Shown piece by piece: positions 1-64,000 of a stretch of 64,000 bases of DNA; the stretch's first letter is position 1, and the number at the start of each line of letters is the position of its first letter. This DNA comes from Tistrella mobilis (GTDB taxonomy: Bacteria; Pseudomonadota; Alphaproteobacteria; Tistrellales; Tistrellaceae), in contig NZ_CP121017.1 of the NCBI RefSeq assembly GCF_041468085.1, positions 4,499,501-4,563,500 of the forward strand. The letters run 5' to 3'. The notes under the pieces are model-generated. The model was not told the DNA's origin. It worked only from the letters and a program-made list of their open reading frames with translations, and made no database searches. Position numbers and translations under genes: made by a program.

Positions 1-16
1 TCAGGGATCCGCAGCG

Positions 17-736
17 TCAGTTGCGCTGGCTGCCCATGAACTGCAGCAGCAGCATGAACAGGTTCAGGAAGTCGAGATAGAGCCGCAGCGCGCCCATCAC
101 CTTGAGCTTGCCGGCGGTCTCGTCGTCCATGTTCGCCGCATACATCTGCTTCAGCTGCTGAGTGTCGTAGGCGGTGAGGCCGGCGAAGATCAGCACGCCC
201 GCCACCGAGACCACGAACTGCAGCATCGTGGAGCCGATGAACAGGTTCACCAGGCTGGCGAGGATGATGCCGATCAGCCCCATGATCAGGAACGAGCCGA
301 GGCCGGAGAGCGAGCGCTTCGTGGTGTAGCCATAAAGGCTGAGGCCGCCGAACGCCGCTGCGGTCACGAAGAAGGTCCGCGCGATGCTGGAGCCGGTATA
401 GGCCATGAAGATGGTCGACAGCGACAGCCCGACCGAGGCCGCGTAGAGCCAGTAGAGAATCTGGGTGGTGGTCTTGCTGAACCGGTTGATGCCGGCCGAC
501 AGCGCCAGCACGAAGCCCAGAGGTGCCAGAATGGCGACCCAGCGGAAGCCGGTGCCCATGATCGCCGTGTAGACATCCGGCGAGCTCGCCACCGCAATGG
601 CGACGATGCCGGTCAGCGCCAGCGCCGAGGCCATATAGTTGTAGATGCCGAGCATATAGGTGCGCAGCCCGGCATCGAAGGCCACCGCCCTCGACGCCGC
701 CCCCGCGTCGTATGCCCTGCGGGTGTCGTAGGCCAT
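17..736 (-). CDS. Bax inhibitor-1/YccA family membrane protein
   Basis: A 239-residue integral membrane protein of the BI-1/YccA family. After a short polar N-terminus it shows about seven hydrophobic segments, and the C-terminal part carries the family-type stretch LTAYDTQQLK followed by GALRLYLDFLNLFMLLLQF. Family members are inner-membrane proteins linked to ion leak or FtsH-dependent proteolysis; the exact role here is inferred only. I start at 736 because an AAGG sequence lies about 9 bases upstream; the Met at 745 sits directly on that sequence. The gene ends close to the window edge and diverges from the IalB-family gene. Confidence 0.9.
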   Translation of the reverse strand: MAYDTRRAYDAGAASRAVAFDAGLRTYMLGIYNYMASALALTGIVAIAVASSPDVYTAIMGTGFRWVAILAPLGFVLALSAGINRFSKTTTQILYWLYAASVGLSLSTIFMAYTGSSIARTFFVTAAAFGGLSLYGYTTKRSLSGLGSFLIMGLIGIILASLVNLFIGSTMLQFVVSVAGVLIFAGLTAYDTQQLKQMYAANMDDETAGKLKVMGALRLYLDFLNLFMLLLQFMGSQRN

Positions 737-1010
737 GTGCCGCATCCTTGAAAACGTTTATGGGCCTGTGCGATAACCCCCGTGGCCGGGGGCCCGTTGC
801 AAATATGGCCGGGCCTGGCCGGCCGATCAAGGGAGGCGGCCCTCCCGATCCGTGGCAACATCCGGACCCGTGCTTGAAATCAGGCCCCGTCGGGACCAGT
901 CTTTCCGGGTCCGGCCGGCGGTGCCGGCGACATATCCTGGTTCCCCCGCTGCCGCGGACTGCCTTCTCCCCTGCCCCGCCTCGGTGGACCCACCAACCTC
1001 CGGTGATCCG

Positions 1011-1565
1011 ATGAACCGTCCGTCCGCTTTCGCCTTCCGCCGTCTCGCCATGGTCGCCGTCGTCGCGGCCATGGGTCTTGTCGCCCTGCCCGTAACCGGT
1101 GTTGCACCGGCCCAGGCGCAGGAAATCAGCCTGCTTGGTACCTTCGGCGACTGGACCGCGTTCAAGTCCGGCTCGGGCAAGGCCGTCTCCTGCTGGATCG
1201 CGACCGCGCCCAAGCAGCGCCAGGGCGAGGTGAAGGGCCGCGGCGACGCCCGGGTGATGGTCAACCGCCGCAACAGCGGCGGCCGGATGGTCACCGAGGT
1301 CAGCGTTTTCGCAGGCTACGCCTACAAGCCCGGCAGCGAGGTGGCCGTGACCATCGGCGGCAACAACTTCTCGCTGTTCACCGACGGCGAAACCGCCTGG
1401 GCACGCGATGCCGACACCGACCGCAAGCTTCTGGATGCCATGCGCGCCGGTGCCAACATGGTGGTGAAGGGCACCGCTCGCGAGGGCAGTGTTTCGACCA
1501 CCGACACCTACAGCCTGAGCGGCGTCACCGCCGGCATGAGCGAAATCGCCAAGTGCGGTAGCTGA
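1011..1565 (+). CDS. Invasion-associated locus B (IalB) family secreted protein
   Basis: A 184-residue exported protein. The N-terminus has a basic region, a hydrophobic stretch ([15 protein letters not shown]) and a PAQAQ-type cleavage site near residue 37. The mature part follows the IalB pattern: FGDWTAF near its start, [10 protein letters not shown], and a terminal KCGS giving a probable disulfide partner for the earlier Cys. IalB proteins occur widely in Alphaproteobacteria, including non-pathogens, so an invasion role should not be assumed. The reading frame is open further upstream, but the signal peptide fixes the start at the ATG at 1011. Confidence 0.82.
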
Positions 1566-1632
1566 TGATCCCCGGCGGCAACCCGTTCCGGCTGCCGCCT
1601 CCCACGACCTCCAACCCTGGCAGACCCTGTTC

Positions 1633-2898
1633 ATGACCATCGTCGTCCAGCCGGTGCCCGAGGGCACCACCGCCACTGCGGCGCTCCGGCGCCCGGCCGC
1701 GGCCGAAAAGATCGCGCAGACCACCGCCCCGGTCACGCTGGTGCCCGGTGACGGCCGGCGTACGCTGATCGGGCTGGACCGCCAGGAACTGGAAGCCGAG
1801 ATGGCGGCCCTGGGCGAGAAGCCGTTCCGGGCCAAGCAGCTCTGGCATTGGATGTATTTCCGCGGCGCCCGCGACTTCGACGACATGACCAATGTGCCGA
1901 AGGCGTTCCGGGCGAAGCTGGCCGAACATTTCGTCATCGGCCGGCCGGAGGTCACCACCGATCAGCTGTCGAGCGACGGCACGGCCAAATGGCTGCTGCG
2001 CTTCGCCGACGGTCGTGAGGTTGAAACCGTCCACATTCCCGATGACGGCCGCGGTGCGCTCTGCGTCTCGTCGCAGGTGGGCTGCACCCTGACCTGCAAG
2101 TTCTGCCATACCGGTACCCAGACCTGGGTGCGCAACCTTTCGGCAGCCGAGATCACCGCCCAGATGCTGGTCGCCCGCGACCGGCTGGGTGAATGGCCGA
2201 CGCCGACCGATGCCAACCGGCTGATCTCGAACATCGTCCTGATGGGCATGGGCGAGCCGCTGTACAATTTCGACGCCGTCGCCAAGGCCATGCGCATCGT
2301 GATGGACGGCGAAGGCGTGGCGCTGTCGCGGCGGCGGATCACGCTCTCGACCTCCGGCGTGGTACCGATGATGCAGCGCTGCGGCGAAGAGCTGGGCGTC
2401 AATCTGGCGGTGTCGCTGCATGCGGTGACCGACGATGTCCGCGACATGCTGGTGCCTATCAACCGTAAGTACCCGATCGCCGAGTTGATGGAGGCCTGCA
2501 GGACCTACCCGGCGGCCAGCAATGCCCGGCGGATCACCTTCGAATACGTCATGTTGAAGGGCGTGAACGACAGCCTGGCCGATGCGCGTGAACTGGTCCG
2601 TCTGCTCGACGGCATTCCGGCCAAGGTCAATCTCATTCCGTTCAATCCCTGGCCGGGCTCGACCTTCGAATGTTCGTCCTGGACCCAGATCCGCAATTTC
2701 GCGACCTATCTGAACGATCAGGGCTATTCCTCGCCGGTGCGCACGCCCCGCGGCCGTGACATTCTGGCCGCCTGCGGTCAGCTGAAATCTGCCAGCGAGC
2801 GCGCCCGCAAGAGCCGTGAGGCCGTCCCGCCCCCTGAGCCGGAGGTGATGGACGCTGCCGAGCGTGAAGCCATGGCCGCGGCACTCGCCCTGCACTGA
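1633..2898 (+). CDS. rlmN: 23S rRNA (adenine-C2)-methyltransferase RlmN
   Basis: A 421-residue radical SAM enzyme that methylates C2 of A2503 in 23S rRNA (and A37 of some tRNAs). The cluster motif CTLTCKFC with the following HTGTQ is present, preceded by VSSQVGC, as is the [12 protein letters not shown]-binding segment and [11 protein letters not shown]. The N-terminal accessory domain ([18 protein letters not shown]) and the C-terminal [17 protein letters not shown] containing the methyl-accepting Cys are intact. Length is somewhat above the usual 350-390 because of a roughly 35-residue N-terminal extension and a charged tail. It stands alone between the IalB gene and the PQQ operon. Confidence 0.96.
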
Positions 2899-3011
2899 CG
2901 GGGCGTCGTCAGGGAACCGGCACGGTTTTCCGCAGGTTGGGGGTGTCGACGGTACGCAACGGCTCCATATGGAATCAGGCGCACCCACACTTCTCGCGGA
3001 GATCCTGCATC

Positions 3012-3137
3012 ATGAACTGGACCACGCCCCAGATCGTCGAGACCCGGGTTGGCATGGAAATCAACGGCTACATGCCGGCCGATTTCATCACCCCGGAAGA
3101 CGCGACCGACGCGGAGACCACCGGCGTCGAAGGCTGA
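3012..3137 (+). CDS. pqqA: PQQ precursor peptide PqqA
   Basis: A 41-residue ribosomal peptide that is the substrate for PQQ synthesis. The segment VGMEINGY places the conserved Glu16 and Tyr20, the two residues cross-linked by PqqE, in the required Glu-x3-Tyr spacing. The N-terminus MNWTTPQIVE is typical. It is longer than most PqqA peptides (about 22-30 residues): the tail after Tyr20 runs 21 residues and is acidic. The start is the ATG at 3012; in-frame upstream starts would add residues unlike the family. pqqB follows 6 bases after the stop. Confidence 0.9.
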   Translation: MNWTTPQIVETRVGMEINGYMPADFITPEDATDAETTGVEG

Positions 3138-3143
3138 CGACGG

Positions 3144-4055
3144 GTGCGGATCCTCGTGCTCGGTGCCGCGGCGGGTGGCGGCTTCCCGCAATGGAACTGC
3201 CGTTGCCCGGTCTGTGCGCTGGCCTGGGCGGGCGACGCGCGGGTGCGGCCGCGCACGCAGTCCAGCCTGGCACTCTCGGGCGATGATGGCCGATCCTGGG
3301 TGCTGCTCAACGCCTCGCCCGATCTTCGGGCCCAGATCCTGGCCACGCCGGCCCTGCATCCGGCACAGGGGGCCCGGCACAGCCCGATTGCCGAGGTGGT
3401 GCTCGCCAATGGCGATGTCGATCATACCGCCGGCCTGCTGAGCCTGCGTGAGCGTCAGCCGTTCCGCCTGCATGCGGCCCAGGCCACGCTGGACATCCTG
3501 GCCGCCAACCGGATCTTCGACGTGCTGGCCGAGGGGATTGTGGAGCGGCGGCCGCTGCCCCTCGACCGGCCGGTCGATCTGGTGGGCGGGCTGACGATGA
3601 CGGCCTTTCCCGCCCCGGGCAAGGTGCCGCTCTATATGGAAAGCGGTACGGTCGATCCGGCGGAGACGGCGGTCGAGGATGGCCGGGTGCTGGGTTTCGT
3701 GTTCGAAGCCGGCGGCCGGCGGGCCGTGTGCCTGCCCAATTGCGCCGCGATCACGCCCGCGGTTCTGGCGCGTGCCCGCGGGGCGGAGGTGTTGTTCTTC
3801 GACGGCACCACCTTTACCGACGACGAGATGCCGCGGCTCGGCCTGTCGCCGAAGACGGCGGCGCGCATGGGTCATCTGGCGATCGACGGGCCCCGGGGCT
3901 CGCTCGCCGGCCTTGCCGATATCCGCGTCGGCCGACGGGTCTATGTCCATATCAACAACACCAACCCGATCCTGATCGAGGGCGGGCCCGAACGTCGTCT
4001 GGTGGAGGCGGCAGGCTGGGAGGTCGCCCATGATGGTATGGAGGTCCTGCTGTGA
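3144..4055 (+). CDS. pqqB: PQQ biosynthesis protein PqqB
   Basis: A 303-residue metallo-beta-lactamase-fold protein, the hydroxylase-type step in PQQ synthesis acting on the Glu-Tyr product. Family hallmarks are the N-terminal VLGAAAGGGFPQWNC, the CRCPVC cysteine cluster, NGDVDHTAGLLSLRE, and the C-terminal MGHLAIDGPRGSLAGL followed by YVHINNTNPIL. It begins with GTG at 3144, six bases after pqqA, and its TGA overlaps the pqqC start by four bases, which implies translational coupling. Length matches the family. Confidence 0.96.
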   Translation: MRILVLGAAAGGGFPQWNCRCPVCALAWAGDARVRPRTQSSLALSGDDGRSWVLLNASPDLRAQILATPALHPAQGARHSPIAEVVLANGDVDHTAGLLSLRERQPFRLHAAQATLDILAANRIFDVLAEGIVERRPLPLDRPVDLVGGLTMTAFPAPGKVPLYMESGTVDPAETAVEDGRVLGFVFEAGGRRAVCLPNCAAITPAVLARARGAEVLFFDGTTFTDDEMPRLGLSPKTAARMGHLAIDGPRGSLAGLADIRVGRRVYVHINNTNPILIEGGPERRLVEAAGWEVAHDGMEVLL

Positions 4056-4816
4056 ACGACCCGCTGCCCCGGATCGAGGCCCCGCTGACGCCCGACGGGC
4101 TGGAGGCGGTACTGCGCGAGGTGGGTCGGCGACGGTATCACGACCGCCATCCCTTCCATCGCCGCCTGCATGGCGGCGGCTGTACCCGCGTCGAGGTCCA
4201 GGCCTGGGCGCTGAACCGCTATCTTTATCAGGCGGCGATCCCGCGCAAGGATGCCACCATCCTGGCCCGTATGGACGACCCGGCGCTTCGCCGCGCCTGG
4301 CGGCAGCGGATCATCGATCATGACGGTGAGGCAGATGGGGAGGGGGGTATCGCCCGCTGGCTGCATCTGACCGATGCCCTGGGACTGGACCGGGAGCTGG
4401 TGGTCTCCGGCCGGGCGGCCCTGCCTGCGACGCATTTTGCGGTCGAGGCCTATGTCCGGTTCTGTGCCACCCGGCCGCTGCCCGAAGCCATTGCCTCCTC
4501 GTTGACCGAGCTCTTTTCACCGAAGGTCATCGGCGAACGGGTGAGCGGCATGCTCGCCCATTACGATTTCGTCGACGAGCGTGCACTCGCCTATTTTACT
4601 GCCCGCCCGCCCCAGGCGGAGCGTGACGTGGTCTTCGCCCTCGATTATGTCCGCCGGCATGCGACGACAGTCGAGGCACAGCAGGCGGTGGTCGACGCGC
4701 TGGTCTTCAAGACCGGGGTGCTCTGGGCGCAACTGGATGCGCTCTGGCATGGCTATGTCACCGGCCAGCTGCCGCCCGGCGCCTGGGCCCCCCATGTCGA
4801 CGGGGTGTGGACGTGA
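4052..4816 (+). CDS. pqqC: Pyrroloquinoline-quinone synthase PqqC
   Basis: A 254-residue cofactor-free oxidase of the haem-oxygenase-like fold that performs the final ring closure and oxidation to PQQ. Characteristic segments are RYHDRHPFHRRLHGG, QAWALNRYLYQAAIPRKDA, the HFAVEAYVRFC region and LDYVRRHA near the end. It starts with GTG at 4052 inside the pqqB stop (GTGA overlap) and its own TGA overlaps the next GTG. A second, distantly related PqqC-superfamily protein lies 10 kb downstream at 14473. Confidence 0.96.
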   Translation: MNDPLPRIEAPLTPDGLEAVLREVGRRRYHDRHPFHRRLHGGGCTRVEVQAWALNRYLYQAAIPRKDATILARMDDPALRRAWRQRIIDHDGEADGEGGIARWLHLTDALGLDRELVVSGRAALPATHFAVEAYVRFCATRPLPEAIASSLTELFSPKVIGERVSGMLAHYDFVDERALAYFTARPPQAERDVVFALDYVRRHATTVEAQQAVVDALVFKTGVLWAQLDALWHGYVTGQLPPGAWAPHVDGVWT

Positions 4817-5103
4817 GCGGCTGCGACCTGCCCGATCCGTCTGTGCGGCCATTGCTGGCGCGCGGTGTGCGATTGCGCCGGGATCCGGTGCGGGATCGCG
4901 TCGTTCTGCTGGCGCCGGAAAGCGTGGTCGAGGCCAATCCAAGCGCCCTGGCGGTGCTTGAGGCCTGTACCGGCGAGGTCTCCATCGCAACCATGGCCTC
5001 GGATCTGGCCGGCCGCTTCAGTGCCGACCCAGCCCGGGTCGAGGCGGATATCCGGGCCCTGATCGCCGATCTGGTTCGCCGCCGGCTGGTGGTGCTGGCA
5101 TGA
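4813..5103 (+). CDS. pqqD: PQQ peptide chaperone PqqD
   Basis: A 96-residue PqqD-type RiPP recognition element that binds PqqA and delivers it to PqqE. The family pattern [20 protein letters not shown], then [11 protein letters not shown] and the C-terminal helix [14 protein letters not shown], is clear. Two GTG starts are possible, 4807 and 4813; I choose 4813 because it recreates the four-base GTGA overlap seen at pqqB/pqqC. It overlaps pqqE by four bases. Confidence 0.93.
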
Positions 5104-6164
5104 CGGAAGCTCTTCCGCCACCCCTCGGTCTGCTTGCGGAGTTGACCCATCGCTGCCCGCTGGCCTGCCCGTATTGTTCAAACCCGCTAGCCCTGGAGCG
5201 ACGTTCCGACGAACTCGATACCGCCGGCTGGTGCCGTGTCTTCGATCAGGCGGCGGCCCTCGGGGTCTTGCAGCTGCATCTCTCGGGCGGCGAACCGGCT
5301 GCGCGGCCCGATCTGGTCGTTCTGGCCGGTCATGCCGCCCGCGCCGGGCTCTATACCAATCTGATCACCTCCGGGCTGGGGCTGACCCAGGCACGGATCG
5401 AGGCGCTGGCGGCAGCCGGGCTCGACCATGTCCAGCTCTCGATCCAGGATGCCGACGACCTGTCGGCCGACCGGATCGCGGGTCGCGAGGGGGCGGCCCG
5501 GACCAAGCGCCGGGTTGCGGCCGATGTGGTGGCGGCCGGCCTGCCGCTGACCGTCAATGTCGTGGTCCATCGCGCCAACTTGTCCCGGCTGGCAGACATG
5601 ATCGCGCTGGCGCGTGAGTTGGGGGCGGGGCGGGTGGAAATTGCCCATGCCCAGTATCACGGCTGGGCATCGGTGAACCGGGCGGCGCTTCTGCCCGACC
5701 GCGAGGCGGCGCTGGATGCGGTCCGGCTGGTGGAGCGGCTGATGCCCGCCGCCGGCATCGCCATCGACCATGTCGTTCCCGACCAGTTCGCGGATACACC
5801 CAAGCCCTGTATGGGCGGCTGGGGGCGGCGGGTGATCAATGTGACGCCGTCCGGCCGTGCGCTGCCCTGCCATGCCGCCGAGACCATTCCGGGGCTGGCG
5901 TTCTGGTCGGTGCGCGACCATACGCTCGACCGGATCTGGGCGGAGTCTCCCGCCTTCCGGCGTTTCCGCGGCACGGCCTGGATGCCAGAGCCCTGCCGGT
6001 CCTGCGCCCGCCGCGAGATCGACTTCGGCGGCTGCCGCTGTCAGGCCCTGGCGCTGACCGGCGATGCCGCTGCCACCGATCCGGTCTGCCATCGCTCGCC
6101 GCATCGCGCCCGAGTGGCGCCGCCGCCACGGCCGGTCGACAGCTATGTCTATCGGGGGCGGTGA
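5100..6164 (+). CDS. pqqE: PqqA peptide cyclase PqqE (radical SAM/SPASM)
   Basis: A 354-residue radical SAM enzyme forming the Glu-Tyr C-C bond in PqqA. The cluster motif is C19-x3-C23-x2-C26 in [11 protein letters not shown], followed by LHLSGGEP for SAM binding. The C-terminal SPASM part supplies auxiliary-cluster cysteines, among them C299, C302, C312 and C314 ([17 protein letters not shown]). It is the last gene of the operon. No pqqF/pqqG protease lies next to it, so peptide trimming must be encoded elsewhere. Confidence 0.96.
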
Positions 6165-6168
6165 TCCC

Positions 6169-7071
6169 TCAGACCCGCCGCCAGACCGCCTCCAGCCCCG
6201 GCACGCCATCCGCCGTCACCAGACCGCGGTCATGCATGTGCAGCAGATGGGCCAGCACCGAGCGGGCGGCAGCCGGATGCAGCCGCGGATCGACCGCGGC
6301 ATAGATCTCGCGGACCATGCCCATGATGCTGGCCGGCCCCAGCGCCAGCCTGTTCAGGATCTGGGTCTCGCGTTCGGCGCGGTGGGCGATGAAGGCCCGG
6401 ACATGGGCATGGGCATCGGTGATCACCGGCCCGTGGGTCGGCCAGTAGACCGTCTCCGGCCGGTCGAGCAGCTTCGTCAGGCTGTGCAGATAGCTGCCCA
6501 TCTCACCGTCGGGTGGAGCAATGACACTGGTCGACCAGCCCATGACATGGTCGCCCGAAAACAGGATCCCGGCCTCTTTCCAGGCGAAGCAGAGGTGGTT
6601 GGAGGTGTGGCCGGGGGTGTGCACCGCCTCGATCGTCCAGCCGTCGCCGTGTACGACGTCGCCATCGGTCAGGCGGTGGTCGGGATCGAAATCCAGATCG
6701 CCGCCTTCCTCGACGCGGGCTCCGCCCTCGTCACGGCCTGTGCCATGAGGGCCGAAGCCCCAGCTCTCGGCGCCGGTCGCCGCCTTGAGCAGAGTGGCTG
6801 CAGGGGAGTGGTCGGTATGGGTGTGGGTCACCAGGATATGGCTGACCGTCTCTCGCCCAAGCCCGTCGAGCAGGGCGTCGATATGGGCGGCGATGCGCGG
6901 CCCCGGATCGATCACCGCCACCCGGCCGCGGCCGACCACATAGGTACCGGTGCCGTAATAGGTGAAGGCCGAAGGATTGCGGGCCACGATCCGGCGCAGG
7001 CCCGGCGCAACCTCCTCCAGGCGGCCGTAATCGAAGCTCATCTCGCGGACATAGGGGATCTCGACGGCCAT
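6169..7071 (-). CDS. MBL-fold metallo-hydrolase (LACTB2-like)
   Basis: A 300-residue metallo-beta-lactamase superfamily hydrolase. The zinc motif HxHxDH is intact as H83, H85, D87, H88 in THTHTDHSP, with later ligands in VHTPGHTSNH and FSGDHVMGW. The C-terminal winged-helix-like segment (NRLALGPASIMGMVREIYAAV, then LLHMHDRGLV) resembles LACTB2-type hydrolases and nucleases. It converges with pqqE with a 4-base gap and lies 6 bases after the glutathione transferase gene, probably in one transcript with it. The substrate is unknown. Confidence 0.88.
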   Translation of the reverse strand: MAVEIPYVREMSFDYGRLEEVAPGLRRIVARNPSAFTYYGTGTYVVGRGRVAVIDPGPRIAAHIDALLDGLGRETVSHILVTHTHTDHSPAATLLKAATGAESWGFGPHGTGRDEGGARVEEGGDLDFDPDHRLTDGDVVHGDGWTIEAVHTPGHTSNHLCFAWKEAGILFSGDHVMGWSTSVIAPPDGEMGSYLHSLTKLLDRPETVYWPTHGPVITDAHAHVRAFIAHRAERETQILNRLALGPASIMGMVREIYAAVDPRLHPAAARSVLAHLLHMHDRGLVTADGVPGLEAVWRRV

Positions 7072-7077
7072 CCGCGA

Positions 7078-7770
7078 TCAACCTTTCAGGGGTGCGCGGA
7101 GGTCGGCAAGCACCGTGCCGGTCGCGGCGATATCCGTCTCGTGAGCGGCATCTCGCCAGGGTTCGGCCAGACCGGCCGCATACCAGTCTGCCATCGCCGG
7201 CAGGGCGAGCAGATGACGGGTATAGACATCGGCGGTACCCCCCGGGACGAGGCCGTAGCTCTGGATACGGAAGGCGACCGGAGCGAAGAAGGCATCCACG
7301 GCGCTGAACCGGTTGCCGGCAAGGAAGGGGCCGCCGAAACGGGTGAGGCCCTCGTTCCAGAGTTCCGCCAGCCGGGCCAGATCGCGGACCAGCGCCGGGG
7401 GATGGTCGCGGAGCCTGACACGTACCCCCACCGCCATCGGGCAACGGTTGCGCAGAGTGGAGAAGCCGGCATGCATTTCGGCTGCGGCGGCGCGCGCCCA
7501 GGCACGGGCGGCCGGATCTGCCGGCCAGACCCCGGCATGACGCTCCGCCAGGAATTCAACGATGGCGAGGGATTCCCAGACCACGACATCGCCGGCGTCC
7601 AGACATGGAACCGTGCCGGTAGGGGAGAAGGCCCGGAAACGATGCCAGTTGCTGCTTCCGTCGAAGGGAGTCAGCACCTCCTCGAACGGGATGCCCAAAG
7701 TCCGCATCAGCACCCAGGGGCGGAGTGACCAGGACGAATAGTGCTTGTTGGCGATGTGCAGACGGTACAT
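7078..7770 (-). CDS. Glutathione S-transferase family protein
   Basis: A 230-residue GST with the N-terminal thioredoxin-like domain (YRLHIANKHYSSWSLRPWV, the SSWS serine region being the likely glutathione-activating site, then GTVPCLDAGDVVVWESLAI with the cis-Pro and Glu-Ser) and an all-alpha C-terminal domain. The start is set at the ATG at 7770; upstream in-frame sequence does not resemble the family. It is followed by the MBL hydrolase on the same strand and is divergent from the adenylate cyclase gene. Confidence 0.88.
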   Translation of the reverse strand: MYRLHIANKHYSSWSLRPWVLMRTLGIPFEEVLTPFDGSSNWHRFRAFSPTGTVPCLDAGDVVVWESLAIVEFLAERHAGVWPADPAARAWARAAAAEMHAGFSTLRNRCPMAVGVRVRLRDHPPALVRDLARLAELWNEGLTRFGGPFLAGNRFSAVDAFFAPVAFRIQSYGLVPGGTADVYTRHLLALPAMADWYAAGLAEPWRDAAHETDIAATGTVLADLRAPLKG

Positions 7771-7910
7771 GCGGGCGACATCTCCTGATCGGGGCGGCGC
7801 CACATGATGCGGCCGAAATGTGGTCGCTGTCGACCAGGACCGTCTCACCCTTGGCCCCGAAACCGGCTCGCCCTAAGCTCGGGTCTACGAGGTTGTGCGG
7901 GGGATCAGGG

Positions 7911-9257
7911 ATGAGGTTCGGGTGGATGCGCCGGCCGCCGGGTGGCATGCCGGCGCGGTTGCAGATGGCGATTGCCGAGGCCGAGGCCGGGGCCGAGCGT
8001 CTGGTCGGCTGGGCGCAGGTCGGCATCATCCTGCTGTTCGGCACACTCTATCTGGTCAGCCCCAGGGCCGGGGGCTCGGACCTCATGTTCATGCCGGTGC
8101 CCTGGGCGCTGGGGATCTATACGGTCTTCACCGCCATCCGGCTGAAACTCGCCTATCTGGGGCCGCTGCCGGGCTGGTATCTGGCGCTGTCGGTGGTGGC
8201 CGATATGGCGTTGCTGATCGGGCTGATCTGGAGCTTCCATATCCAGTACCACCAGCCGGCCGCCTTCTATCTGAAGGCGCCGACCTTCATCTATGTGTTC
8301 ATCTTCATCGCCCTGCGCTGCCTGCGCTTCGAGCCGCGCTATGTGCTGCTGGCGGGGATGGCGGCTGCAGGCGGCTGGCTGGCGCTGCTGTTCTATGCCC
8401 TCTGGGAGGGGGGCGGCATGGGGGTGATCACCCGCGACTATGTCGCCTATATGAGCGGGCCGCTGGTTCTGATCGGCGCCGAGATCGACAAGATCGTGGT
8501 CATCCTGGTGGTGACGGTGGTGCTGGCGGCGGGGCTCGCCCGGGCGCGGGCCCTGCTGGTGCGTGCCGAGGAAGAGGGTGCGGCACGGGCTTCGCTCGCC
8601 CGCTTCTTTGCGCCCGACGTCGCCCGGCGCATCGCCGAGACCGGGCTGGCGATGACGCCGGGTTCGGGGGCCGAACGCGAGGCGACGATCATGATGATCG
8701 ATATCCGCGGCTTCACCCGGATGAGCGAGCGGCTGGCGCCGGATGCGTTGATGAGCCTGCTTGCCGAGTATCAGGCCCGGCTGGTGCCGGTGATCCAGGC
8801 CGAGGGCGGTGCGATCGACAAGTTTCTGGGCGACGGCATCATGGCGACTTTCGGCGCCGTCGCGCCCGACCCGGCCCATGGCGCCCGGGCGATGGCGGCG
8901 GCCACCGCCGTGCTCGATGCGATGGCCCGCTGGAACGAGGCCCGCCGGCTGGGCGGGCTGGATCCGGTCGCGGTCGGCATCGGCATTGCCGGAGGCCGGG
9001 TGGTCTTCGGTGCGGTCGGCGATGAAAGCCGGCTGGAACTGACGGTGATCGGCGCCCCGGTCAACCTGGCGGCCAAGATCGAGAAGCACACCCGCAGGGC
9101 CGGCGTCGCCGCCCTTGCCGAGGCGGCAGTGGTCGATGCCGCGGAAGCGGCCGGCTGGCGGGCCGGGCCGGGTGCTGGCCTCCGGCGGCTTGGGGCACAG
9201 CCGGTCGACGGGCTCGACGGGGCGGTGGCGCTGGTGGCGATCGAAGCTACCTCGTGA
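7911..9257 (+). CDS. Membrane-bound class III adenylate/guanylate cyclase
   Basis: A 448-residue protein with an N-terminal membrane region of about six hydrophobic helices (residues about 25-210) and a C-terminal class III cyclase domain (about 255-440). The two metal-binding aspartates are present: D264 in MMIDIRGFTRMSE and D308 in IDKFLGDGIMATFG. The transition-state segment ELTVIGAPVNLAAKIE is intact. The membrane part is probably sensory; the ligand is unknown. The ATG at 7911 has a GGGGGATCAGGG sequence just upstream, while earlier in-frame starts run into the divergent GST gene. The nucleotide product (cAMP or cGMP) cannot be settled by eye. Confidence 0.9.
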   Translation: MRFGWMRRPPGGMPARLQMAIAEAEAGAERLVGWAQVGIILLFGTLYLVSPRAGGSDLMFMPVPWALGIYTVFTAIRLKLAYLGPLPGWYLALSVVADMALLIGLIWSFHIQYHQPAAFYLKAPTFIYVFIFIALRCLRFEPRYVLLAGMAAAGGWLALLFYALWEGGGMGVITRDYVAYMSGPLVLIGAEIDKIVVILVVTVVLAAGLARARALLVRAEEEGAARASLARFFAPDVARRIAETGLAMTPGSGAEREATIMMIDIRGFTRMSERLAPDALMSLLAEYQARLVPVIQAEGGAIDKFLGDGIMATFGAVAPDPAHGARAMAAATAVLDAMARWNEARRLGGLDPVAVGIGIAGGRVVFGAVGDESRLELTVIGAPVNLAAKIEKHTRRAGVAALAEAAVVDAAEAAGWRAGPGAGLRRLGAQPVDGLDGAVALVAIEATS

Positions 9258-9317
9258 TGCTGGCGGCGGCCGACGCGGCACGGAAAGGTAGCTGTCCCGA
9301 ATACCCTGGAGCGGGCT

Positions 9318-9833
9318 TTACCGGCTGGTTCTGAGCGTCCGGAAGTACCTGCCCGATGATCCGTCGTCATCGCGAGTCGACAGGGATGTCCTGGCGAGTT
9401 CGGCGAGCAGGCAGGCGGCCGCGAACGGCACCAGCGCCAGCGCGGTGCCAAGCCCGCCGACGATCCGGGTTGCGCCGGTACCGGTCAGCAGCGGCCAGGC
9501 CGCACTCGTCACCAGCAGGGCGCCCAGTACCATGCCGGCCCGGCAGACGCCGGTGCCCAAATGCCGGGCGGCGCGGGCGATCGCCGCGAAGCCGGCTTCG
9601 GTTTCCGGGGCGGGCTCGGTGAGATGGCCGGATGCCGTGCAGCCCCTGGCAAGGCGGCGCATGTCCAGGATCATCATGCTGCCCGCAAGAATGATCAGGG
9701 CCGTTACGCCTGCGCGGTCCATCATTTCAGCCGAATGCATCGATGCGGCCAGCGCCATGATCGTCACGGCCGGCAGCAGACGCCGCCCGATGACGCTGCC
9801 TGGCGCGCCCGATATCACGGAGGATCGCGGCAT
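9318..9833 (-). CDS. Hypothetical four-helix membrane protein
   Basis: About 171 residues with four predicted membrane segments: around LLPAVTIMALAASM, VTALIILAGSMMILDM, GMVLGALLVTSAAWPLL and GLGTALALVPFAAACLLAEL. The central loop after the second helix is acidic (PAPETEAG). I do not recognise the family. The helix spacing makes a real gene likely, but the start is uncertain: an in-frame TTG at 9881 would add 16 residues. No clear ribosome binding site precedes the ATG at 9833. It converges on the adenylate cyclase gene. Confidence 0.5.
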   Translation of the reverse strand: MPRSSVISGAPGSVIGRRLLPAVTIMALAASMHSAEMMDRAGVTALIILAGSMMILDMRRLARGCTASGHLTEPAPETEAGFAAIARAARHLGTGVCRAGMVLGALLVTSAAWPLLTGTGATRIVGGLGTALALVPFAAACLLAELARTSLSTRDDDGSSGRYFRTLRTSR

Positions 9834-10039
9834 GGCGACAGCCGGATCGCGGAGCAGAGACAGTGTGAAGGCCGTATACAATATGCGGGCCCTCTGTCGG
9901 CGGATCTGTTGCAGGCAGCGGGATGTGCCACCCTTCAGGCAGATGATCCTCCGATTATGCGCTCATGCAGATCAGGTACACACAGGTTTTGCAGTCGTCC
10001 GGCTGATCGCCTTTCCCGGGCCGTCCTGCCGGACCATCC

Positions 10040-11238
10040 CAGGGGAATCGCATTTGAAAATCCCGGGTAGCGGAATGGTCAGAGATGGATTCTTTATTCG
10101 GTTCCAAGGAGGAACCGATGCCATCTCTGATCACCATCCTGCGCCAGGTGCCCGACCCGCGCACGGGTAACGCGAGACGCCATGAGCTTCTGGACCTCCT
10201 GGTGATCGCGCTGACGGCTTCGATCTGCGGCTGCGAGAGCTGCGTCGATTTTGCCGACTTCGCAGAGGACCGCGAGGAGCTCTTCCGGGAGTTTCTCAGC
10301 CTTCCCAACGGCTTGCCAAGCCATGACACGTTCTCGCGGCTGTTCCGCCTGATCGATCCCGCAGCGTTGTCGGCGTGCTTCTCACAGTTCCTCGACGATC
10401 TCGGAGCCGATGGTCCCGGCGTAATCGCCATTGATGGCAAAACGCTCCGGCGTTCGTTTGACCGGGCTGCGGGTAAGAGCGCGCTGCACGTGGTGAGCGC
10501 CTTTGCCGGCGAGGCCGGGCTGGTGCTCGGCCAGGCGGCGGTTCCAGAGGGCGGCAACGAGATCACCGCCGCCCGCGCCCTCCTCGCCATCATCGATCTG
10601 AAGGGCATGCTCGTCACCGCTGACGCGATCCACTGCCAGGGCGAGACGGCGCGCCTCGTGCTGGAGCGCGGCGGCGACTACCTCTTCGCGCTGAAGAAAA
10701 ACCGCCCCGCCACCCTTGCCGACGTCGAGACCTGGTTCGCCGATCCGGCGACGGCGCCGGCCGAGACGCTGCAAACCACCGACGCAGACCACGGCCGTCT
10801 GGAGATCCGTCGGCACGAGGTGGTTCATGACGTCGACTGGCTGTTCCCGGAAAAGCGGGACCCCGACCGGCCTGCCATGCCGGCGCTCGCCACCATCGCC
10901 CGGGTCGTCGCCACCGTCGAGCGGGACGGAAAGACAAGCACATCTACCCGCTATTACCTCTCCTCCGCCCGCTTGTCCGCCGCCGCCTTCGCCAAGGCCG
11001 TCCGCGGCCACTGGGCCATCGAGAACGGCCTGCACTGGGTTCTCGACACCACCTTCCGCGAGGACGAGGCCCGCGCTCGCAAGGACCACGGCCCGGAAAA
11101 CCTCGCCATCATCCGAAAACTCGCCCTCAACGTCCTCAAAACTGCCAGGCCAACCATCTCCATCCGTCGCAAGCGAAAGCGATCCGGATGGTCCGACGCA
11201 TTCGCCCGATCCGTCATCGGGCAAATGCGATAGCCCTG
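10040..11238 (+). mobile_element. ISAs1-family insertion sequence
   Basis: A complete 1199-bp element. Its ends are imperfect 17-bp inverted repeats: left CAGGGGAATCGCATTTG at 10040-10056 and right CAAATGCGATAGCCCTG at 11222-11238, matching at 15 of 17 positions. It holds one transposase gene whose TAG stop lies inside the right repeat. The 10-bp flanks (CGGACCATCC and AGTGCCGCGG) do not match, so no target-site duplication is visible; either the insertion is old or one flank has been rearranged. Its right end is 19 bp upstream of a TTGACA promoter element. Confidence 0.9.
10118..11233 (+). CDS. ISAs1-family transposase
   Basis: A 371-residue DDE transposase of the ISAs1 (H-repeat-associated) type. 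The N-terminal associated domain reads QVPDPRTGNARRHELLDLLVIAL, then NGLPSHDTFSRLFRLID. Catalytic residues are visible in VIAIDGKTLRRS (first Asp), VTADAIHCQ (second Asp) and HWAIENGLHWVLDTTFREDEAR (Glu). The ATG at 10118 has a strong AAGGAGG about 6 bases upstream. Length is normal for the family and the frame is unbroken, so the enzyme may be active. Confidence 0.95.
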   Translation: MPSLITILRQVPDPRTGNARRHELLDLLVIALTASICGCESCVDFADFAEDREELFREFLSLPNGLPSHDTFSRLFRLIDPAALSACFSQFLDDLGADGPGVIAIDGKTLRRSFDRAAGKSALHVVSAFAGEAGLVLGQAAVPEGGNEITAARALLAIIDLKGMLVTADAIHCQGETARLVLERGGDYLFALKKNRPATLADVETWFADPATAPAETLQTTDADHGRLEIRRHEVVHDVDWLFPEKRDPDRPAMPALATIARVVATVERDGKTSTSTRYYLSSARLSAAAFAKAVRGHWAIENGLHWVLDTTFREDEARARKDHGPENLAIIRKLALNVLKTARPTISIRRKRKRSGWSDAFARSVIGQMR

Positions 11239-11257
11239 AGTGCCGCGGCCGCGGGGC

Positions 11258-11285
11258 TTGACAGCCCGACACATCGGTATACCAT
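11258..11285 (+). promoter_or_regulatory. Promoter of the leader-peptide/ACT transcript
   Basis: A perfect TTGACA at 11258-11263 is followed 16 bp later by TACCAT at 11280-11285 (within TATACCAT). Transcription would begin at about 11291-11293, essentially on the ATG of the first leader peptide, so that peptide may be translated from a leaderless mRNA. The element lies just outside the right end of the IS. Confidence 0.6.
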
Positions 11286-11292
11286 CGCTTCC

Positions 11293-11358
11293 ATGAGCAT
11301 GATCGTATATCGCCATACGCGCAGCTTTGCGCGAATTACGGGCCCGGTCCTCTTCTGA
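11293..11358 (+). CDS. Leader peptide 1 (21 aa)
   Basis: A 21-codon reading frame that starts MSMIVYRHTR and ends ARITGPVLF, with its TGA at 11356-11358. The Ile, Val and Leu codons near the end lie on, or just before, the 5' arm of the terminator hairpin at 11343-11368, and the stop codon spans the loop. There is no obvious ribosome binding site, consistent with a leaderless start. The arrangement suggests translation-controlled attenuation. It is followed by a second, related short frame. Confidence 0.55.
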   Translation: MSMIVYRHTRSFARITGPVLF

Positions 11359-11374
11359 GAGGGCCGGGGGTTTT
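11343..11374 (+). terminator. Attenuator-like intrinsic terminator
   Basis: An 11-bp stem (CCCGGTCCTCT with AGAGGGCCGGG, one G-U pair) closes a TCTG loop and is followed by GGTTTT. The 5' arm encodes the Pro-Val-Leu end of leader peptide 1, so a ribosome stalled there would block hairpin formation. Confidence 0.65.
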
Positions 11375-11447
11375 CCCGTCTTGCGATGAGGGTTGCTGCA
11401 ACTTTACAGCGTCTGCGGCCCACCACCAGATCGATGCGTTGGTCCCG

Positions 11448-11540
11448 ATGACCTCTCCTGCCTTCGTCTCTGTCCGACATCACCGGCTCCGTCACGCCTG
11501 CCGGGCCGGTCTTCGAATTATCGGCCCGGTTCTCCGCTGA
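11448..11540 (+). CDS. Leader peptide 2 (30 aa)
   Basis: A 30-codon frame beginning MTSPAFVSVRHH and ending LRIIGPVLR, with TGA at 11538-11540. Its end repeats that of leader peptide 1 (R-I-x-G-P-V-L-x-stop) and, like it, runs into a strong hairpin with the stop codon at the loop boundary. The upstream ribosome binding site is weak. The peptides' shared end reflects about 40 bp of similar DNA around both hairpins, so the unit may be a duplication. Confidence 0.45.
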   Translation: MTSPAFVSVRHHRLRHACRAGLRIIGPVLR

Positions 11541-11548
11541 GAACCGGG
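11525..11548 (+). promoter_or_regulatory. Second leader hairpin
   Basis: A perfect 10-bp stem, CCCGGTTCTC with GAGAACCGGG, around a CGCT loop. It corresponds to the first attenuator hairpin in sequence and in position relative to the leader stop codon, but no T-run follows, so it may act as a pause or translation-linked structure rather than a terminator. Confidence 0.5.
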
Positions 11549-11684
11549 AGACCAGAGGACGATATTCGATATCCCCTGCCCGCCGGTGATGGTTGCGGCA
11601 GGCGGATGTCAGGACAGAGACCGTGACCGGAGAACGGCCCCCGACAGGTGCGGGCTCCCGGTCACCGACGACGAGGACCACGCG

Positions 11685-12005
11685 ATGTTGACCGCCCCCC
11701 TGACCACCACCGCTGCCCATACCACCCCGGCCACCGAAGCGGTGGCGCCTGCCACTGCCTGTTTTTTCGTGGTCGCCGCCGCAGAAGTCGGCACGATGTC
11801 TCGGGTGCTTGAAGTCTTCGCCCTGCGCAGCCTGCTGCCGTCGCGCTGGCACAGCCAGCGGGTCGGCGGTCGTGCGGACGAGGTTCATATCGACGTCCAA
11901 CTCGATGATGTCGTGCCGGGCGAGGCCGAAAAGCTGGCCCGCAAGCTCCGTCAGCTGGTCGAGGTCCGCCAGGTGCTGATCACCTTCAAGGCGATGGCCG
12001 ACTAA
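11685..12005 (+). CDS. IlvM-like ACT-domain protein
   Basis: A 106-residue protein. After a Thr/Ala/Pro-rich N-terminus of about 24 residues comes a single ACT-type domain: FFVVAAAEVGTMSRVLEVFALR, a beta strand EVHIDVQL, then KLARKLRQLVEVRQVLITF. The spacing and the R-V-L-x-V and L-V-x-V-x-x-V-x-I patterns resemble the small acetolactate synthase subunit IlvM more than the longer IlvN. No large subunit gene is adjacent. Given the leader with Ile/Val/Leu codons upstream, a part in branched-chain amino acid synthesis or its regulation is likely but inferred. A terminator follows at 12149. Confidence 0.7.
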   Translation: MLTAPLTTTAAHTTPATEAVAPATACFFVVAAAEVGTMSRVLEVFALRSLLPSRWHSQRVGGRADEVHIDVQLDDVVPGEAEKLARKLRQLVEVRQVLITFKAMAD

Positions 12006-12148
12006 GGCCCCCGCCATCCCCGCACCCGTCCCGACCCGCATCCGCCCCTCCGATGATGCCCCGGGACGGCGGCGGCATGTCTCCGCCTGCGATCCACGCC
12101 CCCTTCCCCCGGATCGTGCGCGCTGATCCCCATGACATGCCGGCCCCG

Positions 12149-12188
12149 AAGCCCGGCCCGCGGCGCCCCACCGCGCGGCCGGGCTTTT
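12149..12188 (+). terminator. Intrinsic terminator after the ACT gene
   Basis: AAGCCCGGCC pairs with GGCCGGGCTT, with further GC pairing inside, and is followed by a TTTT run. It closes the leader/ACT transcript and sits about 20 bp beyond the stop of the convergent gluQRS gene. Confidence 0.75.
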
Positions 12189-12206
12189 CGCGTCCGGCAG
12201 CCGGGA

Positions 12207-13115
12207 TCAACCGGGCCGCGCCAGCCCCAGCCGCCGGCGGATCTCCGTCGGCGTGATCCCCGCCTCACGCAGATCGGCCAGCCGCACGCCGGGCGTGCGC
12301 TTCGCCAGCCGGCGCCCCTGATCGTCGGTCAGCAGGTGGTGATGCCGCCAGACGGGCACCGGCCAGCCCATCAGCGCCTGAAGCAGCCGGTGGAGATGGG
12401 TCGCCGCCTCAAGGTCACGGCCGCGGATGATGTGGGTGATGCCCTGCAAGGCATCGTCATGCGTGACTGCCAGGTGATAACTGGCCGGCACGTCCTTGCG
12501 CGCCAGCACGACATCGCCATGAATGGCGGGCGACGCCCGCACCGACCCCGCATCCATGTCCGTCCAGGTGAGGTCGGCAGCGTCCTGCCCCAGGGCGGCC
12601 AGCGCTGCCGCCATGTCCAACCTGAGCGCGTGGGGGTGCCCGTCCGCCAGCCTTGCCGCGCGCACGGCAGGTGCGAGCCTGCGGCAGGTGCCGGGATAGA
12701 GTGGACCGTCGGGTCCCGCAGGCGGCGGGCCGTGTGGTGCCGAGGCACTGGCCGCAATCTCGGCCTCGATCTCCGACCGGGTGCAGAAGCAGGGATAGAC
12801 CAGATCCCGTGCCGTCAGCTCGTCCAGGACGTTGCGATAGGCGTCGAAGTGCTCCGATTGCCGGCGTACCTCGCCATCCCAGCCCAACCCCAACCAATCC
12901 AGGTCCCGGAAGATCGCGTCGACGAATTCAGGGCGGCACCGGGTGATGTCGATGTCTTCGATCCGCAAGACGAAACGCCCGCCATGCGCCCGGGCGTAAT
13001 CATAAGACAGGATCGCAGAAAGTGCGTGGCCCAGATGCAACAGCCCCGTCGGGCTCGGCGCGAAGCGGGTGACCGGCATCAGGGCCGGAGGCACGGGATC
13101 GATCGTCTGGCTCAT
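12207..13115 (-). CDS. gluQ: Glutamyl-Q tRNA(Asp) synthetase
   Basis: A 302-residue truncated GluRS paralogue that attaches glutamate to queuosine in tRNA-Asp. It has TRFAPSPTGLLHLGHA with the HLGH form of the HIGH motif, LRIEDID, the zinc-site region CFCTRSEIEAE with a later YPGTCRR, IRGRDLEAATHLHRLLQ, and RLAKRTPG as the KMSKS-like loop. There is no anticodon-binding domain, as expected. I start at the ATG at 13115, just ahead of the conserved core. The gene is monocistronic here and converges on the ACT gene. Confidence 0.92.
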   Translation of the reverse strand: MSQTIDPVPPALMPVTRFAPSPTGLLHLGHALSAILSYDYARAHGGRFVLRIEDIDITRCRPEFVDAIFRDLDWLGLGWDGEVRRQSEHFDAYRNVLDELTARDLVYPCFCTRSEIEAEIAASASAPHGPPPAGPDGPLYPGTCRRLAPAVRAARLADGHPHALRLDMAAALAALGQDAADLTWTDMDAGSVRASPAIHGDVVLARKDVPASYHLAVTHDDALQGITHIIRGRDLEAATHLHRLLQALMGWPVPVWRHHHLLTDDQGRRLAKRTPGVRLADLREAGITPTEIRRRLGLARPG

Positions 13116-13416
13116 CCGGCCTTCTCCGGGTCTTTCAGGTGCATATGCAACCATGGGACGATTAATAAAAACGATAATTGACTCACGGTCCTGTCCTGGC
13201 AGAGGATATCAACCAGAGGTCGTTATGGTTTGGGTTTCATATTGCAATAAAGCTGTAAAGGGTCTGCAGCAAGGACCATGAAACCCCCAGGCGACGCGGA
13301 ATGTCCATCACGGGCGACGCGGGCGGCGCGTGCCCTGTCTCCATGGCCTTACGTCTCCGGGCGGGACCGGGGCAGCCGGGGCAGGCAGGGCTCGGGCCAG
13401 CTTGAGGAGTGGTATC
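13116..13416. promoter_or_regulatory. AT-rich intergenic region upstream of biosynthetic cassette
   Basis: About 300 bp between divergent gluQRS and the five-gene cassette. The left part is much richer in A and T than its surroundings (around 13155-13260). It contains a perfect 9-bp inverted repeat, GGGTTTCAT at 13232-13240 and ATGAAACCC at 13278-13286, enclosing a smaller GGTC/GACC hairpin. Promoters for both flanking genes must lie here; I cannot assign a confident -35/-10 pair. No gene is seen. Confidence 0.4.
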
Positions 13417-14403
13417 ATGACGATCAGGGTCATCGACGTGACACTCCGCGACGGCGGATATGTCAACGATCACGGCTTCACGCCGCAACAGGCCGCCGCA
13501 CTGGTGGCAGGGCTTGCGGCATCCGGCCTCGACTATGTGGAGATCGGCTATTACCGACCCCACGACGAGGCCCTGTATGACGGCCGGCCGGCGGCCTGCT
13601 GCCCGGCCTGGTATATCGACCAGATGCGCAGGGTTTCGGATCGGACCGGCCTGACGGTCATGGCGCATGTTCACCAGGTGGTCCTGGACGACTATGCCCG
13701 CCTCGCCGATCAGGGCGTGCGGCTGGTGCGCATGCCGGCGACCCCGGCCCGGCTTGATGCCGCCCTCACCCATGCCGAGCGCATCCGCTCTCTGGGCATG
13801 GAGGCGGCGATCAATCTGATCCGGGCCTCGGAACAGCCGCTGGATCTGGCGCCCGAGGTGGCGCGGCGGGCCCGGGATGCCGGCGCCAACTGGTTCTATA
13901 TCGCCGACAGCAATGGCGGGCTCTATCCCCACGAGGTTTCGCAACGCATCTCCGACATCGTGGCAGCCACGGATCCCGTCGGGCCCGGTATCGGCTTCCA
14001 TGCCCATGACGGGCTCCGTCTCGGCTTCGCTAATACGCTCGCGGCCATGGAGGCCGGCGCCGTCATTGTCGACGGGTCTCTCGGCGGCATGGGCAAGGGC
14101 GGTGGCAACTGCCAGACCGAAGCGCTGGCCGTGCATCTGCACCGCAACCAGGGCCGGGCCTTCGCTCATGAGCGCCTGGCTCGGCTGATCTCGGAGCATC
14201 TGCTGGACTGGGTCGACCGGCGGGCCTTCGCACTCTACGAGAACTGCCTGGCCGCCTCGATGAACCTCAATCTCGATGATCTGAGGGCGCTGCGCGAAGA
14301 CGCAGTTCGTGACGGCAGCGCCTTCCTGGATGTGCTCGCCGGCCGGCTGGCCGGTCTGACGCAGGCTGCAGAGGCAGACGCTCTGGCACGCGGCGCAGCC
14401 TGA
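13417..14403 (+). CDS. DRE-TIM metallolyase (HMGL-like / 2-oxo-acid aldolase)
   Basis: A 328-residue TIM-barrel enzyme of the DRE-TIM metallolyase superfamily (HMG-CoA lyase, 4-hydroxy-2-oxovalerate aldolase, isopropylmalate synthase). The signature is at the N-terminus, IDVTLRDGGYVN, with metal ligands likely in that Asp and in GIGFHAHDGLRLGFAN, followed by VDGSLGGMGKGGGNCQTE. The layout is closest to DmpG-type aldolases that join or cleave a pyruvate-like unit. The start has CTTGAGGAG upstream. It is the first gene of a five-gene co-directional run, so it probably makes or breaks a C-C bond in a 2-oxo acid later transaminated by the class IV aminotransferase. Confidence 0.8.
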   Translation: MTIRVIDVTLRDGGYVNDHGFTPQQAAALVAGLAASGLDYVEIGYYRPHDEALYDGRPAACCPAWYIDQMRRVSDRTGLTVMAHVHQVVLDDYARLADQGVRLVRMPATPARLDAALTHAERIRSLGMEAAINLIRASEQPLDLAPEVARRARDAGANWFYIADSNGGLYPHEVSQRISDIVAATDPVGPGIGFHAHDGLRLGFANTLAAMEAGAVIVDGSLGGMGKGGGNCQTEALAVHLHRNQGRAFAHERLARLISEHLLDWVDRRAFALYENCLAASMNLNLDDLRALREDAVRDGSAFLDVLAGRLAGLTQAAEADALARGAA

Positions 14404-14472
14404 GCCGCCACGGCCCCCGTTTTCCCGTTCTACCCACCCGACTCCACCCACGCGACGACTGGAAGGTTCGAC

Positions 14473-15237
14473 ATGACGGACTTCGTCGAAACGCTCGACC
14501 GCATGATCGCCGAGCGCAAGAAGATGACCAGCCCTCTCTATCAGCTGATCATGAGTGGCAAGGCGACGCAGCGGCTGCTGCAGAACTTCGTCATCCATCG
14601 CTGGCCGATCAAGAACTTCTGGACCCGCAACATCCTGGGTATCGCCTCGCGGATCGACGACTACGAGCTGCGCATCTCGCTCGTCGAAAACATTTATGAG
14701 GAAGAGACGGGCCGGCTGACCGACAGCCGCCGCCATCTCCTCTCTTTCGTCGACTTCGGCAATTCGGTCGGCGTCACCATGGATGACATTCAGGCGGCAC
14801 CGCTGCTGCCCGAGACCCAGGCGGTGATCGACCACAATGTCGGCGTCTGCAACAACACCGCCGTCCATTTCACGGCCGGTGTCGCCTCGGTGCTGCTGCT
14901 GATGGAAGGCCAGCCGCCGATCGTGAACCCGCAGAAGCGCTCGATGCTCGACGTCATGCGCGACGTCTATCAGCTGCCGCCCGAGGGCTATGACTATTTC
15001 GTTCACCATGCCTCGTCGACCGAAGGCGACGATCATGTGAGCGAGCTTGAGGACGAGCATGCCTCGGTCGCACGGGAGCTGCTGCGCCGCTACGCCAACA
15101 CACCTGAGCTGCAGGACCAGTGCGTGCGCATGCTGAGCCGGGCGCTGGATCTGCGCCATGCCCATTTCGACGCCATGCTGCGCAACTTCTATGACCCGGC
15201 CGAAGCGCCGTTCCGCTACCAGGACGTCGCTGCCTGA
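14473..15237 (+). CDS. Haem-oxygenase-fold (PqqC/HDO-like) oxidase or oxygenase
   Basis: A 254-residue all-helical protein of the PqqC/TenA/HDO superfamily. Segments [21 protein letters not shown] and [11 protein letters not shown] match the second and third helices. Candidate metal ligands are Glu76-78, His88, Glu145 (LLLMEGQPP), His178/His179, Glu184/Asp187 and His188, with Glu195 and His196 nearby, a set compatible with a haem-oxygenase-like di-iron enzyme. It is only distantly like the PqqC at 4052. Such proteins do N-oxygenation, C-C cleavage or decarboxylation in natural-product pathways; the reaction here is unknown. It lies 69 bp after the aldolase gene. Confidence 0.75.
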
Positions 15238-15327
15238 GCCGTCCAGACCGGCCCCGGGGCCGGGGTAGCCGTCATTCGTCTGCTCCGGCCCCGTCCATCC
15301 CGACGCACCGCCCCCGGAAGCCGCCCC

Positions 15328-16281
15328 ATGCCCACACCCGTGCGTTCACCGAAGACCTTTCCGCTCTGCCATCACGACGGCGCCCTGGTGCCCTGGGAAA
15401 CCGCGACCCTGCATGCCGCCAGCCTTGCGCTGCGCTATGCGGTCTCGGTCTTCGAGGGCATCCGCATCTACCGCACGGCCGATGGCCGCGGGCTGAAGGT
15501 GCTGGAACTGCACCCCCATCTCGACCGGCTGGCAGCTTCGGCAGGCATGATGTGGCTGCCGGACCCCGGGATCGACCGCATCCCCGACATCATCGCCGAA
15601 CTGGTGGCCCGCAACGGCGTCACCGACGACGCCTATATCCGCCCGTCGATCTCGGCCGGCAATCCGGGGGAGCTTGGCCAGGCGGCCCAGCCGCTGCTGA
15701 CCGTCACCATCACCGCCCAGGGACGCAAGACCTGGCTGGCCGACGACAGGCGGATGAAGGTGAAGCTCTCTGCCTGGCAACGCGCCCATGATCTGGCCTT
15801 CCCGTCGGCGGCGAAGAACATCTCCAACTATGCCGGCGCGCGCATCGCGATGCTGGAGGCGAAGTCCCAGGGTTTCGACAATGTCGTACTCGCCAATGCC
15901 GACGGCTATCTCTCCGAGGCGCCGACCGCGATCCTGTTCCTGGTGAAGAACGGCCGGCTGATGACACCGGCGCTGTCGGAAGGCGTGCTGCCCAGCATCA
16001 CCCGGGCGCTGACCCTCGACATCGCCACGGAACTTGGCATTCCCACGGCCGAAACCCGGCTGACCCGCGCCGATGCCTGGACGGCGGATGAGGCCTTCCT
16101 TTGCGGCACCGGGCTTGAATATGCGCTGATCGGCCAGATCGACGGCCACAAGCTGAAGCGGGCCGATGCGGCCCCGATCTCACAGCAGATCATCACGCGC
16201 TATTTCGAACGCGCGCGCGACATCCGGGCCGGGGCGGGCGATCTGATCCTGCCGCTTCCCGATACAGCCGCCGTCGCCTGA
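15328..16281 (+). CDS. Class IV aminotransferase (branched-chain type)
   Basis: A 317-residue fold-type IV PLP enzyme. It has the IlvE-like opening HHDGALVPWETATLH, ALRYAVSVFEGIRIYR, AYIRPSISAG, the Schiff-base lysine region SAAKNISNYAGARIAML, NADGYLSEAPTAILF in place of the usual E-x-G-x-NLF, and FLCGTGLEYALIGQIDG. The Gly and Asn changes near the cofactor site and the cassette context suggest a specialised amino-acid substrate rather than housekeeping; a second branched-chain aminotransferase is encoded at 41607. It is the third gene of the cassette. Confidence 0.85.
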   Translation: MPTPVRSPKTFPLCHHDGALVPWETATLHAASLALRYAVSVFEGIRIYRTADGRGLKVLELHPHLDRLAASAGMMWLPDPGIDRIPDIIAELVARNGVTDDAYIRPSISAGNPGELGQAAQPLLTVTITAQGRKTWLADDRRMKVKLSAWQRAHDLAFPSAAKNISNYAGARIAMLEAKSQGFDNVVLANADGYLSEAPTAILFLVKNGRLMTPALSEGVLPSITRALTLDIATELGIPTAETRLTRADAWTADEAFLCGTGLEYALIGQIDGHKLKRADAAPISQQIITRYFERARDIRAGAGDLILPLPDTAAVA

Positions 16282-16331
16282 CCGCCGCACTTCCCCGTCC
16301 GGGACATATCCCCGAAGAAGGGTCCAGAGCC

Positions 16332-17720
16332 ATGATCGACTGGCATGCCGCCGCCACCGTCCTCGCCGGGCTGACCGCCGAGGGGGCCGGCCTCGCCCGG
16401 CGCGTCTCCGCCGCCGTTGCGGCAGCCCCCCGTTTCCAGAACAAGGCCTTCGACCTGGCCCCGGCACCGCTGATGGTGCGCGCCGACCGGGTAGAGGCCC
16501 ATGCCCGCGACCTTGAAGCCTATGTGGCGCTGCTGGAATCGGCGGTCGAAGCCTATCGCGCCGACCCGGAGGTCCGGGCCTATATCGCCCTCGACCCTGC
16601 CGAAGAAGCGGCATCGCTTGCCGCTCATGGGCTGCCCTCCAGCGTTCGCGTCTGCCGGATCGATGGCTATCCCGCCCTGCCGGACGGCCGGGTGGTGGTG
16701 CTGGAGAACAATGCCGACAGCCCGGCCGGCACCATGTTCACCGGCCGGATCAATGCCGTGGTCGATGATCTGATCGAAGCACCACTCGCCGCTGCCGGGC
16801 TCGGCATCTGCAAGCTGCCGCTCGACAAGGGTGCCCCCCTGCTCGAACGCTTCCTGGAAGACTACAGGCTCTGGGGCGGCACCAATCCGGATCCGGTGCT
16901 GGCCGTGCTGCAGGAAGACGGCAAAGCCAATGTCGAATCGGTCGAAATGGCCGCCGCCTATACCGCACTCGGCACCCGCACCCTGGTGGTCGACCCGCGT
17001 GCCGTCGAGTTTCGCGACGGTGGCGCCTGGACGGACGACACCCGCATCGATCTTTGCTGGAACAAGATCAACACCGTCTACTGGCGCCGGCTGACCGCGG
17101 ACCATCCCGATCTGCTGCCGCGCTGGGTGGCGGCGATCGAGGCGCGCGCCATCCTGCACCTCAACCCCTTCCCGGCCCGCTATGTGGCCGAGAGCAAGCG
17201 CACCCTGGCGCTGGTGCGCGAGCCGCGCTTCGCCCATCACTTCACCGAAGATGAACGTGCACTGGCCGAGCGCCTGCTGCCCTGGGCATCGAAACTGGAG
17301 CCGGGCAAACAGGTCCTGTTCGACGGCGCCGCCCGCGACCTGCGCGACCTGCTGATGGAACGCCCGCAAGACTGGGTGCTGAAAGAGCCCTACGACATCC
17401 GTGGCGACGGCGTCACCATCGGTCGCGACACCGATCACGCCACCTGGATCGCGAAGATCGAACAGGGTTTCGCCGAGGGCAATATCGCCCAGCGCTATGT
17501 GCCGCCGCTCACCTATCCGATCCTCACCGATCCGGCGAGCGGTGACTGCGTGCCGATGAAGGTCAGCCTGGATACCTTCGTCTTCGGTGGCCGTTTCATC
17601 GGCTTCGGCGCCAAGGCGAGCAACAACGAACGGGTCAACGTCTTCCAAGGCGGGCGCAAACTCGCCGTCCGGGTGGCGGAGCCGCGCCGGGCCGCCGGCC
17701 TCGCCTCAGACGCCGCCTGA
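16332..17720 (+). CDS. ATP-grasp ligase, glutathionylspermidine-synthase-like
   Basis: A 462-residue protein with the glutathionylspermidine synthase/preATP-grasp pattern: LENNADSPAGTMF (about residues 124-136, corresponding to the E-x-N-A-D-x-P motif), WNKINTVYW near 243-251, the ATP-binding WVLKEPYDIRGDGVTIG with Lys351, AQRYVPP, and the closing MKVSLDTFVFGGRFIGFGAKAS. These enzymes form amide bonds via an acyl phosphate. The domain for hydrolysing glutathionylspermidine is absent. In this cassette it probably joins an amino acid to an amine or second amino acid; substrates are unknown. Confidence 0.75.
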   Translation: MIDWHAAATVLAGLTAEGAGLARRVSAAVAAAPRFQNKAFDLAPAPLMVRADRVEAHARDLEAYVALLESAVEAYRADPEVRAYIALDPAEEAASLAAHGLPSSVRVCRIDGYPALPDGRVVVLENNADSPAGTMFTGRINAVVDDLIEAPLAAAGLGICKLPLDKGAPLLERFLEDYRLWGGTNPDPVLAVLQEDGKANVESVEMAAAYTALGTRTLVVDPRAVEFRDGGAWTDDTRIDLCWNKINTVYWRRLTADHPDLLPRWVAAIEARAILHLNPFPARYVAESKRTLALVREPRFAHHFTEDERALAERLLPWASKLEPGKQVLFDGAARDLRDLLMERPQDWVLKEPYDIRGDGVTIGRDTDHATWIAKIEQGFAEGNIAQRYVPPLTYPILTDPASGDCVPMKVSLDTFVFGGRFIGFGAKASNNERVNVFQGGRKLAVRVAEPRRAAGLASDAA

Positions 17721-17761
17721 TCCCTGTCCCCTGACCCGACGACAATGGAAGAACCATCCCC

Positions 17762-18472
17762 ATGACCGACCAGAGCCCCGCCGCCACCGCCGACACCCTG
17801 CCGCTCGACGATGCCGGTGTCCTTGCCGTGCTCTCGCGCGCCTCGACCGCCGCGGTTTCCGACGTGCTCGACATGCTTGGCTACAACAACGGCCTCCTCG
17901 GCATTCGGCCGCTGAAGCCCGGCCATCGGGTCTGCGGCCCGGCCTTCACCGTCGCCTTCGAACCGGTGGCCCCGGGCGAGCCGGCCCCAGCCGCCGATTA
18001 CATCGAACAGGTGCCGCCGGGCCATGTGGTGGCCCTGGCCAATGACGGCCGCACCTGGTGCACGGTCTGGGGTGACATCCTGTCGGCACTGGCGCAGAGC
18101 CGCGGCATCGCCGGCACGGTGATCGACGGCGCCTGCCGCGATGCCACCGAGATCATGGCCCTCGACTATCCGATGTTCTCGCTGACCGCCTATATGAAGT
18201 CGGGCAAGAACCGGGTGCGCATGGTGGCGGTCCAGGTGCCGGTCACGATGGGGGGCACGCGCGTGGAACCGGGCGACTGGCTGGTCGGCGACGATTCGGG
18301 CGTGGTGGCGGTGCCCGCAGCGCGTCGCGCCGAAGTCGCCGGACTGGTGCGCGAGGTGGAAGCGATGGAAGCCCGGGTGATCGCGGATGTCCGCGCCGGC
18401 ATCCCCCTGGCCGAGGCACGCCGCCGGCACGGCTATAACCGCTTCGCCCTGAAGGTCGACCCCAGGCCCTGA
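17762..18472 (+). CDS. RraA-family aldolase/decarboxylase-like protein
   Basis: A 236-residue RraA/HMG-aldolase family protein. Conserved parts are STAAVSDVLDMLG, RVCGPAFTV, and the active-site run WGDILSALAQSRGIAGTVIDGACRD with the Arg-Asp needed for metal-dependent 4-hydroxy-2-oxo acid cleavage. It is longer than E. coli RraA (161 residues) and closer to HMG/CHA aldolase-type proteins. As the last gene of the cassette it may perform a second retro-aldol or decarboxylation step. An RNase E regulatory role is unlikely in this context. Confidence 0.8.
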   Translation: MTDQSPAATADTLPLDDAGVLAVLSRASTAAVSDVLDMLGYNNGLLGIRPLKPGHRVCGPAFTVAFEPVAPGEPAPAADYIEQVPPGHVVALANDGRTWCTVWGDILSALAQSRGIAGTVIDGACRDATEIMALDYPMFSLTAYMKSGKNRVRMVAVQVPVTMGGTRVEPGDWLVGDDSGVVAVPAARRAEVAGLVREVEAMEARVIADVRAGIPLAEARRRHGYNRFALKVDPRP

Positions 18473-18593
18473 CGGATCAGGGCGGGCGAGCCTGCCCCAC
18501 TTCGCACGGTTTCTGCCGGTCCCGATTGACTTTCCCTCCCCGGCTGTCGCCATGATGTACGCACCTGATCATGGCGGTGGACGACGGAGACGG

Positions 18594-20003
18594 ATGGGAG
18601 AGCGGGACATACGCGACGGCCTGCGCAACGCCCGGGTGGCGATGGAGGCCGAACTCTCCAGGCGCGCCGCAATCGCCACCTTCCCGGGGGCAGCTGCGGC
18701 CGCCGCCCTGATGTGGCCCTATGTCGATCATCTCTGGACGATCGGCTGGGTGGTCCTCATGTGGGCAATTTCGGCGATCCGGATCCCGAGTGCCGTCCTC
18801 GTCCTGCGCGCGGCCGAAGCCGACGCGGTGACTGAAGCGCAGCGGATCATGATCGCCGGCGGTATCGCCGTGGCGTCCTTCGGCTGGGGGCTTGGCGTTG
18901 CGATCGGTCTCACGCTCGACAACCCGGGCGCCACGATGATCGCCATATCGGTCCTGCTGGCGATCTCGTCGGTCGGCATCGCCTATGTGATGGACCGGGC
19001 GATGCTGCTCGCCTTCATGGTCCCGCTGGCCATTCCACCCATCGCCCTCCTGCTTGTCCGTCACGAGGGGCAGGATGTGTCGGTAGCGATCTGCTATATT
19101 CTTTACCTCATTGTTTTCGGCAACTTCGCCGGCCGCCACCACCGCTGGATCGCCGATATGCTGCGGCTCAATATCGAGAACCGGCAGCTGCTGGACCGGC
19201 AGGCCCGCGATGCCGGGCGGATCCGCGCCCTGGTCGATGAATTGACGGTCACCAATGCCCGGCTGGAACGCTCGTTGCACGATGCCCAGGCGGCCAACGA
19301 CGCCAAGAGCCGCTTCCTCGCCCAGGTCAGCCACGAGTTGCGCACGCCGCTGAACGCGATCCTCGGCTATTCCGAAATCATCCGCGACCAGTTGTTCGGG
19401 TCGGATGCCGCCACCTTCCGCCGCTACTCCGAACAGGCCGGCTATATCCACCAGTCCGGGCAGATGCTGAAGGCGCTGATCGAGGATCTGCTCGATGTCG
19501 CCCGGATCGAAAGCGGCCGCACGGATGTCGAGATCAGCACCGTCGATCTTGCCCGCGCGATTGAAGGGGCACTCACCGCCATCCGCCCCCAGGCTGCCGC
19601 CAAACGCCAGTCCCTGCTGGTCGATCTGCCCCCGGGCCTGCCGGCGGTGGCGGCCGACCACCGTGCTCTTGGCCAGATCCTGAACAACCTCCTCGGCAAT
19701 GCGGTGAAGTTTACGCCCGAGGACGGTCATATTGCCGTCGCCGCCCGCAGGACCTCCGAACCGGGCCGGCAGATGATCGCGATCACCGTCAGCGATGACG
19801 GCATCGGCATTCCGCCCGAGGCGATCGACCGGGTGTTCGAACCCTTCGAGCGGGGCGGCAACGTCGTCCGGCGAAGCATCGAGGGCACCGGTCTCGGGCT
19901 CGCAATCAGCCGGCGTCTGGCCGAGGCCATGGACGGCAGCGTGACGATCGAGCGTCAGCGTCGTGTCGGCACCGCGATCACGCTCAGGCTGCCGGTCGCC
20001 TGA
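18594..20003 (+). CDS. Membrane sensor histidine kinase
   Basis: A 469-residue kinase. Residues about 30-180 hold five to six hydrophobic helices, then a coiled stretch (NRQLLDRQARDAGRIRALVDEL). The dimerisation/phosphoacceptor helix has His247 in SHELRTPLNAILGYSEI; the ATPase domain has N-box LNNLLGNAVKFTPE, G1 DDGIGIPPEAIDRVFEPF and G2 GTGLGLAI. There is no PAS, HAMP or receiver domain, and no response regulator gene is adjacent, so it is an orphan kinase. A GGAGA lies just upstream of the ATG at 18594. Confidence 0.93.
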   Translation: MGERDIRDGLRNARVAMEAELSRRAAIATFPGAAAAAALMWPYVDHLWTIGWVVLMWAISAIRIPSAVLVLRAAEADAVTEAQRIMIAGGIAVASFGWGLGVAIGLTLDNPGATMIAISVLLAISSVGIAYVMDRAMLLAFMVPLAIPPIALLLVRHEGQDVSVAICYILYLIVFGNFAGRHHRWIADMLRLNIENRQLLDRQARDAGRIRALVDELTVTNARLERSLHDAQAANDAKSRFLAQVSHELRTPLNAILGYSEIIRDQLFGSDAATFRRYSEQAGYIHQSGQMLKALIEDLLDVARIESGRTDVEISTVDLARAIEGALTAIRPQAAAKRQSLLVDLPPGLPAVAADHRALGQILNNLLGNAVKFTPEDGHIAVAARRTSEPGRQMIAITVSDDGIGIPPEAIDRVFEPFERGGNVVRRSIEGTGLGLAISRRLAEAMDGSVTIERQRRVGTAITLRLPVA

Positions 20004-20183
20004 GCCTGTTTCTCCATATGGCCCGCACCACATCCCCCTGCAGTTGAAACCATGCCACATGGATGCCAGGCCTGCCCGCGCACAGGCTCTTGATCTTTCA
20101 TGCAAGCATCACAAATCACTGATACCATAAGATCGCGAGGCGGGCGTCCTCCACGCCCGCCCGGTTCAGGGGAGACGGAGCCT

Positions 20184-20882
20184 GTGGGCCTATCCGCGAG
20201 CACCTGTCCGGCGCTGGTATTGAACGCCGACTACCGACCACTCAGCTACTTTCCGCTGTCCCTGTGGTCGTGGCAGGACGCGATCAAGGCAGTATTCCTC
20301 GATCGCGTGAACATCCTTTCCGAATACGACTCCGTGGTGCACAGCCCACGCCTGGAGATGCGCTTGCCCAGCGTCATCTCGCTGCGCAGCTATGTGCCGG
20401 TGAACCGTCGCCCGGCCTTCACCCGTTTCAACGTCTTCCTGCGCGACCGTTTCCGCTGCCAGTATTGCGGCCGGCGTTTCGCCACGGAAGAGCTGACCTT
20501 CGACCATGTGGTCCCCCGCGCCCGAGGCGGCACCACGACCTGGCAGAATGTCGTCACCGCCTGCACGGCGTGCAACACCGCCAAGGGTGCCCGAACGCCC
20601 GAGCAGTGCGGTCTGACCCTCAGGTCGGTGCCCAAAGCCCCGGACCTGACCGAACTCCAGGAAGCCGGGCGCCACTTTCCGCCCGGCAATTTGCATCCAA
20701 GCTGGCGCGACTACCTGAACTTTGCCGGGCTCCCCGACATCCGCTCCGAGGAGGATGCGATGGATGGGGCACTTGCCGCACAGACCACCCTGCGCGCCAT
20801 CCAGAGCGAGGCCCAGGGCCGCGCCTTCCCTCCCGACATGACCGAGGGAGAGTATTGGGGGGTCCAGCTGGAGGACGATTGA
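20184..20882 (+). CDS. HNH endonuclease family protein
   Basis: A 232-residue protein with the sequence PALVLNADYRPLSYFPLSLWSWQDAIKAVF typical of a widespread chromosomal HNH family, followed by the nuclease core: CQYCGRRF, then FDHVVPRARGG, WQNVVTACTACN and KGARTPEQ. Both zinc-binding CxxC pairs and the HNH residues are intact. I choose the GTG at 20184 because GGGGAGACGGAG precedes it closely; starts further upstream lack similarity. The family is conserved in Alphaproteobacteria and probably housekeeping rather than mobile; its substrate is unknown. Confidence 0.85.
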   Translation: MGLSASTCPALVLNADYRPLSYFPLSLWSWQDAIKAVFLDRVNILSEYDSVVHSPRLEMRLPSVISLRSYVPVNRRPAFTRFNVFLRDRFRCQYCGRRFATEELTFDHVVPRARGGTTTWQNVVTACTACNTAKGARTPEQCGLTLRSVPKAPDLTELQEAGRHFPPGNLHPSWRDYLNFAGLPDIRSEEDAMDGALAAQTTLRAIQSEAQGRAFPPDMTEGEYWGVQLEDD

Positions 20883-20956
20883 TCGCCCGTTGCGTTCATG
20901 CCCGTGATCCGCGAGGATCAGCGCCCTGAAACTGGTGTCAAACGGGGTGAGGCATC

Positions 20957-22165
20957 ATGAACGGGCATGAAGGCGGCACGGATGCCGGCATGGTCGGCGG
21001 GCTTGGGCTCTCGGCGCGGATGACCGCGATGCCCACCAACAAGATCGCCGACATCGCCGATCTGGCGCGCGAAGATCCGGCGGTGATCCGACTCTGGATC
21101 GGCGAGGGCGATCTGCCGACGCCGGATTTCATTCGCACGGCCGCCGAGCAGGCGATGCAGGCCGGCCAGACCCGCTACACCTATGCCCACGGCCTGCCCG
21201 CATTGCGGCAGGCTCTTGCCGACTATCACACCCGTCATTGGCGTGTGGCCGTCGATCCCGGGCGGTTCAGCGTCACCGCCGGCGGTGTCCAGGCGATGAT
21301 GCAGGCCTTCCAGGCCATCCTGGAGCCAGGCGACGAAGTGATCGCCCCGGTGCCGACCTGGCCCAATCTGGCCGAAATCGTGCGCATCAATCACGGTCGG
21401 CTGGTACCGGTGCCCTTCCGGGTGAGTGATGGCCGCTTTTCGCTCGACCTCGATGACCTGCTGGCGGCGATCGGACCGCGGACCAGGGCGATCGCGATCA
21501 ACTCCCCCTCCAACCCCACCGGCTGGATGATGCCGAAGGTACAGATGGCAGAGTTGGTGCGGATTGCCCGCGACCGGGGGCTCTGGATCCTGTCGGACGA
21601 GGTCTACGGCCTGTTCGTCGATGGCGGCCGCCCCGCCCCGTCCTTCCTTGAGGTCGCCGAACCGACCGACCGGCTGCTGATCACCAACACCTTCTCCAAG
21701 AACTGGTGCATGACCGGCTGGCGCGCCGGCTGGGTGATCTTCCCCGAGGGGATGTCCCGCATCTTCGAGAACCTCTCCCAGTACAACACCACCGGCGTCG
21801 CCACGTTCATCCAGCATGCCGCCATCGCAGCCCTGAACGAGGGCGACCCGGGGATAAGGGCACTGGTCACCCGCACCATGACTGCCCGGGACGTGCTGCT
21901 CGACGCCCTTGCCGCCATTCCCGAAGTGACCGTGGTGAAGCCGGATGGCGGCTTCTACCTGTTCTTCGGCGTGCGCGGCATGAACGACGCCTTCTCGACC
22001 GCCGTGCGCATCCTGCGAGAAGCCGGGGTCGGCCTTGCCCCCGGCTCCGCCTTCGGCCCCGGCGGCGATGGTTATCTGCGCCTGTGCTTCGCCATCGACC
22101 CGACGCTCGCCGCCGAGGCGGCCCGGAGGCTCGACGCCTTCTTTGCCGGCACCCGGGAGGGCTAA
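20957..22165 (+). CDS. Class I/II PLP-dependent aminotransferase
   Basis: A 402-residue fold-type I aminotransferase of the aspartate aminotransferase superfamily. Motifs are YTYAHGLPALRQALADY, INSPSNPTGWMM with the substrate/cofactor Asn, LSDEVYGLF, the PLP lysine in TNTFSKNWCMTGWRAGW, and a C-terminal GYLRLCFAI containing the carboxylate-binding Arg. Substrate specificity cannot be read from the sequence. Its stop overlaps the convergent thiE stop by four bases. Confidence 0.9.
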   Translation: MNGHEGGTDAGMVGGLGLSARMTAMPTNKIADIADLAREDPAVIRLWIGEGDLPTPDFIRTAAEQAMQAGQTRYTYAHGLPALRQALADYHTRHWRVAVDPGRFSVTAGGVQAMMQAFQAILEPGDEVIAPVPTWPNLAEIVRINHGRLVPVPFRVSDGRFSLDLDDLLAAIGPRTRAIAINSPSNPTGWMMPKVQMAELVRIARDRGLWILSDEVYGLFVDGGRPAPSFLEVAEPTDRLLITNTFSKNWCMTGWRAGWVIFPEGMSRIFENLSQYNTTGVATFIQHAAIAALNEGDPGIRALVTRTMTARDVLLDALAAIPEVTVVKPDGGFYLFFGVRGMNDAFSTAVRILREAGVGLAPGSAFGPGGDGYLRLCFAIDPTLAAEAARRLDAFFAGTREG

Positions 22166-22800
22166 CCCCGGCGACAGTCCCGGATGGCGTCGGCGATCCT
22201 CCGGGCCGCCGCCTCGGGGTCGGGCTGGCCGCAGATCGCCGAGACCACCGCCAGTCCCTCGGCGCCAGACGCCAGCACCGGCGCCACATGATCAGCCTTC
22301 AGCCCGCCGATCGCCACCGCCGGCACGGGCGACAGCGCCACCAGCCGGGCAAGGCCGTCGAAACCGGTCGGCGGCTCATGATCCGGCTTGGTCTGGGTCG
22401 CGAAGACGGGGCCCGCCCCCACATAGTCGACCACCGCCGGATCGACCGCCCGCACCACCGCCTCGGTCTCGACCGACAGGCCCAGGATCATCCGGGGCCC
22501 GATCCGGCGACGGGCCTCTGCCGCGGGCATGTCGCCCTGGCCGACATGCACTCCATGGGCACCGATCGCGACCGCAGCCTCGACGTCGTCATTCACGATC
22601 AGCGGTACGCCGGTGCCTTCCAGCACCGACATGAGCGCCCGGCCGGTCTCGATCAGCCCGGCCGTACCGGCTGTCTTGTCGCGCAGTTGAACGATCGTGG
22701 CCCCACCGGCAACGGCGGCGCGGGTGGTCTCCACCATCGACCGCACGCGGCAGAGATCGGGGTCGAGAACAAGATAGAGCGAGAGATCGAAACGCTTCAT
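22162..22800 (-). CDS. thiE: Thiamine phosphate synthase
   Basis: A 212-residue TIM barrel that joins HMP-pyrophosphate and HET-phosphate to thiamine phosphate. Family segments: LYLVLDPDLC, ATIVQLRDKTA, PLIVNDDVEAAVAIGAHGVHVGQGDMP, GLSVET, DYVGAGPVFATQTKPD and PAVAIGGL. It overlaps the upstream thiM gene by four bases and so shares the TPP riboswitch. Confidence 0.94.
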   Translation of the reverse strand: MKRFDLSLYLVLDPDLCRVRSMVETTRAAVAGGATIVQLRDKTAGTAGLIETGRALMSVLEGTGVPLIVNDDVEAAVAIGAHGVHVGQGDMPAAEARRRIGPRMILGLSVETEAVVRAVDPAVVDYVGAGPVFATQTKPDHEPPTGFDGLARLVALSPVPAVAIGGLKADHVAPVLASGAEGLAVVSAICGQPDPEAAARRIADAIRDCRRG

Positions 22801-23606
22801 GCCGGCCGGATCCTTTCTCCCGCCTCGAGCGCCCGTGCTTCAAGACCATGCAGCGCATCCAGGAAGCGCATGGCGAAGGAGCCCGGGCCCTCTGCCCCCC
22901 GTTCCGCCGCCTCCCCTGCCGCCGCAAAGGTGGCGAGCGCTGCGACCGTCGCCTCGAACGGAGCATCGGCCGCCACCGCCGTGAAGGCGCCGACCAGACA
23001 GGTGAGCGAGCAGCCAAGCGCCGTCACCTTCGGCATCAGCGCCGACCCGCCCGAGATTCGGACCGCTTGTGCACCGTCGGTCACGAAATCGACCGGACCG
23101 GTCACCGCCACCACCGTTGCATGGCGTTGTGCCAGCCGCCGCGCGGCCTCTTCCGCCTGTTCCACCGGATCGCCTGCGTCGGCGCCCTGTCCGGCACTGG
23201 TGCCGCCATCGAGCGCGATGATCTCAGAGGCGTTGCCACGCACCACCGTCGGGCCGAGCGCCAGCAGCTCCGCCGCCACCCGCCGCCGGTAGCCGGTCGC
23301 GAAATGGGCGACGGGGTCCAGCACCCAGGGCCGTCCGGCCGCTGTCGCGCCCGCAATCGCCGCCTTCATGCCGCCGACCCAGCCGGGTGAGAGCGTACCG
23401 ATATTGACGGTCAATGCGCCGGCGAGGCCTGCGAACTCACCCGCCTCTTCCTCGGCATGGACCATGGCCGGCGAGGCGCCGGCGGCGAGCAGCACATTGG
23501 CTGCCACGTTCATCGCGACGTAGTTGGTGATGCAATGTACCAGCGGAGCGCTCCGCTGCATGCGGGCGTGGAGTTCAGCGGCACCGGCGGTTCTTTGCGG
23601 GGTCAT
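22797..23606 (-). CDS. thiM: Hydroxyethylthiazole kinase
   Basis: A 269-residue ribokinase-fold enzyme that phosphorylates the thiazole alcohol for thiamine salvage. Motifs: PLVHCITNYVAMNVAANVLLAAGASPAMVHAEEE, NIGTLSPGW, WVLDPVAHFATGYR, VVRGNASEI, and the region TALGCSLTCLVGAF that in most ThiM proteins reads G-x-G-C-x-L-x-G. It is the first gene after the riboswitch and has a GAGGGAGG ribosome binding site. Confidence 0.94.
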   Translation of the reverse strand: MTPQRTAGAAELHARMQRSAPLVHCITNYVAMNVAANVLLAAGASPAMVHAEEEAGEFAGLAGALTVNIGTLSPGWVGGMKAAIAGATAAGRPWVLDPVAHFATGYRRRVAAELLALGPTVVRGNASEIIALDGGTSAGQGADAGDPVEQAEEAARRLAQRHATVVAVTGPVDFVTDGAQAVRISGGSALMPKVTALGCSLTCLVGAFTAVAADAPFEATVAALATFAAAGEAAERGAEGPGSFAMRFLDALHGLEARALEAGERIRPA

Positions 23607-23614
23607 TCCGGTTC

Positions 23615-23663
23615 CTCCCTCTCGATCTTGATCGATCCGGCGCGGACCGGCAGAGAGAGGGAG
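23615..23663 (-). promoter_or_regulatory. Potential SD-sequestering hairpin of thiM
   Basis: In the mRNA sense, CTCCCTCTC (23663-23655) can pair perfectly over nine bases with GAGAGGGAG (23623-23615), which includes the thiM ribosome binding site. This would form an expression platform downstream of the TPP aptamer that blocks translation. Confidence 0.5.
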
Positions 23664-23682
23664 AGGCTCAGAAACGCCGTCT

Positions 23683-23699
23683 CCCCTGCGCCGCAGGGG
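23683..23699 (-). promoter_or_regulatory. GC hairpin below the TPP aptamer
   Basis: A 7-bp stem CCCCTGC/GCAGGGG with a three-base loop lies between the aptamer and thiM. No T-run follows on the thiM strand, so it is not a classical terminator. Confidence 0.4.
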
Positions 23700-23719
23700 T
23701 TGCAGGAGCCGGCCATCCG

Positions 23720-23820
23720 CACCATCCCTCCGCCAGTATGAACTGGATCAGGTTCGTCGGGTCCCTGCGCTGCCTTGCGGCCCTGCAGAATCTCAGCCCC
23801 TTGTCGGGACACCCCTGGTG
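23720..23820 (-). promoter_or_regulatory. TPP riboswitch (THI element)
   Basis: Reading on the thiM strand, the aptamer begins CACCAGGGGTGTCC, contains the conserved GGGGCTGAGA, a variable P3 arm, ACCC, then GAACCTGATC and ACTGGCGGAGGGATGGTG. Terminal CACCA and TGGTG form P1. The order and conserved bases match the thiamine pyrophosphate riboswitch that represses thiamine genes when TPP is abundant. It lies about 115 nt upstream of the thiM start. Confidence 0.95.
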
Positions 23821-23864
23821 AGGTCTTCAGACTGCGCGCCGCCCGGGCACGGTGTCAACGTCGA

Positions 23865-24443
23865 TCAGATCCGGGTCGACAGCCAGATCGCCATTCTGGA
23901 GCCCGCGCCGATCAGCGCCTTCATCGCCTTGTAGCCGGTCGCCTGTTCGGCGCCATGGGCGAGGCCCGTGTCTCGATGCTCCAGCTCTTCGGCCCGGAAA
24001 CGTTCGATGGTATCGCGCAAAGGAGCCTCGTCGGGTCCCAGTGCCGCCGATTGGGCGCGGTAGTGGCGGTCGATCTCTTCCTCGACCGCAACCGTGCAGG
24101 CCATCGCCGCCCGCGGTCCCATGGCCGCGGTCACCGCCCCCAGTGCAAAACCCGCGGCATGCCAGACCGGCGACAGCAGGGTCGGCCGCACCCGGCGTTC
24201 CACCATCATCCGGTTGAAGGTCTCCAGATGGACCCGTTCCTGGTCGGCCATATGGCGGATGGTGGCGCCATGCGGACCCTTGCCCATCACCGCCAGCTGG
24301 CCGGCATAGATCCGGGCGGCACCGTATTCCCCCGCCTGATCGACCCGGATCATCCGTTCGACCAGGGTGCGGGCATCGGGATCGCCGGGCAGGACACGCG
24401 CGGCTGTGGGGCGGTCATTGCTGAGGCGGGGCTGGTCGGTCAT
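23865..24443 (-). CDS. coq7: Coq7-type demethoxyubiquinone hydroxylase
   Basis: A 192-residue ferritin-like di-iron monooxygenase of ubiquinone synthesis. Iron ligands are visible in RVDQAGEYGAARIY, ADQERVHLETF, VAVEEEIDRHY and AEELEHRD, the expected Coq7 set. The start at 24443 is preceded by GGAG; an alternative ATG at 24506 would add 21 residues that are an imperfect repeat (TGRS-LTGRS-PTGD) and would overlap dsbB. It is probably co-transcribed with the upstream dsbB. Confidence 0.9.
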   Translation of the reverse strand: MTDQPRLSNDRPTAARVLPGDPDARTLVERMIRVDQAGEYGAARIYAGQLAVMGKGPHGATIRHMADQERVHLETFNRMMVERRVRPTLLSPVWHAAGFALGAVTAAMGPRAAMACTVAVEEEIDRHYRAQSAALGPDEAPLRDTIERFRAEELEHRDTGLAHGAEQATGYKAMKALIGAGSRMAIWLSTRI

Positions 24444-24498
24444 CTGCAGGCGGTCTCCGGTCGGGGATCGTCCGGTGAGGGAGCGTCCGGTCGGCTTG

Positions 24499-25038
24499 TC
24501 AGCCATGCCTGAAGATACGCCGCGCGCCGCCCGCGGCAATACCCGCCAGCAGAACCGACAGCAGCGCATTCCATCCGGCCATGCTGATCCCCAGCAGCGA
24601 CCAGGCGATATCGGTGCAGGCGGCACGTGGTGCGCCGGCGATGGCAGCCCGCAGGGACGCCAGGTCCTGGGCGCCGGCGGCCGTGCTCATCGAGCAGGCG
24701 GCGCTCGCCTCCACCCAGCCCTGCTCGACGCCAACATGATAAAGACCGATACCGCCGGTCATCAGCAGCAGCACCGTGATCAGCAGCAGCCCCCAGCCCT
24801 GCACCCGCCGCGAAGGCCCAAGCGCCGTCAGCGCGCCCGCAGCCACCGCCACGCCCAGATGCGGCCAACGCTGCTGCAGGCAGAGCACGCAGGGCTCCAG
24901 CCCGCCCAGGAACTGGAAGCTGAGGGCACCCCCCAGCAGGGCAAGGCTGGCCGCCCCCAGGAAAGGCAGCAGCGGATCGATCCCGCGGGCACGCAGGCGT
25001 GCCGCCATCAGATCGACGGGCTTGGTGAGCAGGGACAT
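24499..25038 (-). CDS. dsbB: Disulfide bond formation protein B
   Basis: A 179-residue four-helix membrane quinone reductase. The first periplasmic-side cysteine pair is in LEPCVLCLQQRWPH; the second pair is spread between ASAACSMST and RAACTDIAW, as in DsbB proteins. Hydrophobic helices are LLPFLGAASLALLGGAL, GVAVAAGALTAL, GWGLLLITVLLLMTGGIGLYHV and a final one ending before GGARRIFRHG. It would reoxidise a DsbA partner, passing electrons to ubiquinone, which fits its pairing with coq7. The ATG at 25038 is preferred over a GTG at 25074. Confidence 0.9.
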   Translation of the reverse strand: MSLLTKPVDLMAARLRARGIDPLLPFLGAASLALLGGALSFQFLGGLEPCVLCLQQRWPHLGVAVAAGALTALGPSRRVQGWGLLLITVLLLMTGGIGLYHVGVEQGWVEASAACSMSTAAGAQDLASLRAAIAGAPRAACTDIAWSLLGISMAGWNALLSVLLAGIAAGGARRIFRHG

Positions 25039-25343
25039 GGAGCGGGTTCTCTCCGGCATCTCGGACGGCGACACGGGCAGCCGGGCGGGCCATCCTGCGG
25101 CAAGGCCTGCGACCGTTCCGTGACGTGTGTCACGGCGGCTCGACGGATGCCGCGAGTGTGGCTAGGATCAACCGGACAAGCAAGTCGCACTCCGCACACT
25201 CCGGACAAGGGGTTCGTGCGGCCCCTGCGATGCCTCGTCTCGCCAGCGGAGATCCGTGCATCATGGCCCGCAGCACCCGGACCGCCGTGTCCGCCTGTCC
25301 CGTCACTGCCCCGGCCTTCATACAGAATATCTACCTGGGGTTG

Positions 25344-26543
25344 ATGAGACTGGTGGAACTGCGACGATGGGCCGCCGCCACCATCGTCGCCGGCCTGCTC
25401 TCCGCCTCCGGCCAGGCAGCCGCCCAGGAAGAGGCGATGCGCTTCTTCCGCATCGGCACGGGATCGACCGGCGGTACCTATTTCCCGATCGGCGGCATCA
25501 TCGCCAATGCGGTCAGCAATCCGCCCGGCTCCCGCCCCTGCGAGGATGGCGGCGCCTGCGGCATTCCGAACCTGGTCGCCGTGGCGGTCACCACCCGCGG
25601 GTCCGTCGACAATCTCAACCTGCTGAACGACGGCCAGGTCGACAGCGGCCTCTCGCAGGCCGACATCGCCGTGCTCGCCCAGACCGACCGTGGCGCCGAA
25701 ATCGGTGCGCCCTCCATGCCGGATCTGCGGGCCATCGCCAGCCTCTATCCGGAAAGCCTGCATGTGGTGGCGCGGACGGGTGCCGGTATCACCGATCTGA
25801 AGGATCTCGTCGGCAAGCGGGTATCACTCGATCGAACCGGCTCCGGCACCCTGGTCGATGCCCGGCTGGTGCTGGCCGCAGCGGGCATTCCGCTCAACAG
25901 GATCAAGGTGGAGAACCTCGATCCCGAAGTGGCGGTCGATCATCTCCGCGACGGTTCGCTCGACGCCATGTTCTTCATGGGCGGCTATCCGGCCGTCTCA
26001 ATCGGAGCCGCCATCCGCGACGGGGTCGCCAGCCTGGTGCCCCTCGCGCCCGAGCTGCGCAGCGCCCTGGTCGAGAAACACCCCTTCTTCGTCGAAGACG
26101 TGATCCCCCGCGATGCCTATGATCTGGCCGCTCCCGTGGGCACGGTCAGCGTCCGCGCACTCTGGGTCGTGCGCGAAGGTCTGGATGCAGAGCTGGTGTA
26201 CGGCCTGACCCGTGCACTGTGGAGCACGCCGACCCGCGGCCTGCTGGATGCCGGCCATGCCAAAGGCCGGCTGATCCGGCCCGAAACTGCGACATTGGGC
26301 ATCGGCATCCCGCTTCATCCCGGCGCCGAGCGTTTCTATGCCGAATGGCGGGCTGCCCGCGACAAGGCCGCAGCCGACGGCAAACCGGGAGAGGCCGGCA
26401 CGGCCCCCGATGCCCCGGCCGGCAGCCCGCCTGAGGCAGCACCGCTCGACGATCTGGGAAGCGAACCCGCCGCCACGCCGGCAGCCCCGGCAATGCCCGA
26501 CGCGCCGGTGCCTGAAGCCAAGCCCGGCACGCCCGCCAGCTGA
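25344..26543 (+). CDS. TAXI family TRAP transporter solute-binding protein
   Basis: A 399-residue periplasmic protein. The signal peptide reads LRRWAAATIVAGLLSASGQ with an AAAQ-type cleavage site. The mature part has the TAXI opening FRIGTGSTGGTYFPIGGIIANAVS and later VGKRVSLDRTGSGTLVDARLVL. The last 50 residues are a Pro/Ala/Glu-rich tail not found in the usual fold. No TRAP membrane subunits are adjacent, so it is an orphan binding protein; the ligand is unknown (TAXI proteins often bind small acids such as glutamate). Upstream in-frame starts would put over 25 extra residues before the signal peptide. Confidence 0.88.
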   Translation: MRLVELRRWAAATIVAGLLSASGQAAAQEEAMRFFRIGTGSTGGTYFPIGGIIANAVSNPPGSRPCEDGGACGIPNLVAVAVTTRGSVDNLNLLNDGQVDSGLSQADIAVLAQTDRGAEIGAPSMPDLRAIASLYPESLHVVARTGAGITDLKDLVGKRVSLDRTGSGTLVDARLVLAAAGIPLNRIKVENLDPEVAVDHLRDGSLDAMFFMGGYPAVSIGAAIRDGVASLVPLAPELRSALVEKHPFFVEDVIPRDAYDLAAPVGTVSVRALWVVREGLDAELVYGLTRALWSTPTRGLLDAGHAKGRLIRPETATLGIGIPLHPGAERFYAEWRAARDKAAADGKPGEAGTAPDAPAGSPPEAAPLDDLGSEPAATPAAPAMPDAPVPEAKPGTPAS

Positions 26544-26663
26544 GCCGCATCACGAGACGGTACCGGATGATGGTCCCCCGGGCTTGACGGCGGCGCCCCG
26601 GGCGCTGACCTTGTCGATTGGCGCGATTTTCCGCGCCCATCGATCGAGGAGCCCCGCACGTCC

Positions 26664-28070
26664 ATGGCCGAGATCCCGAGCCTGTCGCGTGACCGCGACG
26701 CCGTCGCCCTGCCGCTGACCCTGGTAACCGAGCGCGATTTCGCCGCCTGGCGCGATGCTGCCGAGCCCCGGATCGCGGCTTGGCTTTCGGCCCAGGGCTT
26801 CAAGCCGCGGCCAGGCGCCCATGCGCTGCTGCCCGACGCCGAGGGCGGCATCGTCGGCGCCGTGATGGTGACCGCAGCGGAACCGGGCCCCTGGGCGATC
26901 GGCGACCTGTCGCAGAAACTGCCCGAGGGCCGCTGGCGGCTGGATCCGGAGCCGGCCGATCCCATGCTGGCAACACAGCTCGCAATGGGCTGGGCGCTGG
27001 GTGCCTATCGCTTCGACCGCTATCTCGGTCGCAGCGAGGATCGCCGCGCGCCGGCCACTCTGGTGGTGCCGGCCGCTGCCGATCAGACGCGGCTTGCCGC
27101 CCTGGTCCAGGCGATTTCCCATGGCCGCGACCTGATCAACACGCCGGCCGAAGACATGGGCCCGCACGAGCTGGCCCTCGCCGCCCGTCGCATCGCCGAG
27201 AATGCCGGCGGCCGCTATGACGAGATCGTCGGCGACAATCTGGTCCAGCGGAACTTCCCGGCGATCCATGCCGTCGGCCGGGCCAGCACCCGGCCGCCGC
27301 GGCTGATCGATTTCAGCTGGGGCGACGAAAGCCACCCCAAGGTCACCCTGGTCGGCAAAGGGGTCTGCTTCGACAGCGGCGGGCTCGACATCAAGCCGGC
27401 CTCGGCCATGCGGCTGATGAAGAAGGATATGGGCGGTGCGGCCCATGTGCTGGCGCTGGCGCGGATGATCATCGACACCAACCTGCCGGTGCGACTGAGA
27501 GTGCTGATCCCGACGGTCGACAACGTCATTGCGGGCGATGCCTTCCGTCCCGGCGACGTGCTCAAGACCCGCGCCGGCATCTCGGTCGAGGTCGGCGACA
27601 CCGATGCCGAGGGACGGCTGATCCTGGCCGATGCCCTGGCCGAGGCTGCGCGTGACATGCCCGAACTGCTGATCGACGTCGCCACCCTGACCGGCGCCGC
27701 ACGGGTCGCGGTCGGCACCGAGATTGCGGCCTTCTTCGCCGAAGACGACGCCCTTGCCGCGGCCTTCGAAAGCGCCGCCCGTGCCGAGGACGACCCGGTC
27801 TGGCGGCTGCCGCTGCATCGCGCCTATCGCCATATGCTCGACAGCAAGATCGCCGATATCTGCAATGTCAGCGGCGGCGGCTTCGCCGGGGCAACCACGG
27901 CTGCCCTGTTCCTGGATGCCTTCGCCGGCGAGGCCCGCAAGGGCTGGCTGCATCTGGATCTGATGGCCTGGAACACCCGCACCCGCCCCGGTCGGCCGGA
28001 AGGTGGGGAGATCATGGGCGTGCGGGCGCTCTACCGGATGATCGCCGACCGCTGGGCGCCTTCGGCCTGA
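26664..28070 (+). CDS. M17 family leucyl aminopeptidase
   Basis: A 468-residue cytosolic di-zinc aminopeptidase. The catalytic domain has VTLVGKGVCFDSGGLDIKPASAMRLMKKDMGGA with the metal-binding Lys and Asp residues and catalytic Lys, and VEVGDTDAEGRLILADAL, where the usual Asn of N-T-D-A-E-G-R is Asp. The N-terminal region (about 1-150) is the shorter, divergent type of alphaproteobacterial M17 enzymes. It frees N-terminal residues from peptides during turnover. It follows the TAXI gene after 120 bp. Confidence 0.93.
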   Translation: MAEIPSLSRDRDAVALPLTLVTERDFAAWRDAAEPRIAAWLSAQGFKPRPGAHALLPDAEGGIVGAVMVTAAEPGPWAIGDLSQKLPEGRWRLDPEPADPMLATQLAMGWALGAYRFDRYLGRSEDRRAPATLVVPAAADQTRLAALVQAISHGRDLINTPAEDMGPHELALAARRIAENAGGRYDEIVGDNLVQRNFPAIHAVGRASTRPPRLIDFSWGDESHPKVTLVGKGVCFDSGGLDIKPASAMRLMKKDMGGAAHVLALARMIIDTNLPVRLRVLIPTVDNVIAGDAFRPGDVLKTRAGISVEVGDTDAEGRLILADALAEAARDMPELLIDVATLTGAARVAVGTEIAAFFAEDDALAAAFESAARAEDDPVWRLPLHRAYRHMLDSKIADICNVSGGGFAGATTAALFLDAFAGEARKGWLHLDLMAWNTRTRPGRPEGGEIMGVRALYRMIADRWAPSA

Positions 28071-28193
28071 CATCCGGGTCCCGCCCGATCATCAACCGCA
28101 AAGCGGAATTTGCCCAATCTTCGCAAGGCGCCCTGCGCCGGTTCTGGCAGACTTCGATCTGCAAGAAGAACCAGCGCAGGGAGACGCCCCCCG

Positions 28194-29450
28194 ATGTCAC
28201 GCATAGCCCTTACCCGGCGCGGCTTCGCCGCACCGCTTGCAGCACTCGCCGCCCTGGCGGCCATCGCCGCCACGCCGGTCATCGCCGCCGAGATGCCCCG
28301 CCCGAACGCCGCCCAGGGCGATGGCGGGGTCTCGGCGTTCTACGACTGGACCGGCAGCATCCCGGATCAGGCCGGCCTGCTGCTCCGCACCGAGCCACTG
28401 CCCGCAAAACTGGGGTTGCCCGGGGCCGGACGGCAGATGCGCATTCTCTACACTTCGACCGACGGGGTGTCGGGCACGGGGCCGGTGGTGGTCTCCGGCG
28501 CTTTGTTCGTGCCCAAGGGGCGCCCGCCGGCCGGCGGCTGGCCGCTGCTCGCCTGGGCGCATGGGACGGTCGGCATGGCCGATGCCTGTGCACCGTCCTG
28601 GACCGGACGGTCCAAACGCGACATCGACTATCTGGGCCGCTGGCTGCGCGAGGGTTTTGCGATCGTCGCCACCGACTATCAGGGCCTGGGCGTCGCCGGC
28701 CCGCACCCCTATCTCGCCACCCGGCCCGAAGCATACAGCACGCTCGATTCGGTCCGCGCCGTGCAGTCGGGCCAGAAGGAACTGGGCGTCGCCCTGGCCG
28801 ACCGGGTGGTGCTGATCGGCCAGTCCCAGGGCGGCGGCGCCGCCTTTGCGACCGCGGCCTTCGCCCCCGACTACGCCCCCGATATCGACATCCGCGGCAC
28901 GGTCTCGACCGGCATTCCCTATCTCACGCCCCAGCTGATGACCGCGGTCGCCAAGGCCAATCCCGACAAGGTCGACCCGACCATCGCCTATCTGCTCTAC
29001 ATCGGTCTTCTCGCCGAACAGGCGCCGACGAAGGCCGACGTCGGCCAGATGTTCACGCCCAAGGCGATGCCGGTACTGAACCAGGCCCGCACCGGCTGCG
29101 TGATGCCGATCTTTCAGGCCGTCACCGATGCCGGACTTACCCGCGGCAACGCCATGACCCCCAAAGCCATCGAGGTGATCACCGGGCTTGCGCCGTCACT
29201 CGCCTATCCCACCGTCAAGCTGGCCCATCCATTGTTCGTCGGCACAGGCGCCGAGGATCATGACGTGCCGCCGGCCATGCAGAAGGCGGTGGTCGATGCC
29301 GCCTGCGCCGCCGGCACAGTGGTCCAGGCCCATGTCTATCCGGGTCTCGATCATTCGGGCGCGGTCAACGGCTCACTCAAGGACAGCGTGCCCTTCGTGC
29401 GCAAGGTGATGGCGGGCCAGCCCGTCAGCTCGACCTGCGGCGCATCCTGA
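28194..29450 (+). CDS. Secreted lipase-like alpha/beta hydrolase
   Basis: A 418-residue exported hydrolase resembling the secretory lipase (LIP) family. The N-terminus ALTRRGFAAPLAALAALAAIAATPVIAAE is a signal peptide with a twin-Arg pair. The nucleophile Ser is in VLIGQSQGGGAAF; the oxyanion region is LLAWAHGTVG; candidate acid and base are in VGTGAEDHDVPPAMQ and PGLDHSG. A CAGGGAGA sequence precedes the ATG at 28194. Substrate unknown, probably an ester or lipid. Its 3' end overlaps the convergent ada gene by 26 bp. Confidence 0.85.
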   Translation: MSRIALTRRGFAAPLAALAALAAIAATPVIAAEMPRPNAAQGDGGVSAFYDWTGSIPDQAGLLLRTEPLPAKLGLPGAGRQMRILYTSTDGVSGTGPVVVSGALFVPKGRPPAGGWPLLAWAHGTVGMADACAPSWTGRSKRDIDYLGRWLREGFAIVATDYQGLGVAGPHPYLATRPEAYSTLDSVRAVQSGQKELGVALADRVVLIGQSQGGGAAFATAAFAPDYAPDIDIRGTVSTGIPYLTPQLMTAVAKANPDKVDPTIAYLLYIGLLAEQAPTKADVGQMFTPKAMPVLNQARTGCVMPIFQAVTDAGLTRGNAMTPKAIEVITGLAPSLAYPTVKLAHPLFVGTGAEDHDVPPAMQKAVVDAACAAGTVVQAHVYPGLDHSGAVNGSLKDSVPFVRKVMAGQPVSSTCGAS

Positions 29451-30663
29451 CCGGCGCATCCGCCACCTCATCCCGCAGCTCCGTCGCCGCCCGTGCCGCC
29501 GCATCCGCGGTGGCACGGTCCGGATGGATCTCGGCATGCTCTGCCTCAAGCAGGGCCCGCTTCACCCGCTCTCCCCAGCGATAGCCGGCGAAGCCGCCCT
29601 GTTCGGGCAGCACCCGATGGCAGGGGACCAGCAGGGAGATCTTGTTGGTGGCGCAGGCCCGACCCACCGCCCGGGCCGCCCCGGGATTGCCCAATGCCCG
29701 GGCCAAAGCCCCATAGGTGGTGACGGTGCCGGCCGGCAACCGGCGCAGCGCCTCCCAGACCCTGAGCGTGAAGGCGCCCGCCCGCAGATCCAGCGGCAGA
29801 CCGTGATCATCCAGCCGGGCGGCATCACGGGTCAGCCCGTCCAGAACCACCTCGGCGGCACGTCCGATCAGTGGATGGTCAACGGCTGCCTCTACCCGCT
29901 CCGCCGCGGGAAAGTCGACGGCAAGCCCCCGGAGCAGGGCCGCATCATCGGGATCGATCGCAATCATCGCGATCCCGCGATCGGTGGCTGCAATCAGCAG
30001 CCGGCCATGGGGGCAGTCGAAGATCCGCCACGACACCACTTCGCCGGCCCCGCCGGCCGCAAAGCGTCCGGGCGCCATGCCCAGCCCCGCGGCGCCGCCG
30101 TCATAGACCCTGGCGGGGCCGCCGAAGCCGGCGGTATAGACCGCCTCGGTGACACTCTCTCCCGCTTTCAGCGCGGCACGGAAACGGCGACGCTTCAGCC
30201 CGCGCAGCATCTCGGCCGGCGCCACCCCCAGCACGCGGCCGAAGGCACGCGCCAGCCGCCGGGTCTCGACCCCCAGCAGGCTGGCGAGTTCGGTCGCCCC
30301 CGGCACCTCTTCACGCCGGTCGATGGCGCCCATGGCGGAGAGAACCAGCTTCTGTTCAGGCCCCAGCGCCTGCGCCTGGGGCGCACAGCGCTTGCAGGCC
30401 CGAAAGCCGGCCGCCTCGGCGGCATGGGCATCGGGATAGAAGCGGACATTCTCGCGATTGGGCAGCCGCGCCGGGCAACCGGGCCGGCAGTAGATACCGG
30501 TGGTGATCACCCCCAGCCGGAAGGCATCGGCAAAGCGGCGGTCGCGATCGGCGACGATCCGCCAGAGCCGGTCGTCGCCGGCCTGATCGCCGGCAAGCGC
30601 CAGCACGTCGGCCGGGGCGGAGAAGTTGACGGGCGCACAAGAATCGATGGGCTCCGAGGCCAT
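29425..30663 (-). CDS. ada: Ada: O6-methylguanine-DNA methyltransferase and regulator
   Basis: A 412-residue fusion. The N-terminal Ada domain has the four zinc cysteines C59, C63, C90 and C93 (TGIYCRPGCPAR and FRACKRCAP), C59 being the methylphosphotriester acceptor. An AraC-type HTH follows (EVPGATELASLLGVETRRLARAFGRVLG). The C-terminal methyltransferase has PAGTVTTYGALARALGNPGAARAVG and the acceptor motif VPCHRVL. A roughly 40-residue Ala/Arg-rich tail extends beyond the usual end. It senses and repairs alkylation damage and activates the Ada regulon. Confidence 0.93.
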   Translation of the reverse strand: MASEPIDSCAPVNFSAPADVLALAGDQAGDDRLWRIVADRDRRFADAFRLGVITTGIYCRPGCPARLPNRENVRFYPDAHAAEAAGFRACKRCAPQAQALGPEQKLVLSAMGAIDRREEVPGATELASLLGVETRRLARAFGRVLGVAPAEMLRGLKRRRFRAALKAGESVTEAVYTAGFGGPARVYDGGAAGLGMAPGRFAAGGAGEVVSWRIFDCPHGRLLIAATDRGIAMIAIDPDDAALLRGLAVDFPAAERVEAAVDHPLIGRAAEVVLDGLTRDAARLDDHGLPLDLRAGAFTLRVWEALRRLPAGTVTTYGALARALGNPGAARAVGRACATNKISLLVPCHRVLPEQGGFAGYRWGERVKRALLEAEHAEIHPDRATADAAARAATELRDEVADAPVRMRRRSS

Positions 30664-30780
30664 GGGTCAGGTTTCCTCCCGGCAGATCAAGGGGATCGAT
30701 TGCCTTCATCCTGCACCCACGGCCCGCGCTGCACCATCCGCGACCGGACAGGGATATCGTGTGAACGGAAGGAAGGAGCT

Positions 30781-32418
30781 TCAGGGCAGACCGTCAGGGA
30801 AGGCCGCGCGGATCAGCGCCCGGGTATAGTCGGTCTTGGGCGAGGCCATCACCGCCGCCGCCTCGCCCTGCTCCATCACCCGGCCCTGGCGCAGCACGAT
30901 CAGCTTGTGGGCCAGCGCCCGCACCACCGCCAGATCATGGGAAATCAGCACATAGGCCAGTTGCCGCCGCCGCTGCAGCCCCCGCAGCAGCTCGACGATC
31001 TGGGCCTGGATCGAGACATCCAGCGCCGAGGTCGGCTCGTCGAGCACGATCAGCTCCGGCTCCAGGATCAGCGCCCGGGCAATGGCGATGCGCTGGCGCT
31101 GCCCGCCCGAGAATTCATGGGGGAAGCGATCCTGCATCGCCGCATCCAGCCCCACCTCGACCAGTGCCGCGCCGATCCGGTCCCGCCGCGCCGCCCGATC
31201 AGCGATGGGCGCATGCACATCCAGCCCTTCTGCCACGATGTCGCCCACGGTCATGCGCGGGCTCAGCGCCCCGAACGGGTCCTGAAACACGATCTGGAAG
31301 CGGTTGCGCAGCGGGCGGAGGTGCTTTTGATCCAGTTTCGCAAGGTCGGTGCCGGCGAAGTCGACCATCCCTTCGGCGGCGGTCAGCCGCACGAGAGCTG
31401 CGGCGACGGAACTCTTGCCCGAGCCGCTCTCCCCCACCAGCCCCAGCGTCTCGCCGGGACGGAGGGTGAAATTCACCCCCACCGCCGCCTCGACATGAGA
31501 GACGACCCGGCGCAGCAGCCCGCCCTTCACCGGATAGCGCACCGCCAGATCCCGCACGGTCAGCAGCGGCTCGGCGTGGGCCGGCACCGGATCGGGCAGA
31601 CCGCGCGGCCGCGAGGCGATCAGCATGCGGGTATAGTCGTTGCGCGGCGCCCGGAAGATCTCGTCTGCCGGGCCCGCCTCCATCATCTCGCCACGGCGCA
31701 TCACCACCATCCGATCGGCCGTGCGCCGGACGATGGCAAGGTCGTGGGTGATCAGGATCAGCGCCATGCCGCGCTCGCGCCGGATGCGGGCGAGCAGGCC
31801 CAGAATCTCTTCCTGAACCGTGACGTCGAGTGCCGTGGTCGGCTCGTCTGCGATCAGGATCTCAGGCTCGTTGGCCAGCGCCATGGCGATCATCACCCGC
31901 TGGCGCTGGCCGCCCGACAGCTCGTGCGGAAAGGACCGCCGGATACGCGCCGTGGACCCGGCCGCATCGACCAGTGCCACCTCGCGCAGCAGCGCATCGA
32001 TCCGGGCCGCTGCCGCGGCCCCCTGCAGGCCGCGATGCAGGCCAAGCGTCTCTGCAATCTGCCGCTCCACCCGGTGCAACGGATTGAGCGCGGTCATCGG
32101 CTCCTGGAAGATCATCGCGATGCGATTGCCGCGCACCTGGCGCAACGCCCGCTCGGAGGCCCCGACGAGTTCCTGGTCACCAAGCCGGGCGCTGCCGCGG
32201 ACATCCACATCGGCGCCCCGCGGCAACAACCCCAGAATGCCGAGCGCCGTCACCGATTTGCCGGAGCCGCTTTCGCCCACGATCGCCAGCGTCTCGCCGG
32301 CCCCCACCGTGAACGACACCCCCGCCACGGCCTTCGTCTCGCCCGCCTCGTGCCGGAAGGTGACCGACAGATCGCGAACGGTGAGGACCGGGGGAACTGC
32401 CTGACGGGCGCCGTTCAC
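30781..32418 (-). CDS. yejF: Peptide ABC transporter, double ATP-binding subunit YejF
   Basis: A 545-residue protein with two fused ABC domains. Walker A motifs are GESGSGKSVTALG and GESGSGKSSVAAA; both signature motifs read LSGGQRQR or FSGGQRQR, with Walker B IADEPTTALDVT and VLDEPTSALDVS. It powers the YejABEF oligopeptide importer. The GTG at 32418 overlaps the yejE stop by four bases, so the start is set by coupling; the long open frame upstream lies inside yejE. Confidence 0.95.
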   Translation of the reverse strand: MNGARQAVPPVLTVRDLSVTFRHEAGETKAVAGVSFTVGAGETLAIVGESGSGKSVTALGILGLLPRGADVDVRGSARLGDQELVGASERALRQVRGNRIAMIFQEPMTALNPLHRVERQIAETLGLHRGLQGAAAAARIDALLREVALVDAAGSTARIRRSFPHELSGGQRQRVMIAMALANEPEILIADEPTTALDVTVQEEILGLLARIRRERGMALILITHDLAIVRRTADRMVVMRRGEMMEAGPADEIFRAPRNDYTRMLIASRPRGLPDPVPAHAEPLLTVRDLAVRYPVKGGLLRRVVSHVEAAVGVNFTLRPGETLGLVGESGSGKSSVAAALVRLTAAEGMVDFAGTDLAKLDQKHLRPLRNRFQIVFQDPFGALSPRMTVGDIVAEGLDVHAPIADRAARRDRIGAALVEVGLDAAMQDRFPHEFSGGQRQRIAIARALILEPELIVLDEPTSALDVSIQAQIVELLRGLQRRRQLAYVLISHDLAVVRALAHKLIVLRQGRVMEQGEAAAVMASPKTDYTRALIRAAFPDGLP

Positions 32419-33467
32419 GAGAACACCTTGCGCGGATCGAAGGCGTCGCGGATCGCTTCGCCGATGAAGATCAGCAGCGACAGCATCACCGCCAGCGTGA
32501 CGAAGCCCGAAATTCCGAGCCAGGGAGCCTGAAGATTGTTCTTGCCCTGATTGAGCAGTTCGCCCAGCGAGGGCGAACCGGCCGGCAGGCCCAGCCCCAG
32601 GAAATCGAGCGAGGTGAGCGCGGTGATCCCGCCCGACAGGATGAAAGGCAGGAAAGTGAGGGTCGAGACCATGGCATTGGGCAGGATGTGACGGCGCATG
32701 ATGCCGAGATCGCCCACCCCCATGGCCCGGGCGGCGCGCACATAGTCGAAATTGCGGGTGCGCAGGAATTCCGCCCGCACCAATCCGACCAGCCCGGTCC
32801 ATGAGAACAGGGTGAGCAACCCCAGCAGCAGCCAGACCGTCGGCTCGAACAGGGCCGAGAGGATCAGCAGCACATAAAGCTGCGGCAACCCTGCCCAGAT
32901 CTCGATCAGCCGCTGAAAGATCAGATCGGTCACCCCACCGAAATAGCCCTGGATCGCGCCCGCGATCACCCCGATCACCGAGCTTGCGAGGGTGAGCCCC
33001 AGCCCGAACAGCACCGAAAGCCGGAAGCCGTAGATCAGCCGGGCGAGCACGTCGCGGCCCTGATCATCGGTCCCCAGCCAGTTCTCGGCCGAAGGTGGTG
33101 CCGGGGCCGGTCGGTCAAGGTTGAAGTTGATCGTGTCGTAGGAGAAGCGGATCGGTGGCCAGATCGCCCAGCCCGCAGCGTCGATCGCCTCTTGCGTGAT
33201 CTGGTCGCGATAATTGGCCGGCGTCGGCAGGAAGCCGCCGAATTCGGTGTCGGGATAGTCGAACAGCACCGGGACATAGAGACGCCCCTGATACGAGACC
33301 AGGATGGGCCGGTCATTGGCGACGAACTCCGCCCCCAGCGAGACCAGGAACAGGACCAGGAAGATCCAGAACGACCAGAAGCCCCGGCGATTGCGGCGGA
33401 AGTTGCGCAGCCGCCGGCGGTTGAGTGGCCCGGGCTTGCGAAAGCCGAGGCGTGCAGCGATGCCCAT
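32415..33467 (-). CDS. yejE: Peptide ABC transporter permease YejE
   Basis: A 350-residue permease of the DppC/OppC class. An N-terminal basic part with RRLRNFRRNRRGFWSFWIF leads to the first helix; a large periplasmic loop contains GFLPTPANYRDQ and ENWLGTDDQGRDVLARLIYG; the EAA loop is in VRAARAMGVGDLGIMRRHILPN. It pairs with YejB. It is separated from yejB by three bases and overlaps yejF. Confidence 0.95.
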   Translation of the reverse strand: MGIAARLGFRKPGPLNRRRLRNFRRNRRGFWSFWIFLVLFLVSLGAEFVANDRPILVSYQGRLYVPVLFDYPDTEFGGFLPTPANYRDQITQEAIDAAGWAIWPPIRFSYDTINFNLDRPAPAPPSAENWLGTDDQGRDVLARLIYGFRLSVLFGLGLTLASSVIGVIAGAIQGYFGGVTDLIFQRLIEIWAGLPQLYVLLILSALFEPTVWLLLGLLTLFSWTGLVGLVRAEFLRTRNFDYVRAARAMGVGDLGIMRRHILPNAMVSTLTFLPFILSGGITALTSLDFLGLGLPAGSPSLGELLNQGKNNLQAPWLGISGFVTLAVMLSLLIFIGEAIRDAFDPRKVFS

Positions 33468-33470
33468 GGC

Positions 33471-34556
33471 TCAGCCTCCCCTGCTTTCGAAATCGATCCG
33501 CGGATCGATCGCCACATACATCAGATCGCCGATCAGGTTCAGCAGCAGTCCGATCAGGGTGAAGATGAACAGCGAGGCGAAGACCACCGGATAGTCCCGG
33601 TTGAGCACCGCCTCGTAGGAGAGCAGCCCCAGCCCGTCGAGCGAAAAGATCACCTCGATCAGCAGCGACCCGGTGAACAGCAGCCCCACAATGGTGGCGG
33701 GCAGGCCGGCGACCACGATCAGCATGGCATTGCGGAAGACATGGCCATAGAGCACGCGGTTTTCGCTCAACCCTTTGGCCCGGGCCGTGATCACGTACTG
33801 CTTGCCGATCTCGTCCAGGAAGGAGTTCTTGGTGAGCAGGGTCAGCGTCGCGAAGCCGCCGATCACCAGCGAGGTCACCGGCAGCGCCAGATGCCAGAAA
33901 TAGTCCAGAATCTGCTGCCACCAGGGCAGTTCCGCCCAGTTGTCGGAAACAAGGCCGCGCAGCGGGAACCACGAGACCACCGACCCGCCGGCGAAGACCA
34001 CCACCAGCAGGATCGCGAACAGAAAGCCGGGCACGGCATAGCCGACAATGACCAGTCCGCTGGTCCAGACGTCGAAGGGCGTGCCGTCGCGCACTGCCTT
34101 CGCGATGCCGAGCGGAATGGAGACCAGATAGATGATCAGCGTGCTCCACAGCCCAAGCGAGGCGGAGACCGGCAGTTTGTCGAGAATCAGCTCCACCACC
34201 GGCGCATTGCGGAAGAAGCTGTCGCCGAAATCGAAGGTCAGATAGCTGCCCATCATGTCGACGAAGCGTTCGACCGGCGGCTTGTCGAAGCCGTAAAGGG
34301 CGCGGATTTCCTCGACCAGCCCGTCCGGCAGACCGCGGGCGCCGCGATAGTCGCTGCCGGACATCGACGGGGCGGCAACCTCGCTGCCGCCTCCGGAAAA
34401 CCCTGCGGTGGCGTCGGACTGGGCCCCGCTCAGCGTCGCCAGCATCTGTTCGACCGGTCCGCCGGGGGCGAACTGGACGACGGCGAAGTTGATCACCATG
34501 ATGCCGAACAATGTGAGCGGGATAAGGGCCAGACGGCGCAGGACGTAAGCGAACAT
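33471..34556 (-). CDS. yejB: Peptide ABC transporter permease YejB
   Basis: A 361-residue permease of the DppB/OppB class, opening with [35 protein letters not shown]. The extended periplasmic insert around residues 40-80 ([12 protein letters not shown]) is typical of YejB. The EAA loop reads [23 protein letters not shown]. It lies between yejA and yejE in one operon. Confidence 0.95.
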
Positions 34557-34574
34557 CCGTGACCGGGCCCCCTG

Positions 34575-36443
34575 TCAGCGCAGGCCGTAGCGGGCGGCGA
34601 GCGCGTCATCCACCCACCAGGTATAAAGATCGATGCCGTAATCCGGCAGCACCGGCGGGCGCCCGAACTTGTTCCAGTGCACGATCCGGAAGGCCGGAAG
34701 GTGGAATTGCGGAATGACGTAGTCGCCCCAGAGCAACACGCGGTCCAGCGCCTTAACCGCCGTGACCAGACTTTGCCGGTTGTTGGCATCGATCACTTTC
34801 TGGATCAATGCATCGACCACCGGGTTCCTGATCCCGGCATAGTTGCGGCTGCCGGGCCGGTCGGCGGCTTCGCTGCCCCAGAATTCCCGCTGCTCGTTGC
34901 CGGGAGACTGCGACTGCGGCCAGATCTCGGTGATGATGTCGTAATCGAAGGTCTGCAGCCGGTTCTCGTACTGCGCCGCATCCACCTGCCGCACCGTCGC
35001 CTCTATGCCGAGCCGGCCCAGGCTGCGGGTGATCGGCATCACGATGCGTTCCTCGGCGGCATCCTGGATCAGGAACTCCATCCGCACCGGAGAATCGGCA
35101 TCGGGGGCGAAGAGCTTGCCGTTTCTCACTTCGTAGCCGGCCCTGGCCAGGATGTCATAGGCGGTCTTCAGCCCGTCACGATTGGCGCCGCTGCCATCGG
35201 TCTTGGGCACGGTATAGGGCCTGGTGAACAGATCCGCCGGCAACTGGTCGCGATAGGGTTCCAGCAGCGCCAGTTCCGCCCCCTCGGGAATGCCCGAGGA
35301 CGCCATGTTCGAGTTCTCGAAATAGCTGTCGGTGCGGGTATAGGCGCCATAGAACAGGGTCTTGTTCGACCATTCGAAGTCGAACACGTATTGCATGGCC
35401 CGGCGGACCGCCGGGTCCTGGAAGATCGGGCGACGCGTGTTCATCACCAGCCCCTGCATGCCGGTCGACAGCCGGTGCGGGATGGTATCGAGCTTCAGCT
35501 TGCCGCTCTCCACCTCGGGCATGTTGTAGGCCGTGGCCCAGCGCCGGGCGCTGTTCTCAACCCGAAGGTCGTACTGCCCGGCCTTGAACGCCTCCACCGA
35601 GACCTCGTCATCGCGGTAATAGTCGGTGACGATGCGGTCGAAATTGTACCGGCCCACATTCACCGGCAGGTCTTTGGCCCAGTAATCCTTCACCCGCTCC
35701 ATCACCAGCGTGCGGCCGGCTTCGGCGCGGGCAACCCTGTAGGGTCCGCTGCCGGGGATCGGCTCCAGCGTGCCGGCGCCCAGATCATGGCTGTCCAACC
35801 AGGCCTTAGGCAGCACCGGCAGCTGCCCGAGGATCAGGGCCAGTTCACGATTCTTCGTGTTGGCGAAGCGGAAGCGGACGGTGTGGTCGTCCAGCACGTC
35901 CACACCCGCCACATCGGCATAATAGATCCGATAGGTCGGGTGGCCCTTCTCACGCAGCTGCCCGAAGGTCGCCGCCACGTCGGCCGCGGTGATCGGCGTC
36001 CCGTCGTGGAAGCGCGCCTCGGCGCGGATGGTGAAGGTCACCGAGGAATTGTCCGGCGCCTGATCGATGGTCTTTGCGATCAGCCCGTATTCCGAAAACG
36101 GCTCGTCCAGGCTCTGTACGGTCAGCGTGTCGAAGGCAAGGCTGACCGGCGCCGGGAGGCCACGCAGCGCAAAAGGGTTGAGGCTGTCGAAAGTGCCCCG
36201 GGCAGCGCTCCTCAGCGTGCCGCCCTTGGGTGCCTCGGGATAGGCATAGGCAAAGTGATCGAAATCGGCGGGATATTTCAGATCCCCATACATCGATATG
36301 CCATGCGACGGCTCCGCCGAAGCCTGGCTCGACAGAACCGGCGTGAAGGCGGCGACGCTTCCGGCCAAAAGGCCGCCCAGCACCAGTACCACCCGGGCGG
36401 GGCGACGCCATCCGCGTCCCCGCATCCGTTGTTCGACCATCAC
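34575..36443 (-). CDS. yejA: Peptide ABC transporter substrate-binding protein YejA
   Basis: A 622-residue periplasmic protein of SBP family 5. A signal peptide (RPARVVLVLGGLLAGSVAAFTPV, cleavage near ASAEP) leads to HGISMYGDLKYPADFDHFAYAYPEAPKGGTL, the hallmark of the YejA group, and later GTFDSLNPFALRG. It binds oligopeptides for the permeases encoded downstream; in enterics YejABEF also takes up peptide antibiotics such as microcin C. Spacing to yejB is 18 bp. Confidence 0.94.
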   Translation of the reverse strand: MMVEQRMRGRGWRRPARVVLVLGGLLAGSVAAFTPVLSSQASAEPSHGISMYGDLKYPADFDHFAYAYPEAPKGGTLRSAARGTFDSLNPFALRGLPAPVSLAFDTLTVQSLDEPFSEYGLIAKTIDQAPDNSSVTFTIRAEARFHDGTPITAADVAATFGQLREKGHPTYRIYYADVAGVDVLDDHTVRFRFANTKNRELALILGQLPVLPKAWLDSHDLGAGTLEPIPGSGPYRVARAEAGRTLVMERVKDYWAKDLPVNVGRYNFDRIVTDYYRDDEVSVEAFKAGQYDLRVENSARRWATAYNMPEVESGKLKLDTIPHRLSTGMQGLVMNTRRPIFQDPAVRRAMQYVFDFEWSNKTLFYGAYTRTDSYFENSNMASSGIPEGAELALLEPYRDQLPADLFTRPYTVPKTDGSGANRDGLKTAYDILARAGYEVRNGKLFAPDADSPVRMEFLIQDAAEERIVMPITRSLGRLGIEATVRQVDAAQYENRLQTFDYDIITEIWPQSQSPGNEQREFWGSEAADRPGSRNYAGIRNPVVDALIQKVIDANNRQSLVTAVKALDRVLLWGDYVIPQFHLPAFRIVHWNKFGRPPVLPDYGIDLYTWWVDDALAARYGLR

Positions 36444-36501
36444 CTGTCGTCATCCCTCCGGTCGGTGACGCTATCCCTCCATCCGCGATGATAGGGCAAG
36501 T

Positions 36502-37296
36502 TCAGACCAAGGCCAGCATTTCCAGTGCAATCCGGTGCGCGCGCGGGTCGCCGGCGGCCAGCACACGGCCATCCCCCGCCAGCCCCAGCGGCCGCCCCGA
36601 CCAGTCGGTCACCACCCCACCGGCGCCTTCGATTACCGGCACGAGTGCGCACCAGTCGTATGGTTTCAGATCCACTTCCGCCACGAGATCGATCAGCCCG
36701 AGTGCGAGCAGACCATAATTGTAGCAGTCCCCACCCCAGAGCACGTCGGTCACCCGTCCGGCCAGCCGGTCGAAGCGGGCGCGATCGTCAGGCCCGAACA
36801 TTGCAGGCGAGGTCGCGGCAAGCCGGGCCAGCGCCGGATCCTCGCAGGCGCGGGTGCGGATCGGCCGGCCGTCGAAACAGCTCTGCCCACCCGTAATGCC
36901 CCACCAGCGCTCCCCCGTGCCGCCGGCATCGATCACCCCCAGCACCGGCCGGCCGCGGAAACACAGCCCGACCAGCGAGCCGAAAGTGGGGCGACCGGTG
37001 ATGAACGAGCGGGTGCCGTCGATCGGGTCCAGCACCCATTGCCAGTCCGCCGCCTCACGCACCCGGCCGTGCTCTTCGCCGAAGATGCCGTGATCGGGCA
37101 GCTCTGCCTCAAGGATGCGGCGCATGGCCGCCTCGGCCTCGCGATCAGCCAGCGTTACCGGGCTCTGATCGGGCTTCACATCCACCGGCACGGCGGTACG
37201 GAAATAGCGCCGGGCCTCCGCCCGGGCGGCATCGGCCAGCCGGAAAGCCACGGGCAGGAAGGTGGCGGCGTCTTCGGCGACACGGGTCGGGGTCAT
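36502..37296 (-). CDS. hisN: Inositol-monophosphatase-family histidinol phosphatase
   Basis: A 264-residue phosphatase. Metal-binding motifs: GIFGEEHG, WVLDPIDGTRSFITGRPTFGSLVGL, and DLKPYDWCALVPVIEGAGG. The form D-P-I-D-G-T-R-x-F-I-x-G-x-P-x-F-G matches HisN-type histidinol phosphatases, which dephosphorylate histidinol phosphate in histidine synthesis, better than SuhB. The ATG at 37296 begins the conserved region. It is not next to other his genes. yejA follows 58 bp downstream. Confidence 0.87.
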   Translation of the reverse strand: MTPTRVAEDAATFLPVAFRLADAARAEARRYFRTAVPVDVKPDQSPVTLADREAEAAMRRILEAELPDHGIFGEEHGRVREAADWQWVLDPIDGTRSFITGRPTFGSLVGLCFRGRPVLGVIDAGGTGERWWGITGGQSCFDGRPIRTRACEDPALARLAATSPAMFGPDDRARFDRLAGRVTDVLWGGDCYNYGLLALGLIDLVAEVDLKPYDWCALVPVIEGAGGVVTDWSGRPLGLAGDGRVLAAGDPRAHRIALEMLALV

Positions 37297-37351
37297 GTAG
37301 CGCACAAGGCTCCGAGATGACGGCTCCGAGGGAGCGGGGGCCGGAACGACA

Positions 37352-37385
37352 ACGCCCGCCGGGTCCGCATGGGACCGGCGGGCGT
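37352..37385 (-). terminator. Intrinsic terminator after cycM
   Basis: A 14-15 bp GC stem, ACGCCCGCCGG against CCGGCGGGCGT with a GCAT loop, lies about 70 bp past the cytochrome stop and upstream of hisN. The T tail on the minus strand is short (GTTGTCGTT). Confidence 0.55.
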
Positions 37386-37456
37386 CGCAAAAGATGACCG
37401 GGCTGGGCGGGGGATGCAACCCGGCGGCCATGTCGCCGGGATCCCGCAACCAGGCC

Positions 37457-38059
37457 TCAGCCGGCGTTCTGCTGGGCGGCGGGCTGCTCGGCAGCCGGCT
37501 GCTCACCACCTTCAGCCGCACCCCCGGCCGGCGCCGCCGGGATTTCCTGGGGCGCATCCGACTGGCTGTTGAGATAGGCAATGACGGCGGCGCGATCCTC
37601 GACCTTCGACAGGCCGGCGAAGGACATTTTGGTGCCAGGTGCGAACGAGGCCGGCTTGGTCAGGAAGTGGTCGAGCTTCTCGAAGGTCCACTCGCCGCCC
37701 ATGCCCTTCAGGGCGTCGGAATAGGCGAAACCTTCGGCCGAGGCGATCGGGCGGCCGACAACGCTCCAGAGCTCGGGGCCGACCTTGTTCGGGCCGCCCT
37801 TCGAATCATCGTGGCAGGCGGTGCAGCGGGCGAAGACCTTCGCGCCGGCCTTGGGATCGGCACTGGCCAGTGCCACTTCGAACGGCACTTCCTTCGGCGC
37901 CTCGGCGGCGGCATCGGTGGCGACGCCTTCGATCACGTAGGCGTTCTTCTCCAGGTGTTCAGGCTCGTACACCATGTCGGAGACGACACCCACGACCATG
38001 GCGAACAATGCCGCCGTCAGGAACGCGGCCATCAGCTTGTTGAATTCGAAGCCTGACAT
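37457..38059 (-). CDS. cycM: Membrane-anchored cytochrome c (CycM/c552 type)
   Basis: A 200-residue class I cytochrome c. The uncleaved N-terminal anchor is FEFNKLMAAFLTAALFAMVVGVVSDMVY, typical of CycM. Haem attachment is CTACH in VFARCTACHDDSKGG; the axial Met is probably in GTKMSFAGLS. The tail is Pro/Ala/Glu-rich. CycM carries electrons from the bc1 complex to terminal oxidases. The start at 38059 puts the anchor at the N-terminus. Confidence 0.92.
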   Translation of the reverse strand: MSGFEFNKLMAAFLTAALFAMVVGVVSDMVYEPEHLEKNAYVIEGVATDAAAEAPKEVPFEVALASADPKAGAKVFARCTACHDDSKGGPNKVGPELWSVVGRPIASAEGFAYSDALKGMGGEWTFEKLDHFLTKPASFAPGTKMSFAGLSKVEDRAAVIAYLNSQSDAPQEIPAAPAGGAAEGGEQPAAEQPAAQQNAG

Positions 38060-38505
38060 GCCCAATCCTCTTCCACACGACGCCCGACGGCCCTTGACAT
38101 GCATTCCGGACAGCAGGGCACGGGTCGACACGGATCCGGCCGTGCCGCAGGTTCTTGATGAGCGCCGCAATCTCCGGAGCGGTCCCGGCGGAGCCCGCGG
38201 CCGACGGATGACATGCCCGTCGATCTGCGGATCCGGCCCGTCCCAGCGGAGGGAATTCCATCAGGCGGCGGCCGCACTTGCGGGAGCGTCCGGACACCTT
38301 CGGGAAGCGTTACGGCACGGGTTTATGGGTCACGCCGCAGATGCGGCCATGACGGGCGAAGATTAGCCACTTCCCCCGCTTCTGTCCAATCCCTATAAGG
38401 GTTCCAGGGGCTCCGGTTCCATACGAGAGGTCGAGCCTGCGTCACATGGTCGCAACCTCCGGTCCGGAATGTGGACGCCCGCCTGTCCCATCGTCGAGGC
38501 TGAGA
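38060..38505. other. Intergenic region between cycM and kdsB
   Basis: About 446 bp between divergent genes. I see no convincing gene or RNA. A TATAAG at 38394-38399 could be a -10 box for kdsB but has only a poor -35 match 17 bp upstream. Promoters for both genes must lie here. Confidence 0.4.
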
Positions 38506-39240
38506 ATGAACCCTCTGGTCGTGATCCCCACCCGTCTGGCCGCCACCCGCCTGCCGCGCAAGCCGCTGGCGGACATCAACGGCCGGCCGATGATCCTGCA
38601 TTGCCTCGACCATGCCCTTGCCGCGGGCGTGGGCCCTGTGGTGGTCGCGGCAGGGGATCAGGAGATCGTCGACGTGGTGGAAGCGGCCGGCGGCACCGCG
38701 GTGCTGACCGATCCGGCCCTGCCGTCGGGGTCCGACCGCGTCCAGGCCGCGGCCGAGATCTTCGACCCCGACCGGCGCCATGACGTGATCATCAACTTCC
38801 AGGGCGACATGCCGGCGCTGGACCCGGCGCTGCCGCGTGCGGCGCTGGAGGCGCTGGGCGATCAGGCCGATATCGCGACGCTCGTGGTCGAGACCTCGGA
38901 TCCGGCGGTCCGCGCCAACCCCAATGCCGCCAAGGCGGTGCTCTCTATGGCGCCGGGCAGCCGCATCGGCCGGGCGCTCTATTTCACCCGCGCCAACGCC
39001 CCCTGGGGTGACGGACCGGTTTACCATCATATCGGCTTCTATGCCTTCCGGCGCGGCGCGCTCGACCGCTTCGTCTCGCTGCCGCCCAGCCCGCTGGAGC
39101 TGCGGGAGCGGCTGGAGCAGCTGCGCGCCCTGGAAGCGGGGCTGCGCATCGATGCCGCCATCGTCGACACCGTGCCGTTCGAGGTGAACGCGCCCGAGGA
39201 TCTTGAGGTCGCCCGCCGGCTGCTGAAGCCCGCCGGTTGA
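38506..39240 (+). CDS. kdsB: CMP-KDO synthetase
   Basis: A 244-residue 3-deoxy-manno-octulosonate cytidylyltransferase, activating KDO for lipopolysaccharide core assembly. Motifs: VVIPTRLAATRLPRKPLADINGRPMI for CTP binding, LTDPALPSGSDRVQAA, IINFQGDMPALD with the metal Asp, GDGPVYHHIGFYAFRRGAL, and LEQLRALEAGLRIDAAIVD. Length is normal. pheA follows after 118 bp on the same strand. Confidence 0.95.
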   Translation: MNPLVVIPTRLAATRLPRKPLADINGRPMILHCLDHALAAGVGPVVVAAGDQEIVDVVEAAGGTAVLTDPALPSGSDRVQAAAEIFDPDRRHDVIINFQGDMPALDPALPRAALEALGDQADIATLVVETSDPAVRANPNAAKAVLSMAPGSRIGRALYFTRANAPWGDGPVYHHIGFYAFRRGALDRFVSLPPSPLELRERLEQLRALEAGLRIDAAIVDTVPFEVNAPEDLEVARRLLKPAG

Positions 39241-39358
39241 CGACGGGGCCGGGCCGGACGCCAGGCGGGTACGACACCCGCGGCATGCGGGGGCGATGGA
39301 CAGATGCAGCGGGCGGGCGCAAGATGCCGGCCCCTGACACTCCAGCCGGAATTGACCG

Positions 39359-40246
39359 ATGCCCGCCGCCCAGGACACGCCCGCCACGCCAGCCCGTTCC
39401 ATCGCCTTCCAGGGCCAGCCCGGTGCCTATTCCCACATGGCGTGCCTGGAGATGTTTCCCGAGCTGGTGCCGCTGCCCTGCCCGACCTTCGCCGATGCGA
39501 TTGAGGCGGTACGCGAGGGGCGGGCCGATCGGGCGATGATCCCGATCGACAACACGCTGGCCGGTCGCGTCGCCGATGTGCACCGGCTGCTGCCGACCTC
39601 GGGTCTCCATCTGACCGGCGAGCACTTCATGCGGGTCAGCCACTGCCTGCTCGGCGCCCCCGGTGCCCGTCTCGATCAGGTGAAGACGGCGCTGAGCCAC
39701 GTCCACGCTCTTGGCCAGTGCCACCGCTTCATGGAGGCGCACGGCATCCGGCCGGTGATCCATTCCGACACCGCCAGTGCCGCCGCCCGGGTGGCGGAGC
39801 TGCGTGACCCGGCGGTTGCCGCCATCGCATCCCGGCTGTCGGCCGACATTTACGGCCTCGACGTGCTGGCCGAGGCGATCGAGGATGCCGAGCACAACAC
39901 CACCCGCTTCGTGGTGATGATGCGCGAACCGGTGATCCCGGCGCCGGATAACGGGCTGGTCGTGACCAGTTTCCTGTTCCAGGTGCGCAACGTGCCGGCA
40001 GCGCTCTACAAGGCGTTGGGCGGCTTTGCCACCAACGGCGTCAACATGACCAAGCTTGAGAACTACCTGATCGACGGCGCCTTTACGCCGGCGGTGTTCT
40101 ATGCGGAGATCGAGGGCCATCCGGAAGACCGGGCGGTGGCGCTGGCGATGGAGGAGCTGGGCTTCTTTTCGACCGACGTCCGCATCCTGGGCGTCTATCC
40201 GGCCAGTCCGCGCCGGCAGCAGGATCCGGACGCCACCGCCCGCTGA
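39359..40246 (+). CDS. pheA: Prephenate dehydratase
   Basis: A 295-residue monofunctional enzyme converting prephenate to phenylpyruvate for phenylalanine synthesis. The catalytic domain has IAFQGQPGAYSHMA, MIPIDNTLAGRV, DTASAAARVAEL and the catalytic NTTRFVV; the C-terminal ACT domain contains the Phe-binding region GVNMTKLENYLIDG, where the usual E-S-R/E-S-Y motif has changed to E-N-Y, so feedback control may differ. No chorismate mutase domain is fused. Confidence 0.95.
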   Translation: MPAAQDTPATPARSIAFQGQPGAYSHMACLEMFPELVPLPCPTFADAIEAVREGRADRAMIPIDNTLAGRVADVHRLLPTSGLHLTGEHFMRVSHCLLGAPGARLDQVKTALSHVHALGQCHRFMEAHGIRPVIHSDTASAAARVAELRDPAVAAIASRLSADIYGLDVLAEAIEDAEHNTTRFVVMMREPVIPAPDNGLVVTSFLFQVRNVPAALYKALGGFATNGVNMTKLENYLIDGAFTPAVFYAEIEGHPEDRAVALAMEELGFFSTDVRILGVYPASPRRQQDPDATAR

Positions 40247-40297
40247 CGGCCCGTCACGGTCACCCCTCTCACAGTCACACGCGGAGATCTGCAGGCC

Positions 40298-40645
40298 ATG
40301 GGTGGCAGCGGAATGGGTGCGGGCCTCGCCTGGGTGCTGCTTGCCGGCGCCATCATGGCCGAAATCGTCGCCACCACCTCGATGAAGATGTCGGCCGGGC
40401 TTACCCGGCTCGGGCCGACGGCGGTGATGGTTGTGGGCTATCTGATTGCCTTCGGCCTGCTTGCGGTCGCGCTCAAGCGGATCGAGATCGGTGTCGCCTA
40501 TGCCATCTGGTCGGGAGTGGGCACGGCAGCCATCGCCACCATCGGCGTATTCGCCTTCGGCGAGAGCATGAACACCATCAAGCTGGTCTCGCTGGGCTTG
40601 ATCGTACTGGGCGTGATCGGCCTGAACCTGTCGGGCGGCCACTGA
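40298..40645 (+). CDS. Small multidrug resistance (SMR) family efflux protein
   Basis: A 115-residue protein with four membrane helices. The essential membrane-embedded Glu is in GAIMAEIVATTSMKMSAG, and helix 3 has VAYAIWSGVGTAAIATIG as in EmrE-type exporters. It exchanges protons for cationic compounds such as quaternary ammonium or guanidinium ions as a dimer. It lies 51 bp after pheA, perhaps co-transcribed by chance. Confidence 0.93.
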   Translation: MGGSGMGAGLAWVLLAGAIMAEIVATTSMKMSAGLTRLGPTAVMVVGYLIAFGLLAVALKRIEIGVAYAIWSGVGTAAIATIGVFAFGESMNTIKLVSLGLIVLGVIGLNLSGGH

Positions 40646-40656
40646 GCCCACCTCGT

Positions 40657-40715
40657 CTGTTGAGCCCGCCTCGCCCCGGCGTGTCGCGCGCCGCCGGGGG
40701 GAAGCGGGCAGGCTC
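40657..40715. terminator. Convergent hairpin between SMR and XRE genes
   Basis: CCCCGGCG (40674) pairs with CGCCGGGG (40692), with a weaker outer GCCCGC/GCGGGC stem. It lies between two converging genes, but no T-run accompanies it. Confidence 0.35.
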
Positions 40716-41358
40716 AGTCGCGACCGTCGCGCAGATCGCGGATATCGCCGATCACCACCAGTGCCACGGCCGGCCCCTCGCCCAGATTGGCGTATTGATG
40801 CGCGACATGGGCCTGATAGAAGATCGCATCGCCGCGCTGAAGCACGTGGTTGATGCCGCCGACGGTGACGCCCAGCCGGCCTTCGACGACCACCAGATAT
40901 TCCTCGACGCCATAGCGGTGGCCGACGAAAGGCCCTGCCGTCGCCCCCTGGGGCACGGTCACCTGAACCAGATCCAGCCCGCGTGACGGGAAGATCGGTG
41001 ACATCGACCGGCGCTCGAAACCGGTTTCGGGGTCGACGAAGGCTGCCTGATCGGCCCGGCGCAACACCAGCACGTCGTGGCGGTCGTGTTCGCCCAGCAG
41101 GCTGGAAATGGTGACGCCCAGCCCGGCAGCCAGCCGCGCGACCGTGGCCGCCGAAGGGCTGGCCTCGCCGCGTTCGACCTTGGAGATCATCGACTTCGAG
41201 ACGCCGGCCTTCTCGGCCAGCGTCTGCAGGGTCATGCCGCGGTCGCGGCGAAGCTCGCGGATGCGCCGGGAGACACGGCTCTCGATCTGGCCCGCCTCGC
41301 CTGGCGCAACGCCGTCCTCCTCGTCTTCGGGTACAGGCCCGGTGTCGTCGATGCTCAT
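40714..41358 (-). CDS. XRE-cupin transcriptional regulator
   Basis: A 214-residue regulator with an N-terminal HTH (ESRVSRRIRELRRDRGMTLQTLAEKAGVSKSMISKVERGEASPS) and a C-terminal cupin domain (GPFVGHRYGVEEYLVVVEGRLGVTVGG, then HVAHQYANLGEGPA) that likely binds a small effector or metal. An acidic 25-residue N-terminal extension precedes the HTH. Proteins of this layout often control amino-acid or polyamine metabolism; the adjacent branched-chain aminotransferase gene is a possible target, inferred from position only. Confidence 0.9.
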   Translation of the reverse strand: MSIDDTGPVPEDEEDGVAPGEAGQIESRVSRRIRELRRDRGMTLQTLAEKAGVSKSMISKVERGEASPSAATVARLAAGLGVTISSLLGEHDRHDVLVLRRADQAAFVDPETGFERRSMSPIFPSRGLDLVQVTVPQGATAGPFVGHRYGVEEYLVVVEGRLGVTVGGINHVLQRGDAIFYQAHVAHQYANLGEGPAVALVVIGDIRDLRDGRD

Positions 41359-41548
41359 GATGTTCCTCGGGGTCGCTGACGCTGATCCGGTCGTCGCCAG
41401 CGCGTTCGGGGGCGCGCCGCCGGAAGTGGCCCGAGGATAACCGCGGGGACCGGTCCCGGTCCAGGTACCGTGAGGGTCCGGGTGGAATTCTGTCCAATGG
41501 CGACCGCAGCCTCTGCTGCAACCGACGTTTTCACCCCCCGAAACGGCA

Positions 41549-41585
41549 GCGGCGGCCGCAGAGCCTTCCGCTCCACGGCCGCCGC
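41549..41585 (-). terminator. GC-rich hairpin after branched-chain aminotransferase
   Basis: GCGGCGGCCG pairs perfectly with CGGCCGCCGC around a 17-base loop, 22 bp beyond the aminotransferase stop. Only a short TTT follows on the minus strand, so strength is uncertain. Confidence 0.45.
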
Positions 41586-41606
41586 CGGATCATCGGGAAC
41601 GTCCGA

Positions 41607-42476
41607 TCAATAAGCCTGATCGCGTGCCCAGGCGAAATACAGATCCCAGGCCCTGCGGGCGATCGGTCCGGGCTGAAGATTACGATCCTCGATCCGGTTG
41701 ACGCTCGCCACCTTGTTGAAGTTGCCGGTCGAGAACAGCTCGTCGGCATCCTTGAGCTCGTCATAGGTGATCGAGCGCTCGACCACCTCGATACTGTCGG
41801 CGGCGAACAGCTCCATCACCCGCTTGCGAGTGACGCCGGCCAGGAAAGTCCCGTTCAGCTTCGGGGTGTGGACCACGCCGTCCTTGACCATGAACAGATT
41901 GGCCGAGGCGAATTCCGCGACATTGCCCTCCGGGTCGAGCATGACCGGATTGTCGATGCCGCGGCGCGCGCCCTCGTTGAGCGCCCGGCCGGTCATCGGA
42001 TAAAGACAGGCCGCCTTGGCATCGGTCGGCGCCATGTCGGGGCCGGGCCGACGATAGGGGCTGAGCCCGGTCGAGAAGCTGCCCATCTCGTTCGAGAACG
42101 GGATGGCGAACACCGTCATGACGAATTTGGTGCTGTCGGGGTTCACCTGAACCATGCCGTCATCGGCATACATCACCGGACGGATATAGGTCGCGACATC
42201 CCGCGGGAAGCGCTTCACGCCATCGATTGCCGTACCGATCACGGTATCGAGATCGACCTTGGGTTCCAGTTCGAAGGACCTGGCCGAGCGGAGCAGGCGG
42301 GCGCAATGGCCCTCCAGATCGGGGACCACGCCGTCGAAGGAGCGGGCGCCGTCGAAAACCATCGAAGCGAACTGGTAGCCCTGGGACATCGGTCCCATGA
42401 TCGGCGGATTGCCTTCGACCCAGCGGCCGTCGATATACGACCAGGCCGCCAGGCTCGACAGATTGGCGAAAGCCAT
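41607..42476 (-). CDS. ilvE: Branched-chain amino acid aminotransferase
   Basis: A 289-residue class IV PLP aminotransferase. Segments: WSYIDGRWVEGNPPIMGPMSQ, ATYIRPVMYADDG, the PLP-lysine region TDAKAACLYPMTGRALNEGARRGIDNPVML, GNVAEFASANLFMVKDG, and FLAGVTRKRVMEL. This form is common in Alphaproteobacteria and likely makes or degrades Leu, Ile and Val. The ATG at 42476 starts the conserved part; the in-frame extension upstream is Pro/Ala-rich and unlike the family. It is distinct from the class IV enzyme at 15328. Confidence 0.88.
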   Translation of the reverse strand: MAFANLSSLAAWSYIDGRWVEGNPPIMGPMSQGYQFASMVFDGARSFDGVVPDLEGHCARLLRSARSFELEPKVDLDTVIGTAIDGVKRFPRDVATYIRPVMYADDGMVQVNPDSTKFVMTVFAIPFSNEMGSFSTGLSPYRRPGPDMAPTDAKAACLYPMTGRALNEGARRGIDNPVMLDPEGNVAEFASANLFMVKDGVVHTPKLNGTFLAGVTRKRVMELFAADSIEVVERSITYDELKDADELFSTGNFNKVASVNRIEDRNLQPGPIARRAWDLYFAWARDQAY

Positions 42477-42666
42477 GGGGTGCTGCTCCTGCACAAGCGA
42501 AGCCGCTGCCGGTCGCGATCCTGCACGGAAGCGGCGGGCCCGCGAGGCACGGCCCGGATCGAAACCGGGAGGCTCGGGAGGGTCCGGAGGCTCGGGCGCC
42601 GGGGGCGGGGCAACGGGACGTCGAGACACCGGCCCCGCCCTCTCCGTAGGGGAGGCCAGGCAGCCG

Positions 42667-42689
42667 GTATGTTCTGAATGAGAGCATAC
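42667..42689. promoter_or_regulatory. Inverted repeat upstream of ilvE-like gene
   Basis: GTATGTTC and GAGCATAC form a near-perfect 8-bp inverted repeat (one mismatch) spaced by 7 bases, about 190 bp upstream of the aminotransferase start in a 293-bp gap that holds no gene. It has the size of a regulator binding site; the XRE-cupin protein nearby is a candidate. Confidence 0.35.
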
Positions 42690-42769
42690 TCCCTTGCCGC
42701 CCACTGTCAAAGCGAAGCAGTCAGCGTTTCATCGCGTTAAACGTTCTTTTTCGCCGCCCCGCCCCAACC

Positions 42770-45400
42770 TCAGAGACCGGCGCGTTCGCGCAGGATCCGC
42801 GCCGGTGGCACACGAAGCGCGCCAGCCACCGCCATAAGCCCCACTGCCAGGGCGAGGCCGATGCCCGCAAGCATCGATGCCGCCACCGGCACGCCCGAAA
42901 AGACGAAATCGATCTCCAGCAGCCAGCGGGTGATCGCCCAGGCAGCAAGCGTGCCGCCGGCAGCGCCGATCGCCCCTACCACGACCGCCACGATCAGGAA
43001 CTCTATGGCAAGCCCGGTCGCAATGGTCCGACGCGAAGCGCCCACCACCTTCATCATCACCGCGTCGAAGCGCCGCTTGGACTGGGCAGCCAGCACTGCC
43101 GCCGCCAGCACCAGGGCGCCAGCCGCCAGCACGGCGATCGCAGTGATCCGGACAGCACCGGCCACGCCGTCGATCAGCGCGCCGGCCTGACGCACGGCAT
43201 CACCGACGCTCACCGCCGAGACATTTGGGAAACGATCGGTGACATCGACCATCAGCCGTTCCGCCGCCGCCGGATCGCCCGAGATGGTGGCGATATGGGT
43301 GGCCGGCGCGCCGGCAAGCGCCCCCGGCGACAGCACCATCACGAAGTTGAGCGACAGGTCCAGCCATTCGATGCGCCGGAGATTGGCGATCTCGACCGTG
43401 ATGGTCCGCCCCAGGACCAGAACATCCAGACGGTCACCGATCTTCGCCCCCATGCCCCGGGCCAGTTCGTCGTCGATCGAGACCAGTGGCGGGCCGGCAT
43501 AGTCGGCCGGCCACCAGCTGCCCTCGGTCAGTCGCGTCCCTTCGGGCATCTCGGCCGCCCAGGACATGCCGACCTCGCCGCGGATCGCCCAGCGCTCGCC
43601 CTCGACCACGTCGTTTTCATCGATCACCTGGCCGTTCAGCCCCCGGATCCGGCCACGCAGCGTCGGCATGCGGGCAAGGTTTTCAGGCCCCACCGCATCG
43701 GCCGCCAGACGATCGAAGACCGGGACCTGATCGGGTTGAATATCCAGGAAGAAGTATTGCGGCGCCCGTTCCGGCAGGCTGCGATCGATCAGCCGGGTGA
43801 GATTGTCCTGCACCAGGGCAAGGGCGGTCAGGACCATCAGCCCCGCACCGAGTGCTGCCGCAATCTCGGCCGTGGGTGCGCCGGGCCGGCGCAGCCCGGC
43901 GACACCCAGGCGCAGCGCCGGCCGCCCCGGCACCCGCACCCGCCGTGCCACAGCCGCGATTCCGTTCGAGGCTGCGCGGAACACCAGCAGCGCCACCGCG
44001 ATCGAGAGGATGGCGACCGCGGCCAGTATCGGATCGGCCGCTCCCCCCACGACCAGGGCCACCACCAGCGCACCCGCGGCAAGCCCGGTCAGCACGCCCC
44101 GGCGGCCGGTGCGGGCGGCCAGCGGCACCACCGCCGCCCGCAGCAGATCGGCCGGCCGCACGCCCGAGGCGCGCCCGAGCGCCGGTGCAGTGAAGGCGAT
44201 CGCCACGCCGGCGCCGATCAACGCAGCCCGCATGAGCGGCAGCAGATAGAGATCGGGCAGAATCGGCGTCGGCAGCAGCCCGTTGGCGAAGCCGGCGGCG
44301 ATCCAGGGCACGGTGGCGCCGGCAACGACACCGATCAGGATGCCGAGTGCCGCCACCACGGCCATCTGGATCATGTAGACCATGAAAACCGCGGCCGGGC
44401 CCAGGGCCAGCGCCTTCAGCACCGCGACGGTACGGGCCCGCGCCTCCAGATGCGCCCGGGCGGCACCGGCGACGCCGATGCCGCCGATGGCGAGCGCGGC
44501 CAATGCGACCAGTTCCAGATGGGTCGCCAGCCGGTCGACGAAGCCGGCGAGGCCGGGATTGGCCCGATCGAGCGTGCGGGCCCGCCAGCTCTCCGCCGGC
44601 CAGGCCGCCTCCAGCGCCTCGACCGTGGCGGTGGGGGAGACAGCGGCGGCCAGCAGGGCCCGGGTCATATGGCGCGAGATCGTGCCGGGGGCGTCCAGCC
44701 CCGCCCGGGCGAGCCCGGCTTGCGAGATCACCACCCGGGGGCCGAGCGCAAAGCCGAACCCGCCCTGGTCGGGCTGGGCGATCAGCCGGCCGCGAATGGT
44801 GAAATCGGCCCCGCCCAACTGCACGACATCGCCGGGGGCAAGCCGCAGCCGCGCAAGCAGGGTGCCCTCGGCCACCAGACCATCGGCCCCCAGCGCCGCA
44901 GCCGGCGCGCCGGCAATCGGCGGGTCGGTCTCCATCCGGCCCACCAGCGGATAGGCCGCATCCACCGCCAGCACCTGGACCAGGGCCCGGTCGTTCACCG
45001 GCGCCCCAGGTGCAGCGTCGCCGGCGCGTGCCCGGGCCTCGTCGGCGGGCAGGCGCACCATGCCGCGCAGGTCGACCACGGCCGAGACCGCCTCGGATCG
45101 CGCCGTCAGGTCGGCGCGGACCGGTCCGGGCAGCGGCCGGCCGGTGGTGGCGAGTTCCAGATCACCCCCCAGCAGGGCACGGGCATCACGGGCCTGCCCC
45201 GCCACAACCGCAGCATCCAGCGCGCCGATGCCGGCCATCGCCGCCACCCCCAGCGCCAGAGAGGCGAGCACGATGGCGAAGCCGCCGACCCCCCGGCGCA
45301 GGTCGCGCAGGGCAAAGCGGATCAGCGCCCGCCAGGGCAGGCTACGACCGGACGGCACCACTTGTGCGGTCCGGCCGGCGGTGGTCTCCCCCGCGCTCAT
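42770..45400 (-). CDS. FtsX-like ABC transporter permease (YbbP-like)
   Basis: An 876-residue permease with about ten helices and two FtsX domains. The first helix region is IRFALRDLRRGVGGFAIVLASLALGVAAMAG; large periplasmic domains lie at about 60-260 and 500-740; the last FtsX block is VLAAQSKRRFDAVMMKVVGASRRTIATGLAIEFLIVAV. The size and partner ATPase match YbbAP-type systems, which extract or move lipophilic compounds or lipoproteins; the cargo is unknown. Its GTG/ATG start overlaps the ATPase stop by four bases. Confidence 0.9.
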   Translation of the reverse strand: MSAGETTAGRTAQVVPSGRSLPWRALIRFALRDLRRGVGGFAIVLASLALGVAAMAGIGALDAAVVAGQARDARALLGGDLELATTGRPLPGPVRADLTARSEAVSAVVDLRGMVRLPADEARARAGDAAPGAPVNDRALVQVLAVDAAYPLVGRMETDPPIAGAPAAALGADGLVAEGTLLARLRLAPGDVVQLGGADFTIRGRLIAQPDQGGFGFALGPRVVISQAGLARAGLDAPGTISRHMTRALLAAAVSPTATVEALEAAWPAESWRARTLDRANPGLAGFVDRLATHLELVALAALAIGGIGVAGAARAHLEARARTVAVLKALALGPAAVFMVYMIQMAVVAALGILIGVVAGATVPWIAAGFANGLLPTPILPDLYLLPLMRAALIGAGVAIAFTAPALGRASGVRPADLLRAAVVPLAARTGRRGVLTGLAAGALVVALVVGGAADPILAAVAILSIAVALLVFRAASNGIAAVARRVRVPGRPALRLGVAGLRRPGAPTAEIAAALGAGLMVLTALALVQDNLTRLIDRSLPERAPQYFFLDIQPDQVPVFDRLAADAVGPENLARMPTLRGRIRGLNGQVIDENDVVEGERWAIRGEVGMSWAAEMPEGTRLTEGSWWPADYAGPPLVSIDDELARGMGAKIGDRLDVLVLGRTITVEIANLRRIEWLDLSLNFVMVLSPGALAGAPATHIATISGDPAAAERLMVDVTDRFPNVSAVSVGDAVRQAGALIDGVAGAVRITAIAVLAAGALVLAAAVLAAQSKRRFDAVMMKVVGASRRTIATGLAIEFLIVAVVVGAIGAAGGTLAAWAITRWLLEIDFVFSGVPVAASMLAGIGLALAVGLMAVAGALRVPPARILRERAGL

Positions 45401-46086
45401 GCCGGCGCCTCGGCCGGAAGGCCGGCCGCTTCCGACAGCCGGCCGTCTTCGATCCGCACCACCCGGTCGGCACGACGGGCCAGGGCCTCGTCATGGGTGA
45501 TGACCATGACCGCGGCCCCGGTCTCGTCGCGATAGCCGAACAGCGCATCCGAAATCAGCCGCGCCGTCGCCCGGTCCAGATTGCCGGTCGGCTCGTCGGC
45601 AAGCAGCAGTGACGGACGATGGACAACCGCGCGGGCAAAGGCGACGCGCTGCTGCTCACCACCCGACAGGGCCGCCGGATAATGATCGAGACGATGGCCG
45701 AGCCCCACCCGCTCCAAAGCGGCACGGGCACGCTCATCGGCATCGGCGGCCCCGGCCAGTTCCAGCGGCAGGGCGACGTTCTCGCGCGCGGTCAGTGTCG
45801 GAATCAGGTGGAAAGCCTGGAAGACGATCCCGATATGTCGGGCGCGGAGCCGGGCAAGGCCGTCCTCGTCGAGCCGGCCCAGATCCTGGCCCGCAATCTC
45901 CACCCGGCCGGCGCTTGCCCGCTCCAGCCCCGCCACGATGGCGAGCAGCGTCGACTTGCCTGCGCCCGAAGGCCCCAGCACCGCCAGCGTTCGCCCGGCT
46001 TCGAGATCGAGATCGACCGATTTCAGCACCTCGACCGCGGCGGATCCGCGACCGAACGACACCGACACCTGTTGCAGCCGGATCAT
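45397..46086 (-). CDS. ABC transporter ATP-binding protein (YbbA/LolD-like)
   Basis: A 229-residue ATPase of the MacB/LolD class: Walker [15 protein letters not shown]-loop [23 protein letters not shown], signature [14 protein letters not shown], Walker [13 protein letters not shown] and the switch His in VITHDEALA. It couples to the downstream FtsX permease. I start at the ATG at 46086. It is divergent from the SGNH hydrolase gene, an arrangement also seen in E. coli for ybbA and tesA. Confidence 0.93.
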
Positions 46087-46261
46087 GAGATTGAGGAGCC
46101 TCCAAGACGTGACCCTGTTCCGACCGACCGATGCCGGCCGCCGCGACCGTCCCCGCCATGCGCTGAGCACGGATCATGCCCCCCGCACGGACGGATCTCC
46201 GTCGCCATATGGCGCCGGTCCGGGCGGGATCAAACCGAAAGACGGTGCCGACGCATCGGCG

Positions 46262-46978
46262 GTGTCGGTTTCCCCACACGCTTCTCTCTCACGCATCGGC
46301 GGCGGATGTCCGACGCGCCGGACGGTACTCGGATTGATCGGCCTCGGCCTCGCCGGTCTGACACTCCCTTCCGGCAGAGTACACGCAGCAGGAAGCGATC
46401 CTCTGATCCTGGCGCTCGGCGACAGCCTGACCGCCGGCTATGGCCTGCCGGAAGGCGAGGGCCTGGTGCCGCAGCTTGCCGCCGCCCTGGCCGCCGCCGG
46501 CAGGCCGGCGCAGGTGGAGAATGCCGGTGTCTCGGGCGACACCACGGCCGGTGGCCGGGCCCGGCTCGATTGGGCACTTGGGGGGTTGCCCCGCCAGCCG
46601 GATCTGGTGATCGTTGCCCTCGGCGCAAATGATGCCCTGCGCGGCATCGCACCCGAAGAGGCTAAAGCCAATCTGGGCGCCATCCTCGACACGCTCGGCC
46701 GCAAGGGTCTGCCGGTGCTGCTGGTCGGCATGCTGGCCCCGACCAATTGGGGACCGGACTATCGCAACGCCTTCGATGCGATCTATCCCGCCCTCGCCGA
46801 GGATCATGACGTGCCGCTCGATCCGTTCATCCTGGAGGGCGTGGCGCTGGAACCGTCGCTGGTCCAGCCCGACGGGCTGCACCCGAATGCGGCGGGCGTG
46901 AAGAAGATGGCTGCACGGCTGGCACCGGTGGTGATCCAGGCACTTGATCTCGGGAAGGCGCCCAAATTGCGTGACTAA
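46262..46978 (+). CDS. tesA: SGNH-family arylesterase/thioesterase (TesA-like)
   Basis: A roughly 238-residue exported hydrolase. The N-terminus TRRTVLGLIGLGLAGLTLPSGRVHAA is a signal peptide with a twin Arg. SGNH blocks: ALGDSLTAGYGLPEGEG (Ser), the Gly in AGVSGDTTAGG, VALGANDALRGI (Asn), and DGLHPNAAGV (Asp, His). It cleaves esters or acyl-CoA in the periplasm. The start is uncertain: I use the GTG at 46262, but the frame is open back to an ATG at 46085 that overlaps the divergent ATPase start. Confidence 0.85.
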   Translation: MSVSPHASLSRIGGGCPTRRTVLGLIGLGLAGLTLPSGRVHAAGSDPLILALGDSLTAGYGLPEGEGLVPQLAAALAAAGRPAQVENAGVSGDTTAGGRARLDWALGGLPRQPDLVIVALGANDALRGIAPEEAKANLGAILDTLGRKGLPVLLVGMLAPTNWGPDYRNAFDAIYPALAEDHDVPLDPFILEGVALEPSLVQPDGLHPNAAGVKKMAARLAPVVIQALDLGKAPKLRD

Positions 46979-47100
46979 TATTGCACATTGAAGCGCAGGC
47001 TGTCCAGCGCCCGCAGGAATGCTAGGATCGCGTCAGGAATGCGCCGCGCCGGCAGCCTGTCCCGACCGGCGGCAGACGATACGGAAGGACGAGGAAACCC

Positions 47101-47838
47101 ATGGAGCTTTCGGGCGAATACCGCATCCCCGCCGCCCCAGAGACGGTCTGGGCAAAGCTGGTCGATCCGGCGGCGCTCAAGGACTGCATTCCGGGTTGTC
47201 AGTCGGTCGAGCAGACCGGTGAGAATCAGTATGCCGCCGTCGTCACTGCCAAGATCGGCCCGGTGAAGGCGACCTTCAACGGCCAGGTCACCCTGTCGGA
47301 TTTCGATCCGCCGAAGAGCTACCGGATTGCAGGCGAGGGCAAAGGCGGCGCCGCCGGTTTCGGCAAGGGCACGGCCGATGTGACACTGGAACCCGATGGC
47401 GAGGGCGGCACCATCCTGCGCTACACCGCCGATGCCCAGGTCGGCGGCAAGATGGCCCAGCTCGGCGCCCGGCTGATCCAGGGCACCGTGCAGAAGCTGG
47501 CCGATGAATTCTTCGCCAAATTCGCCGAACTCGCCGCGGCAAGCGAACCTGCAGCCCCGGCCCCGACCGCCGCGGCGGCCGACACGCCGCCCCCTCTGCC
47601 CGAGCATGGCGCCCCGGTCTCGCCAGCCGCCGCCGGGATGAGCGCCGGCATCTCGCCGGCCGCGGCGGCCATCGGCATCACCGGTCATGCCGGCCACGGC
47701 CACGACGATCACGGCCATGACGATCACGGGCACGGACATGGCGATCATGGCCATGGGCACGGCAAAGGCGCAAACCCGTTCGTCTGGCTGGGCGCGCTGG
47801 TCGTGGTGTCGCTGGTGATGGTGCTGCTGTTCGGCTGA
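47101..47838 (+). CDS. CoxG-like SRPBCC protein with His-rich linker
   Basis: A 245-residue protein. Residues 1-145 are a CoxG (carbon monoxide dehydrogenase subunit G) START-like domain: ELSGEYRIPAAPETVWAKLVDPAALKDCIPGC and VGGKMAQLGARLIQGTVQKLADEFFAKF. A Pro/Ala linker follows, then a His-rich stretch at 196-220 with 11 histidines in 25 residues (repeats of G-H-D-D-H-G-H), and a C-terminal helix FVWLGALVVVSLVMVLLF. CoxG proteins anchor molybdenum hydroxylases to the membrane or bind quinones; no such enzyme genes are adjacent. The His-rich part may bind metal ions (inference). Confidence 0.85.
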   Translation: MELSGEYRIPAAPETVWAKLVDPAALKDCIPGCQSVEQTGENQYAAVVTAKIGPVKATFNGQVTLSDFDPPKSYRIAGEGKGGAAGFGKGTADVTLEPDGEGGTILRYTADAQVGGKMAQLGARLIQGTVQKLADEFFAKFAELAAASEPAAPAPTAAAADTPPPLPEHGAPVSPAAAGMSAGISPAAAAIGITGHAGHGHDDHGHDDHGHGHGDHGHGHGKGANPFVWLGALVVVSLVMVLLFG

Positions 47839-47853
47839 ACCCGCGCCTGCTCC

Positions 47854-47887
47854 GGGGCGGCCATACGGCGAAGGCCGGGGCCGCCCC
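47854..47887. terminator. Convergent hairpin between coxG-like and gamma-CA genes
   Basis: A perfect 9-bp stem, GGGGCGGCC with GGCCGCCCC, lies in the 49-bp gap between converging genes. No T-run, so efficiency is uncertain. Confidence 0.4.
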
Positions 47888-48418
47888 TCAGCCGATGACG
47901 CGCAACCCCGCCCGAAAGCGTGCCGCATTGCGGACATAGCCCTCGGCCGAGCCTTTCAGCATCGCGAGCGCCGCCTCGTCGAGGGGCCGGACCGCTTTTG
48001 CAGGTGAGCCGAGGATCAGGCTGCCCTCGGGGAACTCCTTGCCTTCCGTCACCAACGCATGGGCGCCGACCAGACAGTTGGCGCCGATCCGGGCGCCGTT
48101 CAGGATGGTGGCGCCGATGCCGATCAGGGCGTTGTCGCCGATGGTGCAGCCATGGACTATGGCGTGGTGGCCGATGGTGACGCCGGTGCCGATGGTCAGG
48201 GGCACGCCCCGGTCGGTGTGGAGCGTGGCGCCGTCCTGGACATTGGTGCGGTCGCCGACCGCGATCAGGTCGTTGTCGCCGCGCAGCACCGCGCCGAACC
48301 AGATGCCGACATCCAGCCCCAGCCGTACCCGTCCGATGACATGGGCATCGGGGGCGATCCAGATCCGGGCCGGATCGGCAATCTCGGGTTCCAGGTCGTC
48401 CAGGGCATAGAGCGGCAT
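47888..48418 (-). CDS. Gamma carbonic anhydrase family protein
   Basis: A 176-residue left-handed beta-helix hexapeptide-repeat protein. Segments: [71 protein letters not shown], and the C-terminal helix. The three zinc histidines are in DGATLHTD and IGHHAIVHG. Homologues act as carbonic anhydrases or acyl-CoA-related ligand binders. It lies 37 bp after the CoA-transferase gene on the same strand, perhaps in one operon. Confidence 0.93.
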
Positions 48419-48455
48419 CGGCAGGGTCTCCTCTGGCGGGTGGCGGGCGGTCCGG

Positions 48456-49733
48456 TCAGTCGACCGCCCCGGATGCAGGCGCCGTCACGACGCCCGCTGC
48501 CAGGATATCGCCGATCTCCGCTTCGGAAAGTCCCGCCTCGCGCAGCAGCTCGATGCCGTGCTCGCCCGCAGCCGGAGGCTGGCGGCGCAGGCCGGGCCGC
48601 CCGCCGGGCAGATGCACCGGCAGGGCCGGTATGCCGGCCCGGGCGGCGGCAGGCCCCCCGGCCCGACCTTCCGACGCCGCAAGCTCCACATCCAGCAGCC
48701 CGCCCGAGGCCAGAAGATGCGGGTCGCTGAACAGGTCCGACGGCTTTGCGATCGGCGCGAAGGGCACGCCCAGCCGGTCCAGCCGCGCCATGGCCTCGGC
48801 CTTGGTCATCTGCCGGAAGGCCTCCGCCACCCGCGGCAGGAAAGCGGGCCGCGCCGCCGCAAGTCGCGGCACATTGTCCAGCGCCGGATCGGCCAGCAGA
48901 TCCTCCAGGCCGAAGGCCGTGCAGAAGGCGCGCCACTGGCCCATGCTCACCACGCCGGCAAAGATCTGTTCACCCGGCACGGCCGTGTCGAATACGTCAT
49001 AGACCGGCCAGGGCTTGCGCATGCCAGGGTCGCCAAAGGGTTCAGGGTCGGCATCCTCGATAGCGGCGCGCGCCATGTGCTGGGCGACCAGGATCATGTT
49101 GGTCTCGAACAGGCCCGACTGGACCAGCCCGCCCCGGCCGGTGGTCTCTCGCGCGCGCAGCGCCGCCAGGATCGCGATCACGCCGAACATGCCGCCCATG
49201 ATGTCGTTGACCGAAGATCCGGCACGCAACGGCCGGCCGCGCGGCCCGGTCATATAGGCAAGCCCGCCCATCATCTGCACCACCTCGTCAAGCGCGGTGC
49301 GGTGTTCGTAAGGTCCCGGCAGAAAACCCTTCAGCGCGCAATATACCAACCCGGGGTTGATATCGGCCATGGCAGCCGGGCCCAGCCCCAGCGCTTCCAT
49401 GGCACCGGGGCGGAAATTTTCGATCAGTACATCGGCATCTTCCGCCAGCCGCCGGACCAGGGCCACGCCTTCCGGCCGCTTCAGATCGATGCACAGGCTG
49501 CGCTTGTTGCGGTTGAAGGTCGGGAAGAAACCGATCGCAGCCCCGGTCAGCCGGCGGGTGGCATCCCCTGCGGGTCCCGGCTCGATCTTGACCACATCGG
49601 CGCCCAGATCCGCCAGAATCATGCCACAGGACGGCCCCATGACCATGTGGGTGAATTCAAGCACGCGCAGACCGGCAAGCGGCAGGGCGGGCGTCTCCGG
49701 GGAAGGGCCGGACAGATGGGAAGGGGCGGACAA
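48456..49733 (-). CDS. CaiB/BaiF family CoA-transferase
   Basis: A 425-residue class III CoA-transferase: [34 protein letters not shown], then [39 protein letters not shown], and the catalytic Asp probably in [19 protein letters not shown]. Length is usual. The neighbouring HMG-CoA-lyase-like gene on the same strand, 47 bp upstream, suggests a pathway in which an acid is converted to its CoA ester and then cleaved (for example a citramalate, itaconate or branched hydroxy-acid route). Substrate unproven. Confidence 0.9.
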
Positions 49734-49780
49734 GGCGGGATCCTTTTGAAACGCGGAAGGCCGGATAGCGGATATCCGGA

Positions 49781-50728
49781 TCAGTCGGTCTTCCGCCAGG
49801 TCGGCGGAATGCCGGCAGCGGCAACCCGGCCGTGCAGGGCCTCGCCGGGCAGGCCGGCCGACAGCAGCTCCCGCGCCCGGATCAACCGGTCCAGGTCGAT
49901 GCCGGTGTCGAAGCCCTCGGATTCCAGCAGATAGACCAGATCCTCAGTGGTCACGTTACCGATGGATCCCGGTGCGAAGGGGCAGCCGCCGAGGCCGCCA
50001 TGGGCGGCATCGAAACCGCGCACCCCCTCTTCCAGCCCGGCCAGCACATTGGCGAGGCCGGTGCCGAGCGTGTCGTGCAGATGCAGATTGCCGAGCGGCA
50101 CCACGCCCAGTTCGGCGCGCACCGCCCGCACCAGCCGGCGGACCTGACCGGGGGTCGCATAGCCCAGCGTATCGGCCAGCGCCACCGCATCGGCCCCGGC
50201 CCGGGCCAGCGAAACGGCGGTGTCGATCACGTCCCGCTCCGGCACCACGCCCTGGCGGGAACAGCCGAAGGCGGTTGAGATGCCCGCCTCGATCCGTGGC
50301 CGGTCGGGGCCGCAATTGTGCAGGCGGGTCACGATCTCGGCGACCGCCGCCACCTGGTCGGCGCGGCTGCGGCGGACATTGGCCTGGCTGTGCGCCTCGC
50401 TGGCCGAGACCGGCAGGATGATGGTGGTGGCGCCGGCCGCGATCGCGGCTTCGACACCCTTCATGTTGGGAGCAAGCACCACAGCACGCAGGTCGGGATG
50501 GGTGGCGCGGACCCGGGCGGTGACCTCGGCGGCATCCGCCATCTGCGGCACCAGGGCGGGCGGCACGAAGCTCGCCACCTCCATCTCGCGGATGCCGGCC
50601 GCCACCAGCGCGGCGATCCAGGCAAGCTTGTCGGCCGTGGCCATCACGGCACCGGCATTCTGCAGCCCGTCGCGCGGGCCGACCTCGCGCACGATCACCG
50701 GGGCGCGCCGGCGCGTCTCCTGCGTCAT
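49781..50728 (-). CDS. Hydroxymethylglutaryl-CoA lyase-like enzyme
   Basis: A 315-residue DRE-TIM enzyme: IVREVGPRDGLQNAGAVM, EVASFVPPALVPQMAD, GISTAFGCSRQG, NLHLHDTLGTGLANVLAG with metal His residues, and the catalytic-Cys signature GLGGCPFAPGSIGNVTTEDLVY. It cleaves HMG-CoA or a related 3-hydroxy-acyl-CoA. Its genomic pairing with CaiB and a LysR gene raises the chance of a substrate other than HMG-CoA. Confidence 0.92.
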   Translation of the reverse strand: MTQETRRRAPVIVREVGPRDGLQNAGAVMATADKLAWIAALVAAGIREMEVASFVPPALVPQMADAAEVTARVRATHPDLRAVVLAPNMKGVEAAIAAGATTIILPVSASEAHSQANVRRSRADQVAAVAEIVTRLHNCGPDRPRIEAGISTAFGCSRQGVVPERDVIDTAVSLARAGADAVALADTLGYATPGQVRRLVRAVRAELGVVPLGNLHLHDTLGTGLANVLAGLEEGVRGFDAAHGGLGGCPFAPGSIGNVTTEDLVYLLESEGFDTGIDLDRLIRARELLSAGLPGEALHGRVAAAGIPPTWRKTD

Positions 50729-50853
50729 CTCCTGATCCTCCCATGCACCTGCGGGCGCAGGCCGTCTGCATGCGGCTTCCGGAAAGAGTGGCTCCTCAGA
50801 ACACGAAGGAGAATCGCAAAAGCACGAAGGCCTCGTCCGCCATCCACGGATTC

Positions 50854-51762
50854 TCAGCCCATCTCATTCAGACCGGCAAGATGATCATGCAGCAGCCGCG
50901 CCGCGGGGGGCAGCACGGCGGGAGCACGGCCGACCAGCCGCAGGCGGCGATGTGCCCAGGGCTCTGCAATCGCCACGCCCACCAGGCCCAGCGCCGGCGA
51001 GAAGATGTCGAACACACCGTCGGGGATGACGGCGACGCCCTGACCGGCCGCCACCATGCGGATGGCGCTGTCCACCGTCGCCACGCGGAAAGCGGTGCGC
51101 GGGCTGAGGCCGGCACGCTCAGCCATGTCGTTCAGCAACAGGGTGATGGCACCGCCCTCGATGATCTCGATCAGCGGCTCATGCAGCAGCTCCCCAAGGC
51201 TGACCCCCTCGCGGCCGGCAATCGGGTGACCGGCCGGCACCACCGCCAGCAGCCGGTCGCGGCCCCAGGGCCGGCCGGTCAATCCTTCGGGGAGGGCAGT
51301 GCCGATGGTGATGATCCCCAGATCCGCCCGCCCCTCGACCAGTTCGCTCAGAATGGCGAGACTTGTGCCCTCGATGAGATCGACCTCGATACCTGGGCGG
51401 GCGCGGGCGAAAGCGGCCAGGGCCTGGGGCAGAGGATGGCCGGCCACCACCGACATGGTCGCCGCCAGCCGCACCCGGCCGAGCCCGCCGCCGGCCACCG
51501 CCCGCAGGTCATCCGCCAGACGGTCGCCGAAGGCGAACATTGCCCGCGCATGGCGGGCCAGCACCTCCCCCTCGGGTGTCGGAGTAACGCCCCGGGCCAC
51601 CCGGTCGAGCAGCCGCACCCCAAGTTCCGCCTCCAGATCCTGGATGCGCTTGGCCGCAGCCGAAACCGCGATGCCACAGCGCCCGGCGGCCCGGGTAACG
51701 CTGCCACAATCGATCGCCGCCAGCAGGATCTGCAGGCTCCGCCAGTCCGGGGGCAGGGTCAT
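50854..51762 (-). CDS. LysR family transcriptional regulator
   Basis: A 302-residue regulator with an N-terminal winged HTH (LQILLAAIDCGSVTRAAGRCGIAVSAAAKRIQDLEAELGVRLLDR) and a periplasmic-binding-like effector domain (GRVRLAATMSVVAGHPLPQALAAF and onward). It may control the downstream HMG-CoA-lyase/CaiB/gamma-CA genes on the same strand. Its ATG overlaps the stop of the DUF427 gene upstream by four bases, so the two are probably translated together. Confidence 0.93.
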   Translation of the reverse strand: MTLPPDWRSLQILLAAIDCGSVTRAAGRCGIAVSAAAKRIQDLEAELGVRLLDRVARGVTPTPEGEVLARHARAMFAFGDRLADDLRAVAGGGLGRVRLAATMSVVAGHPLPQALAAFARARPGIEVDLIEGTSLAILSELVEGRADLGIITIGTALPEGLTGRPWGRDRLLAVVPAGHPIAGREGVSLGELLHEPLIEIIEGGAITLLLNDMAERAGLSPRTAFRVATVDSAIRMVAAGQGVAVIPDGVFDIFSPALGLVGVAIAEPWAHRRLRLVGRAPAVLPPAARLLHDHLAGLNEMG

Positions 51763-52184
51763 GCCGGCCCGTCACCATCGTCTCCGCGACCGTCGGTTGC
51801 GGGCGCATCATCGGTCTCGATCGCATCCACCCGGTCGGGGTAGAAGGCGACCCGGCCGCAGATCGATGCCATCGCCGGCAGTGGATCCTCGTAACTCCAG
51901 ACGGCGTTCTCACCACGCGCACCGGCCGCGGGGATCGAGAAACAGGCCGCCTCGCCCTTATAGGGGCACCAGCTGGTGTGGCTGGTGCGGGCAAGCGCGC
52001 CCATCGCCACATCGGCGCGCGGCAGGTAGAAGACCGGTGGATAGTCGGCCTCCTTCAGCACCACCGCCTTGCGGCTGTCGGCGATCACCCGGCCGCCGGC
52101 GCGCACCCGGACCCGGCCGGGCCAGGCAGTGACGGTGATCGGATGATCGGGCCCGGGGACCCGGACCGTGCGTGTTCCGGTCAT
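51759..52184 (-). CDS. DUF427 domain-containing protein
   Basis: A 141-residue protein of the DUF427 family: PITVTAWPGRVRVRAGGRVIADSRKAVVLKE, YPPVFYLPRADV, SHTSWCPYKGEAACFSI, then AVWSYEDPLPAMASICGRVAFYPDRVD. These are beta-tent-like proteins of unknown function, often paired with regulators or hydrolases. The ATG at 52184 has AAGGAG upstream. An acidic Asp/Gly tail overlaps the lysR start. Confidence 0.9.
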   Translation of the reverse strand: MTGTRTVRVPGPDHPITVTAWPGRVRVRAGGRVIADSRKAVVLKEADYPPVFYLPRADVAMGALARTSHTSWCPYKGEAACFSIPAAGARGENAVWSYEDPLPAMASICGRVAFYPDRVDAIETDDAPATDGRGDDGDGPA

Positions 52185-52390
52185 GGCCTTCAGCTCCTTT
52201 GGCTGGCAGGGGCAGGCGCCCTCGACGGCGCCCGATCGGATCTGGCAGATCTGGGCATGACCAGGGCGGGTCGGCAAGGGGCGGGGGGCCGGATCATTCC
52301 CTCTGCCCGGCGGCTGATCATCCTGCGGGTGATCAATCCCGCCCGCGCGGCTATGCTGGTGGCCATGCCCCGAAAAAGCCCGGACCGGAT

Positions 52391-53233
52391 ATGACCGAGA
52401 TCGCCCCTGCCGAGACTGCCGCCCCGACCACCCCCAAGGTGCAGGACCATCTGATCCCCACGCCCAGGGGCCGGATCTTCACCTGCAGCTGGACGCCCGC
52501 CGGTTCCGAGGAAGGGGCTGAGGGCGGTGGGGTGCCCATTCTGCTCTTCCATGATTCGCTCGGCTGCGTCGCGCTCTGGCGCAGCTTTCCGGAACGGCTC
52601 GCCGCCGCCACCGGCCGGCGGGTGATCGCCTATGACCGGCTGGGCTTCGGCCGTTCCGATCCCCATCCCGGACTGCTGCCGGTCGATTTTATCGCCGCCG
52701 AGGCGCGCGAGGCGGTGCCGGCGATCTGTGAAGCGCTCGGCATCGACGGCTTCATCGCCTGCGGCCACAGTGTCGGCGGCGGCATGGGCATCCACACTGC
52801 CGCCACCCTTGCCGAGCGCTGCCGGGCGCTGGTGACCATTGCCGCACAGGCCTTCGTCGAGGACCGGACCATCGCCGGGATAGAGGTCGCCAAAGCCGGC
52901 TTCCAGCGGCCTGAGGAGCTGGCAAAACTCGCCCGCTATCATGGCGACAAGGCGCGCTGGGTGGTCGACGCCTGGACCGAGACCTGGCTGTCACCCGTCT
53001 TCGCCGACTGGACGGTGGATGCGGCCCGCGCCCGGGTGCGCTGCCCGGTGCTCGCGATCCATGGCGAGCTTGACGAATACGGCTCGACCGAACATCCCCG
53101 CCGCATTGCCGGCACCACCGGCACCGCACGCATCCTGGCCGGCATCGGCCATGTGCCTCACCGCGAATGCGAGGCCGAACTGATCGGGCTGATCAGCGGC
53201 TTTCTGGCCGGGGCCGTGCCGGCCGCGGACTGA
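52391..53233 (+). CDS. Alpha/beta hydrolase
   Basis: A 280-residue alpha/beta-fold hydrolase. The oxyanion region is ILLFHDSLGCVALW, the nucleophile elbow ACGHSVGGGMGIH, the acid Asp in LAIHGELDEYGSTEH and the base His in GIGHVPHRE. Substrate unknown. The start is the ATG at 52391. It diverges from the DUF427 gene and its 3' end overlaps the convergent membrane-protein gene by 41 bp. Confidence 0.88.
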   Translation: MTEIAPAETAAPTTPKVQDHLIPTPRGRIFTCSWTPAGSEEGAEGGGVPILLFHDSLGCVALWRSFPERLAAATGRRVIAYDRLGFGRSDPHPGLLPVDFIAAEAREAVPAICEALGIDGFIACGHSVGGGMGIHTAATLAERCRALVTIAAQAFVEDRTIAGIEVAKAGFQRPEELAKLARYHGDKARWVVDAWTETWLSPVFADWTVDAARARVRCPVLAIHGELDEYGSTEHPRRIAGTTGTARILAGIGHVPHRECEAELIGLISGFLAGAVPAAD

Positions 53234-53951
53234 TCTGCCGCCCGGCCGTCACCCGCGCGACCAGTGCCGGCGGGATCACCGGATTGACGATCTGGATCAG
53301 CACCAGCAGCCCCGTCCCGATCCGCCCCGCCAGAAAGGCGAGCAGAGAGCCCATCAGCACGGCGTGCAGCAGCACCCCGCCCGCAACCGTGCCCGCAACC
53401 GCCCGCCGGCCCAGATCGGGCCGGCCCAGTGCCATGCGGAAACTCCACACCGACAGCGGCAGAAACAGAACCAGCGCGGTCACCAGACCGGGGTTATAGG
53501 CCCCCTCCACCACGGCCGGCACCAGATGGGCCATGGTGTTCACCGCCGGCACCCCCAGCCAGGCCAGCGCCAGCGCCGGCCGCCGCCGCCCCAGCAGCGC
53601 ACAGACGGGCCCCGCCAGCCAGACCACCGGGATGTTCACGGCGGTGATGAAGGCCTCAGGGATCGGACAGGCGGCGGGATCCGGAAAGCCGAAGGTGGCG
53701 CACAGCATGCCCCGGAAGGCATAGGGCACCCCCAGCGCATCGACGCCGTGCTCCTCCACCTGATGGAACAGATAGGCCAGCGTCCCCGCCCAGCACAGCC
53801 AGACCGGATCCCGCCAGCGCGTGACGGAACGGTCTCCCCGCAATCCCCCACCGGCCAGCGCGATCGCCAGCGGCACCGCCAGCACCAGCCCGATCCAGGG
53901 CCAGAGGTGCGAGAAGGTCATGGACGGGGAGAAGAGATCGGCGACGGGCAT
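53193..53951 (-). CDS. HXXEE domain membrane protein
   Basis: A 252-residue (or 242 if started at the second Met) membrane protein with about six helices. The motif LFHQVEEHGVDALG matches the HXXEE family, and VNTMAHLVPAVVEG contains a second conserved Asn/His region. HXXEE proteins may be metal-dependent membrane hydrolases; function not established. The basic C-terminal tail (SPRPARPRPESR) lies in the overlap with the convergent hydrolase gene. Confidence 0.75.
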   Translation of the reverse strand: MPVADLFSPSMTFSHLWPWIGLVLAVPLAIALAGGGLRGDRSVTRWRDPVWLCWAGTLAYLFHQVEEHGVDALGVPYAFRGMLCATFGFPDPAACPIPEAFITAVNIPVVWLAGPVCALLGRRRPALALAWLGVPAVNTMAHLVPAVVEGAYNPGLVTALVLFLPLSVWSFRMALGRPDLGRRAVAGTVAGGVLLHAVLMGSLLAFLAGRIGTGLLVLIQIVNPVIPPALVARVTAGRQISPRPARPRPESR

Positions 53952-54111
53952 GGGGGCATCTCCGTCATGTCTGGCGCTTGCGTTTTCCCGGTGCCCGGTG
54001 CGCCGGCTGCCATGACTGCGGCTCTACGGGAGTCATAGTATGACCTGCCGCCCGTTCCACGGCATCATGGTTCAGCCTCGCCTTGAAGATTAACCTTGAA
54101 GGTGTATATGA

Positions 54112-54582
54112 ATGTCTGTCAAGCTCAAGCCGCATCACTCTCTGGCGGCTGCCGGCTCCTGTGATTGCCGGAAGGCGGCGATGACCGAAACGCGTATTCA
54201 CCCCGAAACCGGCAAGACGCTCCGACGCGATGTCCGTCCGCAGACGGTACGATTCGGGTCGATGTCGCGGCGTGTTGACGTGCCGGGCTGGTACCCCGAC
54301 GACGACAGCGATTCCATCCACTCCGGCACCGATCTCGCCGAATCCGACCGCGCCTTCCAGGAGCTGAAAGCGGCCTATGCCGCACATGTTCGCAGGGTCC
54401 GCAAGCGCCTGAACCTCACCCAGGAAGAAGCCGGCCACCTGATCGGCGGCGGCCGCCGCGCCTTCCAGAAATACGAAAGCGGCGCCATGCCTCCGAGCGA
54501 TGCGGCCGTGGGTTTGATCGAAATCCTCGCCCGACATCCGGAGGAGGTGGAGTTTTTGAAAGTGATGCGGGCGGAGAGGTAG
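54112..54582 (+). CDS. MqsA-like antitoxin/HTH protein (orphan)
   Basis: Up to 156 residues. The core from residue 24 reads TETRIHPETGKTLRRDVRPQTVRFG, DVPGWYPDDDSDSIHSGTDL, then a C-terminal HTH (VRKRLNLTQEEAGHLIGGGRRAFQKYESGAMPPS), matching YgiT/MqsA-type antitoxins without a full N-terminal zinc domain. The ATG at 54112 has GAAGG upstream; 54181 is an alternative start that fits homologues better. No toxin gene is found in the 160 bp upstream, so it appears solitary. Confidence 0.72.
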   Translation: MSVKLKPHHSLAAAGSCDCRKAAMTETRIHPETGKTLRRDVRPQTVRFGSMSRRVDVPGWYPDDDSDSIHSGTDLAESDRAFQELKAAYAAHVRRVRKRLNLTQEEAGHLIGGGRRAFQKYESGAMPPSDAAVGLIEILARHPEEVEFLKVMRAER

Positions 54583-54662
54583 ATTTTCCACAAGAAAAAG
54601 CTTTTAAGGCGATGGCCGTCGCAGGCTGCATGCTGTGCGACGCTATTTGCAGCCGTTGCTGC

Positions 54663-55571
54663 CTAGGGTTGAGAAAAAAGGTTCTCCACCCGTTGAAAGG
54701 ACTGTCTATGCTCTGACGCGTATCGGACCTTCGCAGCAATGATATCGGGAATCGACAGTCTGCGTGCAAGCGCGTCGTAGATGTCTTTCCCATCAGCCAG
54801 AATAATTCTTTTGGCTGTGAACGCCTTAAGACCGACGTCAGTAAAACCATTGAAGCTGATGAACAGCCCCCGCGTCCATTCGGGACGTTCGCTGACTTTG
54901 CCCTGGAAGGCATGAAGGGTGGCGGCGTCGGTCCTCGCCTGATGCCATTTTGCCTCCAGCAGATAAATGTCACCACCAAGCTGAAACGAACCGTCGATCT
55001 GCTCGCCGACGACCCTGAAACCGGCACGAGCATCCATATTCCAGGCATTGAAAAGATCAGTCAGAAACGTTTCGAAGTGACGACCTCTAGCCTGAGGCTC
55101 ATCCGACATGCACCAAAGAGCAAGAAAGCGTTCCCCAAGAGCATGCAACGCTGCCGGCTCGGGACGAGTCACTCTCGATGTATCCCGCGATGCCGCTGCA
55201 GGATCTTTGGTGGGCGAGCCATAGTCTGGCAGAGGAGGACCACCAAGCCGCTCCACAATCAGACTCAATTGGTGACGTGCATTGACAACCGTTTCCGCCC
55301 TCTTTTGCCCGATCCGATCCGACTCGCGATACTCCCACAGAGCCGCAAGAGCTTTAGCGATGGCTGGTGCCTGCCCCTCGATTAGAAAGGTACGAAGGCG
55401 TTTCCCCTTGCTGTTGCCATTGATGGCGTAAGTGTCGTCATATATATCTACCCCCACCTCACGCCGGAAAAAATCCGCAAATTCAGCATTCGTGAAATCA
55501 AGGACGTATCCGGGACTTGTCTCGAATAATTGACCCACAACTTTTAATTCAACAGGCCTTAATTTCTCCAT
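54663..55571 (-). CDS. PD-(D/E)XK (Mrr-like) nuclease protein
   Basis: A 302-residue protein. The C-terminal half has the Mrr-type nuclease core: GRHFETFLTDLFNAW (Glu167), VGEQIDGSFQLGGDIYLLEAKW with D193, E206 and K208, and LHAFQGKVSERPEWTRGLFISFNGF. The N-terminal half (VGQLFETSPGYVLDFTNAEFADFFRREVGVDIYD) is an unfamiliar alpha-helical domain. It may be a restriction or anti-phage nuclease (inference). GC content is clearly lower than in flanking genes, and it lies beside tRNA-Arg, both signs of transfer. The ATG at 55571 has GAGGGG upstream. Confidence 0.75.
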   Translation of the reverse strand: MEKLRPVELKVVGQLFETSPGYVLDFTNAEFADFFRREVGVDIYDDTYAINGNSKGKRLRTFLIEGQAPAIAKALAALWEYRESDRIGQKRAETVVNARHQLSLIVERLGGPPLPDYGSPTKDPAAASRDTSRVTRPEPAALHALGERFLALWCMSDEPQARGRHFETFLTDLFNAWNMDARAGFRVVGEQIDGSFQLGGDIYLLEAKWHQARTDAATLHAFQGKVSERPEWTRGLFISFNGFTDVGLKAFTAKRIILADGKDIYDALARRLSIPDIIAAKVRYASEHRQSFQRVENLFSQP

Positions 55572-55859
55572 TTTACCCCTCTTCCACCGATCCACATGAA
55601 AGATCTATTCTTCTAAACAACACCACTGAATTGCCCTTTCACTCCCGAACGAAAGCCCTCGGCCAGGGACCGATACCCGCCCATTCAGCCGCTCCGATTT
55701 GTCGAGAACGCGCAATTAAGCGCCAGCTCCATCGCGTGCCGCGCGTTACATAAGATAGGCAGCGCCAGCGTACCCCGCTTGGCGCGCAGATTCTCGCCAA
55801 CGGCTAGAAAGTCATAAATGACTCTACAGCCCAAATTAGTAGAAAACGATCGGGAAAAA
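55572..55859. other. Low-GC gap between nuclease gene and tRNA-Arg
   Basis: About 290 bp with no supportable gene. Base composition is lower in GC than the window. It probably holds the nuclease promoter and may be a remnant of an integrated element; I found no copy of the tRNA 3' end at the other side of the island. Confidence 0.4.
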
Positions 55860-55936
55860 TGGCGCACTCGACAGGATTCGAACCTGTGACCTCCGCCTTC
55901 GGAGGGCGGCGCTCTATCCAACTGAGCTACGAGTGC
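55860..55936 (-). tRNA. tRNA-Arg (CCG)
   Basis: A complete 77-nt cloverleaf with the CCA end encoded. Acceptor stem GCACTCG/CGAGTGC, D-loop AGCTCAGTTGGATAGAGC, anticodon loop CTCCGAA giving anticodon CCG for codon CGG, T-loop TTCGAAT in an ACAGG/CCTGT stem. Confidence 0.97.
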
Positions 55937-56072
55937 GTGGCCGGGGCGAACCTGCGGCGGACGGCGGGGGTGGCCCCCGGCGTCGAGGCCTGGACATTAG
56001 CCGAAGGCGGCGGCGGCGTAAAGTGTTTCGCGCGGGGTTTTGACAGGGGGTGACGGCCGGGGGTGCCGCCGG

Positions 56073-57053
<981 letters not shown>

Positions 57054-57279
57054 CGGCGGGGCTTTCCTGGCGGCGGTCACCGGCTGCCGGGCTTCGGGCC
57101 CGGCCGGAGGCCGCGGGACGCACTTGCGCATGGGCCGACCTTGGGTATCATCGGGCCACCGTCCGGTCAACGCCGGCCGGCCGGGGTGCCATCGGCACGA
57201 TGCATGCCCCGGGCCAGGCCTCCGGTCGGACCGGTCCCACAACATATATCGTGTTCAGGCGACATCCGAGGCGAGAAAC

Positions 57280-57459
57280 ATGGAACCCGTTGAGACCATC
57301 ATCGTCGAGCAGACCCAGCTCGCATGCGACGGCGGCGTCGGCGCCCTCGGCCATCCGCGGGTCTTCCTGAACATGGAAGGCAAGGGCTATGTCGACTGCC
57401 CCTATTGCGGGCGTCACTATGTGCTGAAGCCCGGCGCCAAGGCATCGCACGGCCACTGA
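57280..57459 (+). CDS. Small zf-CHCC zinc-finger protein
   Basis: A 59-residue protein with the zf-CHCC pattern: LACDGGVGALGHPRVFLNMEGKGYVDCPYCGRHYVL, whose Cys-His-Cys-Cys would bind one zinc. It resembles the NDUFS6-like C-terminal zinc domain of respiratory complex I, and free-standing copies are common in Alphaproteobacteria. The sequence ends in KASHGH. Confidence 0.9.
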   Translation: MEPVETIIVEQTQLACDGGVGALGHPRVFLNMEGKGYVDCPYCGRHYVLKPGAKASHGH

Positions 57460-57670
57460 GCCGGCAGCCGGACGCCACCAGCCGACATCCCGAACCCGGG
57501 TCGCCTGCCGCGACCCGGGTTCTTTGCGTTTGCACCGGCTGCCGACGACGCGGGCGCCCCTTGTTCCATGTCCGTTCGCGGATGGGTTCCGGGCGGCTTT
57601 CATGCCATACTGCCCGCCGCGATGCCCGCGGCCTTCATATCCCAGACTTCCCGGAGCCGAGACGGTAGAG

Positions 57671-60487
57671 ATGAGCGACCAGACCCCGAGCCCCCAGAGC
57701 CCCCTCTACCTCGTCGACGGATCGGGCTACATCTTCCGGGCCTTCCATGCCCTGCCGCCGCTGAACCGCCCCGACGGCACCCCGGTCAACGCGGTCTACG
57801 GCTTCTGTTCCATGCTGTTGAAGCTGATCGAGGATCTGAAGGCCGAGCGGCTGGCGGTGATCTTCGATGCCGGCCGGGTGAGCTTCCGCAACGAAATCTA
57901 TCCCGACTACAAGGCCCATCGCCCCGAGCCGCCGGAAGAGCTGGTGCCCCAGTTCCCGCTGATCCGCGACGCCACCCGCGCCTTCGCCCTGCCCTGTATC
58001 GAGCTTCCCGGCTTTGAGGCCGACGACCTGATCGCGAGCTATGCGAAAGCGGCACGCGAGGCGGGCCAGGAGGTGGTGATCGTCTCGGCCGACAAGGACC
58101 TCATGCAGCTGATCCAGGACGGCGTGTCGCTGATGGATCCCATGAAGGCCAAGAAGATCGGTCTTGAAGAGGTGATGGCCAAATTCGGCGTCGCCCCCGA
58201 CAAGGTGGTCGACGTTCAGGCGCTGGCGGGCGATTCCACCGACAACGTGCCGGGCGTGCCCGGCATCGGGGTCAAGACCGCCGCGCAGCTGATCGGCGAA
58301 TATGGCGATCTGGACACGCTGCTCGCCCGCGCCGGCGAGATCAAGCAGCCAAAGCGCCGCCAGACCCTGATCGAGAATGCCGACAAGGCGCGGGTCTCCC
58401 GCGAGCTGGTCCGGCTGCGCGACGATGTCGAGCTGCCCGACCCGCTGGACAGCCTGCATGTCGGCCAGATGAGCGCCGAGGTCGTGCTCTCCTTCCTGGA
58501 GCAACAGGGCTTCACCTCGCTGGTGGCCAAGCTGCGGCCGCATCTGGGCGCCTCTAAACCCGCCCATGGCGGCAGCGCCGGCTCCGCCGCGGCGGCGGCC
58601 GTGGAGGATGTGCGCGCGGCGGTGCGCGACTATGAACTTGTCCAGGACGAACCAGCCCTCACCCGCTGGATCGAGATGGCGACCGAGGCCGGCATCGTCG
58701 GTTTCGACACCGAGACCACCAGCCTCGACGCCCATCGTGCCGTGCTGGTCGGCTTCTCGCTGGCGATCGCCCCCGGCCGGGCCTGCTATGTGCCGCTGCG
58801 CCATGTGGCGCCCCGCAAGGCCCGGCAGGGCGCGCTCGACCTGGGAGCGGCAGGCGAAGCCGAGACGGATGAGGGGGCGCCCGAGCAGATCCCTGTCGAG
58901 CGGGCGATCACCCTGCTCCGGCCGCTGCTCGAAGCGCCGGGGGTGCTCAAGGTCGGCCAGAACATCAAATACGACATGATCGTCATGGCGCGCGAGGGCG
59001 TCGAGATCGCGCCGATCGACGACACCATGGTGATGTCCTATGCGCTCGACGGCACCCGCCACGGCCATGGCATGGACGAGCTGGCCCAGATCCATCTGGG
59101 CGTGACGCCCATCTCTTATGACGAGGTCACCGGCAAGGGCCGCGACCGGATCGGCTTCGACGAGGTGCCGCTGGATCGCGCCCGCGACTATGCCGCCGAG
59201 GATGCCGACGTCACGCTGAACCTGCACCGGCTGCTGAAGCCGCGTCTTGGTCCCGAAGGCGTGCGGGCGCTTTACGAGCGCACCGACCGGGCGCTGGTAC
59301 CGGTGCTCGCGCGGATGGAACGGCGCGGCATCCGTATCGACCGCGACATGCTGGGCAAGGCCTCGCGTGAGTTTGCCGACGGCATGGCGGCGCTGGAGGC
59401 ACGCATCCACGAGCTTGCCGGCGAAAGCTTCAATGTCGGCAGCCCGAAGCAGCTGGGCGAGATCCTGTTCGACAAGCTGAGCCTGCCCGGGGGCAAGAAG
59501 GGCAAGACCGGCGCCTATGCCACCGGCGCCGACATCCTGCAGAAGCTGGCAGCCGACGGCCATGAACTGCCGGCGAAGGTGCTGGACTGGCGCCAGCTCG
59601 CCAAGCTCAAGAACACCTATGCAGATGCGCTCGCCGAGGCGGTGAACCCCGAGACCGGCCGCATCCACACCAGTTTTGCGCTGACGGTCACCACCACCGG
59701 CCGGTTGTCTTCGAACGACCCCAATCTTCAGAACATTCCCATCCGCACCGAGGAAGGCCGGCGGATCCGCCGCGCCTTCGTGCCCGAGGCCGGCCATGTG
59801 CTGATGTCGGCCGACTACAGCCAGATCGAACTGCGCCTGCTGGCCGATATCGCCAACATCCAGGCCCTGCGCCAGGCCTTCCGCGAGGGTATCGACATCC
59901 ATGCCCTGACCGCCTCTCAGGTCTTCGGCGTGCCGGTGGAGGGGATGGACCCGATCACCCGCCGCCGGGCCAAGGCGATCAATTTCGGCATCATCTACGG
60001 TATCAGCGCCTTCGGCCTGGCCCAGCAGCTCGACATCCCGCAATCCGAGGCCAAGCGCTATATCGAGGCCTATTTCGAGCGCTATCCCGGCATTCGCGAC
60101 TATATGGAGCGGGCCAAGGCCGATGCCCGCGCCCATGGCTTCGTGACCACGATCTTCGGCCGCAAATGCTGGACGCCCGACATCGCCGCCAAAAATCCCG
60201 CACTCAGGGCCTTTGCCGAGCGTGCGGCGATCAACGCACCGCTTCAGGGCTCCGCCGCCGACATCGTCCGGCTCGCCATGGTGGCGCTGGATCGCGCGCT
60301 GGAGGCAAGCCCGCTCGGTGCGCGCATGCTGCTCCAGGTCCATGACGAAATCCTGCTGGAGGTACCCGAGGCCGAGGTCGAGGAGACTGCGGCACTGGTC
60401 AAGCAGGTGATGGAGGATGTGGTGTCGCGGCCCGTGCCCTATGTCGTCGAAGTCGGCACCGGGCTCGACTGGGATGCGGCACATTGA
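57671..60487 (+). CDS. polA: DNA polymerase I
   Basis: A 938-residue enzyme with all three activities. The 5' nuclease domain (1 to about 300) begins PLYLVDGSGYIFRAFHALPPLN and has VVIVSADKDLMQL and ALAGDSTDNVPGVPGIGVKTA. The 3'-5' exonuclease (about 320-520) keeps GFDTETTSLD and NIKYDMIVM, so proofreading is probably intact. The polymerase (about 545-938) has TGRLSSNDPNLQNIPIR, MSADYSQIELRLLAD, NFGIIYGISAFGLA and VHDEILLEVPE. It replaces primers and fills repair gaps. alkA follows immediately. Confidence 0.97.
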   Translation: MSDQTPSPQSPLYLVDGSGYIFRAFHALPPLNRPDGTPVNAVYGFCSMLLKLIEDLKAERLAVIFDAGRVSFRNEIYPDYKAHRPEPPEELVPQFPLIRDATRAFALPCIELPGFEADDLIASYAKAAREAGQEVVIVSADKDLMQLIQDGVSLMDPMKAKKIGLEEVMAKFGVAPDKVVDVQALAGDSTDNVPGVPGIGVKTAAQLIGEYGDLDTLLARAGEIKQPKRRQTLIENADKARVSRELVRLRDDVELPDPLDSLHVGQMSAEVVLSFLEQQGFTSLVAKLRPHLGASKPAHGGSAGSAAAAAVEDVRAAVRDYELVQDEPALTRWIEMATEAGIVGFDTETTSLDAHRAVLVGFSLAIAPGRACYVPLRHVAPRKARQGALDLGAAGEAETDEGAPEQIPVERAITLLRPLLEAPGVLKVGQNIKYDMIVMAREGVEIAPIDDTMVMSYALDGTRHGHGMDELAQIHLGVTPISYDEVTGKGRDRIGFDEVPLDRARDYAAEDADVTLNLHRLLKPRLGPEGVRALYERTDRALVPVLARMERRGIRIDRDMLGKASREFADGMAALEARIHELAGESFNVGSPKQLGEILFDKLSLPGGKKGKTGAYATGADILQKLAADGHELPAKVLDWRQLAKLKNTYADALAEAVNPETGRIHTSFALTVTTTGRLSSNDPNLQNIPIRTEEGRRIRRAFVPEAGHVLMSADYSQIELRLLADIANIQALRQAFREGIDIHALTASQVFGVPVEGMDPITRRRAKAINFGIIYGISAFGLAQQLDIPQSEAKRYIEAYFERYPGIRDYMERAKADARAHGFVTTIFGRKCWTPDIAAKNPALRAFAERAAINAPLQGSAADIVRLAMVALDRALEASPLGARMLLQVHDEILLEVPEAEVEETAALVKQVMEDVVSRPVPYVVEVGTGLDWDAAH

Positions 60488-60492
60488 CGGCG

Positions 60493-61476
60493 ATGCCTGC
60501 AGATCCCGGAACCGTCGAGGCGATCGCCCCCGGCCGGATCCGGCTGCCGGCGGGCATCGACCTCGTCACCGCCTTCGCCGGCCTCGCTGCCCATGGCGAT
60601 GACGGGCTGGTGCGGCTCGACGGCGACCGGCTCTATACGATCGAGCGGGTTGAGCGGGCACCGGTGGCGGTGGAGACCGTCCTTTCTCCCGATTCCCGGG
60701 GCGAGTTGCGGGTGATGGTGGAGACCGGCGCGGCCGATCTGCTTGAGGTGGCAACCCGCGCCATCGCTGCCCGCCTGCATCTGCCGGGCGCAGCCTTCGC
60801 GGCGCTCGCTGCCGGTGATCCGGTGATCGGCCGGATCGCCGCCACCCAGGGGGTGCGCCCCACCCTGCTCTACCCAGAGCCGATGGTGGTGATGCTGCGC
60901 ACGATCAGCGCCCAGCTGGTCAACCTCGCCTGGGCCGCCACCACCCGCCGCCGTCTGGCAGAGGCCTTCGGCATCCGTCGGCCGGTCGGCACCGGCTGGG
61001 TGATCGATATCGATCCCGCCCGGATCGCCGCGATCGACCCCGAGGAGATCAAGGCCCTCCAATTCACCGGCGCCAAGGCAAGGGCGATCGTGAGCGTGGC
61101 CCGGGCGATCGTCGACGGCCGGCTGGACGCAGCCGCCATGGCCGCGGCCGAAACGCCGGAGATCCGCCGCAGGCTGACCGCCATCTCCGGCATCGGCGAC
61201 TGGACCGCGGACTGGGTGCTGGCGCGCGGCCTGGGCCGGCCGGTGGTCGCCACCGGCGATCTGGGCGTACGCAAGGCGGTGGCACGCGCCTATCACGATA
61301 CCGAGATCATTCCCGCGGCCGAGGTCGCCCGCACCACCGCCCATTGGGGGGCCGCGGCCCTCGACGCCCAGACGCTGCTGCTCTCCACCCTCGGTACCGC
61401 CGGGGCCGAGGGCGCCACCCCGCGGCTCACCCGCAAGCGGGCTGCCGCCACCCCGCCGGAGGAGAAACGTCCATGA
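60493..61476 (+). CDS. alkA: DNA-3-methyladenine glycosylase II (AlkA-like)
   Basis: A 327-residue HhH-GPD glycosylase that removes alkylated bases. An AlkA-like N-terminal domain precedes MVVMLRTISAQLVNLAWAATTRRRLAEAFG; the helix-hairpin-helix is LTAISGIGDWTADWVLARGLG and the catalytic Asp lies in VVATGDLGVRKAVARAY. The ATG at 60493 comes 5 bases after the polA stop. Grouping with polA forms a small base-excision repair operon and complements ada at 29425. Confidence 0.9.
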   Translation: MPADPGTVEAIAPGRIRLPAGIDLVTAFAGLAAHGDDGLVRLDGDRLYTIERVERAPVAVETVLSPDSRGELRVMVETGAADLLEVATRAIAARLHLPGAAFAALAAGDPVIGRIAATQGVRPTLLYPEPMVVMLRTISAQLVNLAWAATTRRRLAEAFGIRRPVGTGWVIDIDPARIAAIDPEEIKALQFTGAKARAIVSVARAIVDGRLDAAAMAAAETPEIRRRLTAISGIGDWTADWVLARGLGRPVVATGDLGVRKAVARAYHDTEIIPAAEVARTTAHWGAAALDAQTLLLSTLGTAGAEGATPRLTRKRAAATPPEEKRP

Positions 61477-61949
61477 GCGGCCGCATCCACCGCTACACCA
61501 CTGAAACCGTCTGGACCGGCGATACCGGCCAGGGCACTGCAGGCTATCGCAGCTATTCCCGCGACCACGACCTGAAGATCCCGGGTAAGCCGGTCATCGC
61601 CGGCTCGTCGGACCCGGCCTTCCGTGGTGATGCCATGCGTCACAATCCGGAAGACCTGCTGGTCGCCTCGGCCTCTGCCTGCCATATGCTCTGGTACCTG
61701 CATCTGGCCAGCACCAAGGGCATCGTCGTGCGCGGCTACACCGATGCCGCCGAGGGCGAGATGACCGAACGCGCCGATGGCGGCGGCGCCTTCACCCGCA
61801 TCCGGCTCCGGCCGCAGGTGACCATCTCGGCCGGCGATCCGACGATGGCGCGGGCCCTGCACGCCGAGGCGCATCATCTCTGCTTCATCGCCAACAGCCT
61901 CAACTGCCCGATCGACATCGAGGATACGGTCGAACTCGTGAGCGCCTGA
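61473..61949 (+). CDS. OsmC family peroxiredoxin-like protein
   Basis: A 158-residue OsmC/Ohr-type protein. The peroxidatic cysteine region is LLVASASACHMLWYLHLAS, and the second Cys is in HHLCFIANSLNCPIDIE. These proteins reduce organic hydroperoxides. Its ATG overlaps the alkA stop (ATGA) and GGAGGAG precedes it, so it is translationally coupled to the repair genes. Confidence 0.92.
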   Translation: MSGRIHRYTTETVWTGDTGQGTAGYRSYSRDHDLKIPGKPVIAGSSDPAFRGDAMRHNPEDLLVASASACHMLWYLHLASTKGIVVRGYTDAAEGEMTERADGGGAFTRIRLRPQVTISAGDPTMARALHAEAHHLCFIANSLNCPIDIEDTVELVSA

Positions 61950-61955
61950 ACCGCA

Positions 61956-62243
61956 TCAGCTGCCGTAGATCTGCCCCTGCGCGACCGAGATCCAGTCGAT
62001 GCCGGCACCGCCGGTGACACGATCCAGTGCCGCATCGTCAATGGCGCCGTCGGGGCCGATCGCGTCTCGCGCCGCCTCGATGCGCGCCAGAATCTCGGGC
62101 GCCAGAACAAAGCCATGCGCCCCGGCCGCCGCCGTCAGCACGGCCTCGCGGGCCGCCGGCGTCGCCGCATCGGCAAAGGCCGCAGCAAGCCCCGGATCGG
62201 CCGCAAGCAGATCGACGAGACGACGGGCGCTGTCATCGGACAT
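61956..62243 (-). CDS. Nif11-like RiPP precursor peptide
   Basis: A 95-residue peptide with a Nif11-type leader: ARRLVDLLAADPGLAAAF, AREAVLTAAAGAHGFVLAPE, an acidic helix, and the leader end AALDRVTGG with the double Gly at 78-79, a typical protease/exporter cleavage site. The putative core is the last 16 residues, AGIDWISVAQGQIYGS, which lacks Cys and has one Ser at each end region, one Trp and one Tyr. No maturation enzyme or exporter is encoded in the window. AGGATG precedes the ATG. It converges on osmC with a 6-bp gap. Confidence 0.7.
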   Translation of the reverse strand: MSDDSARRLVDLLAADPGLAAAFADAATPAAREAVLTAAAGAHGFVLAPEILARIEAARDAIGPDGAIDDAALDRVTGGAGIDWISVAQGQIYGS

Positions 62244-62321
62244 GGGGCATCCTGCAATAGACGTAGCTGTCGGCGGATTTCATCCTGGCATCATGCCTGC
62301 CGGCTGCATACGAAACACAAA

Positions 62322-62349
62322 CGGCCGGTCGACAGTCATCGACCGGCCG
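62322..62349 (-). terminator. Intrinsic terminator after DUF1150 gene
   Basis: A perfect 11-bp stem CGGCCGGTCGA with TCGACCGGCCG; on the minus strand it is followed by TTTGTGTTT. It closes the hsp20-DUF1150 transcript and separates it from the Nif11-like gene. Confidence 0.75.
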
Positions 62350-62384
62350 GGAATGACAGCGGGGAAGATCGCCGGCAGCGGCGA

Positions 62385-62651
62385 TCAGTGGATCGTCGCC
62401 GGCACCATCTCGTGCTGCAGGATGGCGCCGATCGCAGAGGCGCTGTCGGCCATCACCGCCACGCGCTCACCGCTCGCGGAAAACACGCCGAACATCACAC
62501 CGCCGGCGGTGGTCACCGGTCGGACATAGGCCACCTGCTCAAGGCCAAGCGCCGCAAAGGCTTCGGGCGTCATCCGACGGATGGCAGCGCGCGCTGCCTC
62601 GGCGACATCGGCAGGGGAACGGGTCGTCTCTTCAAGGTTGAAGCGGGGCAT
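62385..62651 (-). CDS. DUF1150 family protein
   Basis: An 88-residue protein: FNLEETTRSPADVAEAARAAIRRMTPEAFAALGLEQVAYVRPV, then GVFSASGERVAVMADSASAIGAI. DUF1150 genes are found next to small heat-shock genes in Alphaproteobacteria, as here (hsp20 90 bp upstream, same strand). Function unknown; a stress or regulatory role is inferred from linkage. Confidence 0.85.
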   Translation of the reverse strand: MPRFNLEETTRSPADVAEAARAAIRRMTPEAFAALGLEQVAYVRPVTTAGGVMFGVFSASGERVAVMADSASAIGAILQHEMVPATIH

Positions 62652-62741
62652 GGGATCAGCCTCCTTCGTCCGCGGCCGTGCCGGGCACCGGATCGGTCGC
62701 CCTGTCGCCCGCGATGGGTCCACGTCTCTTCGGATGAAAGT

Positions 62742-63200
62742 TCAGCGCTCGTCGAGCAGGCTGCCCGACTGGCGTCCATCCGGCTGGGTCTTGCGGATGG
62801 AGATGGTCCGCACCGAGGATTGCGGCAGCGGTTGCTCCAGATCGATATGGAGCAGGCCGTTATCCAGCGAGGCATCCATCACCTGGATGCCGTCGGCAAG
62901 CAGGAAAGTGCGCTGGAACTGCCGGGCCGCGATACCGCGATGGATGAATTCCCGGCCGTCATTGGCGTCGTCGTGCTGCCGCCCGCGGATCACCAGCTGA
63001 TTGTCTTCCAGCGTGACCGTCAGGTCGTCCATGGTAAAACCTGCGACCGCAAGCGTGATGCGCAGCCGCCGCTCGCCAAGTTTCTCGATGTTGTAGGGCG
63101 GATACCCGTCCGAGCCGGTCTTGGCCAGACGGTCCAGCATGCGCTCCATGTGGTCGAAGCCCAGCATCATCGGGTGATTGAAAGCGGTGAACCGCGACAT
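62742..63200 (-). CDS. Hsp20/IbpA-type small heat-shock protein
   Basis: A 152-residue ATP-independent chaperone. After a short N-terminal arm (TAFNHPMMLGFDHMERMLDRL) comes the alpha-crystallin domain: YPPYNIEKLGERRLRITLAVAGFTMDDL, EDNQLVIRGRQ, EFIHRGIAARQFQRTFLLADGIQV and NGLLHIDLEQPLP. The C-terminal I-x-I anchor is ISIRKTQ. The start is at 63200, with an alternative ATG at 63209. A sigma-32-like promoter lies about 190 bp upstream. Confidence 0.93.
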   Translation of the reverse strand: MSRFTAFNHPMMLGFDHMERMLDRLAKTGSDGYPPYNIEKLGERRLRITLAVAGFTMDDLTVTLEDNQLVIRGRQHDDANDGREFIHRGIAARQFQRTFLLADGIQVMDASLDNGLLHIDLEQPLPQSSVRTISIRKTQPDGRQSGSLLDER

Positions 63201-63390
63201 CCCTGACATCTCCTCCGCGACAGACGAGCGAGATCCGGATCCGGCTGCCGTGGCGGCGACCTCCTTGGGGAGCATCCACCGCGCCCGGCCGGCGCGCCGG
63301 CAGGTCCGTCCGATGGCCGGTTCCGGCGGCGGCTCCGCCCACTGTCCGGGCCGGAGACGGCGTTCACCGGCCGTTCCTTCGGTTCTGTGG

Positions 63391-63419
63391 AGATAGGGAG
63401 GCGGGCCGGCACGTTCAAG
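63391..63419 (-). promoter_or_regulatory. Sigma-32 (RpoH)-type heat-shock promoter
   Basis: On the minus strand CTTGAA is followed after 15 bp by CCCTATCT, matching the RpoH consensus (CTTGAAA, then CCCCATnT) at nearly all positions. It points at hsp20 with a leader of about 185 nt that could hold a thermosensor. Confidence 0.7.
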
Positions 63420-63456
63420 ACCGCCCGGCGCCTCAACCTCAACGGCCCGGCACAAC

Positions 63457-63490
63457 GAAAAAGCCCGATGCAGAAGCACCGGGCTTTTTC
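63457..63490. terminator. Intrinsic terminator after tRNA-Ala
   Basis: A hairpin AAAAAGCCCG.../...CGGGCTTTTT, about 30 nt past the tRNA-Ala 3' end. A- and T-runs on both sides allow it to work in both directions and to insulate the tRNA from the hsp20 promoter. Confidence 0.85.
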
Positions 63491-63495
63491 GAAGA

Positions 63496-63571
<76 letters not shown>

Positions 63572-63669
63572 GAAACCTGTCTGACGTCGTTGGCTGCGTG
63601 TTGCCGGGCTTCCCCGGTTTCCGCTGCCGCGCGCCCTTTGGGGTGGCGCGCCGTGCGTCAGCGGAGCGG

Positions 63670-63698
63670 AACATAGTGGCCGCAGCCGGGCTTGGCAA
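63670..63698 (-). promoter_or_regulatory. Sigma-70-type promoter of tRNA-Ala
   Basis: On the minus strand TTGCCA and TATGTT are separated by 17 bp, matching the consensus at 5/6 and 4/6 positions. The start site would be about 90 nt upstream of the tRNA. Confidence 0.5.
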
Positions 63699-63796
63699 GC
63701 GGTTTTTTTCACGCCACCGTCATCTTCGACAACGGCCGCAGAAATCCCGTCGCAAGCCACTGGTTTTTCTGGAGAACCAGCCCTGAAACCGAAACC

Positions 63797-63820
63797 GGCG
63801 CCCCTTTTTCAAGGGGCGCC
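63797..63820 (-). terminator. Intrinsic terminator after FYDLN-type gene
   Basis: A perfect 10-bp stem GGCGCCCCTT/AAGGGGCGCC, 10 bp past the stop codon on the minus strand, followed by a GGTTTCGGTTTC tail. Confidence 0.65.
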
Positions 63821-63830
63821 GGTCGCGGGA

Positions 63831-64000
63831 TCAGTTCTCGTCGTCGTCGTCGCCGAGACGGACGTCACCGACGTCGTCGTCGCCCAGCTCCGAGGCATCC
63901 TCGATGCCGACATCATCCTCGTCGTCATCGTCGAAGGCTTCGTCGAAGCCTTCCTCGTCGACATCCTCCACCTCTGCCGGCACGACCTTGGCCTTGCGGG
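63831..64000 (-). CDS. TIGR02300/FYDLN-type acidic protein (C-terminal part)
   Basis: The last 56 codons of a gene running off the window edge. The visible part starts RKAKVVPAEVEDVDEEGFDE and ends VGDVRLGDDDDEN, with long Asp/Glu runs. This acidic tail, next to tRNA-Ala, matches the alphaproteobacterial TIGR02300 (FYDLN acid) family, but the diagnostic N-terminus is outside the window. Function unknown. Confidence 0.6.
   Translation of the reverse strand, partial: RKAKVVPAEVEDVDEEGFDEAFDDDDEDDVGIEDASELGDDDVGDVRLGDDDDEN

Follow-up and report, generated by a model that had tools for sequence, protein, structure and literature searches.

Textbook enterobacterial ilv and leu attenuators combine runs of Ile, Val and Leu codons with a terminator/antiterminator pair. 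The nearest known mechanism to the one considered here is the LEU element upstream of leuA in Actinobacteria, in which, according to the description in PMC1262725, the run of Leu codons itself pairs (base of a pseudoknot or alternative hairpin). The trpL/rnTrpL leader peptide of Sinorhizobium meliloti is described as the product of a leaderless mRNA that begins with the peptide's AUG (PMC10117765). For Caulobacter, a figure legend in Schrader et al. 2014 (PMC4117421), where CDSs were mapped by ribosome profiling, names an 'ileS leader CDS (CCNA_03934)', and the same paper describes the ilvIH leader CDS as transcription attenuation. The passages of that paper dealing with the ileS leader CDS present no isoleucine mechanism, hairpin or ACT gene. 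Within the parts of the literature that our search reached, we found no account of the element described below beyond this named CDS.

Here we analyse a 64,000-nt stretch of the Tistrella mobilis genome (the window), which contains what is likely an isoleucine-responsive, ribosome-mediated attenuator present in two copies in series.

The tandem leader locus of Tistrella

An ISAs1 transposase gene (10085-11233) and a small gene (11685-12005) flank two short leader frames; the promoter, the frames, the element copies and the small gene are all on the plus strand. A sigma-70-like promoter, TTGACA-N16-TACCAT (11258-11285), matches the consensus at 10 of 12 positions; shuffled sequence has 0.1 such sites on average. 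The promoter has the same spacing in two other Tistrella genomes, G001 and G002. The ATG of leader 1 follows the end of the -10 hexamer (TACCAT) by 7 nt. The transposase gene ends about 25 nt 5' of the -35 of this promoter; since the promoter has a different upstream sequence in one other Tistrella genome (L001), an insertion adjoining the leader promoter is likely.

Leader peptide 1, MSMIVYRHTRSFARITGPVLF followed by a stop (11293-11358), is read from the sequence, is found in three Tistrella genomes and has the frame conservation of the family. It leads into the first copy of the element (11330-11385), which is delimited by the predicted fold and by a match at 11326-11386 to R1, a covariance model built from relatives. 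In this copy CGA-AUU stands at 11332, the inner hairpin P2 occupies 11343-11368, with arms at 11343-11353 and 11358-11368, and an outer pairing joins 11330-11342 with 11375-11385. Between the two leaders lies another small frame, 'ORF-b' (MRVAATLQRLRPTTRSMRWSR and a stop, 11386-11451), which is open and of equal length in three Tistrella genomes; its TGA overlaps the ATG of leader 2, and coupling through this overlap is possible. Leader peptide 2, MTSPAFVSVRHHRLRHACRAGLRIIGPVLR and a stop (11448-11540), is read from the sequence, and in G001 and G002 it shows an in-frame length difference of 18 nt that keeps the reading frame. The second copy of the element (11513-11569, from the fold and an R1 match at 11508-11566) has CGA-AUU at 11514, P2 at 11525-11548 (arms 11525-11534 and 11539-11548) and an outer pairing of 11513-11523 with 11560-11569. 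This last pairing is broken in G001 and G002 by ATGCG in place of ATTCG.

Both leaders end in R-I-x-G-P-V-L-x-stop; their last sense codons form the hairpin 5' arm, and the stop codon of each falls at the loop of the predicted fold. The tandem frames with matching ends and loop stops, which the first-pass annotation had pointed out, are borne out by the sequence, and R1 finds both copies, with 47.6 bits (E 1.2e-10) and 22.1 bits (E 0.0023), the E-values being rough. The tandem is common to the three Tistrella genomes, that of the window (G000), G001 and G002. The energies of the two folds are only modestly better than those of shuffles (z -1.95 and -2.53). Neither the interval 11000-12300 of the window nor 12 other loci match any Rfam family at gathering score, T-box families included. 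Below threshold, a truncated RNase P model matches minus-strand sequence overlapping hairpin 1 with 14.9 bits, against a gathering score of 60; the 12 loci yield one chance-level match outside the element.

The gene at 11685-12005 encodes a stand-alone protein of 106 aa, which its homologs, the predicted structure and Foldseek identify as an ACT-domain protein. The AlphaFold model (three sequences) is predicted to have the fold beta-alpha-beta-beta-alpha-beta, with a mean pLDDT of 78.6, and its best Foldseek match is IlvN (5ypp). The target had been annotated as an ACT protein resembling IlvM: it has the ACT fold, but in sequence the match to IlvM is weak, and the protein is not clearly IlvM. 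On sequence the assignment was rejected, there being no NCBIfam or Pfam family match at 1e-3 and little similarity to IlvM; only 1-2 of 11 ACT members matched ACT or AHAS families, with a best E of 0.011-0.093. The two marks of an IlvM/IlvN-type AHAS small subunit, a curated family match and an adjoining AHAS large subunit, were both absent here, and a motif scan for the ilvI/B pattern, in itself not sensitive, found it in none of 89 ACT-locus flanks.

Homologs of the ACT protein were found in 10 of 59 genomes, its own counted. A profile search matched 162 of 385 genomes of the class at 1e-3, with a weak tail, mostly frames of about 170-220 aa, that probably represents the canonical AHAS small subunit. 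Probably canonical small subunits, too, are the ACT proteins of G345 and G355, the two of the 89 scanned ACT loci with ilvC downstream. The gene right after ACT is ileS in G231, G128 and G129 and ilvA in G041; of the 85 next-gene candidates located by script, 51 were scanned with Pfam, which found DUF4743 in 23, NUDIX in 15 and a LeuA domain in 2. Within the early ACT codons of the window (11739-11758) there is a terminator-like hairpin followed by TGTTTTTTC, a T-run that is broken in G001.

Conservation and distribution of the leader element

The leader was compared across 89 ACT loci, all those listed with E up to 3.3e-7 in the class profile search. The motif CGAATTA..G.CCCGGT is present at 12 or more of 14 positions within 300 nt upstream in 67 of these, and the other 22 were dropped; 59 of the 67 leaders entered alignment A2, and alignment A3 comprises 37 of the 38 leaders with a 13-nt hairpin interior. 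ATGs within 60 nt upstream of CGA-ATT are distributed over the three frames as 91/9/6, the nearest upstream ATG shares the CGA-ATT frame in 59 leaders, and the interval from -24 to +18 contains a stop in 0, 15 and 23 loci for the three frames, respectively. The same pattern recurs in a set of 29 ileS leaders (ATGs 44/3/3, stops 0/9/9). These frame statistics, which in the ACT leaders are not built in by the motif selection, indicate that the leader frame is translated into a short peptide in both gene sets, as had been supposed for the window. The absence of a loop stop in many relatives had first raised the suspicion of a structured RNA without a leader frame, which the frame statistics overturned.

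The first codon is CGA in 65 of the 67 leaders, and the second is ATT in 64, GTT in 2 and CTT in 1; this constancy is partly built in, because the loci were picked using the motif. Among the encoded residues R, I and P are almost constant, and positions 3-4 vary. Over 37 gapless sequences, 96.5% of the cells of the inner hairpin are paired and 8 of its 10 pairs vary on both sides; the outer helix P1, with 56% of cells paired, is kept only as weak. The alignment of relatives that the first-pass annotation had proposed as a check thus speaks in its favour, with a covarying hairpin and a leader frame conserved over 67 ACT leaders. Its placement of the stop codon at the loop fits both window leaders and the 29 of 67 ACT leaders whose stop falls between +18 and +36, in the hairpin loop or close to it, but not the other 38, which run on; 37 of these end 11-56 nt beyond the ACT start. 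The ACT start itself lies at +70 to +85 from CGA in 54 of the 67 loci. For ACT and ileS genes alike, start codons follow from a rule applied by script, which probably misplaced a few (e.g. G031, G161b).

Several leaders depart from the common form. L028 and L045 (G031, G161) each have two consecutive ACT genes with a leader of their own, one of the two leaders in either genome carrying GTT (Val) instead of ATT. CTT (Leu) at the ATT position was seen by eye in the diverged leaders L084, L085, L095 and L076 (G122, G225, G310, G280), which fall under the motif threshold. G057 has two nearly identical leaders, MAMSLRMVGRISAPVL and MALSLRMVGRISAPVL (L030 and L136), one before the ACT gene and the other before a frame preceding ileS.

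Promoter-like hexamers were scored in those non-redundant ACT leaders, 38 in number, in which exactly one ATG is in frame within 20 codons. The distance from the -10 end to the leader ATG is 6-7 nt in 22 of them, every other offset being represented at most three times; of 19 non-redundant non-ACT leaders, 10 have a -10 at offsets 5-8 and none has one elsewhere in 0-19. With promoters often so close to the leader ATG, the leader mRNA is probably leaderless, and this extends to peptide 1 of the window, with its spacing of 7 nt, for which a leaderless start had already been proposed.

The element is not confined to ACT genes. R1 matches 118 of 385 genomes of the class at 0.01 (rough E-values). 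At least 80 of its matches are non-ACT, and 40 of these were fetched, comprising 36 of the best 38 and four weaker ones, with two Tistrella duplicates left out. The element stands upstream of ileS in 29 of the 40, at a distance of 73-227 nt in 28 and with an intervening gene in G057; one ileS was called by NCBIfam TIGR00392 (a 400-aa part, E 1.2e-116) and the rest by motif. It precedes threonine dehydratase-like genes, themselves below NCBIfam cut-offs, in 2 cases, an AAA_33 kinase in 3 (one by Pfam, two by motif), an unnamed protein in 3 (two by motif, one by eye) and, in Tistrella, a protein with an IleRS-like anticodon-binding domain in 1; two matches have no gene assignment. Isoleucine-pathway and tRNA-synthetase genes are thus among the putative targets, through the 29 ileS and 2 threonine dehydratase-like cases. 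Since ileS and threonine dehydratase-like genes share this element, we take the sensed amino acid to be isoleucine. The earlier proposal of Ile/Val/Leu sensing keeps its branched-chain codon and is narrowed to isoleucine by these contexts.

Tistrella's own ileS has no such leader. The Tistrella copy before the protein with the IleRS-like domain (L173, G000:C4:4288383-4292439, minus strand) precedes a product of 388 aa with no other Pfam match, and R1 matches of similar score also occur in G001 and G002. In three genera (L152, G000:C2:37587-41645; L137; L161) the element takes a short form, RIxxPA-stop, before an AAA_33 kinase-like protein of about 170 aa. The same short form stands before the unnamed protein, with motif FKAYD, in one genus (L150, L158, L164), and the one representative of that protein that was scanned had no match in either Pfam or NCBIfam. 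Among 398 sampled genomes of the phylum, the 25 with a match at 0.001 all belong to the same class, the out-of-class share of this sample not being given. A class-wide isoleucine regulon of Alphaproteobacteria, run by a leaderless-mRNA attenuator and with the ACT protein as a new isoleucine-sensing regulator, may be put forward only tentatively; its targets would be ileS, threonine dehydratase, the IleRS-like anticodon-domain protein, the AAA_33 kinase and the orphan ACT protein.

Proposed mechanism and its alternatives

The translated frame, the hairpin, the promoter spacing, the leader/ACT-RBS complementarity in relatives and the association with ileS all emerge from sequence comparison; we infer the stalling on isoleucine starvation, the sense in which expression responds and, for Tistrella, the precise step that is controlled. 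The transcript would begin at the leader AUG or within about 1 nt of it, making the mRNA on which the leader is translated nearly leaderless. When Ile-tRNA suffices, the ribosome would clear CGA-AUU and finish either at the loop stop of the hairpin or, as in many relatives, beyond the ACT start codon; once it had gone past, the RNA would fold and downstream expression would be low. With Ile-tRNA in short supply the ribosome would stall with its P site on CGA and its A site on AUU, and its leading edge over the CCCGG 5' arm would keep the hairpin open. The leading edge of a ribosome with AUU in the A site would lie at about +15, the end of the CCCGG arm. AUU is at +3 and the hairpin arm at +11 from CGA, and the regulatory Ile codon appears to sit where a stalled ribosome would cover the 5' arm, in agreement with the masking proposed in the first-pass annotation. 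In many relatives the stall would also break a long-range pairing between the leader and the ACT RBS, allowing ACT to be translated.

This long-range pairing was compared between cognate and swapped leader and RBS regions of 49 non-redundant loci. Pairing of the leader coding RNA is stronger with the cognate ACT RBS than with permuted ones (-22.8 against -16.2 kcal/mol, z=-13.7), a difference matched in 0 of 20,000 permutations and, on repeat (z=-13.6), in 0 of 10,000. Compared with shuffled leaders, 34 of the 49 loci are individually significant and 15 are not. The effect holds separately within short leaders (17 loci, z=-6.8) and long leaders (32 loci, z=-11.0), and also for the stretch from the leader ATG only (30 loci, z=-12.1). 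A small part of it may be compositional, because a control region farther upstream also pairs slightly better with the ACT RBS (-16.5 against -15.7, sd 0.44). In 54 loci the predicted accessibility of the ACT RBS is 0.30 for the free RNA, 0.39 with the upstream sequence shuffled and 0.45 with a stalled ribosome on CGA-AUU, and the free value is below the shuffled-upstream one in 42. Complementarity and predicted folds thus suggest that in the relatives the leader RNA would sequester the ACT RBS, and translational attenuation by isoleucine shortage is the best reading there. The corresponding pairing with the ileS RBS is weak (z=-3.1, 30 of 20,000 permutations).

Tistrella itself differs. Pairing of leader 2 with the ACT RBS is no better than in shuffles in the window (p=0.16, and 0.26-0.30 in a second test) or in G001 and G002 (p=0.81-0.97). 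Pairing of leader 1 with the start regions of leader 2, ORF-b and ACT is in no case significant in G000; with the start region of leader 2 it gives p=0.04 in G001 and 0.07 in G002. The ACT start of the window lies at +171 from CGA, and this spacing, together with the non-significant RBS pairing, marks Tistrella as a derived case. Folds of the window and its two congeners, which have no shuffle control, predict an RBS accessibility of 0.18-0.39 with the leader and 0.51-0.52 with a ribosome on leader 2.

The lack of the relatives' RBS pairing in the window would be expected if Tistrella used classical transcription attenuation, with hairpin 1, and perhaps hairpin 2, as an intrinsic terminator blocked by the stalled ribosome. 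Hairpin 1 has an 11-bp GC-rich stem followed by GGUUUU; terminator-like sites occur in 4 of 27 ileS leaders against a shuffle mean of 1.07 (maximum 5), and T-runs of at least 5 between hairpin and ACT start in 7 of 58 ACT leaders against 2.4 expected, which is some excess. The four Ts that had been read as a terminator tail are indeed there, but GG separates them from the stem, they would lie inside the internal loop closed by CGCGAAUUACGGG and CCCGUCUUGCG (11330-11342 with 11375-11385), and a terminator scan of the window called no site at hairpin 1. In the ACT set, moreover, terminator-like sites number 4 in 67 leaders against 4.2 in shuffles, and at least six Ts among the 10 nt that follow the hairpin are found in only 1 of 58 leaders. 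This reading of the Tistrella locus, where the site at hairpin 1 is ambiguous, is less probable than the preferred one and the most probable of the alternatives. As the general output of the ACT set, intrinsic termination, which the first-pass annotation had proposed for the window, was set aside on the count of terminator-like sites; the output of the relatives is better explained by sequestration of the RBS in a competing long-range structure than by termination.

The near constancy of R, I and P would also suit an arrest by the nascent peptide, in which the conserved end R-I-x-x-P-V/A, rather than the supply of Ile-tRNA, stalls the ribosome, and the Tistrella copy L173 keeps a serine by TCC where the usual codon is AGC. 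Yet the hairpin arm by itself fixes CCG-G, positions 3-4 vary, some loci have GTT or CTT for the Ile codon, and ileS and other genes of the isoleucine pathway are among the putative targets, which makes peptide arrest improbable. Still less credible, to the point of being very improbable, is a structured RNA, bound for instance by the ACT protein, in which the leader frame would be incidental: the strongly covarying hairpin and the conservation of CGAAUUA at the nucleotide level, the latter partly a result of how loci were selected, would agree with it, but in-frame ATGs are enriched and frame-0 stops absent in two gene sets, and the element precedes ileS in genomes without an ACT match at 1e-3 (e.g. 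G079, G337, G294, G197). Attenuation by a ribosome stalled for want of Ile-tRNA remains the reading we prefer.

Relation to known attenuators

The Caulobacter CDS CCNA_03934 is probably this element, likened to it by its place before ileS and not by sequence; a leader before ileS is thus already in print, since PMC4117421 names it. The isoleucine attenuator proposed here offers a testable explanation for the way in which isoleucine could be sensed at the ribosome, and isoleucyl-tRNA synthetase controlled in the absence of T-boxes, in many alphaproteobacteria. The orphan ACT proteins, a widespread family, would gain a suggested physiological signal, and leaderless mRNAs a proposed use, in which a ribosome starting at the 5' end would decide whether the start of the next gene opens.

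With the enterobacterial ilv and leu attenuators the element shares the principle that the position of a ribosome on regulatory codons would decide the fold of the RNA. It departs from the textbook design, as the first-pass annotation had anticipated, in that only one Ile codon is conserved and most copies lack a terminator-like site. The likeness to Sinorhizobium meliloti trpL lies in an alphaproteobacterial leader peptide and a leaderless mRNA, here probable; trpL, as described in PMC10117765, is a tryptophan attenuator yielding an sRNA, so that the amino acid and the RNA differ. Unlike the LEU element of PMC1262725, the present element has one CGA-AUU pair at the base of the hairpin and a leader that is probably leaderless, and it belongs to ACT and ileS genes of Alphaproteobacteria.
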